From: Planomicrobium okeanokoites
GTDB lineage: Bacteria > Bacillota > Bacilli > Bacillales_A > Planococcaceae
Direction: 5' to 3'
Assembly: GCF_003428875.1 (NCBI RefSeq)
Contig: NZ_QQRS01000001.1
Span: 496,001-560,000, forward strand
Length of the DNA: 64,000 nucleotides
The translations under genes were made by a program, and so were the position numbers. Shown piece after piece: positions 1 to 64,000 of this stretch. Under the pieces are notes generated by a model. The model was not told the DNA's origin, ran no database searches, and saw only the letters and a program-made list of their open reading frames with translations. How positions within the stretch are numbered: the stretch's first letter is position 1; each line of letters starts with the position of its first letter.

Positions 1-1130
1 TGCCGACGGTCGAAGAAGAACTTGCCTTCACACTGGAAAACTTGAATACCCCGGCAAGCGAAATGGAGGAGCGGATCCGCCATGTCCTGGACATAACCGG
101 TCTGTCCCACCTCCGGCATGTTTCAATCCAAACACTTTCCGGCGGAATGAAACAGCGGGTTGCCACTGCCTGTGCATTGGTCATGAATCCTGAAGTCCTG
201 TTGCTTGATGAACCGATTTCGCATCTCGATCCATATACCGCCAAAGAATTCATCCTTTGGCTCGATCAATTGCAGAAGAAATTTCATCTGACAATCGTTG
301 CCGTTGAACACAGGCTGGATTATTGGGGAACATTTTTTGACCGGGAGATTAAGGTTACGAGCGATGGCAGAATTTCAGAAGACGCCATCTTCAAGCCACA
401 TGAAACATTGCGGTACCCGCTTCGGTTGAATTCAATCCTGGATCCCACCGTTCTAATTGCGACGGGACTTTCAGTCAATGTGAAAGGCAATACACTGCTC
501 CACCCTTTATCAATGACTGCAAAAAAAGGGGAATGCATTGTTATTGCAGGACCAAATGGCAGCGGAAAATCGACGTTGGTGAAAGCGATTTGCGGCATCT
601 ATAAAAAAGAAGCCGTGAAATTCGCATCAGACCCGTGCGGCTATGTGCTACAATCACCAGAATTTCTGTTTCTGACTTCAACAGTCCTTGACGAACTGGC
701 TTTTGGCGGAACGTCTTCCCAACAGGAACTGAATGATCTCATAGAGTCTCTCCGTTTAACGGATATCAAAGAACACAATCCTTTTGCTGTCAGCCACGGC
801 CAGAAACGCAGGGTGGCTATCGGAGCGATGCTCGCGGATAAACGAAATGTGCTGTTTCTCGATGAACCGACTTCAGGCCAGGATGAAGCGGCGCTTTTGG
901 AATTGTTCCGACTTATCGACAGCCGGTTGGACCAGGGAGATACTGTTTTTATCGTCACGCATGATATGGAGTTCGCGGCCGCAGTCGCCGATTCTGTTGT
1001 GCTTTTAAAAGACGGCAGAATGACCGGTAAATTCATTTCCGAGAGAGTGTGGCAAGACGTGGAACTGCTTGCATCCCATAACCTGCTAGCGCCGAAAGGA
1101 GTGACGCGACGTGCGGAATCTTTTGCATGA
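1..1130 (+). CDS. ykoD: ECF transporter double ATPase (YkoD-like), 5' partial
   Basis: ATP-binding subunit of an energy-coupling-factor vitamin transporter with two fused ABC ATPase domains. The open frame runs in from position 3 without a start codon, so the start and the first Walker A lie outside the window. Visible in order: first signature LSGGMKQR, first Walker B LLLDEP, then a complete second domain with Walker A GPNGSGKST, a variant signature SHGQKRR and Walker B LFLDEP followed by an H-loop THD. The tandem domains and the overlapping T-component gene match YkoD of the B. subtilis ykoFEDC thiamine-precursor (HMP) system. The substrate is inferred from that resemblance only; the S component would be upstream, out of view. 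Confidence 0.85.
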   Translation, partial: PTVEEELAFTLENLNTPASEMEERIRHVLDITGLSHLRHVSIQTLSGGMKQRVATACALVMNPEVLLLDEPISHLDPYTAKEFILWLDQLQKKFHLTIVAVEHRLDYWGTFFDREIKVTSDGRISEDAIFKPHETLRYPLRLNSILDPTVLIATGLSVNVKGNTLLHPLSMTAKKGECIVIAGPNGSGKSTLVKAICGIYKKEAVKFASDPCGYVLQSPEFLFLTSTVLDELAFGGTSSQQELNDLIESLRLTDIKEHNPFAVSHGQKRRVAIGAMLADKRNVLFLDEPTSGQDEAALLELFRLIDSRLDQGDTVFIVTHDMEFAAAVADSVVLLKDGRMTGKFISERVWQDVELLASHNLLAPKGVTRRAESFA

Positions 1131-1869
1131 TATGAATCCCGCGATGAAATTCATCACAGTGACGATCGCGATGCTTGGTCTCGCGTTTTTCTTCAATCCT
1201 TGGACGCCGTTGCTCGTTTTTATCAGCATCCTTTTGATGCAGTTCGTTTTCAGCAGCATCAATTGGAAGCTTTGGACTTTGTACATGTTCCCTTTTGTGC
1301 TGGGCGCATTCGGCTATCTCTGGACAACGATCGTTTTCAGTGCTGAAACCGGCGGCACAGTCATCTGGTCGCTGTTCGGCCATGATGTGACTGATAGGCA
1401 GCTGGCATTGGCGTTATCCCTGTCTTTCCGTGTTCTGGCGTTTTCTTCCCTCTCTCTCCTGTTCGCGTTGACGACGGATCCGGTAAAATTCGTCATGAGC
1501 CTGATGCAGCAATTGAAACTGTCACCAAAACTAGCCTATGGTGTGTTGGTGGGCTATCAGTTCCTCCCCGTGCTGAGAGATGAATTCTTTCAGATCCAAC
1601 AGGCACATCGCCTCCGCGGAACAGCGGTTGAAAAATACTGGTGGCAGAGGCTTCTTAATATCCGCAGAATCATTATTCCGATGCTTGCCGGAGCTGTGAG
1701 AAAAGCGGAGCGCTCCGCTTTTGCGATGGAAGCGCGTGGATTTACCGGTGAAGCCCGAAAAGAGTTCTATCAGCCTGTGTCTATAAAGCCTAAAGATTTT
1801 GCTTTATCTGCCGCAATCTTGCTGCTTGTAATCCTTTCTTCGATTACGGGTACGGTTCTATCTTCTTGA
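1111..1869 (+). CDS. ykoC: ECF transporter transmembrane T component (YkoC-like)
   Basis: EcfT-type membrane scaffold (252 aa) that couples the ATPase to a substrate-binding S protein. It has several hydrophobic helices in the N-terminal half and at the C-terminus. Two coupling-helix arginine motifs are visible, RLRGTAVE and the EcfT signature AMEARGF. The GTG start at 1111 is preceded by AAAGGAG at 1096-1102 and overlaps the end of the ATPase gene by 20 nt, indicating translational coupling. Assignment to YkoC rests on this partner. No clear terminator follows before the riboswitch at 2015. Confidence 0.85.
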   Translation: MRNLLHDMNPAMKFITVTIAMLGLAFFFNPWTPLLVFISILLMQFVFSSINWKLWTLYMFPFVLGAFGYLWTTIVFSAETGGTVIWSLFGHDVTDRQLALALSLSFRVLAFSSLSLLFALTTDPVKFVMSLMQQLKLSPKLAYGVLVGYQFLPVLRDEFFQIQQAHRLRGTAVEKYWWQRLLNIRRIIIPMLAGAVRKAERSAFAMEARGFTGEARKEFYQPVSIKPKDFALSAAILLLVILSSITGTVLSS

Positions 1870-2014
1870 GTGATTTTAAAACCATTCCACTTGAAAATAT
1901 ATACAATAAATAAGTTCATTTTACCCTACCTAGTTCTATAGTATTCATTTAAACTTAAGTGGCAATAATATTCTGTTTTTCTTTCAAAGCTAAGCAAAAT
2001 ATTTATTCGCATCT

Positions 2015-2110
2015 TGTATAAAGGCAAAACAGCTGAAAGGCTGTGACGCAAAGTTACAGGCCTGTGGCTTCGGCTATGGCGGCTGGACTGCCGGGAATGG
2101 CGGATGATAC
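2015..2110 (+). ncRNA. cyclic-di-GMP-I (GEMM-I) riboswitch aptamer
   Basis: The conserved GEMM-I blocks are all present and in order: GGCAAA at about 2023, a CAGC/GCTG stem capped by a GAAA tetraloop (2031-2044), the hallmark GACGCAAAG at 2045-2053, a GC-rich P3 arm with a TTCG-type loop (about 2058-2086), and GCCGGG at 2090-2095. A short P1 pairing GTAT (2016-2019) with ATAC (2107-2110) closes it. It sits about 60 nt upstream of a secreted-protein gene on the same strand, the usual context for this class. A covariance-model search (Rfam RF01051) would settle it. Confidence 0.9.
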
Positions 2111-2170
2111 TTTTTTAGAGTAGAGTTCAATGTTCTTTTGCAATGAAAAAAAGAACTCGGGGGTAATGGA
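2111..2170 (+). promoter_or_regulatory. putative riboswitch expression platform
   Basis: Between aptamer and start codon lie a run of six T (2111-2116) and a hairpin pairing GAGTTC (2123-2128) with GAACTC (2153-2158). An alternative stem pairs GTTCTTTT (from about 2132) with the AAAAGAAC part of the same 3' arm. The G-rich Shine-Dalgarno element (2159-2163) follows directly, so pairing choice could alter ribosome access. The mechanism is inference. Confidence 0.4.
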
Positions 2171-3412
2171 ATGTTATCAAAACAGAAAAAAGAACAAGTT
2201 TCCAAACAGATCAAGCGCTATTTTGCAGTCGGGGTGATTGCTTCAGCTGGCATGCTGTCGTTGAATGCACTGGCTGCCTCAGCCGATGAACATTCTCCAG
2301 CTGCTGAAGAAAATGCAACTGACACAACTGTAGCGGAAGAACCCGCACTGGTGCCGGGTGACTTCTTTTATTTCCTGAAGCAATTGCAGGAAACGGTCCA
2401 ATTGGCTTTCACGTTTGACCAAGCTGCGGAAGCGGAATTATTTGCTGAGTATGCAGAGCAGCGCATTCTGGAAGCGGAAGCTTTGATGGCTGCCGGCGAT
2501 GAGGAATTGGCAGTCCAAACGCTGGAGAAAGCATTGGCGCTGTATGAAGAAGGCTTGGACCAACTGGTGGATGGCGAAGAAGATGAAACGGAAGAGCCGC
2601 CTGCTGACGAACCGGACGGAGAAGAACTTCCAGCTGAAGAGGCTGAAGAAGAACCTGTCGATATGGGTTCGGAAACGGATGACGATTTGACGGAAGAAGA
2701 TGCGCGTGCTGCATTGGAAGCCAAGTTCAGTTCCAGCCTGCTGGCGCTGCAAGCAGCGATGGAGAAAGTGACGAATCCGCAGGCAAAGGAATCGCTGGCT
2801 AAAAATGTCGCCAAAGCGATGGAGCGTCTGGAGAATAAAATTGAAAAAGAGCTTGCCAAGTTAAATGAATCGGATGAAGAAATAGAAACAGAAGAGGAAT
2901 CGGATGCTCTTGCTGAAGAAAGCGCTGCAGATGAAACAGCTGAAAATGCAGATAGCCCTGAAGACCAACCAGAAGAGTCCGAGGAATCCGAAGATGCTGA
3001 TGAAGAATTAGATACTGAAGATGAAACAGTATCCACTCCTTCTGCAGACGAAGATTCTGAGCCTGAAGAAGAACGGTCCGAAGAAGAAAAAATCGCCGCC
3101 AAAGCTGAGAAAGCTGAAGAAAAAGCTGCGGCTGAGGAGCAACGTGATGCTGTGAAAGCTTCGGCTGAAGCAAAACGCGAAGCTGAGAAAGCTGCGGCTG
3201 AAGCAAAACGTGAAGCTGAGAAGGCTGTGGCTGAGGAAAAACGTGAAGCTGAGAAGGCTGCTGCAGAGGAAAAACGCAAAGCTGAGAAGGCTGCGGCTGA
3301 GGAAAAACGCGAAGCTGAGAAGGCTGCGGCTGAGGAAAAACGTGAAGCTGAGAAATCGGCTAAGAAAGAAAAAGAAAAGCAGGAAAAACCTGGCGAGAAA
3401 TCTAAACCTTAA
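2171..3412 (+). CDS. secreted DUF5667-type protein with acidic linker and 11-residue repeats
   Basis: A 413-aa exported protein. A positively charged N-terminus and hydrophobic core (about residues 20-36) form a signal peptide ending near ALAASADE. A DUF5667-like domain follows (about residues 60-130: PGDFFYFLKQLQE...AEYAEQRILEAEALM). Next come a very acidic low-complexity stretch, a second short helical segment and a C-terminal array of hendecad-like KREAEKAAAEE units. No LPXTG or lipobox is present, so it is probably released or wall-associated through charge. It is the only gene downstream of the c-di-GMP riboswitch and is followed by a terminator, so second-messenger control is likely. 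Its biochemical role is unknown; a matrix or surface role is a guess from the regulation. Confidence 0.85.
   Translation: MLSKQKKEQVSKQIKRYFAVGVIASAGMLSLNALAASADEHSPAAEENATDTTVAEEPALVPGDFFYFLKQLQETVQLAFTFDQAAEAELFAEYAEQRILEAEALMAAGDEELAVQTLEKALALYEEGLDQLVDGEEDETEEPPADEPDGEELPAEEAEEEPVDMGSETDDDLTEEDARAALEAKFSSSLLALQAAMEKVTNPQAKESLAKNVAKAMERLENKIEKELAKLNESDEEIETEEESDALAEESAADETAENADSPEDQPEESEESEDADEELDTEDETVSTPSADEDSEPEEERSEEEKIAAKAEKAEEKAAAEEQRDAVKASAEAKREAEKAAAEAKREAEKAVAEEKREAEKAAAEEKRKAEKAAAEEKREAEKAAAEEKREAEKSAKKEKEKQEKPGEKSKP
3164..3361 (+). repeat. six tandem 33-bp units encoding an 11-residue repeat
   Basis: Six in-frame 33-bp units encode A-E-(A/E)-K-R-(E/K)-A-E-K-(A/S)-(A/V). Spacing is exact and divergence is low. 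The period and the alternating E/K composition suggest a long single alpha helix or coiled coil. Copy number is likely to vary between strains. Confidence 0.85.
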
Positions 3413-3425
3413 AACAATAATAATC

Positions 3426-3464
3426 AAAGGCAGATCGGATAGATGGTATCCAATCTGCCTTTTT
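3426..3464 (+). terminator. intrinsic terminator of the DUF5667 gene
   Basis: GGCAGATTGGAT-type stem: GGCAGAT at 3429-3435 pairs with ATCTGCC at 3453-3459, followed by TTTTT. Confidence 0.85.
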
Positions 3465-3495
3465 CATTAGGTTAATGGCTTGATATCCACTTTAA

Positions 3496-3978
3496 TCAGG
3501 ATTCCGAAACTATAAAATAAAAGGTGCCGCCAATATCCGAAGATGAACATCCTTCCAAACTGTACAGAGTCCCATCTTCAGTATTTTCACTGTTTATTTC
3601 AGAGCATGTCGTACTATAAATGCCTCTATCAGAACCGGCATAACTATCTTGAGAATCATCGTAAGTATAATGGATTTCACTGCCATCAAAGTTAAGATTA
3701 TAGAAAAACGGATCACCTTCTACTGTGTATAAAGTGATGCGGATTTCATCTTCAATCTCCGCTTCAAAATTCTCTGTGAAACTAGTGAATGTTTCCAAGT
3801 TGGTTATCTCCCCAAAAATATTGACAACATCTCCGTTCTCGATCGCCTCTTCAGGTGGGTAAGGATTTTCAGGATTGTCTGCTGGTACCGCAGGAGTATC
3901 AGCACCGGATGACTGCTGGCAGCCAGACAAAGATATGCTGGTAAACAAAATGACTGATATAATAAAAAATCTTTTCAT
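3496..3978 (-). CDS. hypothetical lipoprotein
   Basis: A 160-aa protein with a lipoprotein signal peptide: MKRFF, a hydrophobic core and the lipobox LSGC, giving a lipidated Cys at about residue 20. The mature part is acidic and hydrophilic, with a Pro/Asn-rich spacer after the lipobox and two Cys pairs near the C-terminus (CSEI, GCSS). I do not recognise a family. It is a single gene convergent with the DUF5667 gene. Confidence 0.7.
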   Translation of the reverse strand: MKRFFIISVILFTSISLSGCQQSSGADTPAVPADNPENPYPPEEAIENGDVVNIFGEITNLETFTSFTENFEAEIEDEIRITLYTVEGDPFFYNLNFDGSEIHYTYDDSQDSYAGSDRGIYSTTCSEINSENTEDGTLYSLEGCSSSDIGGTFYFIVSES

Positions 3979-4089
3979 TAACGACTATCCCCCTTCCTAA
4001 AAAAACCGAACTCTTTCTAAATATTAGCATAGTAACTTAAATTTTTTTTATAGTTCTTACAATTGTTAACCATCCAATTTTATAGACAC

Positions 4090-4116
4090 AAAAAAAAGAA
4101 GGCTTTATCAGCCTTC
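4090..4116 (-). terminator. terminator of the Spo0M-like gene
   Basis: On the minus strand AAGGCT pairs with AGCCTT, followed by a run of eight T. The stem overlaps the stop codon of the 4108-4527 gene. Confidence 0.85.
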
Positions 4117-4527
4117 AATCTTCCCATATGTAATCTCGTCTTCATCACGTACATCCACACCTTCGCGGATGTGCACTATCGTCCGCAAAATCAGACGCGC
4201 TTTATCGGTTTCCACCAGCCAGCGTTCATCCGGCACGATTTCAAATTGCTGCATCACTGTATCCTTAGACTTGACGGATCCCGCAAATTCCATGGATTGC
4301 TTGGCTACGATGGTTTCGATAATGTTGAAATCACTGTCTTCACGATAATCGTCGATTATTTTAATGACATGTAATTCCACGTAGTCAACTTCCTGGTCGG
4401 AGTCTCCCCCTTCAAAATAGATGGTGCCGTTCAAGGTCTCGCCTTCTTCCAAATGCGGCCTCTCCACAACTGTTTCGACTTTCATCGAGCCAAAGCCGAT
4501 AGATGATAAAAACTCTTTGAATTTCAT
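4108..4527 (-). CDS. Spo0M-like arrestin-fold protein, half length
   Basis: A 139-aa protein resembling the N-terminal half of sporulation-control protein Spo0M. It has KFKEFLSSIGFGSMKVETVVE, then GE-L-GTIYFEGG and beta-strand-rich arrestin-like sequence with WLVETDKARLILRTIVHI. B. subtilis Spo0M is roughly 258 aa, so the second arrestin lobe is absent. The reading frame is intact and ends inside its own terminator, so this looks like a natural short form and not a recent frameshift. Spo0M influences sporulation and envelope functions in Bacillus; the role of the short form is unknown. Confidence 0.75.
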   Translation of the reverse strand: MKFKEFLSSIGFGSMKVETVVERPHLEEGETLNGTIYFEGGDSDQEVDYVELHVIKIIDDYREDSDFNIIETIVAKQSMEFAGSVKSKDTVMQQFEIVPDERWLVETDKARLILRTIVHIREGVDVRDEDEITYGKIEG

Positions 4528-4589
4528 ATCTCGGAAACCTCCAAATATTTGTATTATCCCTTTACCACTTCCGGTTTAACTGTAAACTT

Positions 4590-5780
4590 CTAGTGCAGCT
4601 CCGTGTAATCATATTGATTGTCGAGCACAGGTTCATGTTTATTGTATCTGCGTTTAAACAGCTTGAATATATGGGATACCAGAACCCGCAGAATCGCATA
4701 GGCCGGAATACCCAGGATAACCCCCGCTACACCAAACAGTGAGCCGGCAGTCAACAGCACGAAAATGATCGTGACCGGGTGGATAAATAGTGTTTTTCCC
4801 ATGACCTGCGGGGAAATGATGTTTCCTTCCACCAATTGTACCACTGTCCATACGATTGCAAGCTTCACTAACATGAATGGCGAAGTTACAAGGGCGATGA
4901 TGACTGCAGGTGTAATCGCGATGGCTGGTCCGATATACGGGACGACGCTTGTGAACATAGCCAATACACCCAAAAGCAGTGCATACTTCATGCCGATGAT
5001 CAGGAATCCTATGAAAACCATGACGCCGATTAAGAAAGCGACGATCAATTGCCCTTGAATGTAAGCACTTAACTGCCTATCCGCTTCCCCAAATACCTCT
5101 CGCGTATCATCGCGCAGACGCGGTGGGAGAAGTTTTAATATATATTCAGGAAGCTTTTCGCCGTCTTTAAGCAAATAAAACAAAATGAATGGAACAATGA
5201 CGATCGACAGGACAAAACTTGTAATGGTCGAAAGGAAACCAGTGATCCCGGTAATGATGCTTGCCACAACATCCTGGAGTATGCCGGCCAGATTGTCCGG
5301 CAGCGTTTCCATCAATTGATCGATGTCGAAATTGGAGCCGGTATAGTAATCCCCGACAAAAGAAGTCCGAAGAAACGCGTCGATGTCTGTCAATAACTGC
5401 ATGAAATATTGCGGGAACTCTTCAATCAGCATCTGCAGCTGCTCTCTGAGAAACGGCAGGATCAGGAAAGTGACAAGCGTCAACATACCGACGACACCCA
5501 TGAAGATGATCAGGATCCCCCATATCCTTTTGATGCGGAAACGCTCAAGAAGCCTAAGTACAGGTCTCAACAAGTAATACAGGATCATAGCCAGCGTAAC
5601 CGGCAAAACGACTGTCTGCATAAAGACGCTCAGCGGATTGAAGATGAATGACACTTCCCTGAATATGAAAATGATCAAACCGATCAATACTAAAGCGATT
5701 AATGTGAATAACGTGTTTCGGCCTCCCAGGAACTGAATGTAATTCGTTCTGAAAAAGGATGGCTTATCTTCTGGTTCCAT
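4590..5780 (-). CDS. AI-2E family transporter (UPF0118)
   Basis: A 396-aa polytopic membrane protein of the AI-2 exporter family. It has two to three N-terminal helices, an amphipathic central region (about residues 105-165), then hydrophobic helices. The family region VAFLIGVMVFIGFLIIGMKYALLLGVLAMFTSVVPYIGPAI and the C-terminal QVMGKTLFIHPV segment are clear. Members export autoinducer-2 or act as Na+/H+ antiporters, and the substrate cannot be read from sequence. A plausible own transcription unit; the LCP gene lies upstream on the same strand. Confidence 0.85.
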   Translation of the reverse strand: MEPEDKPSFFRTNYIQFLGGRNTLFTLIALVLIGLIIFIFREVSFIFNPLSVFMQTVVLPVTLAMILYYLLRPVLRLLERFRIKRIWGILIIFMGVVGMLTLVTFLILPFLREQLQMLIEEFPQYFMQLLTDIDAFLRTSFVGDYYTGSNFDIDQLMETLPDNLAGILQDVVASIITGITGFLSTITSFVLSIVIVPFILFYLLKDGEKLPEYILKLLPPRLRDDTREVFGEADRQLSAYIQGQLIVAFLIGVMVFIGFLIIGMKYALLLGVLAMFTSVVPYIGPAIAITPAVIIALVTSPFMLVKLAIVWTVVQLVEGNIISPQVMGKTLFIHPVTIIFVLLTAGSLFGVAGVILGIPAYAILRVLVSHIFKLFKRRYNKHEPVLDNQYDYTELH

Positions 5781-5840
5781 GGCGCGCCCTACTTTCCATA
5801 TGGACTATTCTATTTTATTTTATCATATTTTCAGAATTTT

Positions 5841-6785
5841 TCATTGCAGCGGCTGATCTAAAAATTCACTTAATGCCTGTCGGTTCTGTTCCAGATTTAT
5901 CTCCAGGACAGATCCGGCTTGCGCATAACTGCCATAGCTGTAGCTGCCTTCAACGGGAATTGTCAGCCTTTCGACGCCTTCCGTTCCACCGGTTGCCATA
6001 TCAGTCGCCAGCTTTACTTGATCAAGCACTGGCATATCGGTTTGGACATAACCTTGTGCGGCTCCCGCCAATTTCGGGAATTTCGGAATTGCGGAGATGC
6101 TGATCATTTCTTCTTTCAAAGCGGCTAGCACCTGCTGCTGGCGGCGCACACGGCCGAAATCCCCTTCATTGTCTGCCCGGAAACGAGCATAGCCCAGCAA
6201 TTCCTTGCCGTTCAAACGTTGTTCGCCTTGTGTCAGGGAGACGCCGATATTCTCGGACATATCTTTTTCGACATCCATTTCGACACCATTCGGCGCGGCA
6301 ATATCCACCAACTTCTCAAAACTGGAGAAATCGACAAGTGCATAATGCTGAATTTCCACACCGAACATATTGCGCAGCGTATCAGCCAGCAGATCCACGC
6401 CGCCTAAATAATATGCTGTATTCAATTTATACGATTGATATCCAGGAATTTCCGCATAGATGTCCCGCATGAATGACACGACTTTCACATCATTCGTTTC
6501 TTTATTGTGTGCGACGAGCATCATCGTATCTGTACGGGATTTCTCTTCTCCCCGTGCATCCACACCCAGAACCAGGATGTTTTCGTAGCCATCGTTCTCT
6601 TCATCATTATTGAATTCGACTTCCGGCAAGTCCGATTCTTCTGCCAGTTTCTTGCCGCTTTGGTACTGCATAAAAAAGTAAGCGCCAAGGGCAAGCAATA
6701 CAATCATCAAAAGGAATAGGATTCCCCGTTTCCGAAATCTTCTTTTTTTGCGGCGTTTACCTCTTAGTTGACGTTCTTCTTCCAT
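5841..6785 (-). CDS. LytR-CpsA-Psr (LCP) family cell-wall glycopolymer ligase
   Basis: A 314-aa type II membrane protein. A very basic cytoplasmic stretch (GKRRKKRRFRKR) precedes one transmembrane helix (about residues 21-40) and an extracellular LCP domain. LCP signatures are visible: ILVLGVDAR, RTDTMM, FMRDIY, KLNTAYYLGG and the C-terminal RADNEGDFGRVRRQQ. These enzymes attach lipid-linked teichoic acids or other glycopolymers to peptidoglycan. I start at 6785 because AAAGGA lies upstream of that ATG; an in-frame extension to 6827 is possible but lacks a site. Confidence 0.88.
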   Translation of the reverse strand: MEEERQLRGKRRKKRRFRKRGILFLLMIVLLALGAYFFMQYQSGKKLAEESDLPEVEFNNDEENDGYENILVLGVDARGEEKSRTDTMMLVAHNKETNDVKVVSFMRDIYAEIPGYQSYKLNTAYYLGGVDLLADTLRNMFGVEIQHYALVDFSSFEKLVDIAAPNGVEMDVEKDMSENIGVSLTQGEQRLNGKELLGYARFRADNEGDFGRVRRQQQVLAALKEEMISISAIPKFPKLAGAAQGYVQTDMPVLDQVKLATDMATGGTEGVERLTIPVEGSYSYGSYAQAGSVLEINLEQNRQALSEFLDQPLQ

Positions 6786-6917
6786 TAATGACACATTCCT
6801 TTCTATATCCATGCAAATATGACGCATGGAACTTTTGCAGGTTTCGGTTGGCTTTTTATATTTACGGATTCTTGAAAGCTGATTTCACCTTATCTCCATA
6901 CAGTATAAACAATTTTA

Positions 6918-6946
6918 TTGTCTGTAAACAGTTGCAGTGGTACTAT
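6918..6946 (+). promoter_or_regulatory. sigma-A-like promoter of msrA
   Basis: TTGTCT at 6918-6923, a 17-nt spacer, then TACTAT at 6941-6946, 32 nt upstream of the chosen msrA start. Confidence 0.6.
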
Positions 6947-6977
6947 TTCTTTTATGAACGACAGGAGGAGAATGATT

Positions 6978-7514
6978 ATGGCAGAGAAAGCAACATTTGC
7001 AGGCGGTTGTTTCTGGTGTATGGTCAAACCGTTTGACCAATTTGACGGAATAGAGAAAGTGGTATCGGGTTATTCCGGCGGGCATGTGGAAAATCCCACT
7101 TATGAGCAGGTCAAGACTGGCACAACCGGCCATCTTGAAGTGGTCGAAATCACATTCGATCCGGAAGTTTTCCCATATGAGCAGCTGCTTGATATTTTCT
7201 GGCAGCAGATCGATCCAACAGACAATGAAGGACAGTTCCAGGATCGCGGAGATCAGTATAGACCTGCCATCTTTGTCCATAATGACAGACAGCGTGAAAT
7301 CGCCGAAACTTCAAAGCAGGAACTGGATGCATCCGGACGATACAATAAACCGGTCAACACACCAATTCTAGATGCTGCACCTTTTTATGCTGCAGAAGAC
7401 TACCACCAGGATTATTATAAGAAAAACTCAGAACATTATCTGGAAGACCGTGCTCAATCGGGCCGTGATGATTTTCTAGATGCCGTATGGAAACAGGAAA
7501 AAATCGAAAAATAA
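6978..7514 (+). CDS. msrA: peptide-methionine (S)-S-oxide reductase MsrA (copy 1)
   Basis: A 178-aa methionine sulfoxide reductase A that repairs oxidised Met-S-sulfoxide in proteins using thioredoxin. The catalytic motif GGCFWC lies near residues 9-14, followed by the family features [26 protein letters not shown] and YHQDYYKKN. Two ATGs compete: the one at 6978 is 9 nt after AGGAGG (6963-6968), the one at 6972 only 3 nt, so I take 6978. It is monocistronic, with its own promoter and terminator. A paralogue sits at 36497-37024 next to msrB. Confidence 0.93.
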
Positions 7515-7520
7515 TACTGA

Positions 7521-7553
7521 CGGACGCTTCAGAAATGGAAGCGTCCGTTTTTT
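7521..7553 (+). terminator. msrA terminator
   Basis: GGACGCTTC pairs with GAAGCGTCC around AGAAATG, followed by GTTTTTT. Confidence 0.9.
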
Positions 7554-7563
7554 ATCTATCTAT

Positions 7564-8064
7564 TTATTCACCTAGCAGCTTCGCCATATAATACTCATCT
7601 ATGTATTCCCCGTCGATTTTCAACGAGTTCTTTTTGATTCCTTCTATTTTAAAGCCCGCCTTCTGGTATAAAGCGACACCGGCGCGATTGTGCATCATCA
7701 CCGTCAATTCGAGGCGGTGGATATTATTTTCCGCTGCCCAGCTATCCAGGCCTTCAAATAATCGCATTCCCACTCCCTGTCCCCGGCTTGCTTCAGCAAT
7801 ACCGATGGCCAGGTACACATTATGGCTCCTCCGCTGAGTGCTGTTGCCGATGATGAAGAGATAACCTTTCAGTTCCCCATTGTCTTCTGCCAACAGTATC
7901 GCCGATTTTTCATCCTGTTCAACCGCCGCTATTCTTTTGCTTAACTGATCCGGTGCTATTTGCCTTTCACCCGGTTCAAATAGCATGAAGCCTGATCTTT
8001 CTGCATCAGCCATCAAGCTCACTAATCGTTCCGCGTCAGCAGTTTCCGCTTGTCTGATGATCAC
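7564..8064 (-). CDS. GNAT family N-acetyltransferase
   Basis: A 166-aa GCN5-related acetyltransferase. It begins MIIRQAETADAERL and carries the acetyl-CoA pyrophosphate-binding loop region GIAEASRGQGVGMRLFEGL and the C-terminal ALYQKAGFKIEG strand. The acceptor is unknown; the sequence resembles small-molecule or protein acetyltransferases of Bacilli. Its start overlaps the end of the upstream HAD gene by 4 nt, indicating an operon. Confidence 0.85.
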   Translation of the reverse strand: MIIRQAETADAERLVSLMADAERSGFMLFEPGERQIAPDQLSKRIAAVEQDEKSAILLAEDNGELKGYLFIIGNSTQRRSHNVYLAIGIAEASRGQGVGMRLFEGLDSWAAENNIHRLELTVMMHNRAGVALYQKAGFKIEGIKKNSLKIDGEYIDEYYMAKLLGE

Positions 8065-8786
8065 TTGGATCCTTCCTTTCCTTGCGTAAAACTTCCATTT
8101 ACTATATCAATGATTTCCAGAAGATCTCTTATTTCAAAAGTCGGCTCCACTGCACTCTCATTCTTTTTGGCTGATGGATTGAACCAGATTGTATCAATGC
8201 CATAATTGATGCCGCCCTGAATATCTGAAGTCAATGAATCGCCGACGATAATCGCGTTCTCTTTCGCTTCAACTCCGATTTTAGAAAAAGCGAATTCGAA
8301 GATTCCGGGATCCGGCTTTTGATACCCAGCCTCTTCAGAGATGACAATGTGGTCAAAATGCTGGCCAAGATCCGAATTTTTCAGTCTGGATGTCTGCACT
8401 TCTCCAAAACCGTTCGTCATTATCATTAGCCGACAATGCGATAACTGCTCCAGAACTTCAAGAGCGCCCGCCATCAAATGCGCCTCCTTGCCCAGATAGC
8501 TTAAATAAGCGCTGCTGAAAGCGATTGGGTCTTTGTCTGAGCGATGTTCCAGAAACAGTCTGCGGAAACGTTCGATGCCAAGTTCCCGCAATGCAATATT
8601 GCCCTGCTCGAGATCCTGCCAAAGAACTTTGCTGATGGCTCTGTAACTGGCATGCATATCCATGAAACCATTCGGCAGATCGAATTCCATGAACGTGTTA
8701 TGTAATGCCGCTTGTTCGGATAATGCAAAATCCATTAATGTATCGTCGATGTCAAAGATAATCGTAGTGTAAATCTGCTCTTTCAT
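8061..8786 (-). CDS. HAD-family hydrolase, YjjG/YfnB-type nucleotidase
   Basis: A 241-aa haloacid-dehalogenase-superfamily phosphatase. Motif I FDIDDTLMDF, motif II MTNG, a conserved Lys in GYQKPDPGIF and motif IV VGDSLTSDIQGG are all present. The ALSEQAALHNTF helical cap resembles the YjjG/YfnB group, pyrimidine nucleotidases that remove non-canonical nucleoside monophosphates; the substrate is an inference. It is the first gene of a two-gene unit with the GNAT gene. Confidence 0.85.
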   Translation of the reverse strand: MKEQIYTTIIFDIDDTLMDFALSEQAALHNTFMEFDLPNGFMDMHASYRAISKVLWQDLEQGNIALRELGIERFRRLFLEHRSDKDPIAFSSAYLSYLGKEAHLMAGALEVLEQLSHCRLMIMTNGFGEVQTSRLKNSDLGQHFDHIVISEEAGYQKPDPGIFEFAFSKIGVEAKENAIIVGDSLTSDIQGGINYGIDTIWFNPSAKKNESAVEPTFEIRDLLEIIDIVNGSFTQGKEGSK

Positions 8787-8819
8787 AATTGGTCTTCCCC
8801 TTTTTGATTCGTATTGATT

Positions 8820-9998
8820 TTACTCAGTTGCAGGTTTTTCTTTCAATAAAAAAGCGAATACCATAAGAATCGCGATGAAACCCAGGAACAGGCTAAGAGA
8901 TATCATATGGTTTTGGAACCGGTCATAAAATAAACCGATCGCGAATGGTGTCAGCGCGGAGATGATATACCCCCCCGATTGGATCATCGCAGTCCAGCTG
9001 TTGACGTCATCCGGAGACGAATTTTCGTCAAGCGGCATCATCAATGCCAAAGGAAACAAGCCTCCTAGTGTGATGCCGATAAATACGGCTGCCGGCCAGA
9101 TCAATGCCGTACTGCCAAACATCAATAATAGAACACCTGCCGCTCCGAACCCAAGACTGACCATGATCCATAAATGCCGGCTTGGCCATTTTTCAAGAAG
9201 CAGCGGAATCGATAGATTGCAGGCGATCTGTACAGTCGACATGACCGTCAAAACTGCACCTGCAACCAGTATTGACATGCCTTTTTCGATGGCAATCGGC
9301 GCAAGCCAGGTAATGATGGAAAAGAACAAAGCCGACTGGAAACCGAAAAACAGCAGCATATACCAGGCGCGCCTGTTTTTCCACGGCGAAACGACTGCTG
9401 CACCTTCCATCGGAATTTCAGCAACTTCAGCTGCCGGCTCCTTTACGCGAAGCCATAAGATGATCGCTGCAATCGACAGCAGCCCCCAGCTTGCCAAGGC
9501 AGTTGGCCATCCCGCAAATGAATAGAAAACACCCGTCAAACCCGCCGCCAATGTTGCCCCGAGCCCCATGCCGAATGAATAGACACCAATCAATGAAGCT
9601 GTCCGGGTCGGAAAATTCCGCTTGATCATCGCAGACAGCAACGGGCTGATGATCGCAATCGATAAACCGATAAAAAATGCGCTGGCCAGAAGTACAGGAT
9701 ATGTCGGCAGAAATCCGCGGAGCAAGGTGAATGCCCCGATCGCCGTCAACAGAACCGCGATGGATTTTTTCAGTCCGAGCTTTTTATTAAAAACAACCGC
9801 AAGCGGAGCAAACAACCCCATGCAGAAAACGGGAACCGAAGTCAGCAGACTCACTTCGCTGCTTGTCAGCGACAACTCTTCCCGAATCGTATCCAGCAAC
9901 GGCCCGATCGATGAAATGGCAGGACGGAGATTTACGGATACAAAAAGGATCGCCAGCACCATTATGCCGAGCGCGGATTTTTTTTGCTTGTCTGTCAA
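8820..9998 (-). CDS. MFS transporter, CynX/NimT type
   Basis: A 392-aa major-facilitator permease with about 12 hydrophobic helices. The N-terminal VSVNLRPAISSIGPLL motif and the first-half EEL..T..EVSLLTSVPVFCMGLFAP region are typical of the CynX/NimT subgroup (cyanate or 2-nitroimidazole-type transporters). The start is uncertain. I choose TTG at 9998, eight nt after an AGAGGTG element; an upstream in-frame TTG at 10028 is possible. Substrate unknown. Confidence 0.8.
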   Translation of the reverse strand: MTDKQKKSALGIMVLAILFVSVNLRPAISSIGPLLDTIREELSLTSSEVSLLTSVPVFCMGLFAPLAVVFNKKLGLKKSIAVLLTAIGAFTLLRGFLPTYPVLLASAFFIGLSIAIISPLLSAMIKRNFPTRTASLIGVYSFGMGLGATLAAGLTGVFYSFAGWPTALASWGLLSIAAIILWLRVKEPAAEVAEIPMEGAAVVSPWKNRRAWYMLLFFGFQSALFFSIITWLAPIAIEKGMSILVAGAVLTVMSTVQIACNLSIPLLLEKWPSRHLWIMVSLGFGAAGVLLLMFGSTALIWPAAVFIGITLGGLFPLALMMPLDENSSPDDVNSWTAMIQSGGYIISALTPFAIGLFYDRFQNHMISLSLFLGFIAILMVFAFLLKEKPATE

Positions 9999-10085
9999 AA
10001 TGGAAACACCTCTTCCTGCGCCAATCAAACTTGTGTTCGCCGCAAAATTTTATTAAAATAAGGGCAGTGAAAGGCGGTTACTTTT

Positions 10086-10322
10086 ATGAAACTTGTAAAT
10101 TGGAGTTACGCGAAACGCTATAACATAAAAGCAATATTTGATGAATTTCCTCACGTCGTTGTATGGTTCCGCCAAATCGGCGGCTATTATTTCATCTTTA
10201 CCATGAAAGGCCTGACGCCCGAGCATATTCCGAACCGGCGCGATTACGTAAAAATGGAGTATTTACTCAATAAGGACCTCGGCCTTCTTGAAGCCTATAA
10301 GGCACGAAAATATAAGGTTTAG
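10086..10322 (+). CDS. conserved small hypothetical protein
   Basis: A 78-aa basic, aromatic-rich soluble protein. ATG at 10086 is preceded by GAAAGGCGG at a good distance. The composition looks like a real protein (alternating hydrophobic and charged, NRRDYVKMEYLLNKDLGLLEAY). I do not recognise a family. It diverges from the MFS gene, sharing a short intergenic region. Confidence 0.65.
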   Translation: MKLVNWSYAKRYNIKAIFDEFPHVVVWFRQIGGYYFIFTMKGLTPEHIPNRRDYVKMEYLLNKDLGLLEAYKARKYKV

Positions 10323-10358
10323 CAACATTTTTAAAAATAAAATAAAGAAAATTATATA

Positions 10359-10570
10359 ACCGATGTTTCGCAAAACAGCTTCCCTTGCCGGGGACTCGCG
10401 CTGAACTTATTTCCCAAGTCATCTTCGCTGTTGTGATCTACACCACTAGAGAAAATTCTAGCGAAGGCGCGCTCCAGGACTGGGCGGAACAATAAGACGA
10501 GTGATCTTCTCGGCTTATTGTGTGAGCCTTGTCCAAAGCGCCGAAGCGGTATGGAAAGAATATCTCTTAT
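10359..10570 (+). repeat. degenerate family 1 intergenic repeat, solitary copy
   Basis: It begins CCGATGTTTCGCAAAACAGC, which matches the family 1 left end, and finishes with a right end similar to the ATGGAnnnAATATCTC version. The middle has diverged. It fills most of the 354-bp gap between the 78-aa gene and ykpA; nothing coding is convincing there. Confidence 0.5.
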
Positions 10571-10634
10571 CGAAACACACTCTTTTAGTTTATCGAACAC
10601 TGCATTCAGATGCTATCTGTTTTTGGCCATTTCA

Positions 10635-10643
10635 TGGTATACT
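10635..10643 (+). promoter_or_regulatory. extended -10 promoter of ykpA
   Basis: TGGTATACT (TG-N-TATACT) lies 34 nt upstream of the ykpA start; no good -35 is seen. Confidence 0.5.
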
Positions 10644-10676
10644 AATTGCATTGTGAAATTTAGGAGGTACGTATTA

Positions 10677-12284
10677 ATGATAGCAGTAAATGATGTAAGT
10701 TTACGTTTCGGTGACCGTAAATTATTCGAAGACGTGAACATCCAATTCAACCCGGGAAATTGCTACGGACTAATCGGAGCCAATGGTGCCGGTAAATCCA
10801 CGTTCATCAAAATTCTTTCCGGTGAACTTGAAGCACAATCCGGCAATGTCTATATGGGTTCTGGTGAGCGCCTTGCAGTATTGAAGCAGGACCACTTCGA
10901 ATACGAAGAAAAACAAGTTCTTGATACAGTAATGATGGGCTATAAGAAATTATATGATGTCATGACTGAGAAAAATGCCATTTATATGAAAGAAGATTTT
11001 TCTGATGAAGATGGCATGCGCGCAGCTGAACTCGAAGGTGAGTTTGCAGAATTGAACGGCTGGGAAGCTGAATCTGAAGCCGCAATACTTTTGCAGGGAC
11101 TTGGTATTTCGGATGATCTGCACGATAAGAAAATGGCTGAACTATCCGGTTCCGATAAAGTGAAAGTGCTTTTGGCACAGGCCCTTTTCGGCAAACCTGA
11201 CGTTCTTCTTCTCGATGAGCCTACCAACCATTTAGATCTTAAAGCGATCCAATGGCTGGAAGACTTCCTCATGAACTTTGAAAACACCGTCATCGTCGTA
11301 TCGCATGACCGTCACTTCTTGAATAAAGTCTGTACGCACATTGCGGATCTGGATTTCGGTAAAATCCAGCTGTATGTAGGAAACTATGACTTCTGGTATG
11401 AGTCAAGCCAATTGGCGACTCGCCTGGCTTCTGACCAAAACGCGAAAAAAGAAGAAAAAATCAAAGAATTGCAAGCCTTTATTGCCCGCTTCTCAGCTAA
11501 TGCTTCCAAATCGAAGCAAGCCACGTCGCGTAAAAAAATGCTTGATAAGATTGAATTGGACGATATCCGTCCTTCATCGAGAAAATACCCATTCGTCAAC
11601 TTTACGATCGGCCGCGAAATCGGCAACGACGTTTTGACGGTTAAAGACTTGAGCCAGACAGTGGACGGCAATAAACTATTGAGCGGTATCAATTTCAATA
11701 TGAATAAAGATGATAAGATCGTATTGATCGGAGATCCATTAGCGAAATCCGCTTTGCTCCGCATACTTGCCGAAGAAGATGAGCCGGAAGAAGGCTTTGC
11801 GCGCTGGGGCGTTACAACGTCACGCGCATACCTTCCGATTGATAACACAGCTTACTTTGAAGGCAGCGAGCTGTCGCTGGTTGATTGGCTTCGTCAATAT
11901 TCACCGGAAGATGAAAGCGAAACCTTCCTACGTGGCTTCCTCGGAAGAATGCTGTTCTCCGGCGAAGAAGTTAAAAAGAAACCATCTGTATTGTCAGGTG
12001 GCGAAAAAGTACGCTGCATGCTTTCTAAAATGATGCTGTCACATGCCAACGTCCTGTTGTTGGATGAACCTACCAACCACTTGGACCTGGAGTCAATACA
12101 GGCATTGAACAACGGCATGATCGCTTTCAAAGGCGCGATGGTCTTCACATCGCATGACCATCAGTTCATCCAGACAGTTGCCAACCGTGTGATTGAAATC
12201 CGCGAAGACGGATCCATCCTCGACAAGCAATTGACTTATGATGAATTCCTTGAATGGAAAGAATCGCAAGGCATTACTAACTAA
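10677..12284 (+). CDS. ykpA: ABC-F ribosome-associated ATPase (YkpA/YbiT type)
   Basis: A 535-aa soluble protein with two ABC ATPase domains and no membrane segments. Domain 1 has Walker A GANGAGKST and LLLDEPTNHLD. A charged linker containing KKEEKIKELQAFIARFSANASKSKQATSRKKML is the ABC-F P-site interaction motif. Domain 2 has a degenerate Walker A (IGDPLAKSALL), signature LSGGEKVR and a second LLLDEPTNHLD. The length and degenerate second P-loop fit YkpA/YbiT. ABC-F proteins bind the ribosomal E site and relieve stalling. ATG at 10677 follows AGGAGG by eight nt. Confidence 0.9.
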   Translation: MIAVNDVSLRFGDRKLFEDVNIQFNPGNCYGLIGANGAGKSTFIKILSGELEAQSGNVYMGSGERLAVLKQDHFEYEEKQVLDTVMMGYKKLYDVMTEKNAIYMKEDFSDEDGMRAAELEGEFAELNGWEAESEAAILLQGLGISDDLHDKKMAELSGSDKVKVLLAQALFGKPDVLLLDEPTNHLDLKAIQWLEDFLMNFENTVIVVSHDRHFLNKVCTHIADLDFGKIQLYVGNYDFWYESSQLATRLASDQNAKKEEKIKELQAFIARFSANASKSKQATSRKKMLDKIELDDIRPSSRKYPFVNFTIGREIGNDVLTVKDLSQTVDGNKLLSGINFNMNKDDKIVLIGDPLAKSALLRILAEEDEPEEGFARWGVTTSRAYLPIDNTAYFEGSELSLVDWLRQYSPEDESETFLRGFLGRMLFSGEEVKKKPSVLSGGEKVRCMLSKMMLSHANVLLLDEPTNHLDLESIQALNNGMIAFKGAMVFTSHDHQFIQTVANRVIEIREDGSILDKQLTYDEFLEWKESQGITN

Positions 12285-12286
12285 CC

Positions 12287-12328
12287 TAAAAAATCCCGCC
12301 ACACTTTGAAAGTGTGGCGGGATTTTTA
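12287..12328. terminator. ykpA terminator, left copy of a duplicated terminator
   Basis: AAATCCCGCCACACTTT pairs with AAGTGTGGCGGGATTT, with A- and T-tracts on both sides, so it can work in either direction. The hairpin at 12659-12700 shares AATCCCGCC and GTGTGGCGGGATTTT. Confidence 0.9.
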
Positions 12329-12346
12329 TTCTTGTTAAACAAAATA

Positions 12347-12524
12347 ACCGATATTGCGCAAAACCGCTTCGCTTTCCTGGGGGCTTGCACTGAGCTAACT
12401 CGGACTCGGTCCCCTTCGTCCGAGTGGATCTCAGCACTTCGCACGAAACGGAGTTGAAAAGCCAACTCCGTTTCTAATCCCCTGGGAGTCTCGCTGGTTT
12501 GCTCCATATCTCAGAATTGCTTTC
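12347..12524 (+). repeat. family 1 intergenic repeat (locus 1)
   Basis: A non-coding repeat. Its left end is CCGATATTGCGCAAAACCGC and its right end GCTCCATATCTCAG. Internal palindromes include CGGAGTTG/CAACTCCG and CTCGGAC/GTCCGAG. Other copies lie at 41899-42040 (inverted) and 50983-51230, with more diverged ones at 22243-22389 (inverted) and 10359-10570. Confidence 0.8.
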
Positions 12525-12630
12525 TACAAAGAATACGTTTATTCATGTCTCGAATCCAGCGGTCCGATGCAGAGACAGTAGCATCGTTTTCGCAAGCTAT
12601 CGAGGAGGCTCACGCAGCAGTGAAATGATT
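12524..12630 (+). repeat. family 2 intergenic repeat, truncated (locus 1)
   Basis: It starts CTACAAAG. It shares TTCATGTCTCGAA...GATGCAGAGA with locus 3 and GCTATCGAGGAGGCTCA...GCAGTGAAATGATT with the inverse of locus 2 (41681-41830). It has the same order and orientation relative to family 1 as in the other loci. Confidence 0.65.
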
Positions 12631-12658
12631 TAAAAAGCTAATTTTTCTCGACGAGCTG

Positions 12659-12700
12659 AAAATCCCGCCATACACTCCGAAGGAATGTGTGGCGGGATTT
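12659..12700. terminator. ykvA terminator, right copy of a duplicated terminator
   Basis: CCCGCCATACACTCC pairs with GGAATGTGTGGCGGG, with T-tracts on both strands. It serves the convergent gene 12708-13184. Confidence 0.9.
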
Positions 12701-12707
12701 TCATATA

Positions 12708-13184
12708 TCATTTCAGGAAACGCTTCACCATTTTGCCTGCAGGCAAACGTGATGCCCATTTATTTCCTGTGCTGGCCAGGCGGCTGACTACCATAAGCAG
12801 ATCTTCATCGCCGGCCCAATGTGATGTCACGATTTCTTTCGGGTATTTATTCAATAATGAATTCACAATATAAACTGCCACCACTACGTCATCGGCAAAA
12901 CCGGCAGGTCCCATCAGAACTTCCGGCAACAGATCGACCGGTGCAAAGAAATAAAGGATACCTGCCCCGATCATCGATTTGCTCTTGCTGTCGATGCGGC
13001 TGTCCAGCATCATTTTCATCAAGAGATGGAAAAAGTCTGGCGCAAATAATACATACTTCAGGAATTTACTTCCTTTGCCGTCCTTGCTTTCCACCCAATT
13101 ATGAATCTTATAACGCAACTTCTGATAAAAGTCCCGCTGCTCTTCTTCATTTGGCAGTGGTTTCTTTAACGTATCGTTTGTCAT
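12708..13184 (-). CDS. ykvA: YkvA family (DUF1232) protein
   Basis: A 158-aa protein with a central DUF1232 segment: SRIDSKSKSMIGAGILYFFAPVDLLPEVLMGPAGFADDVVVAVYIVN. Two hydrophobic helices hold the conserved YFF.P.DLLPE..G..G..DD motif, which suggests membrane association. N- and C-terminal flanks are charged and helical. Function is not established in the family. It is a single gene convergent with ykpA. Confidence 0.85.
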   Translation of the reverse strand: MTNDTLKKPLPNEEEQRDFYQKLRYKIHNWVESKDGKGSKFLKYVLFAPDFFHLLMKMMLDSRIDSKSKSMIGAGILYFFAPVDLLPEVLMGPAGFADDVVVAVYIVNSLLNKYPKEIVTSHWAGDEDLLMVVSRLASTGNKWASRLPAGKMVKRFLK

Positions 13185-13262
13185 TGGCTCTCCCCCTCTA
13201 TACTTATTTATAATTACTATAACCTGAATCGAACGATCATCAAACTCACGATCAAAAATAAT

Positions 13263-13487
13263 TTAAAATTTCATCGTCACGTTTGTAGCGATTCGCTCCC
13301 GTTCCGGGTTTCCTTCAACGATATTGAATTTAACTTCCTGTCCAGGCACCAAAACGCCAAGATCCATATTGATGGAAATCGTTTCGACAAAAAACTCTTC
13401 TCCGTCAGGAGCTGTGATATAGCCATATCCTTTATCTCCATCGAACCATTTCACTTTACCTTCACCTGACAATACTTCGTCCGACAT
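13263..13487 (-). CDS. divergent cold-shock-domain protein
   Basis: A 74-aa single cold-shock domain. It has GKVKWFDGDKGYGYITAPDG (RNP1-like KGYGYI), but the RNP2 segment is EFFVETI where classical Csp proteins have DVFVHF, so the His and Phe used in nucleic-acid stacking are changed. ATG at 13487 is preceded by AGGAGG at eight nt; earlier in-frame codons lack a site. It probably binds RNA or ssDNA more weakly or with other specificity. Classical Csp proteins are at 15612-15812 and 48551-48760. Confidence 0.85.
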   Translation of the reverse strand: MSDEVLSGEGKVKWFDGDKGYGYITAPDGEEFFVETISINMDLGVLVPGQEVKFNIVEGNPERERIATNVTMKF

Positions 13488-13585
13488 AATAAAACCTCCT
13501 ATTATCAATTCCTCTACCATTATTTTATACCCTCCAAAAGCAATGGCTTAAACTTTCTTCTATAATAAGAAAGGCGATCGCACTC

Positions 13586-13612
13586 AAAAAGAGGCCCACA
13601 TTCGTGGACCTC
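13586..13612 (-). terminator. M4 protease terminator
   Basis: On the minus strand GAGGTCCAC pairs with GTGGGCCTC (one mismatch), followed by TTTTT. Confidence 0.75.
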
Positions 13613-13648
13613 CAACTTGCGTCTTCTATTAGCTTTGCTTTCGCCTGT

Positions 13649-15572
<1,924 letters not shown>

Positions 15573-15606
15573 AAAAAAAAAGAGCCGCTCGCAATGAGCA
15601 GCTCTT
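15573..15606 (-). terminator. csp terminator
   Basis: On the minus strand AGAGCTGCTC pairs with GAGCGGCTCT, followed by nine T. Confidence 0.9.
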
Positions 15607-15611
15607 GGAGA

Positions 15612-15812
15612 TTACAATTTAGTTACGTTTGTAGCTTGAGGTCCGCGGTTGCCTTCCTCTACTTCAAATTCAACTCTTTGACCTTCGTCAAGCGTTTTAA
15701 AGCCTTCGCCTTGAATCGCTGAGAAGTGTACAAATACGTCATCTCCGCCTTCAACTTCGATGAAGCCGAATCCTTTTTCTGAGTTAAACCATTTTACTGT
15801 ACCTTCTTGCAT
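15612..15812 (-). CDS. csp: cold shock protein (CspA/CspB family)
   Basis: A 66-aa classical cold-shock protein. It contains [16 protein letters not shown] (RNP1 KGFGFI) and DDVFVHF (RNP2), and ends [10 protein letters not shown]. It is an RNA chaperone that melts secondary structure, especially after temperature downshift. ATG is preceded by AGGAGG. It has a near-consensus promoter, a leader of about 140 nt with alternative hairpins (see 15841-15953) and its own terminator, all typical of a cold-regulated csp mRNA. Confidence 0.95.
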
Positions 15813-15840
15813 GTAAAAAACCTCCTGGTAATAAAAAAAT

Positions 15841-15953
15841 TTTCAATATGTGAATTTCCATAAAAAAATTCACATATTCCAAAAAGTACCATCACGTGCT
15901 GATCACTTTTTGGAATATGTGAATAGCTGTAGTTGGTGAAGATAGTATTTATT
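15841..15953 (-). promoter_or_regulatory. csp 5' leader with mutually exclusive hairpins
   Basis: The transcribed leader holds three related segments. The middle one (15866-15887) can pair with the 5' segment (15905-15924) as a perfect 20-bp stem with a 17-nt loop. It can also pair with the 3' segment (15845-15857) as a perfect 13-bp stem with an 8-nt loop. The second stem is followed by a run of seven U and then the Shine-Dalgarno sequence. This geometry fits a temperature-sensitive switch or attenuator; the function is inferred. Confidence 0.65.
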
Positions 15954-15959
15954 TCCTCT

Positions 15960-15988
15960 ATAATACCTAAATTGCGCGTAAGTGTCAA
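15960..15988 (-). promoter_or_regulatory. sigma-A promoter of csp
   Basis: On the minus strand TTGACA (15983-15988), a 17-nt spacer, then TATTAT (15960-15965). The predicted transcript starts near 15953. Between here and the xpaC start at 16241 I see no further convincing feature. Confidence 0.85.
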
Positions 15989-16240
15989 ACAAATCTAAAT
16001 ATTTATAATTATTTTTTTGGAATTCCTCTTATGAAACACAGAATTACAAATTCTATACTTGCATTTTGCCAAATAAAACGCTGTCTGTCCAGTGATATGC
16101 ATCTGCACCAGCATATGATTCCGAAGTTTGTATTGGCTATGCCTTTCCCGTAAAATGGGGATAAAGAAAGCCTGCATGAAACCTTTCACGCATTCAATCG
16201 TATGTATATTATGGAAATGCAATTAAGGAGTGACTTCCGC

Positions 16241-16939
16241 ATGAACCGAGTCCAAAACTTTATAAGAAGACAATCGGTCAGCCTCCCGATCACAGGAGTG
16301 ATGTTTCCAATCCTTTATTTGGGGGCGGAAATTGGATTGCTCGCATCTGGAGCAATTGCTGCCGGAACCTATCTTGCCAGCAATTCGACAATCAAACAAG
16401 TTCAATTCTCTTCCACTTCCAAAGAACTGGGGATGACGAGGAGTGAATATAAACATGTACTGAAACAGGTACAGGAAGCTAAACTTAAAACCAAACGTCT
16501 GCAAGGCCAATATTACCGGGTGCGATCCATTTCTTCGTTCAGGCAATTGATGGAAATGACCAAGCTCTCCAATAAAATCATTGCAGTCGTGCAGCAGCAT
16601 CCAAGAAAATTTTATCTCGCTGAATCCTTTTTTTATTCACATCTCGATTCTGCTTTGGAACTGACCGAAAAATATACCCTGCTTGTCGGTCAGCCCGTTA
16701 AGGACCGTGACATCAAAATCGCATTGCAGGACACCCGCGAAACTCTGCAATCAATGAACCGTGTCATGCAGAATGATTTGAAGAAAGTGCTGTCGTCCGA
16801 TGTGGAACAGCTTCGGATGGAACTTGATTATGCGCGATTGGCTGTCGACAAACAGCAAAATCAGAAACTATTGGTTCAATCCTTGACCGATGATGAAGGA
16901 GACGTGGAAAATGAACGAAAATCAATCGACACGAAGTGA
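16241..16939 (+). CDS. xpaC: XpaC family (5-bromo-4-chloroindolyl phosphate hydrolysis) protein
   Basis: A 232-aa protein. An N-terminal hydrophobic segment (PITGVMFPILYLGAEIGLLASGAIAAGTYL) is followed by a long charged helical domain (coiled-coil-like, EYKHVLKQVQEAKLKTKRLQGQY). It matches XpaC, named for X-phos hydrolysis in B. subtilis; its true role is unsettled. ATG at 16241 is 10 nt after AAGGAG. It overlaps telA by 29 nt, the conserved xpaC-telA arrangement, so the two probably work together. Confidence 0.88.
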   Translation: MNRVQNFIRRQSVSLPITGVMFPILYLGAEIGLLASGAIAAGTYLASNSTIKQVQFSSTSKELGMTRSEYKHVLKQVQEAKLKTKRLQGQYYRVRSISSFRQLMEMTKLSNKIIAVVQQHPRKFYLAESFFYSHLDSALELTEKYTLLVGQPVKDRDIKIALQDTRETLQSMNRVMQNDLKKVLSSDVEQLRMELDYARLAVDKQQNQKLLVQSLTDDEGDVENERKSIDTK

Positions 16940-18089
16940 ATTGGATGATTTGTTGGAGTCGCCATTCGGCATTCAGCTGGAAAAAGAGCAGTCCCCTGCC
17001 GAACAGCAGAGCGGACGCCCGGTATTGCTAATGGATAAGCTATCAAATGAAGACAAGAAAAAAGCCCAGGAGCTTGCAAAACAGATCCCAGCCGGCAACC
17101 ACGAAGCGATTTTGACTTATGGGGCGAATGCCCAAAGCCAGCTCGGCAATTTCTCGCATAAAATGCTGGATCATGTACAGCAGAAAGATATCGGCCCTGT
17201 CGGCGACGTCCTGCATGATCTGATGAAAAAATTACAGGAACTGAATCCCGAAGAATTGACCGAAACGAAAAAATCAGGCATCCGTAAATTATTTGCCAAA
17301 GCTAAATACTCCGTTCAGGAAATCATGACCAAATACCAGAAATTGAGCACCCAGGTTGACCGCATCAGCATCCAATTGGACCATTCCAAACGCGGACTTC
17401 TTGAAGACGTGCAAATGCTCGAAGAATTGTATGATCAGAACAAGATGTATTTCCAGGCACTGAACGTCTACATTGCAGCTGCTGAGATTAAGCGGGATGA
17501 AATTCTGAACGAAACCATCCCTGCCCTCCGTAAAAAGGCTGAGGCATCGGATGATCAGATGGCCTATCAGGAAGTAAACGATATGGTGCAATTCGTCGAC
17601 CGTCTGGATAAACGTCTTTATGACCTCCAGCTGTCACGCCAGATCACGATTCAAAGCGCGCCGCAGATCCGCATGATCCAGCAGACAAACCAGACGTTAG
17701 CAGAAAAAATCCAATCATCCATCATGACGTCCATCCCACTCTGGAAAAATCAGATTGCCATCGCTTTGACGCTCAATAAACAGATGAAAGCAGTAGAAGC
17801 CCAGAAACAGGTCACTTCCACTACAAATGATCTGTTGCTGAAAAACTCGGAAATGCTGAAAATGAACTCGATTGAAACCGCCAAGGAAAATGAACGCGGC
17901 ATCATCGAAATTGAGACATTGAAGAAAACACAGGAAAACCTGCTTACCACTATCGAGGAAACTTTGCAGATCCAAAGTGAAGGACGCAAGAACCGCCGCG
18001 CCGCTGAAATGGAAATCGGCAAAATGGAAGTGGAGCTTAAGCAACGCCTGCTCGCTATCCACGAAGGCGAAAACTCCAGAAATCAATAA
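16911..18089 (+). CDS. telA: TelA family toxic-anion resistance protein (YaaN-like)
   Basis: A 392-aa soluble, almost entirely helical protein of the TelA family (tellurite resistance and envelope stress). Recognisable are the N-terminal SPFGIQLE, YGANAQSQLGNFSHKML, the DRISIQLDHSKRGLLEDVQMLEELYDQNKMYFQALNVYIAAAEIK block and the C-terminal coiled coil. Its start at 16911 has GAAGGAG at nine nt. It is translationally coupled to xpaC and ends at a strong terminator. The molecular mechanism in the family is not established. Confidence 0.92.
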   Translation: MNENQSTRSELDDLLESPFGIQLEKEQSPAEQQSGRPVLLMDKLSNEDKKKAQELAKQIPAGNHEAILTYGANAQSQLGNFSHKMLDHVQQKDIGPVGDVLHDLMKKLQELNPEELTETKKSGIRKLFAKAKYSVQEIMTKYQKLSTQVDRISIQLDHSKRGLLEDVQMLEELYDQNKMYFQALNVYIAAAEIKRDEILNETIPALRKKAEASDDQMAYQEVNDMVQFVDRLDKRLYDLQLSRQITIQSAPQIRMIQQTNQTLAEKIQSSIMTSIPLWKNQIAIALTLNKQMKAVEAQKQVTSTTNDLLLKNSEMLKMNSIETAKENERGIIEIETLKKTQENLLTTIEETLQIQSEGRKNRRAAEMEIGKMEVELKQRLLAIHEGENSRNQ

Positions 18090-18129
18090 AAAAAATCCCG
18101 TGAAGCTAAAATGCTTCGCGGGATTTTTT
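18090..18129. terminator. bidirectional terminator between telA and yojO
   Basis: AAATCCCGTGAAGC pairs with GCTTCGCGGGATTT, with A and T tracts on both sides. Confidence 0.9.
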
Positions 18130-18158
18130 CGCTTAGAATTTATTTTCCATATTTTTAC

Positions 18159-18233
18159 TCCGGACAGTATTTGTGCTGCTCCGGACAGTATTTCAGTGTT
18201 TCCGGACAGTATTTTTCATCTGCGGACAGTATA
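18159..18233. repeat. four tandem copies of CGGACAGTAT, 20-21 bp period
   Basis: CGGACAGTAT occurs at 18161, 18182, 18203 and 18223, mostly preceded by TC and followed by TT. Spacings are 21, 21 and 20 bp, about two DNA turns. The array lies in the convergent region between the telA terminator and the end of yojO, inside the likely yojO 3' UTR. The spacer sequences are not conserved. Confidence 0.85.
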
Positions 18234-18331
18234 CCCTTTTAACTGGATAAAACCTGACAAAATCAAAGAAAAACACGGCAATTCCACAAAATATAAATGG
18301 AAAACGCAAGCTTACAACCGAATACCTTTAT

Positions 18332-20185
18332 CTATCCCGACTGAATCACCAGATGCAAGGTCCGTTTCAGCAAACGCAGCGTCTGGTCAACGAAATTCTC
18401 CAGCGAATCAGCGCTCACCGATTTATTGCCATACATCATGCGGTAGAAAGTGGCCTGTTCTTCTGTGATTGGTTCACTGGTGAGAAATAGATGGAGCAGT
18501 TCGACCCCTTCTTTCTTCGCTTCACTTACAGCATTCGCCGTATCCACGACTCCGTTTTCTGCGTAATTATACGCCGACGGTTCACCGTCTGAGAAAACCA
18601 GAATGAAGCGGTGTTTCTCCTGCCGGCGCTTGATCCGGTCAGTCATCCAGCGGATCGCAAAACCATCCCGGTTATCTTCATGAGCCTCAAACGATACGAT
18701 TTCCTGTGCATGGTCGCGCATGCCGTCTTCGAATTTATGCATCCACTCAAAATAATTGGGCTGTTCACTGTCGCTTGCCTCAAATGCGTCTTCGTAAAAC
18801 AGCACTATTTCATGTGCGATGCCCAGACCGCGAAGCACATCATGGAACAACAGAACGGCCTGCTTGGTTTCATCCAGCTTATCAACCATCGACGCAGACC
18901 CGTCAATCAGCAGACAGAATACGGCATCCAATTCCTTGGAAGGCGCAGATTTCCGGTAAAAAGGCTTCGGACGCTCTTCAAGTGCCAGCGGCAGCAAATT
19001 TTTGGAAAGCCTTCCCGCATTTAAATTGGTGCGGTAATCCTGATGGCGCTGAGTAATGCGTTTCTTCAATTCCTTCAACAGGGATCGAACATAAGGAGCT
19101 TGTTGCCGGCGCCAGTCAGCAATCAGCCTGCTGTGGTCAATATGCGCCAGCAGCCGCTGTTCATGATAAACCACCTGTTCATTGGCGCGGCCGAATTTGC
19201 CGCCTGAACGTTTCGGGCCGCTTTCCATATCCTTGTCGTCTTCATCGTTATCTTCCAGGTGCTCACCGTTTGAATCTCCCTTTCCGGTCTGCTGCACCTC
19301 ATCCGCACCTGCTTCTTCCCTGCCGCCCGTAGCCAATTGTGAATCACCCTTTTCGAGCTCAAATTCCATGGCCGGCGAATCCGTCAATTCTGTTTCGCGG
19401 TGCCACGAATTGAACCATTCCTCGATTGTTTCAATTTCTTCCTGTTCGTCTGGTTTTTCTGCTTCAATTCCTTCATGGTAATGAAACGGAGGAGCTTTAT
19501 CCGCCGCGTCACCGAAAGTGTAATAAGTATGGATCATATCGCTGCTCAGCAAAAACTCGAGCCGACCTGTCATCCGCTCCACAATTGCACTTGAATCAGC
19601 CGTCGATTTTGCGTCGAACATGCCTTTCCAAATCAGCAGCACAGGTCCCCACGGATCATCCATTTCAGTTTCAACATCCCGCAGGCTCAAGTATGCCGCA
19701 TTCAGAAAAGCATCCGCCAAAAAGCCGCGTTTCAGGTTCTGATTGAATTGATCCCGATGAAATTCGCCGTAAACCTCTTCACGTACATCAAATGAATCTG
19801 CTGTTCCCGGCCGCTCTTTGACGATCTTTTCTGATAGCCTGAATTCTTCAGCACAGAGGAGCAGCTGTCGCCGCAATGAAGACACAGGGGATTGTTCAGC
19901 TATAACGTCCTTCCATGCCGACAAACTGAAATTCCGCCAAAAACCTGCGCTCAGCAAATAGATATCCGACAGGTAACCATGCTGTTCCACAAATTTCGAT
20001 CGATGCCGCCAGAACACACTGACAGAGACGGACGATTCCGTTGGCCGAAATTCGATTAATTTACGGGTCGTGACTTTCAGATAAGGCGCATCGGCTAATG
20101 CGCCTCCCAGCATTTCCAGCCGATAGAGCATTTTTGTATCGATCGTTTCATTATTGAATTGGATAAAGCGATTGACTGACGCCAT
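18332..20185 (-). CDS. yojO: VWA-domain protein (YojO, CobT-like)
   Basis: A 617-aa protein. It has a long N-terminal region, an acidic linker (about residues 240-330) and a C-terminal von Willebrand factor A domain. The MIDAS motif DGSAS starts at residue 428, followed by VFSDGEPS. It resembles the large subunit of MoxR/VWA chaperone pairs (CobT/NorD type). The partner ATPase gene ends immediately upstream. I use ATG at 20185 with AGGTGA; a GTG at 20194 is the alternative. No metal-cofactor pathway gene is near, so the client protein is unknown. Confidence 0.85.
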   Translation of the reverse strand: MASVNRFIQFNNETIDTKMLYRLEMLGGALADAPYLKVTTRKLIEFRPTESSVSVSVFWRHRSKFVEQHGYLSDIYLLSAGFWRNFSLSAWKDVIAEQSPVSSLRRQLLLCAEEFRLSEKIVKERPGTADSFDVREEVYGEFHRDQFNQNLKRGFLADAFLNAAYLSLRDVETEMDDPWGPVLLIWKGMFDAKSTADSSAIVERMTGRLEFLLSSDMIHTYYTFGDAADKAPPFHYHEGIEAEKPDEQEEIETIEEWFNSWHRETELTDSPAMEFELEKGDSQLATGGREEAGADEVQQTGKGDSNGEHLEDNDEDDKDMESGPKRSGGKFGRANEQVVYHEQRLLAHIDHSRLIADWRRQQAPYVRSLLKELKKRITQRHQDYRTNLNAGRLSKNLLPLALEERPKPFYRKSAPSKELDAVFCLLIDGSASMVDKLDETKQAVLLFHDVLRGLGIAHEIVLFYEDAFEASDSEQPNYFEWMHKFEDGMRDHAQEIVSFEAHEDNRDGFAIRWMTDRIKRRQEKHRFILVFSDGEPSAYNYAENGVVDTANAVSEAKKEGVELLHLFLTSEPITEEQATFYRMMYGNKSVSADSLENFVDQTLRLLKRTLHLVIQSG

Positions 20186-20194
20186 TCCACTCAC

Positions 20195-21052
20195 CTACTT
20201 TTTCCAGGTATTGGCCAAGTCCATGAACAGTTCCCGTTCACTTTCATCTTCCAGCTTTTGCGCAATGGCATAATCGACTGCCCGGATCGGATCCATATGT
20301 TCAGCCAGCGCAGTCGCATCCAATAAACTGCGGATCGACGCCGCTTCTTCTGACAGCAGCCCATTTTCGACCTGCTTCATCAGATCTTCTGCGAGATTCA
20401 GCATAAACTCCTTCAATTTGGGTTCAGCATCTGGAAATTCCCGATTCCATAACTCTGAAAGCTGCTGACCGGAAAGGTAAGGAATCGGATAAGCAATAAA
20501 GCGGTTTTTCAATGCTTCGTTCATCGGGGCCGTTCCAATATAGCCTTCATTGATTGCTGCGATTACGCCAAAGTCGGGATGTGCTTCGATCACTTCGCCC
20601 GTAAACGGATTTGTCATCATGCGGCGATGGTCCAGCGCAGAATGCAGGATCGGCAAAGTTTCCGCTTTGGCCATATTGATTTCATCTATATAAAGGAGAT
20701 GTCCTTTTTTCATGGCTGTCACTACTGGCCCTTCGATAAACTCAATCTCACTCTGTCCGTCACGCTGCACCAGCGTTTTAAAACCTAATAACGCTTCAGC
20801 GTCAAGGTCCACTGAACTGTTGATGCTTTGCATCGGCTGCCCAAATACTGCAGAAATCGATTCAGCCAAACGTGTCTTCCCAGCCCCTGTCGGCCCTTTT
20901 AAAAGAACCGGTTTACGCAAGACGACAGCCGCCATTACATCCTGCCAAAGGTTTGCATCCGGTGAGATATAACCGCCGGTACCGATCAATTTTTCATAGC
21001 CTTCATGTGTCCTGTTTTTTCGTTCGTTTATTTCCTTCTCGATAAAATCCAT
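20195..21052 (-). CDS. yojN: MoxR-type AAA+ ATPase (YojN)
   Basis: A 285-aa AAA+ ATPase. Walker A GPTGAGKT is at residues 53-60. Walker B LLYIDEINMA, sensor 1 (IAAINEGY) and the arginine-containing MNEALKNRFIAYPIPYL segment follow. MoxR-type ATPases remodel or insert cofactors into clients together with VWA partners; the tight pairing with yojO supports that. The in-frame extension to 21112 lacks an obvious ribosome site; the MDF start at 21052 follows GAGAGGG. Confidence 0.88.
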   Translation of the reverse strand: MDFIEKEINERKNRTHEGYEKLIGTGGYISPDANLWQDVMAAVVLRKPVLLKGPTGAGKTRLAESISAVFGQPMQSINSSVDLDAEALLGFKTLVQRDGQSEIEFIEGPVVTAMKKGHLLYIDEINMAKAETLPILHSALDHRRMMTNPFTGEVIEAHPDFGVIAAINEGYIGTAPMNEALKNRFIAYPIPYLSGQQLSELWNREFPDAEPKLKEFMLNLAEDLMKQVENGLLSEEAASIRSLLDATALAEHMDPIRAVDYAIAQKLEDESERELFMDLANTWKK

Positions 21053-21114
21053 AAACAACCCTCTCTCCATAGAAAAAACCGATGTGCATGCATCGGTTTT
21101 TGTCATTTTCATCT

Positions 21115-21312
21115 TTATTCGAAATAAGTTTTATAGAAACCGCCGATTTTTCCGGTGTTGTCCACAACAAAGATAAATTCTTCGGTCTCATTTTTCACTT
21201 CATATGTTTTACCGGCTGTCAGCACATTCGATACCAAAAATTTAGCGGCATCTGTATGCTTGCAAGTCACCGTGCGAATCGTTTCTTTCTCAAGCCAATC
21301 GTTGTGAATCAC
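21115..21312 (-). CDS. DUF6501-like small protein
   Basis: A 65-aa soluble protein, VIHNDWLEKETIRTV then TVTCKHTDAAKF, ending GGFYKTYFE. It resembles a small uncharacterised Bacillales family that I recall as DUF6501. GTG at 21312 lies nine nt after AAGG; the ATG at 21321 is too close to that site. No function is known. It ends 62 nt upstream of yojN on the same strand and may be cotranscribed. Confidence 0.7.
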   Translation of the reverse strand: MIHNDWLEKETIRTVTCKHTDAAKFLVSNVLTAGKTYEVKNETEEFIFVVDNTGKIGGFYKTYFE

Positions 21313-21388
21313 AGTCCTCATCCTTTTCTGTATGTCTATGTATTCAGTATAAGGATTAAAGCGTCATATTTCAAATCAATATATACTG

Positions 21389-21985
21389 TCAATATCTTTT
21401 GCGGTCTTTCCGCTCCTTATATAGATAACGCACCACCAACACTGCGATAACAGCAACGGACAAGGATATTAAAAATCCCTGCAAGTGATTCAGGATGGAA
21501 TTGTAGGCATAAGGAAAAGTACGCCCCAGGTTAAAATAAACCATCATCCAGACAAATCCAGCTGTATACGCATAAAAAACGTATTTTAAAAACGGATACT
21601 TATTTGCTCCCACAACATATGGCATTGCCCATCGAATGCCCGGCAGGAAAAAACTGAAGGATATAGCGATTTCGCCATGTTTTTGTAAAAAGCCGGAAAA
21701 CTTTTCAATCGGTTTTTCCAGCCACGTTCTGCTTAAGCGATCCAACAGCTTTTGGCCGAAGAATCGACCGATGAAATAAGCGAAAGTATTACTGGTAATC
21801 AGCCCCAGATATGCAGAAATAAAAGCATAAACCGGCTTGAAATAGCTGATTTCAGTAAGAACTCCGGAAAAAGCGGCAGCCACTTCGTTGGGAATCGGCA
21901 TGCCGAATAATAACAGCCAATTGAAGATGAACATGCTGATATAGCCATACTCTTTCACAATCTCCATAAAAAATGATAAGTCCAT
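21389..21985 (-). CDS. DedA family membrane protein
   Basis: A 198-aa DedA/SNARE-associated family protein. Re-entrant and transmembrane helices are visible, with the hallmark GMPIPNEVAAAFSGVL (N-terminal), YFIGRFFGQKLL and FFLPGIRWAMPYVVGANKYPFLKYVFY (central). Members include undecaprenyl-phosphate or phosphatidylethanolamine flippases; which applies here cannot be read. ATG at 21985 is used; a GTG at 21988 is adjacent. Confidence 0.88.
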   Translation of the reverse strand: MDLSFFMEIVKEYGYISMFIFNWLLLFGMPIPNEVAAAFSGVLTEISYFKPVYAFISAYLGLITSNTFAYFIGRFFGQKLLDRLSRTWLEKPIEKFSGFLQKHGEIAISFSFFLPGIRWAMPYVVGANKYPFLKYVFYAYTAGFVWMMVYFNLGRTFPYAYNSILNHLQGFLISLSVAVIAVLVVRYLYKERKDRKRY

Positions 21986-22242
21986 CACAATCGACCGCCT
22001 TTTGGCTCTTCTTACTTCATCATGACAAAATTAACGACACCCTGCAACGCAGAACTCCCGTAAGCCTAAATTTACCAAAGCCCGGACAGGAAATTGTTAA
22101 GGTTTAAGTAACAGTGAGTTTATCTATCAAATTCTAAAACATAACATGAAGATGAATGAAGTATATTGTTGCTAAATGAAAACTAAGAATTTTTATAAAT
22201 AATCTTTCTTATAAATTAATATCGCTTGAGAAAACCTCTGAA

Positions 22243-22389
22243 GATATGGAGCAAAACAGCGAAGACAAATCCTTGTCAGAGCGAAACTTTAAGAACCGTG
22301 CTCCTGCATCGCTTCGCTGCTTCGTCGCAAAGACTTAGCCTCGCTAGCTTCGGCTAATGTCTTCGAAGCTGTATTGCGGAATATCGATT
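22243..22389 (-). repeat. family 1 intergenic repeat, solitary inverted copy
   Basis: It reads GATATGGAGCAAAACAGC at the left and GAAGCTGTATTGCGGAATAT at the right, the inverse of the family ends. Inside it shares CCGTGCTCCTGCATCGCT and GCTTCGTCGCAAAGA with the 50983 copy. The rest of the 478-bp gap (21986-22242) shows nothing I can name. Confidence 0.7.
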
Positions 22390-22414
22390 GTATAATTACC
22401 TCAATAATAAATAT

Positions 22415-22452
22415 TAAAAACCGCCCACCAGCTTCTGCCGGTGAGCGGTTTG
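22415..22452 (-). terminator. odhAB operon terminator
   Basis: On the minus strand AACCGCTCACCGGC pairs with GCTGGTGGGCGGTT, followed by TTTAATATT. Confidence 0.85.
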
Positions 22453-22463
22453 AATTGATTTTA

Positions 22464-23741
22464 TCAGCCTTGAAGCAATAGATCTTCCGGATTTTCGATC
22501 AAGTCTTTGACCATTTTCAGGAAGCCTACAGAATCGCTTCCGTCGATTACGCGGTGGTCATAAGAAAGAGCCACGTACATCATCGGACGGATTTCGATAT
22601 TGTCTCCAACAGCAATCGGACGTTTTTGGATTGTGTGCATTCCAAGGATACCAACTTGGGTACCGTTAAGGATCGGTGTCGACATCAATGAGCCGAACAC
22701 ACCACCGTTAGTGATAGTGAACGAGCCGCCTGTCATGTCAGCGATTGAAAGTTTCTTATCGCGTGCTTTTGTCGCAAGCTCGCCGATTGAAGCTTCGATT
22801 TCCGCGAAGTTTTTCTTGTCAGTATCGCGGACGATCGGAACAACAAGTCCTTCTTCAGTAGAAACGGCAATCCCGACATCATAGAATTGCTTCAGCAATA
22901 CATCAGTGCCATCCAGTTCAGCATTCACGTAAGGATATTTTTTCAAAGCAGCAGTTACCGCTTTTGTGAAGAATGACATAAAACCAAGTTTCACGTCATT
23001 GTTTTTAAGGAAATCATCTTTTTTACGGCTGCGCAGAGCCATAACATTCGTCATATCGATTTCATTGAAAGTAGTCAGCATCGCTGTAGACTGCTTAACT
23101 TCAAGCAGACGCTTAGCGATTGTCTGACGGCGTCTTGACATTTTTTCACGGACGATGCGGCCGTTTTCTTCATCAGAAGATGCTCCAGATGCAGCCGCTT
23201 TCGGCGCTTCCGTTTTAGCCGGTGCGCTTTCAGCCGGTTTAGACGAATGTGCTTCAACGTCCTGAACACGTACACGGCCCATTGGGTCTACTGGTGAAAT
23301 CGATGCAAGGTCGATGCCTTTTTCGCGTGCAAGTTTGCGCGCAGCAGGGCTTGCGATTGTACGGTCAGAAGAAGATTGCTCTTCAGCAGCCGGTGCTTCT
23401 TCAACAGCTTCCTGCGTTGCCGGAGCAGATGTTTCAGCAGGTACGCCAGTCGATTTGGTTTCTTCCTCTTTTTGTTCAGCTGGCTCAGATGCCGCAGCTT
23501 CGCCGGAACCTTCTCCAACGATTGCAATAACCTGGCCGACTTCAACTGTGTCGCCTTCAGCAGCCATAAGCTCCTGAACAACTCCAGCTTCTTCGGAAAT
23601 GACTTCAACGTTTACTTTATCCGTTTCAAGTTCAACGATGAATTCCCCTTTTTCAACTGTATCGCCTGGCTGTTTCAGCCACTGCGCGATCGTTCCTTCT
23701 GTAATCGATTCTGCTAATTCTGGTACTTTGATTTCTGCCAC
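22464..23741 (-). CDS. odhB: 2-oxoglutarate dehydrogenase E2, dihydrolipoyl succinyltransferase
   Basis: A 425-aa E2 subunit that transfers the succinyl group to CoA in the TCA cycle. It has an N-terminal lipoyl domain with the lipoylated Lys in ETDKVNVEV (about residues 39-47). An Ala/Pro/Glu-rich linker leads to a peripheral subunit-binding domain ([16 protein letters not shown]). The catalytic domain ends with [11 protein letters not shown], which holds the catalytic His and Asp. It follows odhA by 24 nt, with GAGG before its start. E3 must come from elsewhere. Confidence 0.96.
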
Positions 23742-23765
23742 AAAAAATTCCTCCTTAGATTATGT

Positions 23766-26576
23766 TCAAGATTTAGCTAATGCTTCATCAATGATGCGTG
23801 CCTGTTCCACTTTATGCATTTCTCCGTCGCCTTCAGCCGGGCTTGAACGGACGACGCGGCCATAATAATTTATATCAATGCCATCTGCGATTTCACGTAG
23901 CTTCGGTTCCGCAAATGACCATGATCCCATATTTTTCGGTTCTTCCTGAACCCATGCCAATTCCTTAAGCTTCGGATAACGCTTAATGATCGCCTGGATT
24001 TTTTCGGATGGGAATGGATACAGCTGCTCGACGCGGACAATGTGCGTATCCGGATATTCAGCTCCATCTTTTACGCGGTCAGCCAGATCGATTGCCATCT
24101 TGCCGCTGGCGAATAAAAGACGCTCCACTTTTTTCGTGTTTTCTCCCATACCCGGCTGCTCGATGATGGTCTGGAAGTTGCCTTCTGTCAGATCTTCAAC
24201 ATCCGCTCCAACCAATGGATGGCGCAACAGGGATTTAGGTGTAACGATGATCAACGGACGAATTGACTCTTCTCCAAGCATCTTCGCCTGTCTGCGAAGG
24301 ATATGGAAGTAGTTTGCCGCACTTGAAAGATTGGCTACTGTCCAGTTGTTTTCACCGGCATTTTGAAGGAAGCGTTCCAGTCGCGCACTCGAATGCTCAG
24401 GTCCTTGTCCTTCATAAGCATGTGGAAGCAGCATAACCAAGCCAGATTTCTGGCCCCATTTGGCGCGGGCTGCAGAAATGAACTGATCGAACATCATTTG
24501 TGCCATATTGGCGAAGTCGCCGTATTGAGCTTCCCAAATGACAAGGGCTTTATCGTTTTCTACATTGTAGCCATATTCAAAGCCGACAACCGAAGCCTCG
24601 CTCAACGGGCTGTTGTATACAACGAATGACGCTTTCGCATCGGAAATATGATGAAGCGGCACAAGCTCATTGCCGTTCTTTTCATCATGCAGCACCAGGT
24701 GGCGGTGAGCGAATGTGCCTCGCTGCGCATCCTGGCCGGAAAGGCGAATCGGATTGCCTTCCTGGAGGATCGAACCGAATGCCAGTGTTTCAGCATGTGC
24801 CCAGTCGATTTTACCTTTGCCATTGAATGGATCTTCACGGCGTTTCAGAATTCGGGCAAGTTTGCCGAAAGCGGAAAAATCACTTGGCCATGACAAAAGG
24901 TCTTCATTCATTTTGGTTAAGACATCTTTATCGACGCCTGTTGGAACTTCAGGGAATCCTTGCATGACAGCTTCCGGAATGACAACTTCATGAGCATCGT
25001 CCGATTTGTTCTCTTTGATATGATCATAAGCTTTTTGCATTTCTGCAAGAATATCGCTGTCCAGTTTTTTCACATCTTCTTCAGAAAGGACTTTATCAGA
25101 AGACAGTTTTTCACCATAAATTTCACGCACTGTACCGTGTTCATGGATACCGTGGTACATCGTAGGGTTGGTAACGAGCGGCTCATCCATTTCGTTATGG
25201 CCGTAGCGGCGATATCCGATCAAGTCGATCAAAATATCCTTCCTGAATTTTTGGCGATATTCAAATGCCAAACGTGCTACCGCAATCACTGCTTCCGGTT
25301 CATCCGCATTGACATGGATGACGGGTACTTCAAAACCTTTTGCAGGATCAGAAGAATAATGAGTGGATCTGGAATCGTATTGTTCAGTTGTAAAACCGAT
25401 CAGGTTATTAGCGATGATGTGGATTGAACCGCCAGTCTGGTATCCGCGGATCCGGCTGAAGTTCAATGTTTCCGTAACGACTCCCTGACCCGGGAACGCT
25501 GCATCACCGTGCACCATGATGGCATAGGCTTTATTGGCATCGATCGGCGCAAGGCCGCTCTGTTCTGTCAGTTCCTGTGCCGCGCGGGTCTGTCCGGCAA
25601 CCACTGGGCTGACAATTTCAAGATGTGATGGATTATACGCCAATTTGATGTTAGTTCCTTGAGGCGATTTATAAGACGCGCCCATGTGATACTTCACATC
25701 GCCAAACCAGCCTTTAGTGATCTGCAATGAACCGTCTTCAGGAAGGAATGCTTCATCGCCGATGTGGGCAAATCCGGCAAACATCATTTCATACGGTTTA
25801 TGCAGGATATGTGTAAGCACATTTAAACGACCGCGATGCGCCATCCCGATCATGATTTTTTCAGTGCCTGCTGTTTCGGAAAGACGGACAAGTTCATCCA
25901 TCAATACAACCAATGTATCGACACCTTCTATTGAGAAACGCTTTTGGCCGACGAACGTGCGATGGACGAATTTTTCAAATCCTTCAACACGAGTCAATAG
26001 TTCAAGAACTTCTTTTTTCTTGTCTGCATCAAGCGATTTTTTCACTTCGCCTGATTCGATTTTGGACTGCAGCCAGCTGCGCTCCTGCGGCTGAACGACA
26101 TGTGAGAATTCAAATGCCACTTTGTCCGTATAAAGCGATTTCAGGTATTCAATGGCGGCCAGACCATCTTTAACTTCCGAAGGTGCATTTTCCAGCAACA
26201 ATGAAACCGGGACTTCTTTCAAATCCTGTTCCGTAAGTCCATATGTCGAAGGTTCCAGGCGTTCCGTTTCGCGGGGCTGATCTTTCAAAGGATAAATATC
26301 CGATGCCAGATGTCCGTGTGCACGGATCGATTCAGCCAATTGGATAGCACCGAGGACTTTACCGAATTTATCGGATTTCACTTCAGCTGTTGCTGCCGGC
26401 TGCTGTTCAGCACTTGGCTCAACCGGAGGTCCGTATTGCTTGAATAGCTCAGCGAATTCCGGATCGATCGATTCCGGGGATTCCTGATAAATGTCATACA
26501 TTTCCATAACATACCCAAGGTTTGGACCTGTAATGGAACTCCATGGGGATTTCGAATCTGAATAATTGCTAGACAT
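23766..26576 (-). CDS. odhA: 2-oxoglutarate dehydrogenase E1
   Basis: A 936-aa thiamine-diphosphate E1 component that decarboxylates 2-oxoglutarate. Visible motifs include PSEVKDGLAAIEYLKSLY (N-terminal), GMAHRGRLNVLTHIL, the ThDP/Mg region VHGDAAFPGQGVV, and LPHAYEGQGPEHSSARLERFLQ in the C-terminal transketolase-like part. The length is near the Bacillus norm. A GGAGG site precedes the start at 26576. It is first in the odhAB operon, and possible Rex-like and cre-like sites lie 170-205 bp upstream. Confidence 0.97.
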   Translation of the reverse strand: MSSNYSDSKSPWSSITGPNLGYVMEMYDIYQESPESIDPEFAELFKQYGPPVEPSAEQQPAATAEVKSDKFGKVLGAIQLAESIRAHGHLASDIYPLKDQPRETERLEPSTYGLTEQDLKEVPVSLLLENAPSEVKDGLAAIEYLKSLYTDKVAFEFSHVVQPQERSWLQSKIESGEVKKSLDADKKKEVLELLTRVEGFEKFVHRTFVGQKRFSIEGVDTLVVLMDELVRLSETAGTEKIMIGMAHRGRLNVLTHILHKPYEMMFAGFAHIGDEAFLPEDGSLQITKGWFGDVKYHMGASYKSPQGTNIKLAYNPSHLEIVSPVVAGQTRAAQELTEQSGLAPIDANKAYAIMVHGDAAFPGQGVVTETLNFSRIRGYQTGGSIHIIANNLIGFTTEQYDSRSTHYSSDPAKGFEVPVIHVNADEPEAVIAVARLAFEYRQKFRKDILIDLIGYRRYGHNEMDEPLVTNPTMYHGIHEHGTVREIYGEKLSSDKVLSEEDVKKLDSDILAEMQKAYDHIKENKSDDAHEVVIPEAVMQGFPEVPTGVDKDVLTKMNEDLLSWPSDFSAFGKLARILKRREDPFNGKGKIDWAHAETLAFGSILQEGNPIRLSGQDAQRGTFAHRHLVLHDEKNGNELVPLHHISDAKASFVVYNSPLSEASVVGFEYGYNVENDKALVIWEAQYGDFANMAQMMFDQFISAARAKWGQKSGLVMLLPHAYEGQGPEHSSARLERFLQNAGENNWTVANLSSAANYFHILRRQAKMLGEESIRPLIIVTPKSLLRHPLVGADVEDLTEGNFQTIIEQPGMGENTKKVERLLFASGKMAIDLADRVKDGAEYPDTHIVRVEQLYPFPSEKIQAIIKRYPKLKELAWVQEEPKNMGSWSFAEPKLREIADGIDINYYGRVVRSSPAEGDGEMHKVEQARIIDEALAKS

Positions 26577-26743
26577 AAAAAAACCTCCAACTATTTTGCC
26601 TTTAAGGCAGTCCTATAAATACATATGTCTTCCATATTTTATCACGCAAACCGCTATACACAAAGCAGAAGGCGTTAAACCCATTGAAGAACAATTTTCC
26701 ATATCAATCTTACTACTTCCGTTAGAAAATACAATCCTTTTGA

Positions 26744-26757
26744 GTGAATTTATTCAC
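26744..26757. promoter_or_regulatory. Rex-like operator upstream of odhA
   Basis: GTGAATTTATTCAC matches the core GTGAA-N4-TTCAC of the redox repressor Rex, though the outer TT/AA of the consensus is only partly kept. Candidate only. Confidence 0.4.
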
Positions 26758-26767
26758 ATAACAAAAT

Positions 26768-26781
26768 GTTAAGCGCTTACA
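26768..26781. promoter_or_regulatory. cre-like CcpA site upstream of odhA
   Basis: GTTAAGCGCTTACA matches 12 of 14 positions of the cre consensus TGWNANCGNTNWCA and contains the palindrome TAAGCGCTTA. Confidence 0.4.
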
Positions 26782-26808
26782 AACATAATATAATGTGAAA
26801 AATGGAAA

Positions 26809-28470
26809 TCAATGTGTGCGTTCACTATTTTTTTCATAAAACCTGACCTGATTTCTGCCTGATTTTTTTGACTCGTAAAGAGCGGAATCCGCCATCTTGA
26901 CAAGGTCCTCGAAATTATCCGCATCTTTGGGATAGAATGCTATTCCAATCGAAGCGGTCGGAGCAAAATGGTGACCGTCGATATCCCAGCCCTCAGCCAG
27001 TTTTTGATGGATCCTGTTAATCAGGTTCTTAATTTGCATTCCCGCTTTTTCAGAATTTATGCCTGCCGCTGCGATAACAAACTCATCTCCGCCGATTCTA
27101 GCTGCCATATCCCCTGATCTGATGCTCTGTGTCAACGCCTGACCGAAACAAGCGATAAATTCATCCCCGATATTATGGCCGAAATTATCATTGACCGATT
27201 TGAAATCGTCGCCATCGATATAAAGTAATGCAATCAATCTGTCATCCTGATCAGCATCACTTTCGAGCAGTTCGAATTCCTCCATCATCAGCCGGCGGTT
27301 GGGCAGCCGCGTCAAACTGTCATGATAAGCCATGAAATGCAGTTTCTCTTCAAGCTTTTTCCGGTCCGTTATATCAAACATGATGGCCAGCACTTGATAG
27401 ATTTTCCCTGTCTCATTTTTCAACGGAATGACCGTCGTGTCCACCCAGAAAAAATCCCCATTCTTTTTCAGGCTTTTCATCTCACCGCGCCAGATATCAC
27501 CTTTGAATATAATGTCCCGGATATTGTCATAAAAAGCATCAGGTATGACCGCCCGGCCAATTGCAGCGATCTGCATCCCTAAAAGTTCCTCTTTTTCATA
27601 GCCGGTTGTTCCTTCGAAATTATCATTCGCAAAAATGATCATGCCGGACGGCTCCCATATCGCCACCATCGCGGCATAATTCAATGCATCTTTGTAACTA
27701 TCCAGTATATTTTCTGTTTTCTTCAATTCTTCTTTAAGTTGAACCTCATCCGTCAATTCGCGGTACACAATCTGATAAGCCCGGATATCTTCCCCGATTT
27801 TGACAGGAGAGAAACTGACTGAGAATTTTCCGTCTGGACCATCCTTCATCTTGGCACTCGTAATAAAGGAAGAACTGCCTTTTTCAAACTTTTCTTCCCC
27901 TAATTCGGAATGGACTTTATCCAAAAACTTTTCACTGTTGGATGGAAGCTCCATGAACGATTTTCCGATCCATTGCTGTTTGATGACTGTAAATATATTC
28001 TCGTATGCAGGGTTCATATCAATGACCATGAAATCGGAAGAAATCATGATCATCGGGTCGACTGAGTTCTGCACAAGCGATTGATAGAAAAGATAGTCTT
28101 CTTCTATCGTTTTCTGCTTGCTGACATTCTTGGAGACCGCCAGCAAAAACAACTCACCTTCATGCATGAAAGTGGTAATTTCAGTTTCGTTGGCTACATT
28201 GTTTTTACTGAATAAATTGTAGTCCCTGTAACGGTAAGTACCTGTCATCGATTCAGCAATCATGTATTGTTTTTTTATTTCTTCAGCTACGGAAGCCGGC
28301 ATGCTGTCATCCACAGTCCGACCTGCCAATTCCTGCTTGAATGTACTGGTGCAAAGGGCATTTACATATTCATAAACATATCCCTTGCCCAATTTGCGCA
28401 TGAAAAAAACCAGATCTTCCGCATTGCCATATAAAAGATCCAATTGTTCTTTCGTGAAAGGGCCTTGCAT
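26809..28470 (-). CDS. multi-PAS diguanylate cyclase (GGDEF)
   Basis: A 553-aa soluble signalling protein that should make c-di-GMP from two GTP. Two or three PAS-like modules come first, the last with a PAC-type tail (WRGEMKSLKKNGDFFWVDTTVIPL, about residues 245-370). The GGDEF domain has an intact active site GGDEF at residues 460-464 and an inhibitory I-site RSGD at 451-454, exactly five residues upstream. There is no EAL domain. ATG at 28470 begins 17 nt after the dapF stop. A longer in-frame extension would overlap dapF and lacks a ribosome site. Confidence 0.9.
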   Translation of the reverse strand: MQGPFTKEQLDLLYGNAEDLVFFMRKLGKGYVYEYVNALCTSTFKQELAGRTVDDSMPASVAEEIKKQYMIAESMTGTYRYRDYNLFSKNNVANETEITTFMHEGELFLLAVSKNVSKQKTIEEDYLFYQSLVQNSVDPMIMISSDFMVIDMNPAYENIFTVIKQQWIGKSFMELPSNSEKFLDKVHSELGEEKFEKGSSSFITSAKMKDGPDGKFSVSFSPVKIGEDIRAYQIVYRELTDEVQLKEELKKTENILDSYKDALNYAAMVAIWEPSGMIIFANDNFEGTTGYEKEELLGMQIAAIGRAVIPDAFYDNIRDIIFKGDIWRGEMKSLKKNGDFFWVDTTVIPLKNETGKIYQVLAIMFDITDRKKLEEKLHFMAYHDSLTRLPNRRLMMEEFELLESDADQDDRLIALLYIDGDDFKSVNDNFGHNIGDEFIACFGQALTQSIRSGDMAARIGGDEFVIAAAGINSEKAGMQIKNLINRIHQKLAEGWDIDGHHFAPTASIGIAFYPKDADNFEDLVKMADSALYESKKSGRNQVRFYEKNSERTH

Positions 28471-28486
28471 AGAATCACTCTTTTCT

Positions 28487-29440
28487 TTAGGCAAATTGCT
28501 CAACAACCACAGAAATTTCTTTAATGAATTTTTCGTAGCGGCGTTGTTCATCAAGATTTCGGGATGCAGTAAATCCGCTTTCCGCTTTATCTTTCGACCA
28601 ATTGAATTCATGTTCCGAAAGTCTGGTCGCATTTCCTGTCAGCAGTAATTTAATGTCATCACCGTTTCGATCGACTGTACATTTCACCATGCCGCCTGGA
28701 TTGTAGACTGCCACTTCCCCGTACGGCACCAAACCGGACATACAGCTGATCAAAGCTGAAGCGGTCATAGCGGTGCCGCATGCATTAGTAAAGCCGACGC
28801 CCCGTTCGAATGTACGCACGAATATGCCTTCTTCCAGTTTCGTTACGTAACTGACATTCACGCCATCAGTAAAATAATCATTCTCGCCATTGAATTTTTT
28901 CGCCCATTTCTTCTGATGTTCCGGCGATTTCTGGATATCTTTCGGGACGATGCCGATTAAATGGGGATTCGGCACCGCGACCGCAGAAAACTGGATGTCT
29001 TGTGATATTTCCGGAATCACCTGTTGTATCAAAGTCGACTGATTTCCATACTCCATCGGCAAAGCCTTCAAATCAAATAAAACCGGCGAGATTTGAACTG
29101 AGTAAGTCTCGATTCCATCCATTAAGGTCTCTTCTCTTCTGACAGTTAAATCAGCTTTCATGGTTTCAATCACTGCCTGTTCAATCCCTAGCTTCTCGCA
29201 GACATGACGCGCCACGCAGCGGAGCCCGTTGCCGCACATCGATGCTTCCGAACCGTCACGGTTAAAAACCCGCATCTTTGCGTCCGCTGACTTCGAAGGC
29301 AATATCACCAGCAGTCCGTCAACTCCTTGATCGATCTCACAGAGCTGCAGCGCCAGATCACCATAATCGTCTCTTTCATCGCTGTCAATCATGTAAAACG
29401 TATTCATTGATCCGTGGACTTTTTCCAAAGTAATTTTCAT
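28487..29440 (-). CDS. dapF: diaminopimelate epimerase
   Basis: A 317-aa PLP-independent epimerase that converts LL- to meso-diaminopimelate for lysine and peptidoglycan. The two catalytic Cys motifs MCGNGLRC and NACGTAMTAS are present, and VFNRDGSEA precedes the first. It is longer than many DapF proteins (about 275-285 aa). Start at 29440 with GGAG at eight nt; 16 nt after murG. Confidence 0.92.
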   Translation of the reverse strand: MKITLEKVHGSMNTFYMIDSDERDDYGDLALQLCEIDQGVDGLLVILPSKSADAKMRVFNRDGSEASMCGNGLRCVARHVCEKLGIEQAVIETMKADLTVRREETLMDGIETYSVQISPVLFDLKALPMEYGNQSTLIQQVIPEISQDIQFSAVAVPNPHLIGIVPKDIQKSPEHQKKWAKKFNGENDYFTDGVNVSYVTKLEEGIFVRTFERGVGFTNACGTAMTASALISCMSGLVPYGEVAVYNPGGMVKCTVDRNGDDIKLLLTGNATRLSEHEFNWSKDKAESGFTASRNLDEQRRYEKFIKEISVVVEQFA

Positions 29441-29456
29441 GCCATTCACTCCAATA

Positions 29457-30539
29457 TCAGCGTTTCTTTGTATGTGCTACGACTAACTTCGCCATTTCAT
29501 ATGCCGTTTTGGGTGGTTCGGCATCCGTCATTTTCTCAATCAGCAATTCTTCATCCGCTTTCAGCTGATCCAAGGCTTTCATAAAACGCTCGGGAGATGC
29601 CTCTTCTTCTTCAAGGACCAATGCGAAGCCATTTTTACGGAACAGTTCAGCATTTAAAATCTGATCGCCCCTGCTTTTTTGTCTGGACAACGGAATCAGC
29701 AGCATCGGCTTTTTCAGGGCCAGAAACTCGAATATCGAATTGGACCCTGCGCGAGATACGACAAAATCGGTCATATGCAGAAGATGAGATAATTCATGTG
29801 TTACATATTCAAATTGGCAGTATTGAGCGATGCCTTCCAGTCCTTCGTCGATGTTCCCTTTACCGCAAAGATGGATGACATTGAATGTCTGCATGATTGC
29901 CTGAAGGTTTGAACGGATAGCTGTATTGATGACTTCAGATCCCTGGCTGCCGCCCATGATCATCAATACCGGGAGATCATTTTCAAAATGGCAGATTTCG
30001 CGCCCTTTCGCGGCAGATCCATCCATCAATTCACTGCGGATGACTGAGCCGGTGCACGTTGATTTCTCTTTTGGCACATGCTGCATCGTTTCTTTGAAGA
30101 CGGTGAAAATATGATCTGCGAAAGGCATGGCTATTCTATTCGCCAGCCCCGGGGTTACATCGGACTCATGGATGATGACAGGAATGCCCATCAGTTTCCC
30201 TGCCATTGCAACCGGCACTGATACGAAGCCGCCTTTTGAAAATATAGCAGCCGGTTTCGTCTTCCGGATGATGTTCATCGATTGCCCTAGACCGGCAACT
30301 ACTTTGAATGGATCCGTGAAATTCTTCATTGAAAAATATCTTCTTAATTTACCGCTTGAAATTGCGTGGTATTTAATATCAGGATAAGAGTCGACGATCA
30401 ATTCTTGTTCGATGCCATCCTTTGACCCGATATATTCGACATTATAATCCATGCCGGTAATTTCAGGGATCAATGCCTGGTTCAATGAAACATGGCCGGC
30501 AGTTCCACCGCCAGTCAGTATAATTGTGCGTTTATGCAT
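29457..30539 (-). CDS. murG: UDP-GlcNAc transferase MurG (lipid II synthesis)
   Basis: A 360-aa GT28 glycosyltransferase that adds GlcNAc to lipid I. The N-terminal G-loop TGGGTAGHV is at about residues 9-17. IFSKGGFVSVPVAMAG, HESDVTPGLANR, the second G-loop MGGSQGSEVIN and the UDP-GlcNAc binding segment VSRAGSNSIFEFLALKKPMLLIPLS follow. It stands apart from the mra/mur division cluster, as the additional murG copies of some Bacillales do. First gene of a murG-dapF-GGDEF unit. Confidence 0.9.
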   Translation of the reverse strand: MHKRTIILTGGGTAGHVSLNQALIPEITGMDYNVEYIGSKDGIEQELIVDSYPDIKYHAISSGKLRRYFSMKNFTDPFKVVAGLGQSMNIIRKTKPAAIFSKGGFVSVPVAMAGKLMGIPVIIHESDVTPGLANRIAMPFADHIFTVFKETMQHVPKEKSTCTGSVIRSELMDGSAAKGREICHFENDLPVLMIMGGSQGSEVINTAIRSNLQAIMQTFNVIHLCGKGNIDEGLEGIAQYCQFEYVTHELSHLLHMTDFVVSRAGSNSIFEFLALKKPMLLIPLSRQKSRGDQILNAELFRKNGFALVLEEEEASPERFMKALDQLKADEELLIEKMTDAEPPKTAYEMAKLVVAHTKKR

Positions 30540-30613
30540 TCTGTAATCCTACTTTCATCATTTGATTGGTCTGATTGATTCAATTTTGTGTAAATTTATA
30601 TCGATGGTTTCTA

Positions 30614-30622
30614 TGCTATACT
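30614..30622 (+). promoter_or_regulatory. extended -10 promoter of the MATE gene
   Basis: TGCTATACT (TG-N-TATACT) lies 45 nt upstream of the start. Confidence 0.5.
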
Positions 30623-30667
30623 TGTCTTAATTTGCCTTTAAGATAGAGTATTTCAGGAGGATGGATC

Positions 30668-32026
30668 ATGTACGAAACAAACACCAAAACAGATAAATTG
30701 AAATTATTGGTAAAAATTGTATTTCCAATTTTAATCACGCAAGTCGCTATGTATCTGGTGACATTTTTCGATATTTATATGACCGCCCGTTACGGCACAG
30801 ATGATCTGGCCGGAGTTTCAATAGGTTCATCATTCTGGGTTCCGGTTTATATCGGACTTGCCGGAATTTTAATGTCCATTACTCCAATTGTAGCACAATT
30901 GATGGGGGCCAAGAAAAAAGAAAGTGTTAAAGAAGCTGTGCAGCAAGGGATTTATCTGGCGATTTTACTGGCGGCGATAGTCTTTATGTTCTTCTTCCTT
31001 TTCATCGATTCATTACTCGGTTTCATGGACCTGGAACCGGCTGTAGCTGATGTGGCAAGCAGATACATATTTGCCATGAGCCTCGGCCTTATACCGTTGT
31101 TCGTATACAACGCTCTGCGTTCTTATATCGATGCGCTCGGTGCCACCCGTGTTACCATGGTGATTACCTTACTGTCAGCACCGATCAATGTTTTCTTCAA
31201 TTACCTGTTCATCTTCGGAAATTTCGGTTTCCCTGAACTTGGAGGGGCAGGTGCAGGACTTGCATCCGCTATTACATACTGGCTGGTACTGGTGATTGCC
31301 TCGGCCATCATCCATACCCAATCCCCTTTCTCCTCTTATCGGATCTTCAGGAAATGGGAAAAGGTCTCGTTCACACGGTGGAAAGAAATCAGCCGCATCG
31401 GTGTGCCGATTGGAATCTCCATATTTGCCGAGACCAGCATATTCTCCGCTGTGACATTCATGCTTGCCGTATATGGGACTATCACCATAGCCGCGCATCA
31501 AATCGCTTTGAACTTCACTTCCCTGCTTTATATGCTGCCGCTCAGCATCTCAATGGGCGCCACTATCCTCGTCGGATATGAAGTCGGTGCGGCGCGTTAC
31601 AAAGATGCACGGCAGTACAGCTGGTTGAGTGTAGCGACAGCCATTGCAATCAGCTTTGTATCTGCAGGAATTCTGTTCTTCCTGCGGGAACCGATTGCAC
31701 AACTGTATTCTTCGGATCCCGCCGTTATTGACCTCGCTGTACAATTCCTGGTTTTCGCGGCGTTATTCCAGTTGTCAGATGCAGTCCAGGCACCTGTACA
31801 AGGTGCACTGCGTGGTTATAAAGATGTCAACATCACGTTTATCATGGCCCTGATCTCCTATTGGGTAATCGGCCTGCCTGTGGGTTACCTATTGGCACGG
31901 TTCACGGATTTCGGCGCATTCGGATACTGGATCGGATTGATCGCCGGCCTGACCGCCGGTGCCATCACATTATCCATCAGACTGCTTATCATACAAAAGA
32001 AATTTAAAATGAGTCAGCTGTATTAA
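30668..32026 (+). CDS. MATE family efflux transporter
   Basis: A 452-aa integral membrane protein with about 12 helices in two homologous halves. It has the MATE N-terminal ILITQVAMYLVTFFDIYMTARYGTDDLAGVSIGSSFW, the central ISRIGVPIGISIFAE and second-half QAPVQGALRGYKDV. It exports cationic drugs or metabolites using Na+ or H+; the substrate is not predictable. AGGAGG precedes ATG at 30668. It is divergent from murG. Confidence 0.93.
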   Translation: MYETNTKTDKLKLLVKIVFPILITQVAMYLVTFFDIYMTARYGTDDLAGVSIGSSFWVPVYIGLAGILMSITPIVAQLMGAKKKESVKEAVQQGIYLAILLAAIVFMFFFLFIDSLLGFMDLEPAVADVASRYIFAMSLGLIPLFVYNALRSYIDALGATRVTMVITLLSAPINVFFNYLFIFGNFGFPELGGAGAGLASAITYWLVLVIASAIIHTQSPFSSYRIFRKWEKVSFTRWKEISRIGVPIGISIFAETSIFSAVTFMLAVYGTITIAAHQIALNFTSLLYMLPLSISMGATILVGYEVGAARYKDARQYSWLSVATAIAISFVSAGILFFLREPIAQLYSSDPAVIDLAVQFLVFAALFQLSDAVQAPVQGALRGYKDVNITFIMALISYWVIGLPVGYLLARFTDFGAFGYWIGLIAGLTAGAITLSIRLLIIQKKFKMSQLY

Positions 32027-32055
32027 GGATTGAATCATACAAATTTCATAGAATA

Positions 32056-32092
32056 AAAATAACCGCCCCTGATTTGGGGCGGTTATTTCTTT
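32056..32092. terminator. bidirectional terminator
   Basis: AATAACCGCCCC pairs with GGGGCGGTTATT, between two convergent genes. Confidence 0.9.
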
Positions 32093-32098
32093 TGCAGC

Positions 32099-32350
32099 TC
32101 AGTCCAACTGGGCTGCTATTTTTTTATACTCTTCAATCAGCTGCGCTTTCTCCTGCTGCTTTAGCGGTGAGTCATTGATCCGTTCAACCGCAAGTTCCAG
32201 CTTTTGCTGTTTTGTCTTGCGGACCCGCGGGTGAGTCAGTTCATCCTTTAATTCTATAACAATGTAACGCTGCATATCCTCTTCTGATTCTATGTTGGCT
32301 GTCGCATGCCGCTGCGGCCAGATTTTTTTGAAAGCCTCCAGGATATTCAT
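32099..32350 (-). CDS. small charged hypothetical protein
   Basis: An 83-aa soluble protein, strongly charged and helical (KDELTHPRVRKTKQQKLELA). No Cys or signal peptide. Its ATG overlaps the stop of the COG0523 GTPase gene (ATGA), so it is translationally coupled and may be an accessory protein of that GTPase. Family not recognised. Confidence 0.7.
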   Translation of the reverse strand: MNILEAFKKIWPQRHATANIESEEDMQRYIVIELKDELTHPRVRKTKQQKLELAVERINDSPLKQQEKAQLIEEYKKIAAQLD

Positions 32351-33228
32351 GGCAGCTCGACTCCGTCAATGCCTTCTCCAATTACGACAATCTGCGGCTG
32401 CATCTTCATATACTCTGGAAGCCATTGAGCCATTCCATATGCATATTGGAATGCATGCGGATATTTATAGCCGTCAAGCGGAACATAGCCTTTTATCCGG
32501 TAAACAGTCTCAGGCAACCTTCTTAACCAGTCTTCGAATTTTTCACGATTGACCGGTTGGCTGAACCGTAGCACTTTCGTGTTTAAATTCAGTTTGCTGA
32601 TTTCTGCTTTTTCTACAGTCCCTTTAGTTCTTGCGGTCAGATTCTCTAATAATGCGTATGGTATTTTAGAATTGGCAGTTTGGACGATCCGGGCTTTTGA
32701 ATTCAAGGATTGCATACCGAAAACCGCATCGCCTTGTTCCTTTTCATCCAGCAAATCCATTTTATTCGCCAGGATCAGATCGGCGTGGCGAATCTGTTCT
32801 AGGAACAATGAACGGATTTGGGGAGACATGCGGTCTCTGTCCAGCCACCGTTTACTGTCAGCGACTGTAACAATACCCCTGAAATTCAATTGTTCAGCGA
32901 ATAGCGGGGAAAAGATTGCATCCAGCGCTTCCACCGGGTGCGCAGCCCCTGTCGTTTCAATCAAGAGAACATCAAATGTTTCTTCTGCGAGCAATGTTTG
33001 AATTTGCGCCTCAGATTTTTCAGAACCTGTGCAGCAAATGCAGCCGTCAAGCAGTTCCTTAAGGGGGACGCCGTCTTCCACTTCATCTGAGTCGACATTC
33101 AGTTCGCCCAGTTCATTCATAAAAACAGCCGGCTTTAAACCGGCATCTTTTATTTGGATCAGCATATTCTTCAAAAGAGTGGTTTTGCCGCTCCCCAAAA
33201 ATCCGCTGAATAAATACACATCAATCAT
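32347..33228 (-). CDS. COG0523 (CobW/Zng-type) metal chaperone GTPase
   Basis: A 293-aa G3E-family GTPase. The P-loop GFLGSGKTT is at about residues 9-17, the metal-binding CxCC motif in DGCICCTG at about 62-69, the Walker B-like LLIETTGAAHP follows, and the base motif NKMD lies near residue 155. The C-terminal CobW domain is short. Such proteins insert Zn2+, Co2+ or Fe into clients. No Zur-type site or zinc gene is adjacent, so the metal is not deduced. Confidence 0.88.
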   Translation of the reverse strand: MIDVYLFSGFLGSGKTTLLKNMLIQIKDAGLKPAVFMNELGELNVDSDEVEDGVPLKELLDGCICCTGSEKSEAQIQTLLAEETFDVLLIETTGAAHPVEALDAIFSPLFAEQLNFRGIVTVADSKRWLDRDRMSPQIRSLFLEQIRHADLILANKMDLLDEKEQGDAVFGMQSLNSKARIVQTANSKIPYALLENLTARTKGTVEKAEISKLNLNTKVLRFSQPVNREKFEDWLRRLPETVYRIKGYVPLDGYKYPHAFQYAYGMAQWLPEYMKMQPQIVVIGEGIDGVELP

Positions 33229-33275
33229 GAAAACCCTCCTCTATTTCCTTAAATTTTAACATATTGCCTCAAAAC

Positions 33276-33302
33276 AAAAAGGCCCGCTTCTGCGGGCCTT
33301 TT
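33276..33302 (-). terminator. ctpA terminator
   Basis: AAGGCCCGC pairs with GCGGGCCTT around AGAA, followed by TTTTTG on the minus strand. Confidence 0.9.
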
Positions 33303-33305
33303 AAA

Positions 33306-34850
33306 TCATTCTGCAGATTCTTCCTCGGCTTCTTCGGCTTCTTCATCCGTTTCCGGTTCAGAAGCTTCAATACCGGCTTCTTCCATCACTAATTTCTTAG
33401 CTTCAAGAAGCATAGGATCCTCTTCTTCGATTTTAGCGCGAAGTTCATCCATCAAGGCATAAATACTGTCACCAGTGAGGATGCCAGTCACTTCAAGTTC
33501 CTGGTCTTCCTGGAACGCTTCTACTGCCTGCGTCATTTCTTCTTCAAATACGCCATCCACTTCACCGACTTCATATTCCAGTGCCTCCAGCATTTTTTCA
33601 GCTGTACGCACCTGCTCTGAAATCGTACCATCCTTCAATTCAATAGAAGCATCGATAAACGGCAAGGAAGCGTATTCCGGATAATCAACTGCCACATCCG
33701 GTTCGATTCCTTTTTCGTGGATCCAATTGCCATCAGGTGTCAGCCATTTGGCAGTCGTGAATTTCAAATTTGATCCATCGGCAAGATCGTTAGCGGTTTG
33801 GACAGTGCCTTTACCGAAAGTTTTTTCTCCGACTAGCTTAATGTCAGCAGATTCACTCATGGCTCCTGCCAAAATTTCAGATGCGGAAGCACTTCCGCCA
33901 TCAATCAACAGGGTCACGGGAATTTCGACTTTATTGCCATCAGTCGCCAAATAGATTTCAGGATCCTGGCCTTTAGCCTGGACCTCGAACATTTCTTTGC
34001 CTTCTTCAATGAACAGGTTTGAAATATCCAGTGCTGACTGGAGCAGACCACCTGGATTTTGACGAACATCGATTACCATCGCTTCCATTCCTTCATCCTT
34101 CATCTCAGCGATAGCAGTTTCCAGTTCGCTGAATGTGTCCTGAGAGAAGCTGGTGATCTGAATATGCGCTACATTATCACCGATCATTTCGGAATAGACT
34201 GTCTCGATCGGAATTTCATCGCGTACGATTGTCACATCTATCGGATCCTGCATGTCTCCACGCATGATCGTCAATGTAACTTCTGTCCCTTTTTCGCCGC
34301 GGATAAGCATCACAGCCTCAGTCGTACTGAAACCTTGGATGCTTTCGCCGTCGACCGCGATGACCTGGTCATTCGGCTGGATGCCCGCTTTTTCAGCAGG
34401 TGAATTTTTTATCGGTGAAACGATTGTAATATAGCCGTTCCGTTCCTGGACTTCTGCTCCGATGCCTTCAAAGCTTGAAGAAATGCCTTCAAGGAATTGA
34501 GAAGCTTCTTCTTCGTTCATGTAATCGGAATATGGATCGCCCAATGAATCGACCATGCCGTTGATGGCACCATTGATCAATTCCTCCCGGTCGACATCTT
34601 CATAATAATTATTTTGGATTTCATCGTATGCAGTGTAAAGCTTCTGGAACTCCCGTCGTTCCGGCGAGTTCACTTCCACTGCTTTTTCATCACCGAAGGT
34701 CAGTGCAAAAACTGTTAATCCCGCAGTAGCCAGTATCAGTACCACCACCAGCATGATGAAGGAGAAAGTTTTCAGGCGTATATAATGGCCCCGTGATTCT
34801 TCTGCTGGAGGCAATTGCTCATTTCCCTCTTCTGGACGTTTATCATCCAT
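33306..34850 (-). CDS. S41 family carboxy-terminal processing protease (CtpA/CtpB)
   Basis: A 514-aa membrane-anchored serine protease. A single N-terminal helix (about residues 28-50) is followed by a PDZ domain (about 105-190, SPAEKAGIQPNDQVIAVDG). The S41 catalytic core has the nucleophile in GGSASASEILAGA and the general-base Lys in EKTFGKGTVQ. A peptidoglycan-binding domain and an acidic tail end the protein. It processes extracytoplasmic proteins, in Bacillus partly for sigma-factor signalling. It is a single gene with a terminator. Confidence 0.92.
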   Translation of the reverse strand: MDDKRPEEGNEQLPPAEESRGHYIRLKTFSFIMLVVVLILATAGLTVFALTFGDEKAVEVNSPERREFQKLYTAYDEIQNNYYEDVDREELINGAINGMVDSLGDPYSDYMNEEEASQFLEGISSSFEGIGAEVQERNGYITIVSPIKNSPAEKAGIQPNDQVIAVDGESIQGFSTTEAVMLIRGEKGTEVTLTIMRGDMQDPIDVTIVRDEIPIETVYSEMIGDNVAHIQITSFSQDTFSELETAIAEMKDEGMEAMVIDVRQNPGGLLQSALDISNLFIEEGKEMFEVQAKGQDPEIYLATDGNKVEIPVTLLIDGGSASASEILAGAMSESADIKLVGEKTFGKGTVQTANDLADGSNLKFTTAKWLTPDGNWIHEKGIEPDVAVDYPEYASLPFIDASIELKDGTISEQVRTAEKMLEALEYEVGEVDGVFEEEMTQAVEAFQEDQELEVTGILTGDSIYALMDELRAKIEEEDPMLLEAKKLVMEEAGIEASEPETDEEAEEAEEESAE

Positions 34851-34912
34851 CTATTTCACCACTTTCGTAATTGCCGGCAAACCTTAACGCTTCAGCCAGA
34901 CTTCTATATTAG

Positions 34913-34937
34913 AAAAAAAGACTGCTTTGAACAGTCT
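34913..34937 (-). terminator. deoD terminator
   Basis: On the minus strand AGACTG pairs with CAGTCT, followed by a run of seven T. Confidence 0.8.
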
Positions 34938-34960
34938 CCTTTTTTATTGCGCAGTATTGG

Positions 34961-35665
34961 TTATTCCTGGATTGCCGCTTCGAGTGCAACAACGATCATA
35001 TCGTTGAACGTCGTTTGGCGCTCTTCTGCCGACGTCACTTCGCCAGTCAATAAATGGTCGCTTACTGTCAAAATCGACAATGCCTGCGCACCGAATTTAG
35101 CTGCCAAAGTATACAATGCAGAAGATTCCATTTCAAGGGCAAGAACTCCGTATTGCGCCCATTTTTCATGTTCAGCATGGTCGTTATAGAAAACGTCTTC
35201 AGTGAACACGTTGCCTACGCGCAAGTTCAAACCTTTTTCAACGCCTGCGTTATAAGCTTTAAGCAATAAGTTGAAATCAGCGGTCGGAGCATATGACACA
35301 TTGCCAAAAATGATTGAATTCATGTTCGAGTCAGTAGAAGCACTTTGTGCCAGAATTACGTCACGGACTTTTACATCTTTATGGATTGAGCCGCAAGTGC
35401 CTACGCGGATCAGCTTTTTCACATCGTACTCGTTCATCAATTCAGTTGTATAGATAGAGATTGAAGGAACACCCATTCCTGTACCTTGTACGGAAATGCG
35501 TTTGCCTTTATAAGTACCGGTATAGCCGAACATGTTTCTGACTTCGTTGTACAAAGTTACATCTTCCAAAAACGTTTCAGCGATATATTTCGCGCGAAGC
35601 GGATCTCCCGGAAGAAGGATCGTATCGGCGATATCGCCTTTTTTAGCATTGATATGAACACTCAT
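34961..35665 (-). CDS. deoD: purine-nucleoside phosphorylase DeoD
   Basis: A 234-aa hexameric-type PNP that phosphorolyses (deoxy)purine nucleosides for salvage. It has the phosphate-binding [41 protein letters not shown] and the C-terminal [17 protein letters not shown] and [10 protein letters not shown] (catalytic Asp in SDH). The length equals the family norm. It is monocistronic here. Confidence 0.95.
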
Positions 35666-35734
35666 GATAAAACCTCACTTTATTTTAGTCGTACTAATCA
35701 TACTGTTTTTTGGCATTGAGTGCAACGAAGAGCT

Positions 35735-35950
35735 TTAAAGACTGGTGTATTCATCCCACAAATCATCGAAAACCGATGCTTTCATGACGGGATGAGCCCG
35801 TTCCTCGAGATATCTTGAAATCTTTTCAAAATCCTTAGTTGTTTTAGGAAACGAATGATCTAAAAACATTGCATCCGCAAACCGTGAAAAATCATCGGCC
35901 TCCGTTTTCCCCCGATATGATAAAGCAAAATGATAAAACGACCGGTCCAT
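35735..35950 (-). CDS. yozE: YozE family (SAM-like fold) protein
   Basis: A 71-aa protein of the YozE/UPF0346 family. SFYHFALSYRG, FADAMFLDHSFPKTTKDFEKISRYLEE and FDDLWDEY match the B. subtilis YozE pattern. It is a small helical domain of unknown function. GGAGGG lies upstream of its ATG. Confidence 0.88.
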   Translation of the reverse strand: MDRSFYHFALSYRGKTEADDFSRFADAMFLDHSFPKTTKDFEKISRYLEERAHPVMKASVFDDLWDEYTSL

Positions 35951-35983
35951 CGGTATGAATTCCCTCCTTCATCTCAAACTGAA

Positions 35984-36008
35984 AGCCCCGGACAACCGGC
36001 CCGGGGCT
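35984..36008 (-). terminator. probable msrAB operon terminator hairpin
   Basis: AGCCCCGG pairs with CCGGGGCT; only a weak T tract (TTTCAG) follows on the minus strand. Confidence 0.55.
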
Positions 36009-36065
36009 AACAATTTCTATATTAGCTATTCTGCTATGATAATCGACTGTTGCTTTGAGCCAACA

Positions 36066-36497
36066 TCATTCCTGCTCGAATAATGCTTTGTATTCCGAAT
36101 AGCCTTCTTTCTCCAGGTCTTCCTTCGGAACAAAACGCAGGGAAGCGGAATTGATGCAGTAACGCAATCCGCCAAGTTCCGACGGGCCGTCCGGGAATAA
36201 GTGTCCAAGATGTGAATCAGCAGTAGCCGACCGCACTTCGGTACGGCGCATGCCATGGCTGGTATCGAAACTCTCTTTCATTTCTTCGTCTTCAATCGGT
36301 TTTGAAAAGCTCGGCCATCCACAATGTGCATCGAATTTATCTTTAGAGCTGAATAACGGTTTTCCGGATACGATATCCACATAGATGCCGTCTTCGAAAT
36401 GCTGATCATATTCTCCTTGGAACGGCGGTTCCGTTCCATTTTCCTGCGTGACATGATATTGCATCGGTGATAATTTCTGTTTTAATTCATCCTTCAT
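36066..36497 (-). CDS. msrB: peptide-methionine (R)-S-oxide reductase MsrB
   Basis: A 143-aa MsrB that reduces Met-R-sulfoxide. The HCGWPSF and [12 protein letters not shown] segments and the catalytic Cys in [11 protein letters not shown] are present. The two CxxC zinc motifs of many MsrB proteins are absent, so it is a zinc-free type. Its start overlaps the msrA stop by 1 nt (TAATG). Confidence 0.95.
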
Positions 36498-37024
36498 TAT
36501 TGCTCACCCCAATTTCGTTGAATAAAAGCGGCTCTTCCGGATCCGACGGAATATCGTTCATAATGCGCCGCATTCTTCTTATAATAATCCTGATGGTACA
36601 TTTCAGCCAAATAGAACGGCTTGGCTTCCAGAATAGGCGTCACAATCGGTTTATCGAATTTGCCGGAAGCTTCAAGATCAGCTTTTGATTTTTCAGCAGC
36701 AGCCCGCTGTTCCTCCGAATGATAGAAAATTGCCGGCGCGTATGAAGAACCGCGGTCAAAGAACTGACCGCCGCCATCCGTGGGATCAATCTGCGACCAA
36801 AAAACTTCCAGCAGTTTTTCATAAGGATAGATTTCAGGCTGGAATACAATTTCAACCGCCTCTTTATGGCCTGTCAGATTCGTACAGACTTGTTCGTATG
36901 TTGGATTTTCCAACTCTCCGCCCGTATAGCCGCTGACGACCGATTCGATTCCAGGCAAGCTGTCGAAAGGTTTGACCATACACCAGAAGCAGCCCCCTGC
37001 AAATGTCGCTTTTTCGGTTTTCAT
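36497..37024 (-). CDS. msrA: peptide-methionine (S)-S-oxide reductase MsrA (copy 2)
   Basis: A 175-aa MsrA with GGCFWC near residues 10-15 and YHQDYYKKN near the C-terminus. It is clearly homologous to the copy at 6978-7514 but diverges in the centre and tail, and has an extra Cys in [11 protein letters not shown]. Coupled to msrB, so the pair repairs both sulfoxide epimers. The ypmR-ypmS-msrA-msrB order is like B. subtilis. Confidence 0.95.
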
Positions 37025-37040
37025 ATTCCTGCACCTCTTC

Positions 37041-37616
37041 CTATTGGGTTATGGTAACACGTAATCGGATATCATCCTCTTCAAGGTTAAAGGCTTCCGC
37101 TCTCACACTGATGCCATCATCAAGGGGGATATCAGACAAACGAAGCAAAATTTCCTCAGAACCGGGATCCACTTCCATGAACTCCGGCAATGTAACCGAA
37201 TCTCGCAGCAGTTTCAAAGCCGATTCGGGGGGGATGTCGAGCATACCGATATTTACTGATTTCTGTTCAAGCAAAAGATTGCCATCATCCTGCACATAAG
37301 GTTCAAATTTGAGCAATATCGGCAAGGTCATGGAAAACACCTCCAATTCAGTGGATAATGCCACGTCATCGTTCACCGATAATGTCAACGGTATAGGCTG
37401 GTCTTTCATCGCATCCTGTATATAAGTGTTCGCAATCCCTTCAAAATCTGCTTTTGAAGTTCTGACTGTTAACGTATTGCCTTCTGCAAACGCGCGTTTT
37501 TCCGCTTCATAACTGATATAATCCTTAGCGGGTATCGTCACATAAAAAATAAATGCTATCAATGCCAATAAGTTAACAGCCAGCAGGATAGTAAATGCTG
37601 TGCGCCAAATTTTCAA
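37041..37616 (-). CDS. ypmS: YpmS family (DUF2140) protein
   Basis: A 191-aa protein with one N-terminal membrane helix ([21 protein letters not shown]) and an extracytoplasmic domain with the YpmS pattern ([35 protein letters not shown]). Function unknown; it is conserved next to ypmR and msr genes. It lies six nt downstream of ypmR and 16 nt upstream of msrA, so all four are probably one transcript. Confidence 0.88.
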
Positions 37617-37622
37617 AACCCC

Positions 37623-38426
37623 TCACCCCCTGTCTTCAAATATCAATCCACATTCTTCCATCCGTTCCAATATGCGTTCCGTCATTAAATCGTATCCATT
37701 TCCATTGGGGTGGAAAAAGTCTGTATGATAGACGAGATTATCATTTCCTTGAAATAAGTCCTGGACCGGTACGAAACATGCCTGCGGATCGTCCGCCAAA
37801 GCTTCTTGCATGACCCCATTGTAGGCTTCCATGATTTCATCGAACTCTTCGATTTCATCAGTGATAAGCGAAAATGGATTGTAGACGCCAACCATGATCA
37901 AGGGAGCTTGAGGGTTCATTTCCCGTATAGTGGCATAAATATTCTCATATCTGTTTTCATACAGAAGCAACTCTTCCCGAAAAGCTTCAAGATTCAAATT
38001 GAATAAATCCCGCTTCACAATCCGCATGATATCATTGCCGCCTATCGTCATGACGATATAATCCGCTTCTGTGACAGGGCCTGTCAATTCACCTTTTTGA
38101 AACATTGACAATAGCTGGTCGCTTCTGCGTCCGCGTTTCGCTGTATTTTCAACAGCTGCCCCCCGGACCCCGGGCCAATCCCTGATTTCCGCAGCCAGCC
38201 GGCCTACATATCCGCCTCTATTCGCTTCATCACCGACACCTTGCGACAATGAATCACCCAAGGCCGTGATGACCAGTGCCTGCGGAACAAAGTTCGGCGG
38301 CACCTGGTAGCCGGCGAAAACCGTCTGGACTCTTGGTGCCGCTTCATCATTGCCAAAAATAAAGGAGGAACTGCATCCCGCTAACAAAACTATGGCTAAT
38401 AAGACAATATACAGGATGCGTTTCAC
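37623..38426 (-). CDS. ypmR: SGNH/GDSL-family lipoprotein hydrolase (YpmR)
   Basis: A 267-aa lipoprotein with lipobox LLAGC (Cys at about residue 18). The SGNH hydrolase domain has block I ALGDSLSQGVGD (nucleophile Ser), block III IGGNDI and the C-terminal FFHPNGNGYD holding catalytic Asp/His. It is probably an esterase or lipase acting at the cell surface. Two Cys near the C-terminus could pair. First gene of the ypmR-ypmS-msrA-msrB operon. Confidence 0.9.
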   Translation of the reverse strand: MKRILYIVLLAIVLLAGCSSSFIFGNDEAAPRVQTVFAGYQVPPNFVPQALVITALGDSLSQGVGDEANRGGYVGRLAAEIRDWPGVRGAAVENTAKRGRRSDQLLSMFQKGELTGPVTEADYIVMTIGGNDIMRIVKRDLFNLNLEAFREELLLYENRYENIYATIREMNPQAPLIMVGVYNPFSLITDEIEEFDEIMEAYNGVMQEALADDPQACFVPVQDLFQGNDNLVYHTDFFHPNGNGYDLMTERILERMEECGLIFEDRG

Positions 38427-38469
38427 TTATTTCTCTCCTTTACCTTCCTCAAAATCTTATAAAGTCATG

Positions 38470-39309
38470 TCATTCGGCATAAAACATGAAACCTATGGCT
38501 CCCAATCCGGTATGAGTTGAAATAACCGGAGTAGTGAAATCAAATTTTATATCTTTGAACCCTGATTCGATGATTCGTTCACGCAGCGGTTCAGCCATCG
38601 CTAACCCACCAGCGTGCACCAATCCCACACCCTTTACCGTCTTGCCTTTTGTGCGGTTTATAAAATCCTCAAAAAGATAGTCCACCACTTTTTTATGGCT
38701 GCGGGCTTTTGCGACTGGTGTGTATTCGCCGTCATCAAGTGAAGCAATCGGTTTGATCTTGAGGAATGAGCCGACCATTGCGCGACCTTTGCCAATGCGA
38801 CCACCTTTCACAAGATTATCCAGCGTATCCACTACCACAAATAGCTTCGTGTTCCTTCTGATTTCATCGACTTTGGCCACAATTTCCTCCATCGACTTTC
38901 CTTCTTTCGCCATTTTCGAGGCTTCGATCACCTGGAAAGCAAGCGCATAGGAAATATATCTGGAATCGATCACTGTAACATCTGTATCGGTCAATTCCGC
39001 TGCAGCACGGGCAGACTCGACTGTCCCACTCATGCCCCCCGTCATATGGATGGATAATACCTGATCACCATCTTTACCGAGTTCATCGTAAAGTTCCTTG
39101 AAAACACCTGGTGCAGGCTGAGAACTCTTCGGCAATTCTTCGGATTCCGCCATCAGCTCCAGAAATGATTCCGGTTCAAGATCAACCCGGTCAAGATAGG
39201 TTTTATCACCGATCTGAATGGATAATGGCACCATATGCACGCCATACTGCTTTAATACTTCAGGACGCAGATCCGAAGTCGAATCCGTCACTATGTGAAT
39301 CCTTGACAT
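38470..39309 (-). CDS. DegV family fatty-acid-binding protein
   Basis: A 279-aa DegV (FakB-like) protein. It has IVTDSTSDLRPEVL at the N-terminus and SSQPAPGVFKELYDELG, IHMTGGMSGTVESARAA and VVDTLDNLVKGGRIGK. These proteins bind a fatty acid and present it to the kinase FakA; the kinase gene is not in the window. ATG at 39309 follows AAGGAA; a longer in-frame extension lacks support. Confidence 0.93.
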   Translation of the reverse strand: MSRIHIVTDSTSDLRPEVLKQYGVHMVPLSIQIGDKTYLDRVDLEPESFLELMAESEELPKSSQPAPGVFKELYDELGKDGDQVLSIHMTGGMSGTVESARAAAELTDTDVTVIDSRYISYALAFQVIEASKMAKEGKSMEEIVAKVDEIRRNTKLFVVVDTLDNLVKGGRIGKGRAMVGSFLKIKPIASLDDGEYTPVAKARSHKKVVDYLFEDFINRTKGKTVKGVGLVHAGGLAMAEPLRERIIESGFKDIKFDFTTPVISTHTGLGAIGFMFYAE

Positions 39310-39418
39310 GACTTCACTTCCTTTTTTCTTATATACCTTATTTCCTATTCTAAAAACATAAGAGAACCATAGCAAATGATATGGCTGACTCTAGCGTCCA
39401 GCAGAACTCCATACTGAA

Positions 39419-40153
39419 CTATTTTTGCAGATTCCCGGCATTCTGAAGTGCCGCTTCAATTTTATCCTTCACGAATTGAATAGCTTCCTTGGAAGGCATG
39501 GATTTGAATGTTTCATGCGCAATCGGCTCCAGGATTTGTAATCTGACCTGTGCCGGCTTGATCTTGTTATTGTTTTTCTCCATGATATCAGCCGTACCTT
39601 GGATAGCCAGCGGTAATATCGGCACTCCGGCATCGGCCGCGATACGCATGAAGCCTGCTTTAAACTCCCCTAGCCCATTTCCTTTGCTTCGTGTGCCTTC
39701 AGGAAAAATCAATATCGAATGGCCTTCTTTTAACTTCTCAGCTGTATCGGATATCGATTTCAAAGCACTTCTTCGGTCTGTCCTGTCGATGAATACGCAA
39801 TTCATGTCTTCCATATAGACCGGAATCACCGGCAGTTTTTTCACTTCTTTCTTGGAAATGAAACCAAAAGGCTTCGGTATGCTGGAGAGTATAACCGGTA
39901 TATCAAAATTACCTTCATGGTTGCTGACTATTAGAACTGGCCCCTCCGGCAATAGTTCCAGGCCGGTCACTGACACCTCACTTTTAGTGCGTTTCATGAT
40001 GCCTGCCGCCCATTTCCTCGGTTCTGTATGAATCAGCTCGTCATATTCAGTGATTGTCAAATGAGGCTTTTTCTTTTGGAAACTCTTCAGCTTCACCGCT
40101 GCAACCGGCAAATAACCGAACAAAAAAGAAAAAGTCCTGATCGAATTAAGCAT
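39419..40153 (-). CDS. plsC: 1-acyl-sn-glycerol-3-phosphate acyltransferase
   Basis: A 244-aa PlsC-type acyltransferase that makes phosphatidic acid. The HX4D motif is HEGNFD in VSNHEGNFDIPV; block III is FPEGTRSKG. It overlaps the end of dfrA by 8 nt, forming thyA-dfrA-plsC, the same order as in B. subtilis (ypkP). Confidence 0.9.
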   Translation of the reverse strand: MLNSIRTFSFLFGYLPVAAVKLKSFQKKKPHLTITEYDELIHTEPRKWAAGIMKRTKSEVSVTGLELLPEGPVLIVSNHEGNFDIPVILSSIPKPFGFISKKEVKKLPVIPVYMEDMNCVFIDRTDRRSALKSISDTAEKLKEGHSILIFPEGTRSKGNGLGEFKAGFMRIAADAGVPILPLAIQGTADIMEKNNNKIKPAQVRLQILEPIAHETFKSMPSKEAIQFVKDKIEAALQNAGNLQK

Positions 40154-40643
40154 GTGCAGATCCTCCGCTTTTGCGTTCGAATATCAAATAGCTGAAGGAA
40201 ACACCGCCTGATTCAAGGCGTTCCGACTCGGAAACAAGAGTCCAACCGTCGCCGTACTCCGGAAAATAGGTATCCCCTTCGAATTCATCGTGAACAAGCG
40301 TCACATAGAGGCGATCAGCAGTTGGCAGGACATATCTGAAAATCTGCTCTCCGCCGATCACCATAACTTCCGAATGCACTTCTTCTGCAAGTTTTACAGC
40401 TTCATCGATGGAATGGACGACATCCACTCCTTCGATCGCCAAGCCTTGCTGGCGGCTGACCACAATATTGCGCCGTTTCGGCAATGGCCTTCCGATTGAT
40501 TCGTACGTATTGCGCCCCATTACAATGCCTTTATTCAATGTATGTTTTTTGAAGTAAGCAAGATCTTCCGGTATGTGCCATGGTAATTGATTGTCCCGTC
40601 CGATAATGCGATTCGGATCATGTGCTACCATCAATGAAATCAT
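40146..40643 (-). CDS. dfrA: dihydrofolate reductase
   Basis: A 165-aa DHFR that regenerates tetrahydrofolate. IIGRDNQLPWHIPEDLAYFK holds the active-site acidic residue. VMGRNTYESIGRPLP and VIGGEQIFRYVLP are NADPH/folate-binding motifs. It lies 12 nt downstream of thyA, whose reaction makes its substrate. Confidence 0.96.
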   Translation of the reverse strand: MISLMVAHDPNRIIGRDNQLPWHIPEDLAYFKKHTLNKGIVMGRNTYESIGRPLPKRRNIVVSRQQGLAIEGVDVVHSIDEAVKLAEEVHSEVMVIGGEQIFRYVLPTADRLYVTLVHDEFEGDTYFPEYGDGWTLVSESERLESGGVSFSYLIFERKSGGSAHA

Positions 40644-40655
40644 TTGTTTTTCCTC

Positions 40656-41600
40656 CTATACAGCTACAGGTGCTGAAATCCTCGGATGTGGATCGTAACC
40701 TTCTATGCTGATATCGTTCATTGTCAGATCAAAAATCGATTCGACGTCTTCGTTGACTTTTAATGTCGGCAGCTCTTTCGGCGTTCGGCTGAGCTGTTCT
40801 TTCACTTGTTCCATATGATTCAGGTAGAGATGTGTATCTCCTGTAGTATGGACAAAATCACCTACATCCAGACCGCATTCGCGTGCAATCAGGTGCGTCA
40901 GCAAGGCGTAGGAAGCGATATTGAAGGGCACTCCCAAAAATACATCAGCGCTCCGCTGATATAGCTGGCAGGATAATTTTCCGTCCGCCACATAAAATTG
41001 GAACATCGTATGGCAAGGCGGCAATGCCATGTCCTCAACAAATTCCGGATTCCAGGCAGTCACCAGGTGTCTCCTAGAATCCGGATTTTTCTTGATGGCT
41101 TCAATGACATTTTTCAATTGATCGATCGTGTCGCCAGTGGTCGCCTGCCATGAACGCCATTGTTTGCCATATACAGGACCCAGATCGCCGTACTTTTCTG
41201 CAAAATCATCGTTTTCAAGTATGTTTTTCTGGAAAATGGCCATTTGTTCCTTATAAAGAACCTCAAATTCCGCATCTTTTTGTGCACGGCGACCGAAATC
41301 AGTCATATCCGGCCCGCCATATTCTTTGCTCGAAACCCACTGGGCAAAAGCCCATTCATCCCAGATATGATTATTATCTTCTAGAAGCGTTTTCACATTC
41401 GTATCTCCTTTGATGAACCAAAGGAGTTCTGAAACGATGAGGCGGAAAGCTGTTTTTTTCGTTGTCATCAATGGAAAGCCTTTTGTCAGGTCGTAGCGCA
41501 TCTGATAACCGAATACACTTAAAGTCCCTGTTCCGGTGCGATCTTCTTTTTTCGTGCCGTTCTCTAAAATATGCTCACATAAATCCAAATATTGTTTCAT
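40656..41600 (-). CDS. thyA: thymidylate synthase ThyA
   Basis: A 314-aa thymidylate synthase converting dUMP to dTMP with methylene-THF. [19 protein letters not shown] is the N-terminal signature and catalytic Cys lies in [13 protein letters not shown]. It has the longer insert form (about 50 residues more than E. coli ThyA, region 85-140). GGAG precedes the ATG. Its leader contains a terminator-like hairpin at 41633-41662. Confidence 0.96.
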
Positions 41601-41632
41601 TCATTTCGCCTCCATTATAAGATTAATCATAA

Positions 41633-41662
41633 CAAAAAAACCGCTATAAATATAACGGTTTT
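41633..41662. terminator. duplicated terminator copy in the thyA leader
   Basis: AAAAAAACCGCTATAAATAT, then AACGGTTTTAC. It differs from 42069-42098 at one position of 30. The stem has one C/A mismatch. It lies 32 nt upstream of the thyA start codon. Confidence 0.75.
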
Positions 41663-41680
41663 ACCAGGCTGTCGAAAAAC

Positions 41681-41830
41681 ATCATCTACTGCAATCATTT
41701 CGCTGCAGGCGGACGCGTTCCGCAGGGAGCTGCCTGAGCCTCCTCGATAGCTTACGCTATCTGCGGGGTCTCAGGACTCGCTCTGTTTCCTGCAGGAGTC
41801 GCCGCCTGCTGCTGCATTTTATATCTGTAG
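41681..41830 (-). repeat. family 2 intergenic repeat (locus 2)
   Basis: A GC-rich palindromic element: GCAGGCGGACGC near the left, CCTGAGCCTCCTCGATAGC in the middle, CGGGGTCTCAGGACTCGC, then GCAGGAGTCGCCGCCTGC at the right. The inverted outer parts can fold on each other. It looks like a short intergenic repeat seen in other Bacillales genomes. Confidence 0.8.
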
Positions 41831-41898
41831 AAATATGTGAGTATCTTCTCAGTAAATAAATTTATTTAACCTATCTCTTTATGGAATGAGATACTAAG

Positions 41899-42040
41899 AT
41901 ATGGAGCAAAACAGCGAGACTCCCAAGGGAGCAGGCGAATGCCGACGAAGTGCTGAGATCCACTCGGGCGAAGGGGACCGAGACCGAGTTAGCTCAGCGG
42001 AAGCTCAAGGAAAGCGAAGCTGTTATGCGCAATATCGATT
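41899..42040 (-). repeat. family 1 intergenic repeat (locus 2, inverted)
   Basis: The inverse of the locus 1 copy. Left end GATATGGAGCAAAACAGC, right end GCGCAATATCGAT. It shares GTGCTGAGATCCACTCGG and GACCGAGTTAGCTCAG with copies at 12347 and 50983. Translations of it in several frames are spurious. Confidence 0.85.
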
Positions 42041-42068
42041 ACTTATCTTTATCTTTTCTCAACAAGTT

Positions 42069-42098
42069 AAAAAAACCGTTATAAATATAACGGTTTTA
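42069..42098. terminator. ypjP terminator, second copy of the duplicated hairpin
   Basis: CCGTTATA pairs perfectly with TATAACGG, with A7 and TTTT flanks. It overlaps the ypjP stop. Confidence 0.85.
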
Positions 42099-42689
42099 CG
42101 AGAGCCATTTTGGCGGAGTATTTTTGGACCAATAGATATCGCCCAATGTGATGTGCTGCTGGAAATCATCTTCCTCCAAATGGTAATGGAAGTTGAAATA
42201 ATATCCTTCCTGCGGCTTCTTCTCTGTGCGGACGTGGAAACGGATCTTATCTTTATTCGTTTCCGTATCATAGATATGGAAAATCTTTTCGGAATGTTCA
42301 CCGGAAGGCTTCTGAGAAATCGCCAGCCTGCGCAAGCTTTCCGAATCAACCTGAGCAAGATGCAAGTCGATCGCCTGCTGGATGTTCGGCAGAATAGCTG
42401 TCTTGAATTCATCTTCGATAACCGGACCGATGCGGGAGCCGAATTTCATATAGGCTTGCTCTTCGGCAGTCTGATGGACAGTATCCAGAATCGTCGGGTT
42501 GGTGTAATAGAATTCCGATGGGTCCAGCCAGTCATATGTATTTTGAGTATTCGGACTTTTTTGCGCATGGGTTTTGAGTTCCGGCTTGTCATCGAGCAAA
42601 GATTCCCAAATCGTATGGTTTGGAGGAATCGTGCCGAGGCTAAGGACAGCTACTGCAATCACCAGCGATTTTTGCCACCAATTTTTCAT
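42096..42689 (-). CDS. ypjP: YpjP family protein
   Basis: A 197-aa protein with an N-terminal signal or anchor (KSLVIAVAVLSLGTI), then an extracytoplasmic domain with DWLDPSEFYYTNPTILDTVHQTAEEQAYMKFGSRIGPVI and a WLS end. It corresponds to YpjP, found beside thyB/dfrA in B. subtilis; function unknown. ATG at 42689 has AAGGTG six nt upstream; an earlier in-frame ATG lacks one. Confidence 0.88.
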   Translation of the reverse strand: MKNWWQKSLVIAVAVLSLGTIPPNHTIWESLLDDKPELKTHAQKSPNTQNTYDWLDPSEFYYTNPTILDTVHQTAEEQAYMKFGSRIGPVIEDEFKTAILPNIQQAIDLHLAQVDSESLRRLAISQKPSGEHSEKIFHIYDTETNKDKIRFHVRTEKKPQEGYYFNFHYHLEEDDFQQHITLGDIYWSKNTPPKWLS

Positions 42690-42835
42690 CTCAATCACCT
42701 TCAATTTCGAACAATTTGTAAACACCTTTGTTTAATTATACGAATTATAATGGTAAAGGTTTCATCTTCTTGAAATTCATTGTACAATAAAATCAGCAAA
42801 TACGCGCTGTTTTTTTGAAAAAGGAGGAATTTTTC

Positions 42836-42913
42836 ATGGATGCATCGATCCTTATCGGCCTGGGTCTCCTGCTTATGCTCGGGTACTTGACTTCATTAAG
42901 CTTCACTGACTAA
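42836..42913 (+). CDS. 25-residue hydrophobic microprotein
   Basis: The ORF ATG-GAT-GCA...GAC-TAA encodes MDASILIGLGLLLMLGYLTS and five more residues. It is a single transmembrane helix with acidic ends. A perfect AAGGAGG lies eight nt upstream (42821-42827) and a strong terminator follows 10 nt after the stop. No other gene on this strand lies between, so the RBS has no alternative user. Function unknown. Confidence 0.7.
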   Translation: MDASILIGLGLLLMLGYLTSLSFTD

Positions 42914-42923
42914 GATTTCACAA

Positions 42924-42959
42924 GCAAGAGCCCTTCCTGTTCTCAGGAAGGGCTCTTGC
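42924..42959. terminator. strong bidirectional terminator
   Basis: A 16-bp perfect stem, GCAAGAGCCCTTCCTG with its complement around TTCT. It ends the microprotein transcript and the convergent ypiP gene. Confidence 0.8.
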
Positions 42960-42963
42960 TATT

Positions 42964-43737
42964 TCAATTTAAGTTGATGACTCCATAGTGGAATTTCGTA
43001 TTGGGTCGGACACGCCGTTCAAATCCGTATTTTTCAAAATCCTGCGAACGAAAGTGCGCCTTCAGAACAACCGCTTTTCTGGCGACTCTTATTGCCTGAT
43101 CCATCCATTCATCAGTGAGCTGGCCCATATTGGCACTGGAGCGGACGGGAGTGAAATTGGACGCTTCTTTGATTTCTTCAGTGAACATCGGATCCATGTA
43201 GACAACATCGAATACGTTATCTTTCAGTGTTTTTAAATAATCCACGGCTTCCGAGCTGACTACCTGCACTCTTCTCATCGCTTCTGTGAGATGCGGCATG
43301 GCATCATACCGGGACAATCCTGTTTTAAGGATGAAGGCTATATCCGGATTGCTTTCGCAGCCCACGATGCTGCCGGCAGAACCGATATACTGCGACACCG
43401 TAATGGCATCCGAAGCCATGCCAAGAGTGCAGTCAAGAAAGCTGTCTCCTGGCGCGAGCCCTGATACTTCTATAAGCGGATCCTTTTCCAATGGCCGTTT
43501 GGTACGGAAAGCCGCTGAATTCGGGTGAAAAAAGAACGGCTCTGTTTTACCCATAGGATAAAATTCAAGCCGTTCTTTTGAAGCCACGAGGATATCCGCT
43601 TGTTCATCTTCATGCATTTTTTCAACCGATCGTTTATTACGGATAATAAAGCGGATATCCAGCTCTTCAGCAATTCTTTCAGCTTCTGCAGCAGAAGCTG
43701 CAGTTGGGCGATATGCTGTGGTGATAATCGTTGCCAT
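42964..43737 (-). CDS. ypiP: class I SAM-dependent methyltransferase (YpiP)
   Basis: A 257-aa protein with a Rossmann methyltransferase core. FLDCTLGMASDAI is the SAM-binding motif I, VGCESNPDIA motif II, and VVYMDPMF is a catalytic (D/N)PP(Y/F)-like motif, suggesting methylation of a nucleic acid or other amine. It matches YpiP of B. subtilis, function unknown. It overlaps the bacilliredoxin gene by 1 nt. Confidence 0.87.
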   Translation of the reverse strand: MATIITTAYRPTAASAAEAERIAEELDIRFIIRNKRSVEKMHEDEQADILVASKERLEFYPMGKTEPFFFHPNSAAFRTKRPLEKDPLIEVSGLAPGDSFLDCTLGMASDAITVSQYIGSAGSIVGCESNPDIAFILKTGLSRYDAMPHLTEAMRRVQVVSSEAVDYLKTLKDNVFDVVYMDPMFTEEIKEASNFTPVRSSANMGQLTDEWMDQAIRVARKAVVLKAHFRSQDFEKYGFERRVRPNTKFHYGVINLN

Positions 43738-44171
43738 TATTCAGCGACCTGCTCCAAGGCCTGCTTCAGATTATCACGGATATATTCCACCGAATAGCCT
43801 TCGATCTGTTCACGCGGAATGAAATATGCCAATTGCCCATCTTTTAGAACCGCAACGGACGGCGATGATGGCGGCACTTCATCAAAGTAGCTGCGCATCT
43901 GCGCAGTAGCTTCTTTTTCCTGCCCTGCAAAAACCGTCACCAGATGATCCGGTTTCGCTTCCGTACTGTTCAATGCTTCAATTACGCCAGGTCTTGCAAG
44001 TCCTGCTGCACAGCCGCACACCGAATTGATAACCGCCAGCGTCGTGCCTTTCGCTTCGCTGATGTGTTCGTTGACATCTTCCGGAGTCAGCAATTCCTTG
44101 AAGCCATGGTCAGTCAATTCTTTGCGCATCGGTGTTACGATGCCTCTCATATACTCATCATATGCATTCAT
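43737..44171 (-). CDS. yphP: bacilliredoxin (BrxA/YphP)
   Basis: A 144-aa thioredoxin-fold protein with the unusual CGC active site (Cys52-Gly53-Cys54 in NSVCGCAAGLARPG). It removes bacillithiol from S-bacillithiolated proteins, implying a bacillithiol-using cell. ATG at 44171 follows AAGGTGG. Upstream of and coupled to ypiP. Confidence 0.93.
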   Translation of the reverse strand: MNAYDEYMRGIVTPMRKELTDHGFKELLTPEDVNEHISEAKGTTLAVINSVCGCAAGLARPGVIEALNSTEAKPDHLVTVFAGQEKEATAQMRSYFDEVPPSSPSVAVLKDGQLAYFIPREQIEGYSVEYIRDNLKQALEQVAE

Positions 44172-44267
44172 TCCACTTACCACCTTTGTGTATATTCGCT
44201 CCCTGTCACTGAAGCTCTTACTTCCATTCTAACGGAATCATCAGGTGTTTTCATGCATTTGAGGTTA

Positions 44268-44567
44268 TTAATATTTCGGATACTCATTATTGATGAATTC
44301 AAGAAGCTGTTCGAATTGGTCTGCCTCATACCATTCATATGGCACTTGCTGGTCGACGTTCCCATCTTCCTTGATCTTTAAGCTGGTAGCTGATAATTGC
44401 ACTATTCGGCTGTCATCCACATCGTCATTTTTATCTGCAATCGCATGGTCATTGAATCGCTTCAAAATTTTATTGAAAAGCTCATCCCTGGCTTCTTCAT
44501 TTTTAAATTCCCATGATTCATATTTTCCTTGGCTGATTATTTCAATTGAAAAGATATTTCCTTCCAT
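44268..44567 (-). CDS. hypothetical acidic protein
   Basis: A 99-aa soluble acidic protein, with a beta-rich N-terminus (NIFSIEIISQGKYESWEF) and a Tyr/Phe-rich C-terminus. AAGGAGG precedes the ATG, so it is probably expressed. I recognise no family. Confidence 0.7.
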   Translation of the reverse strand: MEGNIFSIEIISQGKYESWEFKNEEARDELFNKILKRFNDHAIADKNDDVDDSRIVQLSATSLKIKEDGNVDQQVPYEWYEADQFEQLLEFINNEYPKY

Positions 44568-44673
44568 GTTAAAAGCCCTCCTTCTGAATTAAACAAAAAT
44601 AGCTGTTTCAGAAGGTAATACCTCTTTCCGGATGCATGGAAACATCTCCCTCCGAAATCGGAAAGCAGAATTA

Positions 44674-44714
44674 CAAAAAATGACCAGCGGCTATGTAAGC
44701 CGCTGGTCATTTTC
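44674..44714. terminator. ypgR terminator
   Basis: ATGACCAGCGGC pairs with GCCGCTGGTCAT, followed by TTTTTTG on the minus strand. Confidence 0.9.
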
Positions 44715-44726
44715 TCAATTACTCTA

Positions 44727-45863
44727 CTATTGGTTTTGCCCCTTCATGGCTTGGCGTGCTTCAGTCATCTGCTTCCACACTGAACCTTCCGCTTCTTCGC
44801 CTTGTTCAATACGGGCAATCGCCATTTTGATTTGAAGCTTCACTTCAAATTCCGTATCATTTTCAGCTTCCTTAAGTGCAGGAAGCGCTGTTTCTGTGCC
44901 GGTTTCATAAAGGAACATAGCGGCACGCCAGCGGACCAGCTTGTTTTTATCTTTTAAAGTTTCAATCATGATCGGTTCGAACTCTGCGAATCCTAAATCG
45001 CTGATTGTATCACCTGCAGTTCTGCGGACTGCCCAGCTTTTATCTTTCATTGCACGTTCGATATACGGCACGACCGCCTTGTCATCAATATCTCCCAGAT
45101 AGATCGCAGCCTGTCTGCGGATCGACATTTTTTCGTCATCAAGCGCCTTATCCAGCAGCGGCAGATCCTCAAGATCCGCTTCGATCATCTGGTCGAGCAA
45201 CTGGAAACGCGTTTCCCATTCGGGTACATCGAATTCTGCCGCCGTCACTTTTCTTCCGCGTGAAACGGCTTCCTGTTTTTCAGCATCTTTAGGCTGAGTC
45301 AATGCATCCAGCCGCTCCTGCGGATAAGCCGCTTCGATTTCTTCCACGACATTTTTGCCGATTTCATCTTTTTCACCGTATCGTACACCGTAATCCGCCC
45401 ACTTTCGCTGCAGCAGGTAGTTTTCTTCTGTCGGATCCATGACTATGCTCATTGCTGTGACAAAACGCTCGGGCATACCAAAACGTTCCTCTGAAGCGTT
45501 ATCAAATACTTTCACCTGCAGCGGTATGCCTTTGAACTCCTGAACGTGGACATATACTTCCCCGTAATGCTCATCCAGTGCTATTTCCTGTTCCATATTG
45601 TCACTGTCTTCTCCAAGTGCTCTGCGGACATCGGCAAGGATGTTTTCCCAGCCGAATTTGGCGATCCTTTCGACCGCAAGGAAATCTGCGACGTGGTACA
45701 CGCCTTTTACACCTTCGATCGCCAGGATGTTTTGAATTTCCTTTGGTGCACCTTCGGGATTGTCCTGGCTATAATTATGGCTTTTGCCGAATGGCAGCTC
45801 CTGATCTATGATCACTTTCATCGTATTCGGGCTTGGTGTAGGTTCAATCGTTTTGATCTTCAC
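44727..45863 (-). CDS. ypgR: CvfC/YpgR-type NifU-N and HEAT-repeat protein
   Basis: A 378-aa protein. The N-terminal domain (about 1-90: PSPNTMKVIIDQ, IEGVKGVYHVADFLAVER) is NFU/NifU-N-like. A middle region (VYVHVQEFKGIPLQVKVFD, MPERF) and C-terminal HEAT repeats follow (about 240-350, RRQAAIYLGDI, RRTAGDTISDLG, RWRAAMFLYE). It matches staphylococcal conserved virulence factor C and B. subtilis YpgR; mechanism unknown. GTG at 45863 lies seven nt after AGGAGG. Third gene after ypgQ and yfmR. Confidence 0.88.
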   Translation of the reverse strand: MKIKTIEPTPSPNTMKVIIDQELPFGKSHNYSQDNPEGAPKEIQNILAIEGVKGVYHVADFLAVERIAKFGWENILADVRRALGEDSDNMEQEIALDEHYGEVYVHVQEFKGIPLQVKVFDNASEERFGMPERFVTAMSIVMDPTEENYLLQRKWADYGVRYGEKDEIGKNVVEEIEAAYPQERLDALTQPKDAEKQEAVSRGRKVTAAEFDVPEWETRFQLLDQMIEADLEDLPLLDKALDDEKMSIRRQAAIYLGDIDDKAVVPYIERAMKDKSWAVRRTAGDTISDLGFAEFEPIMIETLKDKNKLVRWRAAMFLYETGTETALPALKEAENDTEFEVKLQIKMAIARIEQGEEAEGSVWKQMTEARQAMKGQNQ

Positions 45864-45888
45864 AAAAATCCCTCCTGTAACTATTGGT

Positions 45889-47772
45889 TCATCCCTCAGC
45901 CAGCTCCTGTAGATAAGTCCAGCGGTCCAGCTTCTCATCGTATTTTTCAGTCAATTCATCGACTTCAGCTGTGAGTTCCCGTAATTTATCGTAATCCGCT
46001 CCAGCTTCAGCCATTTCTTTCTCTCGTTCTTCAATTTTTGATTCCAAGGATGAAATGTCTTCCAGAATGGTATTGTATTCCTGTTGTTCCTTGTACGTCA
46101 TCTTCTTTTTAGGCTCCGTTTTCGGAGCATCCGGTGTCAGGGCAGCCACCGGTATTTTATTATCTTCTGTTAAAGGTGCTTGCTTTTCTTTAATGAATTC
46201 AGAATACAAGCCCTGATATTCTTCTATTCTTCCTGTACCGGTCGTCCATAATTTACGGGCGATACGGTCAAGGAAAAACCGGTCATGCGAAATCGTCAGC
46301 ACAACACCGGGGAATTTCTCAAGAAAATCTTCCAGAACACCGAGTGTCTGGATATCGAGATCATTTGTCGGCTCATCCAGCAATAAGATATTCGGCTGCT
46401 CCATCAATAATTTCAAAAGATACAGACGCTTGCGTTCACCGCCTGACAGTTTCCCGATCTGCGTTCCATGGCCATTGGATGGGAACAGGAAACGCTCGAG
46501 CATCTGAGTGGCAGAAAGGCGGACACCTTTTTCCGCTTCATAATCATTGGAAATTTCCTGGATGTATTCAATCATTCGCTGGGATTCATTCATCTCCGGC
46601 AGATGTTGGGTGAAATGGGCAATTTTTACGGTACTTCCATATTCGAGCTTGCCTTGTGTCGGCTCGTATTCTCCGGCGATAATTTTCATAAGTGTGGATT
46701 TACCTGCTCCGTTAGGACCTACAATCCCGATACGGTCACCACCCTGAAGCAGGAAGTCGAATCCGCTGAAAACTTGTTTATCACCGAAGGCCATACCGAC
46801 GTTTTTCCCTTCGATGATTTTCTTGCCCAGACGCTGGCTCTGCATCGACAACTCAAGAGAAGTATTGTCGTTTTCTTTTTGTACATTCTCTTTAATTTCA
46901 TCGAAGCGCTGTATACGGGCTTTCTGCTTCGTCGAACGCGCCTTGGCTCCGCGCCGGATCCATTTCAGTTCTGAACGGAAGCGGTTTTCAAGTTTTTGCT
47001 GGGAAGCTGCCGCCATTTCTTCGCGCAATGCACGATTTTCCAAATAGTCTCCATAATTCCCTTTATGTGTATACATGGTCTGGTCCGCTATTTCGAATAT
47101 ATGCGTAGAAACCGCATCCAGGAAGTAACGGTCATGCGTCACGAAAAGCATGGCCGAATTCATGCGCAGCAATGTTTCCTGCAGCCATTCAGTTGACAGG
47201 GCGTCCAGATGGTTTGTCGGCTCATCCAACAGGATCAGATCACAGGGCTCGATCAATGCTTTTGCAAGCGCTACACGCTTCCGCTGTCCACCCGATAATT
47301 CACCAATCGGACGATCGAACATATCGATGCCCAGTTTAGTAAGCGCAGTTTTTGCCAATGCATTGATATCCCAGGCATTTTCGCGTTCCATGCCTTCCTG
47401 TATTTTCATCAGTTCGTCCTGCAGTTCAGTTGAACTAGAGTCGGTCATCATATTGGACAAAGCCTGTTCATAAGATCGATTCAACTGAAGAATAGGCGAG
47501 TCTCCGGAGAATACAGTTTCAAGCACTGTCAATGATTCATCAAATTCAGGGTCTTGCTTTAAATACGTAATCTCGTATTTTTTAGGATGATCCATCGCAA
47601 TCGAATCCGCATCCATCTCACCAGCCACAATTGACATTAATGTCGACTTGCCAGTTCCATTGACGCCGATCAATCCGGCACGGTCCCCTGGATATAATGA
47701 AAATTCAACATTCTTGAATAAAGTTTTAGCTCCGACCGTTTTGGTCAGTTTCGTAATATTTAAGTGGCTCAT
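45889..47772 (-). CDS. yfmR: ABC-F translation factor (YfmR/Uup type)
   Basis: A 627-aa soluble ABC-F ATPase. Domain 1 has GVNGTGKST, LSGGQRKR and LLLDEPTNHLD. The linker holds the RRGAKARSTKQKARI motif. Domain 2 has GPNGAGKST, LSGGERKR and LLLDEPTNDLD, and a C-terminal coiled coil (about 555-620) typical of Uup/YfmR. YfmR relieves ribosome stalling, including at proline stretches. Its start overlaps the ypgQ stop (ATGA). Confidence 0.92.
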   Translation of the reverse strand: MSHLNITKLTKTVGAKTLFKNVEFSLYPGDRAGLIGVNGTGKSTLMSIVAGEMDADSIAMDHPKKYEITYLKQDPEFDESLTVLETVFSGDSPILQLNRSYEQALSNMMTDSSSTELQDELMKIQEGMERENAWDINALAKTALTKLGIDMFDRPIGELSGGQRKRVALAKALIEPCDLILLDEPTNHLDALSTEWLQETLLRMNSAMLFVTHDRYFLDAVSTHIFEIADQTMYTHKGNYGDYLENRALREEMAAASQQKLENRFRSELKWIRRGAKARSTKQKARIQRFDEIKENVQKENDNTSLELSMQSQRLGKKIIEGKNVGMAFGDKQVFSGFDFLLQGGDRIGIVGPNGAGKSTLMKIIAGEYEPTQGKLEYGSTVKIAHFTQHLPEMNESQRMIEYIQEISNDYEAEKGVRLSATQMLERFLFPSNGHGTQIGKLSGGERKRLYLLKLLMEQPNILLLDEPTNDLDIQTLGVLEDFLEKFPGVVLTISHDRFFLDRIARKLWTTGTGRIEEYQGLYSEFIKEKQAPLTEDNKIPVAALTPDAPKTEPKKKMTYKEQQEYNTILEDISSLESKIEEREKEMAEAGADYDKLRELTAEVDELTEKYDEKLDRWTYLQELAEG

Positions 47773-48404
47773 GCATTACCATCCGTTTCTTTTTTAAGTT
47801 GCTCTAAAAAGGATAGCATAAATTGATGCCGTTCATCAGCTATTTGCCTTCCAGTGCCAGTATTCATCATGTTTTTCAGAAGCAATAATTTTTCATAAAA
47901 ATGTGTTGCGCTGCTTGTCGGCTTGTCGCGGTATTCCTGCTCACTCATTTCGTTTCTCGGCTTTTCATCCCAATCATAAAGTTTTCGCCCGCGGGCCCCT
48001 CCGTACGCAAAAGTCCTGGCGATTCCGACAGCCCCTATCGCATCAAGCCTGTCAGCGTCCTGGACGACTTTCGCTTCGATGCTTGAAGGTGCTTCCCCGT
48101 TGCCGCCTTTAAATGAAACCTGGCGGATGATGTCGGTGATCCGGCTCTTTTGCTCTACTGATAAATCAAGTAAATCCAAAATTTCCGATTCGGGATCTGA
48201 ATTTCCTTCCTTATATTTGGGATCGGAAACATCATGGAGCAGGATTGCCAATTCAACGATGAATGGATCAGCTGCTTCTTTTTCCATGATACGATCCGCA
48301 TTGGCAAGAACCCTTTCTATATGCTGCCAATCATGGCTGGCATCAAAAGTGTCATATACCTCTTTCACTTTTACTTTGCATTTACTTAATATACTTTTCT
48401 GCAT
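47769..48404 (-). CDS. ypgQ: HD-domain phosphohydrolase (YpgQ/YedJ-type)
   Basis: A 211-aa HD-superfamily metal-dependent phosphohydrolase. HDWQHIERV supplies the first His, LAILLHDVSD the HD pair and VQDADRLDAIGA the distal Asp. YpgQ-type enzymes hydrolyse nucleotides. ATG at 48404 with GAGGAG seven nt before. First gene of ypgQ-yfmR-ypgR. Confidence 0.88.
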   Translation of the reverse strand: MQKSILSKCKVKVKEVYDTFDASHDWQHIERVLANADRIMEKEAADPFIVELAILLHDVSDPKYKEGNSDPESEILDLLDLSVEQKSRITDIIRQVSFKGGNGEAPSSIEAKVVQDADRLDAIGAVGIARTFAYGGARGRKLYDWDEKPRNEMSEQEYRDKPTSSATHFYEKLLLLKNMMNTGTGRQIADERHQFMLSFLEQLKKETDGNA

Positions 48405-48550
48405 TCTCCCGCTCCTCTGTCTAAAAAACATTTTTCTTGTGTCTGCAATGTGAAATTGACGGTTCCATGGGCTTCGTGTATAGTATAAGCCATCCATTAT
48501 TACTATATTAATGGTACCACGAAAGTACTCAATACCGAGGGGGAACGTGC

Positions 48551-48760
48551 ATGCACCAGGGAATCGTAAAATGGTTTAACACGGAAAAAGGCTATGGTTT
48601 TATTGAGTATAACGATGGCGATGATGTATTCGTCCACTTTACCGGCATTAAAGGCGAAGGATTTCGCACATTGCAGGAAGGCAAACCCGTCTCGTTCGAG
48701 ATAATTGATGGAAATCGTGGTCCGCAAGCCGCAAATGTAGTTCAGCTGGACTCGGAGTAA
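48551..48760 (+). CDS. csp: cold shock protein (CspA/CspB family)
   Basis: A 69-aa classical cold-shock protein with [15 protein letters not shown] (RNP1) and DDVFVHF (RNP2), ending [16 protein letters not shown] chaperone. GAGGGGG lies upstream. Its short leader has small palindromes (CCATTA/TAATGG) but not the long alternative stems of the csp at 15612. A terminator follows. Confidence 0.94.
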
Positions 48761-48788
48761 TTTAAAGAATTTATGTGAGCATAGCAAA

Positions 48789-48820
48789 AGCAGAAACGGG
48801 GTTTCCGTTTCTGCTTTTTT
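48789..48820. terminator. bidirectional terminator
   Basis: GCAGAAACGG pairs with CCGTTTCTGC, followed by TTTTTT; between the csp and the convergent zinc-finger gene. Confidence 0.9.
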
Positions 48821-49013
48821 ATTTGTTTGATCCTGTCTTATTCAACTCATTGCCTAAAAATTGCAATTGGGTGCCGATGGTGCAATTGCTAATACAGAAA
48901 CGGTGGGCGGCGGTCTTGCCTTCATCTTTACGGATTTGCGCCCTGACGAAGCAACCTTCACAGTACGTATTTAACATTTCATCTATTTCGTTTATAATCG
49001 ATAATTTATTCAC
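48819..49013 (-). CDS. small zinc-finger protein (YpeQ-like)
   Basis: A 64-aa protein with a four-Cys pattern, CEGCFVR then CISNCTIG (with a nearby His), typical of the small Bacillus zinc-finger family that includes YpeQ. GTG start with AGAGGTG before it. Function unknown; position beside ypdP/ypdQ fits the yp- block. Confidence 0.82.
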   Translation of the reverse strand: MNKLSIINEIDEMLNTYCEGCFVRAQIRKDEGKTAAHRFCISNCTIGTQLQFLGNELNKTGSNK

Positions 49014-49059
49014 ACAGTCACCTCTTATTAAATTGCCGTTTCATCATTTTACTACTTGT

Positions 49060-49088
49060 TTGTTTTTTATTCCAACAATAGTTATACT
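49060..49088 (+). promoter_or_regulatory. sigma-A promoter of ypdP
   Basis: TTGTTT (49060-49065), 17-nt spacer, TATACT (49083-49088); places the riboswitch in the leader. Confidence 0.7.
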
Positions 49089-49111
49089 GTCAAAGGATAT
49101 TTTAATGTCCA

Positions 49112-49150
49112 AGCGGTTCGTGAACTCCCGCTTCACCAAAACTAAGGAGG
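49112..49150 (+). ncRNA. preQ1-I riboswitch
   Basis: The compact aptamer AGCGG-TTC...CCCGCT followed by the A-rich ACCAAAACTAAGG tail matches preQ1-I in order and length (34 nt to CTAA, the same as the B. subtilis queC aptamer as I recall it). The tail runs into the AAGGAGG site, so ligand binding would block translation. The downstream gene is a queuosine-precursor transporter. The L1 segment that forms the P2 pseudoknot is less typical here. Confidence 0.8.
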
Positions 49151-49157
49151 AAATAAT

Positions 49158-49847
49158 TTGTTCAATGAATTTTTGGGCCTCGGTTTTGTCGTGGCCAATT
49201 TTGCAATGCTTATAATTATGTACAAGTTCTTCGGAAAATCCGGTTTATTCGCCTGGGTGGCCATGTCGACAATATTGGCTAATATCCAAGTGACTAAAAC
49301 AATCGAAATCATCGGCTTGACTGCTACCCTGGGAAACAGTTTATACGCCTCGACTTTTCTCGCTACAGATATACTGAATGAAAAGTATGGAAAAAAAGAA
49401 GCGAAAAAAGCGGTCTGGCTTGGATTTTCAGCCTTGCTGGTCATGGTCATCGCTATGCAATTCGGACTCCAATTCATTCCTGGAGAAAGTGATTTCGCCC
49501 ACGGATCACTGGAAACTATTTTCGGGCTGGTTCCGCAAATCGCTTTTGCGAGTATGATCGCTTATCTGGCTAGTCAGCATATCGACGTGCTGATTTTCTC
49601 TGCTCTCCGGAAGATCTTTCCGAAAGACAGCCAATTCTGGATCCGTAATAATGGATCGACATTATTGAGCCAGCTGCTGGATACTTTAATTTTCACCAGT
49701 ATCGCATTTTACGGCTTATTCCCATTCGATGTGTGGATCCAAATCTTCATTTCGACATATATTCTAAAATTCATCGTGTCCATTCTTGATACGCCGTTCG
49801 GCTATCTTGCCAAAATGATCACGCCAAATGATGAAAAGCGGGTGTAG
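49158..49847 (+). CDS. ypdP: queuosine precursor transporter (YhhQ/YpdP family)
   Basis: A 229-aa membrane protein with six or so helices. It has the family segments ILANIQVTKTIEI and TFLATDILNEKYGKKEAKKAVWLGF, and NNGSTLLSQLLDTLIFTSIAF. It imports preQ0/preQ1 for queuosine tRNA modification. TTG at 49158 is eight nt after AAGGAGG. It forms an operon with ypdQ, four nt apart, under the preQ1 riboswitch. Confidence 0.92.
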   Translation: MFNEFLGLGFVVANFAMLIIMYKFFGKSGLFAWVAMSTILANIQVTKTIEIIGLTATLGNSLYASTFLATDILNEKYGKKEAKKAVWLGFSALLVMVIAMQFGLQFIPGESDFAHGSLETIFGLVPQIAFASMIAYLASQHIDVLIFSALRKIFPKDSQFWIRNNGSTLLSQLLDTLIFTSIAFYGLFPFDVWIQIFISTYILKFIVSILDTPFGYLAKMITPNDEKRV

Positions 49848-49850
49848 CAA

Positions 49851-50246
49851 ATGATTGAAGTTTTTGTCGATGCCGCAACTGCCGGTTCTCCAAAGGTCAG
49901 TGCCGTTGGTGTATTCATCCGCGGCGAAGGCCATTCGATCAAGCACAAAGAGTTTGTCGGTGAAATGGACAACCATGTGGCAGAATTTACAGCTTTGATA
50001 AAAGGACTTGAAATTGCAGCGGAATTGACATCGGAAATGGTTTCGATAAAGTCCGATTCAAAAGTGGTTGTCGATGCATTCGAAAAAGAATTCATCAAAA
50101 ATCCTCTTTATAAACCGCTGCTGGAAGAAGCATTGAAAATCTCCAAAACTTTCACATACTGTTTCATTAAATGGATTCCTGATTCCCAGAATCGCGCAGC
50201 CCACGAGTTGGCTGGCACAGCCCTGCGTGCCAACCGAAAAGAATGA
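49851..50246 (+). CDS. ypdQ: RNase HI-like protein (YpdQ)
   Basis: A 131-aa RNase H fold. FVDAATAGSPKVSAVGVFI carries the first Asp, NHVAEFTALIKGLEIA the Glu, and VSIKSDSKVVVDAF the second Asp. The last acidic position reads AAHELAG in place of the common AD.LA, so catalysis may be altered. It lacks the N-terminal hybrid-binding domain. Confidence 0.87.
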   Translation: MIEVFVDAATAGSPKVSAVGVFIRGEGHSIKHKEFVGEMDNHVAEFTALIKGLEIAAELTSEMVSIKSDSKVVVDAFEKEFIKNPLYKPLLEEALKISKTFTYCFIKWIPDSQNRAAHELAGTALRANRKE

Positions 50247-50333
50247 AAGTATTCAAATATCTTCCTCCAATCAATGCCCAGCTCCGGCTGTTTCTGATAT
50301 GATATAGAGAGTACATGCTATTGGAGGAATTTG

Positions 50334-50543
50334 ATGAGAACAAAATTGGGGACTGCATTGGATATATTCATACTGGTCATTGGACCATGGATTATCTATA
50401 CAAGAATTATTGAAATCATGGAAAGCGGACCAGCGGTCTACCCCATCATTTCAATCGTCATCGTAACATTGGCTGTGATATTCGCCATCTATAACCTATA
50501 TATTCTGTTCAGCGGCAAACAGCAAGACAATACAAGAAAGTAG
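50334..50543 (+). CDS. small two-helix membrane protein
   Basis: A 69-aa protein with two hydrophobic helices (LDIFILVIGPWIIYT; IISIVIVTLAVIFAIYNLYILF) and a charged tail. GGAGG lies six nt before ATG 50334. Family not recognised. Confidence 0.7.
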   Translation: MRTKLGTALDIFILVIGPWIIYTRIIEIMESGPAVYPIISIVIVTLAVIFAIYNLYILFSGKQQDNTRK

Positions 50544-50560
50544 TCCGGAAAGGTGATTTT

Positions 50561-50878
50561 GTGAATTCTGTTCTTTTCTATATAATTCCGCTCATCATTT
50601 ATGCGATTGTGAATAATACGGTGGATAATCTTTATTGGCCTCATTTTTTGCTGCTGTTGGCTTCTTTTGTCGTATTTCAGCTGGCACGCGTGAGATATCC
50701 AAAAGATAAAATTCCAGCAACCGCCAAAGTCACGCAAGGTGCCTTTTATATCTTGACTGTCGCATTCATCTTCCGCGATCAATTCCTGGAACCATTATTC
50801 ATCAATGTGTTCCTCGGAATCACAATCGGTCTCGTCATCATAGAAATTATGCAAGGCAAAAAACAGGCTTCCAAGTGA
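50561..50878 (+). CDS. hypothetical membrane protein
   Basis: A 105-aa protein with about four hydrophobic segments. GTG at 50561 follows AAAGGTG. It lies 17 nt after the preceding gene, so is probably cotranscribed with it. Family not recognised. Confidence 0.7.
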   Translation: MNSVLFYIIPLIIYAIVNNTVDNLYWPHFLLLLASFVVFQLARVRYPKDKIPATAKVTQGAFYILTVAFIFRDQFLEPLFINVFLGITIGLVIIEIMQGKKQASK

Positions 50879-50892
50879 AGCCTGTTTTTTCT
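50862..50892 (+). terminator. terminator overlapping the stop codon
   Basis: AAAACAGGCTT pairs with AAGCCTGTTTT, followed by T's. Confidence 0.9.
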
Positions 50893-50923
50893 TGATGAAT
50901 AAAAATCATGATATTAAAACAGC

Positions 50924-50954
50924 AAAAAGCGCGCAGACGTTCTCTTAGCTTTTA
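50924..50954. repeat. decayed terminator copy (left, locus 3)
   Basis: AAAAAGCGCGCAGACGTTCT matches the working terminator at 51605-51636 except for one C/G change; the 3' arm TTAGC no longer pairs. Confidence 0.65.
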
Positions 50955-50982
50955 TAGCGTGTCGGGAAAGAAAGCTGGGAAA

Positions 50983-51230
50983 CCGATATTCCGCAAAACA
51001 GCTACGCTTTCCTGGGGGCTTGCAAAAACCCGTGCTCCTGCATCGCTACGCTAGCTTCGTCGCAAAGAGCCGGCCTTGCAAGCTACGGCCAACTCTTAGC
51101 TAACTCGGTCTCGTTACACTTCGCCCGAGTGGATCTCAGCACTTCACTCGTAACGGAGTTGTAAGCCAACTCCGTTACTGCTCCCCTGGGAGTCTTCGCT
51201 ATTTTGCTCCATATCTTAGAAATGCTTTCA
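50983..51230 (+). repeat. family 1 intergenic repeat (locus 3, long form)
   Basis: Ends match the 12347 copy. It also carries an inserted block (CCGTGCTCCTGCATCGCT...AGCTACGGCCAACTC) shared in part with the 22243 copy. The hairpin AACGGAGTTG/CAACTCCGTT is intact. Confidence 0.85.
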
Positions 51231-51290
51231 ATTAAGTAGCAATATATAAAATTAAATTAGTAATGAGAAAGCCGACAAATAGATTCTGCT

Positions 51291-51570
51291 CTACATTAAA
51301 ATATAGCGGCAGGCGGCGAAGAGCAAAGACTTGTCCTCACAAGCTTCGGCATTCTCTTTCCAGCTGGATTCAATGCAAGGCCTGAGACCCCACAGGAAAG
51401 GTTTGATCGAACAGCATTCGAACGAACCTTTCCGACGAAACGCCGAGCACTGCAACGGTTTTTCATGTCTCGAAGTTAAGGCAGCGATGCAGAGAAATGA
51501 GCACTGGGTTTTCGTAGCGAATGAGGAGCATTTGGCATTTCCCAGTTGGACGCGCATGCCTTGTGCGCAA
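51291..51570 (+). repeat. diverged family 2 intergenic repeat (locus 3)
   Basis: Starts CTACATTAAAATATAGCGG, then GCAGGCGGCGA and CCTGAGACCCC as in the inverse of locus 2, and shares TTCATGTCTCGAA...GATGCAGAGA with locus 1. Inverted segments AAAGGTTTG/CGAACCTTT and GCAAATGCT-like pairs can fold. ORFs on both strands here overlap each other and look spurious. Confidence 0.65.
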
Positions 51571-51604
51571 TAACTGAAGAATTCTACAATTTTTCTACAA
51601 TCTG

Positions 51605-51636
51605 AAAAAGCGCGGAGACGTTCTCCGCGCTTTTTT
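51605..51636. terminator. terminator of 51648-51848, right copy (locus 3)
   Basis: AAAGCGCGGAG pairs with CTCCGCGCTTT around ACGTT. Confidence 0.88.
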
Positions 51637-51647
51637 GGATAATATAT

Positions 51648-51848
51648 TCATGCTTCTTCTTCACCAGACTTTTTGGCTTGCTGGACTATAAAGAAAATCC
51701 CGAAAGTTCCAGCCAGCATAGCTGGTACGGATCCGGAGAACATAAAGATCCACTGATCGGTAAACATGGAAATAATCATAAAAATCATTGGAAATCCGAT
51801 TAATAAAAATAATGATACAAATAAGGCAATCTTCGACAAATTCCTCAT
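51648..51848 (-). CDS. small two-helix membrane protein
   Basis: A 66-aa protein with two hydrophobic helices and an acidic tail (KKSGEEEA). An AGGTG lies close before the ATG. A competing frame (51661-51855) is less hydrophobically organised. No family recognised. Confidence 0.6.
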   Translation of the reverse strand: MRNLSKIALFVSLFLLIGFPMIFMIISMFTDQWIFMFSGSVPAMLAGTFGIFFIVQQAKKSGEEEA

Positions 51849-51885
51849 ATAGCACCTACTTTCCGGATTACAAGCAGCAATGCAT

Positions 51886-52392
51886 CTACTTTATGAATTT
51901 CACCATCAAATCTTCATCAATGTATCTGTCCCCTGTTTTCATGGAATGAACTTCTGTCCCATATTTCTCAAAACCGTACCGCAGATAAAAATTCTTTGCC
52001 CTCAAATTATGGCTTGCCACCATCAGATCAAGCTGTTCGAGCCCTTCCCACGTTTCAGCGTATTCCATCAATTTTTTCATAAGATCGTTAGCAGTTCCTG
52101 TACCCCGATAAGCCGGGCTGACATAAACAGCTACGATGGAAGCTCTGTGATTCATCTTGGGCACAGTATTACGCTTCAGCGTCATGTTGCCGATCAGTTT
52201 GCCATCATCATATGCACCGAAGGTTACGGAATGCTCCGAAGCCAATTGTCCACGAGTTTTCTCAATTGGTTTGTTTAAAGCATCTTCATATAAAACGGCG
52301 AATGCATCAGGGGTGTCCAGTAAGGCCTCGAGCCTCAAAATGTTATATGACTCAGCTTCATTCGGTGTGACGATTTTAATTTCCATAAACAT
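51886..52392 (-). CDS. GNAT family N-acetyltransferase
   Basis: A 168-aa GNAT enzyme with VAVYVSPAYRGTGTANDLMKKLMEYA as the acetyl-CoA loop and NFYLRYGFEKYGTE at the C-terminus. Acceptor unknown. Two in-frame ATGs (52392, 52386) are possible; AAGGA precedes both. It lies 11 nt after the S66 peptidase gene. Confidence 0.83.
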   Translation of the reverse strand: MFMEIKIVTPNEAESYNILRLEALLDTPDAFAVLYEDALNKPIEKTRGQLASEHSVTFGAYDDGKLIGNMTLKRNTVPKMNHRASIVAVYVSPAYRGTGTANDLMKKLMEYAETWEGLEQLDLMVASHNLRAKNFYLRYGFEKYGTEVHSMKTGDRYIDEDLMVKFIK

Positions 52393-52403
52393 TTACATCC
52401 TTC

Positions 52404-53414
52404 TCATATGAATTTCTGGGTGACTCTTCCTTTGCCTTCCTTGACTTCCACTTCTGCGAGTGCACCGTTTACAAAAGTGATTTGAGGAGGCATATGTCCG
52501 CAATCCACATCATAGATGAGCGGTATCCCTGACTCTGCTTCAAAATCCATATACATTTTTTCAGCAGTGTAACCTTCTGTCGGATGATTTGCTGCGCTTC
52601 TGCCAAAGAGAATGCCTGCACAATTGTCGAACCATCCAGCATATTTCATCTGAGTCAATGACCGCTTTAAATCCGCTACCGACATTTCACAATTCTCAAG
52701 ATACCAGACTACAGACTCTCCAGGAATGTGCTTTTCCCTGAAACTTTTAACATCGCCATAAGGCGTCCCGGCAAGATGATGGATTACATCGATGCATCCT
52801 CCCAGCAGCCTGCCTTCAAATTTTAACGGTTTGCCGGAAACTGTCTTCCATTCCGTTTCCTCTGTCAAATGAAAGACCATTGGGGATGGATTTTGATGAT
52901 CCCAGCTTTTTTGATGGAATGCTGATGATTCCTGGATGACTTCCCCACCTTTTTCAGTTGTAAGAACATCAATCCATTTAGCTGTGGTTTCATCTTTTTC
53001 CGGACCGCGCAAATCAATGATATTAGTGCCGTGGGCAGTGGCGATGCCCGTATTCAAAGTTATTGTAAGAAGCAGCAGGCTGGTGTCTGAATAGCCGAGG
53101 ATCCATTTAGGACTTATATTACTGAAGTCCAAGTATTCAAGGATTTCGATGAGTAATTCCCCTCCCCATGGCGGGATGATGGCATCAACCGTCGAATCAT
53201 TAAGCATTTCCATCAATTCATGGGCTCTTTCTTTCGCAGGGGCGGATTTAGCATTTTCCTGCGTCCAGGCAGTCTTGCCGATTTTCACTTCAAAACCATT
53301 CTCCTGCTGACGGCTGATCGTCTGCTCAAGAAGTGGATGAAGCTCTTTGTCCACCCCGGATGATGGAGCGGTAATTGCAAGAGTCCTTATATCAGTTGAT
53401 GGATATTGAATCAT
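52404..53414 (-). CDS. S66 family peptidase (LD-carboxypeptidase/MccF-like)
   Basis: A 336-aa serine peptidase. Nucleophile Ser109 is in LGYSDTS; the ENCEMS and DCGHMPPQ segments supply the Glu and His of the S66 triad. There is no signal peptide, so it is cytoplasmic, like MccF-type enzymes that inactivate microcin C-like peptides or LD-carboxypeptidases that recycle wall peptides. The two cannot be separated by eye. Confidence 0.87.
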   Translation of the reverse strand: MIQYPSTDIRTLAITAPSSGVDKELHPLLEQTISRQQENGFEVKIGKTAWTQENAKSAPAKERAHELMEMLNDSTVDAIIPPWGGELLIEILEYLDFSNISPKWILGYSDTSLLLLTITLNTGIATAHGTNIIDLRGPEKDETTAKWIDVLTTEKGGEVIQESSAFHQKSWDHQNPSPMVFHLTEETEWKTVSGKPLKFEGRLLGGCIDVIHHLAGTPYGDVKSFREKHIPGESVVWYLENCEMSVADLKRSLTQMKYAGWFDNCAGILFGRSAANHPTEGYTAEKMYMDFEAESGIPLIYDVDCGHMPPQITFVNGALAEVEVKEGKGRVTQKFI

Positions 53415-53448
53415 ATGAAAACCCCATTTCCTGGTTGCTCTTCAAGTT

Positions 53449-53658
53449 TTACGTCATTGTCAACAATGCCAGAAGCATGCCGCATAAGATGACTCCTCCG
53501 AGCAGAAATAAAAAAACATGCACTAAAAATTCGAGAAATTTATTGCCTTCACGGTCAAGCGGTTTGGCATCCAGATTGGCTACACCATAAGACAGTCCTG
53601 TTTCCTTATAATGCTGCTTTGTTTTCCGAAATTCCTTCCTGCTTCTCCTCGGCTCCAT
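53449..53658 (-). CDS. small single-helix membrane protein
   Basis: A 69-aa protein, strongly basic at the N-terminus with one C-terminal membrane helix (FLEFLVHVFLFLLGGVILCGMLLALL). ATG at 53658 is preceded by GAGGAGGGG. No family recognised. Confidence 0.65.
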   Translation of the reverse strand: MEPRRSRKEFRKTKQHYKETGLSYGVANLDAKPLDREGNKFLEFLVHVFLFLLGGVILCGMLLALLTMT

Positions 53659-53818
53659 AAAACCCCTCCTCAATCAGTTTCTGTATATTCATTATGTGAT
53701 ATTAATCATTATACTAAACTTACAATGATATGAAAGACCTACTTTCTAATAATTCCGAAAAATTGGTCAGAAAAATAATAATTGTATCCAAATAATTTCA
53801 GAAAGCGCATTTTTCCAT

Positions 53819-53846
53819 TAAAAAAGAATCCCACTAAGGGATTCTC
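53819..53846 (-). terminator. terminator of 53849-54106
   Basis: GAATCCC pairs with GGGATTC, followed by TTTTTT on the minus strand. Confidence 0.85.
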
Positions 53847-53848
53847 GC

Positions 53849-54106
53849 TTATGCCTGGACTTGTTGAACAGCTTTATAACTTTTAATTCCGAGAACCGCC
53901 TGGAAAATTCCGGCGATTGTGCAAATAATAATAGCCGCATAGCCTAAGCCTGTAATCGGCTGCAGCATCAATGTTCTGATTACGATCAGCAATAACATTG
54001 CAGTAAGTGCAAAATTCACGATATACGGCCTGTCATAAAATTTCTTCAATGCATAAGCTGCAAATATGGCTGCAGCTATAATTGCCAAAGATAGAATAGT
54101 TCCCAT
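53849..54106 (-). CDS. hypothetical membrane protein
   Basis: An 85-aa protein with three hydrophobic segments and a short polar tail. GAGGGG before ATG. No family recognised. Confidence 0.65.
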   Translation of the reverse strand: MGTILSLAIIAAAIFAAYALKKFYDRPYIVNFALTAMLLLIVIRTLMLQPITGLGYAAIIICTIAGIFQAVLGIKSYKAVQQVQA

Positions 54107-54308
54107 CAGTACCCCTCATTCACTATAAGATTTTCTTAAATCTTACCATGTTTTCGGAACATTCGATATAGTCGTGGAAAAGCTTTCAGCGAATAAATTC
54201 CGGGAAGATTATTTGAAGCTTCTGTAAATTTTACAGGAAGCCATTCATTTATTCCTTAATTACTTATATAGTAGATAGTGACAGTCAGAGAACAAAGGAG
54301 AGGATAAG

Positions 54309-55109
54309 ATGAATAACCACGAAATTGATTTCAAACTGTACGGAGATGACATGCAATTTGTGGAGGTGGAATTGGATCCGAATGAGACAGTGGTTGCAGA
54401 AGCAGGCGCATTGATGATGATGGAAGATGGCATCGCAATGGAAACGATTTTTGGGGATGGCTCCGGCAATGATGCAGGCAGCGGCGTCATGGGCAAGCTT
54501 CTTGGGGCAGGAAGACGGATCATTACGGGTGAAAGCTTGTTCATGACTGCTTTCACCAATAAAGGGAACGGCAAACGGACCGTTTCTTTTGCATCCCCTT
54601 ATCCCGGTAAAATTGTGCCACTCGATCTTAGCAGACTCGGCGGTAAAGTCATCTGCCAAAAAGATGCGTTTCTGGCTGCAGCGAAAGGTGTCTCCATCGG
54701 TATTGAATTTCAGCGGAAACTGGGTACAGGATTTTTCGGTGGCGAAGGGTTCATCATGCAAAAACTGGAAGGCGATGGAATGGCCTTCATCCATGCAGGT
54801 GGAACCCTTTACCGAAAAAATCTTCAAAAAGGTGAAGTGTTGAAAGTAGATACGGGCTGCCTGGTCGCTATGACGGCAGACGTGGAATATAATATCGAAA
54901 TGGTGCCTGGCGTGAAAACTGCGCTGTTCGGCGGAGAAGGCTTATTTTTTGCCACTCTTCGCGGACCAGGAAGCGTATGGGTGCAATCCCTGCCCTTCAG
55001 CCGCCTTGCAAGCAAGGTATTTGCAGCAGCTCCTCAAAATCCTGCTGGCCGATCCAAAGGCGAAGGCAGTGCAGCCGGCGGTCTATTCGATTTACTGGGT
55101 GGCAGATAA
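54309..55109 (+). CDS. TIGR00266/AIM24 family protein
   Basis: A 266-aa protein of the AIM24 beta-helix-like family, with [49 protein letters not shown] and [14 protein letters not shown]. Function is uncertain in bacteria. GGAG upstream. A short hairpin (54218-54241) lies 68 nt upstream without a U tract. Confidence 0.9.
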
Positions 55110-55113
55110 TAGA

Positions 55114-55159
55114 GAAAAGGTCACACTCGCCAAAAGTCTGGCAAGTGTGACCTTTTGTT
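55114..55159. terminator. bidirectional terminator
   Basis: AAAAGGTCACACT pairs with AGTGTGACCTTTT; inner GCCA/TGGC extends the stem. Confidence 0.92.
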
Positions 55160-55369
55160 TTAATTACTTTGCTTTCTCATGACTTCGACGGCTTCATTGT
55201 ATTTATCAAAATCGAATTCAAGACTATTGGGCTTGTAGAAAAACAGGATCGATTCCTTTTCGCCATGTGCCAGTAAATGAGTGACAACGGCTTTAGGGCT
55301 TTTCATATTTACTCCTGCCTGATCTGCATCCGTTAAAAGCTCCAGAATGTTCGGAGGTATATTAGTCAT
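55160..55369 (-). CDS. small hypothetical protein
   Basis: A 69-aa soluble protein (TNIPPNILELLTDAD... FDKYNEAVEVMRKQ). AAAGGAG precedes the ATG. No family recognised. Confidence 0.7.
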   Translation of the reverse strand: MTNIPPNILELLTDADQAGVNMKSPKAVVTHLLAHGEKESILFFYKPNSLEFDFDKYNEAVEVMRKQSN

Positions 55370-55408
55370 TGATTGGCTCCTTTCAAGATTAATGTCACTG
55401 TAGCCTTA

Positions 55409-56128
55409 TTAAACATAATCGCGGATATCCGTTATGGTTTCCAGAACTTTAAAATCTTCCCTCTCCAAAAGACGGATCAATTGTTCAGCCGTTTGATCAG
55501 GGGTGCTGAGCATCCCCTGATTCTTATACATTTTGAAATTCTCAATCATAGGAAAATCAGTTTCTGAGCTTTCACGGATTTTCTCCTGCATCCCCGTATC
55601 GATGATGCCAGGGGCGATTGACATGGTTTTGATGTCTTTGTATTCTTTTGCGAGGCATAAACTGAAATGGTCGAGTCCCGCTTTACCTGCGCAATAAGAA
55701 CTCCACCCTTCGTAAGCCTTCCTGCCGGCGCCTGAGGAAATGTTGATGATTCTTTTTTGTGCCGCAAAATCTGCGGCCAATGAAATGAACGCGCCACTAG
55801 TGATCATTGGTGCAGTCAGATTCAAAGTGACGCTATTGCTTACTTCGGCTGCCTGGTTATTTTCTGCAAAGCCGATGGGTGAAATTGTTCCCGCATTATT
55901 AATGAGGGTCAGACTGGTGACATCCTCAGAAATTAAATCGAAAATCCTGCCCATCAATTCTGGGATGTCAGATGTATTTAATAAATCGAATTCAAAAGGC
56001 TTGGTTCCTGGCCAATCTTCTGAAAAAGAACGCGCTATGCCGTATACCTGATGGCCTTTGTCTGTCAATTGTCTGCTGAGGGCATTGCCGATGCCTTTGG
56101 AAGCCCCTGTAATTATGTAAGCCTCCAT
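55409..56128 (-). CDS. yueD: SDR oxidoreductase, (S)-benzoin-forming benzil reductase type (YueD)
   Basis: A 239-aa short-chain dehydrogenase. NADP-binding TGASKGIG is at residues 6-13, NNAG in LINNAGTI, and the active site has Ser (ISSGAGR) with YCAGK. The length and sequence resemble B. subtilis YueD, which reduces benzil; the natural substrate is probably a diketone or pteridine. ATG at 56128 has AAAGGGG seven nt upstream; an ATG at 56134 overlaps the previous stop but is too close to that site. Confidence 0.87.
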   Translation of the reverse strand: MEAYIITGASKGIGNALSRQLTDKGHQVYGIARSFSEDWPGTKPFEFDLLNTSDIPELMGRIFDLISEDVTSLTLINNAGTISPIGFAENNQAAEVSNSVTLNLTAPMITSGAFISLAADFAAQKRIINISSGAGRKAYEGWSSYCAGKAGLDHFSLCLAKEYKDIKTMSIAPGIIDTGMQEKIRESSETDFPMIENFKMYKNQGMLSTPDQTAEQLIRLLEREDFKVLETITDIRDYV

Positions 56129-56130
56129 CG

Positions 56131-57702
56131 TCATTCCCCTTTCTCGTACATGATTTCGCCGTCTACCACCGTCATTTCAACTTGAGCCTCGAGAATCTGC
56201 TCCTCGTTCCCTTGAAACAGGTCACGATCAAAGACGCTGAAATCAGCATCATATTTTACAGCGAGGATGCCTCTCGAATGTTCTTTGCAAATGGCAGCCG
56301 CGCTGCCGCTCGTATAAAGCTGTACGGCTTCAAAGCGGCTGAGCTTTTCTTCCGGCATAAATCCTTCATGGGTTTCATAAGGTCTGCGTCTCGTTACAGC
56401 CGCATAGATTCCCTGCTTCGGATCCACTTCTTCGATCGGAGCATCCGATCCTCCGGCACAAATCAAACCGCGGTCGAGCAATTTTTTCCATGCATAAGAC
56501 CATTCAAGGCGCTCTTCTCCAAGCCGTTCAACGACCCACGGAAAATCCGACGTCACAAAACTTGGCTGAAGATCAAGAATCGCATCGATCTTTTCCATGC
56601 GCTCCACGAGATCTTCCCGCAGGACCATGCTGTGGATCAACCGGTCCCGCTTCCCTTTTGGCACCGGGTGAGCTTCAATCGCATCGAGTGCTTTTTCCAT
56701 TCCCAAATCACCTATGACATGGATAGCCACAGCTTCACCATGTTTTCGCGCTACAGACACCAGACGTTTTAATTCTTCATCTGAATGGATTGCAACACCG
56801 CTGGTGGAAGGGTCGTCATTATAAGGCTTGCTTAATAGCGCAGTCCGTCCGCCAATGGAGCCGTCAGCGAAAATCTTCATCGGTCCCGGATCTACAAAAG
56901 GCTCCACATATGAGGCATTTTTCATCATTTCCTCAAATGCACTATGAGCCCGAAGCAAGTGGGCGCGGAATTTGGTTTTTCCTCCCAATACATTCTTGAA
57001 TGCCTGCAATGGTTTTGAGTAATGGCCATAATAGCCCATATCTTCTGTGTGTGCACCGGTCAGTCCCAAAGCCAGTAAATCATCCACAGATGTCTGCAAT
57101 GCTTTCGTCAGATATTCCACACTCACTTCCGGCACAACGTCCGCTACAAGATCCTGAGCTGCGTCCAATAAGTAGCCGGTGGGCTCCCCATCAGCGTCAC
57201 GCACAATCAGTCCGCCTTCCGGATCGGGCGTATCTTTAGTTATGCCTGCTAATGCAAGCGCGCTGGAGTTTGCCAGTATGGCATGCCTGCAGACACGCTT
57301 CAGCAGCATCGGAGATGTTGAGATTTCATCCAGTTCAACTCTGTGGAAGATTTTCCTGTCCGGAAAATTGTTCTCATTCCAGCCTTCCCCGATAAACCAT
57401 TCATCGGACGCCAAACCTTCGGTGGATTCGATGAGCTGCTGTTTCATGTCTTCAGAAGAATCGATTTTTGAAAGGTCCACGCGGAGCAATTTTTCACCGT
57501 GTCCTATCATATGCATATGACTGTCAACAAAGCCTGGATATAATACTTTTCCTTTCAGATCGATTTCAAGATCAGCTTCATCCTTCAGTTCCTTTAATGA
57601 ACCCATTGCTTCTATTTTACCGTCAGCGACCAAAACAGCTTCCACTGTCTCCCCTTCTGCCGCCATCGTATAAATAATTCCTCCATGCCATAACGTCTTC
57701 AT
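56131..57702 (-). CDS. amidohydrolase (YtcJ family)
   Basis: A 523-aa metal-dependent amidohydrolase of the YtcJ type. Metal ligands are in GFVDSHMHM (near residues 57-65), VAIHVIGD, and the distal Asp is in CAGGSDAPIEEVDP. A central insertion domain is present. The family covers imidazolonepropionase-like to unknown amide hydrolases. It is followed directly by the SDR gene as an operon. Confidence 0.9.
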   Translation of the reverse strand: MKTLWHGGIIYTMAAEGETVEAVLVADGKIEAMGSLKELKDEADLEIDLKGKVLYPGFVDSHMHMIGHGEKLLRVDLSKIDSSEDMKQQLIESTEGLASDEWFIGEGWNENNFPDRKIFHRVELDEISTSPMLLKRVCRHAILANSSALALAGITKDTPDPEGGLIVRDADGEPTGYLLDAAQDLVADVVPEVSVEYLTKALQTSVDDLLALGLTGAHTEDMGYYGHYSKPLQAFKNVLGGKTKFRAHLLRAHSAFEEMMKNASYVEPFVDPGPMKIFADGSIGGRTALLSKPYNDDPSTSGVAIHSDEELKRLVSVARKHGEAVAIHVIGDLGMEKALDAIEAHPVPKGKRDRLIHSMVLREDLVERMEKIDAILDLQPSFVTSDFPWVVERLGEERLEWSYAWKKLLDRGLICAGGSDAPIEEVDPKQGIYAAVTRRRPYETHEGFMPEEKLSRFEAVQLYTSGSAAAICKEHSRGILAVKYDADFSVFDRDLFQGNEEQILEAQVEMTVVDGEIMYEKGE

Positions 57703-57821
57703 CGACTCACTCCTTTTCTCTCATTCATCATAAGTTGAATTCACAGGATATTCAATAATTCCCACATCTATTATTGAAATTTTCCTTCTGACCCGCCAGA
57801 CACTTATGGACTGGCACGATA

Positions 57822-57830
57822 TGTTATAAT
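57822..57830 (+). promoter_or_regulatory. extended -10 promoter of the CBS/CorC gene
   Basis: TGTTATAAT (TG-N-TATAAT), 50 nt upstream of the start. Confidence 0.6.
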
Positions 57831-57850
57831 GGTTCCATATTTGGAAAGCA

Positions 57851-57875
57851 GAGGTGAACCTCCTGTCTCGGGAGG
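57851..57875 (+). promoter_or_regulatory. leader hairpin overlapping the Shine-Dalgarno site
   Basis: CCTCC (57859-57863) can pair with the SD GGAGG (57871-57875), or its CCTC part with the upstream GAGG (57851-57854). Confidence 0.4.
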
Positions 57876-57880
57876 ATTAA

Positions 57881-59179
57881 TTGGACAGTTTACTTATCTT
57901 GAATTTATTCATCATGTCGCTTTTGATAGCGATGACAGCATTATTTGTGGCAGCGGAATTCGCCATTATCAAAGTTCGTGTTTCACGCATCGATCAATTG
58001 ATTTCAGAAGGCAATGGCAGCGCGGCGATTACCAAAAGAATTATTGATAACCTGGATTACTACCTTTCCGCCTGCCAGCTTGGAATCACGGTTTCTGCCC
58101 TGGGTCTGGGCTGGCTCGGTGAACCGGTGATTGAACAGTTGCTGCGTCCGCTGTTCGAAACGCTGAATGCCAATGAACCTGTTACCACTTTATTTTCATT
58201 CGGAGTGGCTTTTGCCATCATCACTTTCTTCCACGTCGTGATTGGTGAAATGGCCCCTAAAACGATGGCGATTCAAAATGCAGAGCATATCGCTTTAAGA
58301 GTGGCATGGCCTCTTTATTTCTTTGGAAGATTCATGGAACCCGCCATCCGCATTATGCACGGCACTTCCAAAGGATTGCTTAGCATTGCTGGCATCAAAA
58401 CAGTAGGATATGAACAGGCGCATTCCGAAGAAGATTTGAAAATCATCATGACCCAAAGTTATAACAGCGGTGAAATCAATCAGACAGAGCTGTCGTATAT
58501 GCAGAATATCTTTTCTTTCGATGAAAGAATGGCAAAAGATATTATGATTCCGCGCACACAAATGGAGACCATCTCTATGGAAATGGATCATGGCGATTTG
58601 ATGGAAATAGTACGGGAGCATCAGTACACCCGCTATCCGGTTACGGAGCAGGGAGATAAAGATGATATCATCGGCTTTATCAACGTCAAGGAAATGCTGA
58701 CGAACTATACAAAGGAAATGGATCTGAAAAAAAGCATTGCGATGCACGATATCCCTTTTGTACATGATATGGCTCCAATTCAAGACGTATTGGTCAAAAT
58801 GCAGAAAGAGCATGTCCACATGGCGATAGTGGTTGATGAATACGGCGGCACAGCCGGCGTCATCACAATGGAAGATATACTTGAAGAAATAGTCGGGGAA
58901 ATCCGGGACGAATTCGATGAAGATGAACGGGATGAAATCAAGGTCCTGGATGCTAACCGTTATCTGTTGAACGGCCGAGTCCTATTGTCAGATCTTGAGG
59001 AACGCTTTGCGCTGAATTTTTATGACAGTGAAGATGTGGACACCATCGGCGGTTGGGTACAAATGATGAATACAGAAATCAGCGAAGGCGGAAAAGTGGA
59101 ACTTCCCGGCCATACCATTACCGTACGTGAAATGGAAAATCATCAGATAATCAGGTTGCTGCTTGTTAAGCATGAGTAA
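57881..59179 (+). CDS. hemolysin-family CNNM/CorC membrane protein
   Basis: A 432-aa protein: DUF21 membrane domain (helices to about residue 150, with [22 protein letters not shown]), then a CBS pair (about 215-335, [44 protein letters not shown]) and a C-terminal CorC_HlyC domain. Related Bacillus proteins export or control Mg2+. TTG start at 57881 after GGAGG. A leader hairpin could control translation. Confidence 0.9.
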
Positions 59180-59206
59180 AGTGATCATATGAATATTCTT
59201 CAAATA

Positions 59207-59242
59207 TAAAAGGGTGCCGGATTTTTTCCGGCACCCCTTTTA
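59207..59242. terminator. bidirectional terminator
   Basis: AAAAGGGTGCCGGA pairs with TCCGGCACCCCTTTT. Confidence 0.92.
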
Positions 59243-59259
59243 TTATGATCCTGCGCGCA

Positions 59260-60192
59260 TCATTTCTTGTCCTGCAGTAGCGATTTTTCATATTCGAATT
59301 TCTTCATCAGCATTTCACCGCTGTAACCTTCTTCAATCAATTTTGCGAGTATAGCGCGTGTATCTTCATCCGAAGCTTCCGGCTGGTGCTCCCGGTCAAT
59401 CTCCACTTCATTTTCAGGATCCGTTATCCAGTCGGAATAACCGCCTGTATACAGACGCAACGAGTCATAACCTTTTTCAGCCAGCATAGCGTATAAAGGA
59501 GCTGCCGTAACGCCACTGCCACAATAAACAACTACCGGTTCATTTTGCTGAATTACAGATGAAAAGTCCACTTCGGTATCCAGTTTCCCGTGGCTGACCA
59601 ACTGGCTCCAGTCAAAATTATGCGCACCTGGGATCCGTCCTGCTACACGGTCCAGCGGTTCTTCGATTCCCGCATAGCGTTCTGGAGACCTTGCATCAAG
59701 CAGAATGCCAAGTTCATCACCTTTAATCACAGTTTTAACATACTCACGGTCCGCGTATATTTCATTTTTAAATTCAGGCTCATAATTCGAAGGAGTGAAT
59801 TCAGGAATTTCTTCTGATACTGCCGCTCCATTTTCCTTCATTTCCGAAAAGCCCATTTTGCTGATGTAGACATTCTCGAATCCACAATATTTCAATAACC
59901 ACCAGGCTCTTGCGGCAAAAGGCGCTCCTCCCTGGTCATATACGATAATATGATCGTCAGCAGACAATCCGCTTTGCCGGATCAATCCGACTAATTTCTC
60001 GTTTGAAGGCATCGGGTGCCGGCCGGCTTCAGATGCCATATCACTCAAATCCTTTTCGAGGTCCCAGTAAATCGCACCTTCGATATGTTCCTGTCTATAA
60101 AGAGTTTCCCCCGTCTCCGGCTTGCCCAGTTCATACCGGGTATCGATCCAGCGATACTGATCCGTATCCAGCGTTTCTATGAATACTTTCAT
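59260..60192 (-). CDS. rhodanese-type sulfurtransferase
   Basis: A 310-aa two-domain rhodanese (thiosulfate or 3-mercaptopyruvate sulfurtransferase). The C-terminal domain has the active loop CGSGVTA with Cys224. The inactive N-terminal domain has YDQGGAPFAARAWWLLKYCGF. The CGSGVT loop favours mercaptopyruvate. It lies three nt after dynA on the same strand. Confidence 0.92.
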   Translation of the reverse strand: MKVFIETLDTDQYRWIDTRYELGKPETGETLYRQEHIEGAIYWDLEKDLSDMASEAGRHPMPSNEKLVGLIRQSGLSADDHIIVYDQGGAPFAARAWWLLKYCGFENVYISKMGFSEMKENGAAVSEEIPEFTPSNYEPEFKNEIYADREYVKTVIKGDELGILLDARSPERYAGIEEPLDRVAGRIPGAHNFDWSQLVSHGKLDTEVDFSSVIQQNEPVVVYCGSGVTAAPLYAMLAEKGYDSLRLYTGGYSDWITDPENEVEIDREHQPEASDEDTRAILAKLIEEGYSGEMLMKKFEYEKSLLQDKK

Positions 60193-60195
60193 TTC

Positions 60196-63100
60196 CTACA
60201 CCCTTTCGCTTATCAGATTTGTATATATTTCTTTCCATTGCGCCAATTTTTCTTCCTGCTGCAATAACGTCCGCTCAGAATCGATCTGGTCAGTGCCTTG
60301 TCTGATAATATGCTGCCTTAACCCTTCCGCTTCCTGTTCAATCCAGAATTCTGCCCATTCAGCCAGTTTCCGTTTCTCTTTTTCGAGATAAACTTGGGCA
60401 TCAGGCTCCATCAGAGCTTGAAGAGCGTCACGAAGTTTTTCTTTTTCATTTTTCTCGAAAAAGCTTTTATTGTTTCGATAATAGGATTTTACCGAAGAAT
60501 AATCCGTACCTGTAAAGGCCTTATCAGGTTCAAGCATCGATGCTTCTGCCACTTCGTAAGGAGTGAATGAGAAATCAGGATTTTGCACCCGCAGTTTTTC
60601 AGTTTCGTCCCGGAAGCGGCTTTCAATGTTTTTCGCTATCCGCTGCGAGAGGCGGAAATTAGTGACCCTGATTTCCTGTTCAAAATCAAATGCCGTCATT
60701 TCCACCAGTTCGTGTAAAGCCGCGTTTAAAGCTTGCTGTGCCGATTTGCCGGCAAATAAGGAAGGGTTGAATGATTCCTTGAAAAAATCATTGAATCGGT
60801 AAAACACACGCTGATTCACATAATATAACAATTCACTCAGATCCTGCATCGCATCCTTGATCATTACCGGAGCAGGCGAATCCGCAAATTGCTTACGCAG
60901 CTGCTGTTCCAGAAGCTTCAGTTCCGCCAATCGTTCATCTTTGCGGGACATATTGGAATCGGTATGCTCAATCAATGATCGGAAGCGTGCAACCGCTTTT
61001 TGTTCTTCTTCTGCCAGGGATTGAACTGCCATCCCTTTTAACTCATCTTTCAAAAAGTGCTGGAAAGCTTCTTCGAATTCCGGCATTCCTGATTGCTCAC
61101 GATTTTTCAGCGCCTGAAGGCTTGAAACTCCGAACAGCCGTGGGAATCTGATGCCGAAACGCTGCAATTCCTCTTTCACGTAATTCTCGACCGATTCCTG
61201 CTCTTCTTTGTTTTGCGCCAAATCGATGGCATTGACAACAAAGAACATCTTATCCATTTCAAAAGCATCTTTCACGCGCCCGAGTTGAATCAAAAATTCC
61301 CGGTCTGCCCTTGCAAAGGCATGATTATAGTAAGTGATGAACAATATGGCGTCTGCATTCCGGATGTATTCAAAAGCTACATTCGTATGGCGGGCATTGA
61401 TCGAGTCTGCACCGGGGGTATCGACTAATGTAACACCGCTGCGCGTTAACTCGCAATCGTAATAAAAATCGATTTCATCCACAAAGCAGCTGCGTTCTTC
61501 CTTGGCGACATATAAACCGAATTCTTCCCGGTCTGTTCGGATGGTTTCTCCCAAACGGTCTTTAAAATCACGATAGCCGGCTTTGAAAGCTTCAATAAAG
61601 GATTTATGCACTTGCTGCTCAGTACCGCCGGCTTCCGGCAGATCCCCGGCTTTTCGGTAAGCATCGTCCAATGTCTGAACTTTAACACCGAATACTTCAA
61701 AGGAATTGCGCACATCTTCCGTCATTTCCTGTACTGTCTTCAAGCGTACATCGGCCGTTTCATGAGGATGATTTTCACTGACCGGACGGATGCGGTTAAT
61801 CGTCGCTGTAGTTGGATTAGGAGAGACCGGCAAGACAGTTTCGCCCATCAGCGCATTTGAAAATGAGGATTTTCCTGCGCTGAAAGCACCGAATAATGCA
61901 ATTGTGAATTCCTGTCCTTCTAGTCGCGAAGCTTTTCTTTTCAAATAATCTGCTGTTTCCTCAAAGCCTCTGATCGGACTGAGCGCGGATGACGTATTCA
62001 GAGCACGACTCAGCACCGCATTCTCATCATGCTGATCGGTGCCGACAGTTTGTGCATATTGCTCAACCTTTTCTTCGACTGCATTATCATCAGCTGCCAG
62101 CATTGAGGGATCAAACTCGACCATTTCATCTGTCGAAGCCTGGAACTCGCTGCGCCATTCTTCCAGAAGCGTTTCCGCAGCCGCCTTTTGTTTCGGCAGC
62201 ATCGCGGAGAATGCACGCTCAACTTGCTCAATTCTTTCATTCATTTCTTCCAGCGTACTGATGGCAAGCAGCTTCTGATTCAGCGTTTCAGCCTTCATGC
62301 CAATTTCTGTACCTGCATCTTCAGGGATTGATTCGAATTTCTCCTTCTGCGCATTTTTCCAGCCTTCGGTTTCTTTTATGAACCAGCGCTGTATGCCGAC
62401 ACTTAAACTATTTGCGAAATTAAGGACTGTGTCACCAGTTATCAGGACACCTTTTGGCAGTTGGTCTTCAACTACTGAAAACGGTACTTCCAGTTCCATA
62501 TCATCAATTGCCAGGGAATCCTGGTCAGTCAATAACGCTGCATCCTTCAAAGCGGATTTCATCAATCTTTTCAGATGCACGGTGATTTGAGAAGGAATAA
62601 CAGTTCCCAGTTTTTCTTTGACGTCATCCCGGCGGGCATCACGTTCAGCCTCCGTCTTTTTGCCGCTGAACAGCATGCCGACTTTAAAGTCGGGTTGCAT
62701 GGCTTCCAGATAAAGCGTTAAGGAATTTCTCAACTCGTATGGCATGATATTGGCATTTTCGAGCAATTCTTTGCGGTTCTTTTCGAAATCGCCTTTCCAG
62801 CTCTCAAAATCCTGTACAGATAATCGCCGTTCCACTTTATTAGTCTCTGCTTTGACATCTTCACGCATTTCCCATTCTTCCGGGCTCAACACGTTTGAAA
62901 AAGCCTCCAGCCTTTCCATCTTTTCATCTTCTAAAAAGTTCAGATGTTCATCTTTCAATTGGGAAAGCGCGGATTCCGCAGCTTTTCCGACATTTCCTTC
63001 CCAGCCTTCCATTGATGAAGAAACAAGTGCTTTAACTGATTCAAAGTCATTGCCGTCCATTTCGAAATCCCGCAGTGACGTAAAGAATATGCCTTTCGGT

Positions 63101-63780
63101 TCGACTCCCCAAGCTGAAAAAGAATCCGCTACAGATTTTTTGAATGCCGGAAAATCCAGTTCGCTGTCCTGATGCTTGTCGATTTGATTGACAATCAGGT
63201 AAAGGTCCGTGTATTTTTGCAATTCTTTTGTGAAATTGAAGTTCAATTCGGATTGGACGTGGTTATAATCCATTACATAAAAAACCATATCTGCAATATG
63301 CAGTGCAGATTCAGTGGAGATCCTGTGTGCATCATCTGTCGAATCCACTCCCGGAGTATCCATGACACTAACACCATCCGGTAAAACTGAGTCTTTGTGG
63401 CCGATATCGATCTGTGTCACATCACCGCTTTTGCAATACTGCTTAACGGCATCAAAATCATAATTTTCAGGAAAATAAACCGGCTTCCCTTCCGTCTTAT
63501 TGACGATGGCAAAATCAGAATCTGCTTTGTGCACATTTACGATATTGGCACTGGTCGGTATCGGACTTGATGGCAATAAAGTTTCGCCAGTCAATGCGTT
63601 TATCATGGATGATTTTCCCGAAGAAAAATGTCCCGCAAAACCGATGATGAACTGATTTTTCAATATTTTCTTTCCGAACAATTTCGCTTTCGCTGCACGG
63701 TCAGTGTCGTCGTTCTCTTCAAAGATGCGGTGCAGCCGCGCAGTTTCTATTAATTCATTATGATGGTCCAAAGCTGTCAT
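60196..63780 (-). CDS. dynA: double dynamin-like GTPase DynA (YpbR)
   Basis: A 1194-aa protein with two fused dynamin modules. First P-loop HFSSGKSS near residues 51-58, second AFSAGKSS with Lys637. Each has DTPG (MDTPGVDST; VDTPGADSI) and long helical stalks. The length matches B. subtilis DynA, a membrane-fusing dynamin that protects against membrane stress and phage-induced lysis. It is first of a unit with the rhodanese. Confidence 0.95.
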   Translation of the reverse strand: MTALDHHNELIETARLHRIFEENDDTDRAAKAKLFGKKILKNQFIIGFAGHFSSGKSSMINALTGETLLPSSPIPTSANIVNVHKADSDFAIVNKTEGKPVYFPENYDFDAVKQYCKSGDVTQIDIGHKDSVLPDGVSVMDTPGVDSTDDAHRISTESALHIADMVFYVMDYNHVQSELNFNFTKELQKYTDLYLIVNQIDKHQDSELDFPAFKKSVADSFSAWGVEPKGIFFTSLRDFEMDGNDFESVKALVSSSMEGWEGNVGKAAESALSQLKDEHLNFLEDEKMERLEAFSNVLSPEEWEMREDVKAETNKVERRLSVQDFESWKGDFEKNRKELLENANIMPYELRNSLTLYLEAMQPDFKVGMLFSGKKTEAERDARRDDVKEKLGTVIPSQITVHLKRLMKSALKDAALLTDQDSLAIDDMELEVPFSVVEDQLPKGVLITGDTVLNFANSLSVGIQRWFIKETEGWKNAQKEKFESIPEDAGTEIGMKAETLNQKLLAISTLEEMNERIEQVERAFSAMLPKQKAAAETLLEEWRSEFQASTDEMVEFDPSMLAADDNAVEEKVEQYAQTVGTDQHDENAVLSRALNTSSALSPIRGFEETADYLKRKASRLEGQEFTIALFGAFSAGKSSFSNALMGETVLPVSPNPTTATINRIRPVSENHPHETADVRLKTVQEMTEDVRNSFEVFGVKVQTLDDAYRKAGDLPEAGGTEQQVHKSFIEAFKAGYRDFKDRLGETIRTDREEFGLYVAKEERSCFVDEIDFYYDCELTRSGVTLVDTPGADSINARHTNVAFEYIRNADAILFITYYNHAFARADREFLIQLGRVKDAFEMDKMFFVVNAIDLAQNKEEQESVENYVKEELQRFGIRFPRLFGVSSLQALKNREQSGMPEFEEAFQHFLKDELKGMAVQSLAEEEQKAVARFRSLIEHTDSNMSRKDERLAELKLLEQQLRKQFADSPAPVMIKDAMQDLSELLYYVNQRVFYRFNDFFKESFNPSLFAGKSAQQALNAALHELVEMTAFDFEQEIRVTNFRLSQRIAKNIESRFRDETEKLRVQNPDFSFTPYEVAEASMLEPDKAFTGTDYSSVKSYYRNNKSFFEKNEKEKLRDALQALMEPDAQVYLEKEKRKLAEWAEFWIEQEAEGLRQHIIRQGTDQIDSERTLLQQEEKLAQWKEIYTNLISERV

Positions 63781-63837
63781 ATTCCGGTATCCCCTTCATT
63801 TTATACTCCTTTTATCATACCATTTATCGCGATAAAC

Positions 63838-63870
63838 GAAAAACATCCCCTCCATTTAAGGAGAGGATGT
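63838..63870 (-). terminator. terminator of a gene beyond the window
   Basis: On the minus strand ACATCCTCTCC pairs with GGAGGGGATGT, followed by TTTTCG. Confidence 0.75.
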
Positions 63871-64000
63871 GGTTGAATTTCCATTTACTGAAAGTCATTT
63901 CGCTTTATGCAAGTGCTTATGCTGACTAGACACTGTCTACTTCTATAACATTTCCGTTTTAGACGAGTACTTTCAGTAAGGAGCGGCTATCACTTCATTC

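Follow-up and report, generated by a model that had tools for sequence, protein, structure and literature searches.

The 405-bp sequence interposed between ypjP and thyA of Planomicrobium okeanokoites is in all likelihood a MITE of an IS1182-family IS of Planococcus, which a transposase acting in trans would have inserted at a hairpin with duplication of the whole stem-loop. This small transposase-less element is widespread in Planococcus bacteria. It has the features of a MITE: it is short, lacks a transposase gene, occurs in many copies and has precise empty sites in relatives (L059, L061 and L309). It occupies the second of three similarly built loci in the 64,000-nucleotide stretch of contig NZ_QQRS01000001.1 that was analysed (here called the window; Table 1).

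At locus 2, ypjP (PF14005) and thyA (PF00303) are both encoded on the minus strand, in a genome of the Planococcus type. Given that the two genes are co-directional, the duplicated hairpin was assigned to ypjP as its terminator. The two 30-bp terminator copies are identical at 29 of 30 positions in an in-register alignment, and folding yields a hairpin for both. The initial annotation had noticed two hairpins differing at one base around a family 2 and a family 1 repeat; the duplication was confirmed, and the coordinates given for the first copy were off by one base. A scan of the locus 2 element against Rfam 15 gave no match at gathering thresholds, and a permissive scan gave nothing convincing. 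A known Rfam RNA family was rejected as the identity of the element because no curated family matches. Elsewhere, the window contains a c-di-GMP-I riboswitch at 2013-2095 (Rfam RF01051, 70.2 bits) and, within an ORF, a tandem array of a 33-bp unit at 3086-3420.

Table 1. Features of the three loci and the IS1182-type IS of the same genome (window positions unless a contig is given).
Feature	Position	Strand	Remarks
Locus 1, architecture like locus 2	12288-12702	-	terminator copies about 12288-12328 and 12659-12702; element about 12329-12658
Locus 2, terminator copy A, thyA side (left target-site duplication), AAAAAACCGCTATAAATATAACGGTTTTAC	41635-41664	-	hairpin fold; present once in L059 and L061
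Locus 2, IS1182-type MITE, 405 bp, composite of families 1 and 2	41665-42069	+	end motifs match autonomous IS; not present in L059 or L061
Family-1-side terminal sequence CAGGCTGTCGAAAAA	41665-41679	+	one mismatch to consensus CAGGCTGTCGAGAAA
Family 1, GC-rich imperfect palindrome	41690-41822	+	
Family 2, second imperfect palindrome	41898-42045	+	genomic copy number at least 40, mostly without flanking duplication
Family-2-side terminal sequence TTTCTCAACAAGTTA	42055-42069	+	reverse complement TAACTTGTTGAGAAA; two mismatches to consensus CAGCTTGTTGAGAAA
Locus 2, terminator copy B, ypjP end (right target-site duplication), AAAAAACCGTTATAAATATAACGGTTTTAC	42070-42099	-	hairpin fold
Locus 3, degraded larger copy	50924-51636	-	terminator copies about 50924-50954 and 51605-51636
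L031, IS1182-type IS of the GGCCACTGAAAAA-like-end group	G000:C21, about 124-126 kb		

Relatives at locus 2 were located with the ypjP protein and belong to Planococcus and Planomicrobium. In Planococcus sp. MER TA 32b (L059) and CAU13 (L061), a single GTAAAACCGTTATATTTATAACGGTTTTTTT lies between ypjP and thyA, whereas the window holds this terminator twice with the element in between. At locus 1, the element is missing from G029 (L309), where a single terminator is present; G010 (L308) carries an element between two terminator copies. One long-loop and one short-loop terminator copy are present at locus 1, and these swap sides between the window and G010, the orientation of the element being unchanged. 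For locus 3, which is decayed and less clear than loci 1 and 2, one such terminator was found in each of G010 and G029. That the element comes with a terminator of its own on either side and can insert at any site, the hairpins being a conserved repeat, would explain why terminators stand at both ends; this is barely conceivable, however, as the hairpin differs from locus to locus and pre-exists in the empty site. A different element in opposite orientation was found at the locus 2 terminator, again between two copies, in P. halotolerans (L057) and Planomicrobium sp. Y74 (L058). The L057 element can be aligned with that of the window only in patches (75-94%), as compared with 89-91% similarity in the neighbouring genes. 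We read it as a probable independent insertion, the alternative being an inversion between palindromic copies.

For 40 family 2 copies of the P. okeanokoites genome, brought into a common orientation, the two outer flanks were aligned with each other; the statistics rest on these 40 and not on every genomic copy. The flanking hairpins were alike in 12 copies (scores 36-81), and the remaining 28 scored 12-22. When the flank of one copy was aligned with that of another, the highest score was 31, so the duplication is not due to chance. At least one recognizable end was kept in 11 of the 12 duplicated copies as compared with 5 of the 28 others (Fisher p = 2e-5), and duplication thus belongs to copies which keep their terminal sequences and not to family 2 as such. 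A genome-wide excess of flanking duplications had been named as a check in the initial annotation, and their lack at other copies as a refutation; the 12 pairs exceeding every swapped-flank control speak for the former and against the latter. The annotated order of terminator, family 1, family 2 and terminator is borne out at all three loci of the window, and the composite is not limited to these three sites. At locus 1 (L024) the flank alignment scored 41 against a swapped-flank maximum of 22. The decayed terminator copies of locus 3 agree at 26 of 30 positions; this locus was negative in the automated flank test only because its larger element places the terminators beyond the flank windows, and it was judged by eye. 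Most family 2 copies stand alone and have no flanking duplication in the automated test, for example that at window position 22241-22389; comparison of this copy with relatives revealed a partial deletion in G010 and no clear empty site. Solo family 2 copies at L017 and L021 have another GC-rich repeat (CGCTTCGGCGCTTAGGACAAAGC...) beside them, and a similar stretch occurs at window position 10400-10560.

In the genus, CAGGCTGTCGAGAAA was present in 34 and CAGCTTGTTGAGAAA in 16 of 46 genomes searched; reversed-pattern controls gave zero matches apart from a single hit for CAGCTTGTTGAGAAA, confined to one genome. Across a wider sample of the family the end motifs occurred in only two other genera, one of them at control level. 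Elements were then chosen by their ends alone, comprising 24 with both motifs facing inward and 16 found by one end (40 in total). The two-ended elements measure 137-1532 bp, or 137-687 bp without the IS copies. Direct repeats abut 22 of the 24 at a distance of 0-2 bp with scores of 47-72, as compared with a maximum of 26 in 552 swapped pairs, and 12 of the 16 one-end elements abut a duplicated hairpin (control maximum 28). Taken together, 34 of the 40 end-defined elements adjoin a duplicated hairpin with scores of 41-72, the best swapped-flank control reaching 28; among the six below threshold, L287 and L293 resemble interrupted or decayed duplications. Near-identical elements are found at unrelated terminators (L278/L279, 96%; L277/L280, 98%). 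The close abutment argues against a reading without transposition, in which the pairs would be the separate terminators of two convergent genes or products of gene conversion or homologous recombination. Two terminators are frequent between convergent genes, but ypjP and thyA are co-directional and relatives possess a single terminator and no element, which contradicts this very improbable explanation. It is also improbable that family 1 and family 2 are separate mobile repeats which met at terminators by chance. Family 2 does occur alone and without duplication at many places; against this, most of the 24 two-ended elements hold both families within the same ends, and the autonomous IS copy L290 matches neither family model yet shows a comparable terminator duplication. 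It is the 15-bp ends, and not families 1 and 2, that define the mobile unit; the two families are its usual cargo.

DDE transposons normally leave target-site duplications that are short and vary little in length, and typical MITEs leave short ones of a fixed length, whereas hairpins of 27-40 bp are duplicated here. The mean length of the repeats in the 34 elements is 32.9 bp. The centre of the repeat deviates from the dyad of the hairpin by at most 0.5 bp in 28 of the 34 and by at most 1.5 bp in all of them, and in 19 both repeat edges lie within 1 nt of the hairpin foot. Target hairpins share no common sequence across elements and are alike only within a locus. The centring on the dyad, together with the variable length, suggests that the extent of the duplication is determined by the hairpin and not by a fixed stagger. 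The foot of the hairpin is not a strict rule, given that the correlation between duplication length and measured stem length is only weak (r = 0.29) and that about one stem in three runs 2-7 nt past the duplicated segment. The main rival explanation invokes a symmetric transposase dimer which binds the palindrome as duplex DNA and cuts with a long stagger, no hairpin being extruded. Centring on the dyad would be equally expected of such binding, and stems reaching past the duplicated segment agree with it; the fixed geometry of a dimer should, however, produce a near-constant length, and the range of 27-40 bp at targets without shared sequence makes this explanation rather unlikely.

A search for DUF772 transposases across the 46 genus genomes led to the IS copies L032, L033 and L034. 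In L032, CAGGCTGTCGAGAAA precedes the transposase gene, the other end is CAGAGTGTTGAGAAA, and an exact 36-bp terminator repeat is present on both sides. L033 has the ends CAGCTTGTTGAGAAA and CAGGCTGTCGAGAAA and an exact 33-bp terminator repeat, both motifs being present in L033/L290. These autonomous copies (L032 and L033/L290), which reside in sister species, are thus flanked by exact terminator duplications of 32-36 bp. The transposase is split into ORFs of 190 and 255 amino acids around the slippery heptamer A AAA AAG in L032; the heptamer is also present in L033 and L034, and its conservation between the ORFs suggests that the transposase may be produced by programmed -1 frameshifting. The predicted -1 fusion of L032 scored 457 bits against the IS1182 model NF033551 (cut-off 270), and there were hits to PF05598 and PF13751. 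The partner's transposase, the shared ends and the palindromic targets all agree with assignment of the element, as a MITE derivative, to the IS1182 family. L032 and L034 carry a family 1-like repeat within the IS, in the segment that separates the IS end from the transposase gene, and family 1 may therefore belong to the end region of the IS. The initial annotation had proposed a non-autonomous element that targets intrinsic terminators, or a recombination mechanism that duplicates them, to be checked through empty sites in sister strains and a transposase or reverse transcriptase with matching ends. Support for a non-autonomous element that both targets and duplicates terminators comes from the single-terminator sites lacking the element at loci 1 and 2 and from the IS1182-type gene of the sister species.

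No matching transposase was found in the 27-contig assembly of the P. okeanokoites genome, which contains only another IS1182 subgroup, and past movement in this genome presumably used a transposase that is now absent from the assembly. The sole DUF772 transposase of this genome, L031, was rejected as partner on account of its different ends (GGCACTGAAAAACT), and the GGGGCTGTCCCA group of IS copies was likewise rejected because its ends differ. In G025, several 54-amino-acid transposase tails that are 91% identical to L032 are located at contig ends (L152, L161, L167, L173 and L177), suggesting that more IS copies are hidden in assembly breaks.

From what can be read directly in the sequences, namely element boundaries, empty sites, a matching autonomous IS and hairpin-length duplications centred on the dyad, the following course of transposition is proposed: (i) a transposase supplied in trans would bind the two unequal ends, CAGGCTGTCGAGAAA and CAGCTTGTTGAGAAA; (ii) insertion would take place at a DNA hairpin, usually an intrinsic terminator, which the transposase would recognize in extruded or single-stranded form and cleave at its feet; (iii) strand transfer would occur near both feet, one per strand; (iv) gap repair would copy the whole stem-loop, turning one terminator into two with the element in between; (v) the upstream gene would retain a terminator, and either copy would be open to renewed targeting. 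Three terminator copies around two interposed segments were observed at L007 and L032, a pattern as repeated targeting would give.

In more general terms, we consider it reasonably probable that a DDE transposase reads the hairpin as its target and attaches the element at both hairpin feet, the secondary structure of the target thereby setting the length of the duplication, and that sister groups within one IS family differ in their point of attack (feet, loop or replacement), which leads to three outcomes. Variable duplications of whole hairpins, empty sites and many replicates make such structure-guided target choice directly testable. The arrangement also suggests that the element could spread through intergenic space at little harm, since the gene upstream would keep its terminator and the element would be insulated on both sides. 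The duplication would moreover regenerate a target for further insertion.

The ISfinder entries of some IS1182 members include long direct repeats, and an undiscussed precedent may exist there. In the literature searched, which did not extend to ISfinder, no published MITE or IS that duplicates whole terminators was found. The remark of the initial annotation that no element of exactly this architecture had been described agrees with this as regards whole-terminator duplication, although a related habit is described for IS1182/IS1272. IS1272 and TnSha1, members of the IS1182 family from Staphylococcus, are described as inserting at hairpins, among them terminators; the target is partly deleted or replaced, and no target duplication is made (PMC4923244, PMC5678879). 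For palindrome-targeting IS1182 members, PMC5678879 refers to a review and gives no details. The Planococcus elements resemble IS1272 and TnSha1 in their IS1182-family DDE transposase and in hairpin targets, often terminators, that lack a sequence consensus. Unlike IS1272 and TnSha1, where the target hairpin is deleted or replaced, they keep and duplicate the whole hairpin; stem-loop replacement of the IS1272 type does not apply to them, as both hairpin copies are present in 22 of the 24 two-ended elements. IS1272 and TnSha1 are also autonomous or gene-carrying, whereas the Planococcus element is mostly a MITE. With MITEs in general (PMC10969869; MITEAba12, PMC6382973) it shares short length, non-autonomy, ends in common with an IS and many copies. 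ISs inserted in REP palindromes (PMC1525189) likewise have palindromic extragenic targets, but REP targets constitute one repeated sequence family, while the Planococcus targets share structure and not sequence.

A further comparison is offered by an IS1182-type group of the same genus with GGCCACTGAAAAA-like ends (L031, L037, L038 and L045). On inspection by eye, these ISs sit in hairpins of which the 7-10-bp loop alone appears to be duplicated (CGCAAAG in L031, GAATTCCA in L037, CGCTAAG in L038 and CTAAAATTAG in L045), the stem arms being split around the IS. This group shares the transposase family and the hairpin targets, and its loop-only outcome resembles pathway c of the 2017 model (PMC5678879). 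Pathway b of that model (Fig. 13) has the stem-loops attacked at their 5' feet, with duplication of the entire stem-loop as the result. Variable length, dyad symmetry and the lack of a common target sequence make our data fit this pathway. It predicts the structure found in Planococcus, and it is presented in the available part of PMC5678879 as an alternative to IS1272 replacement, with no example given there.
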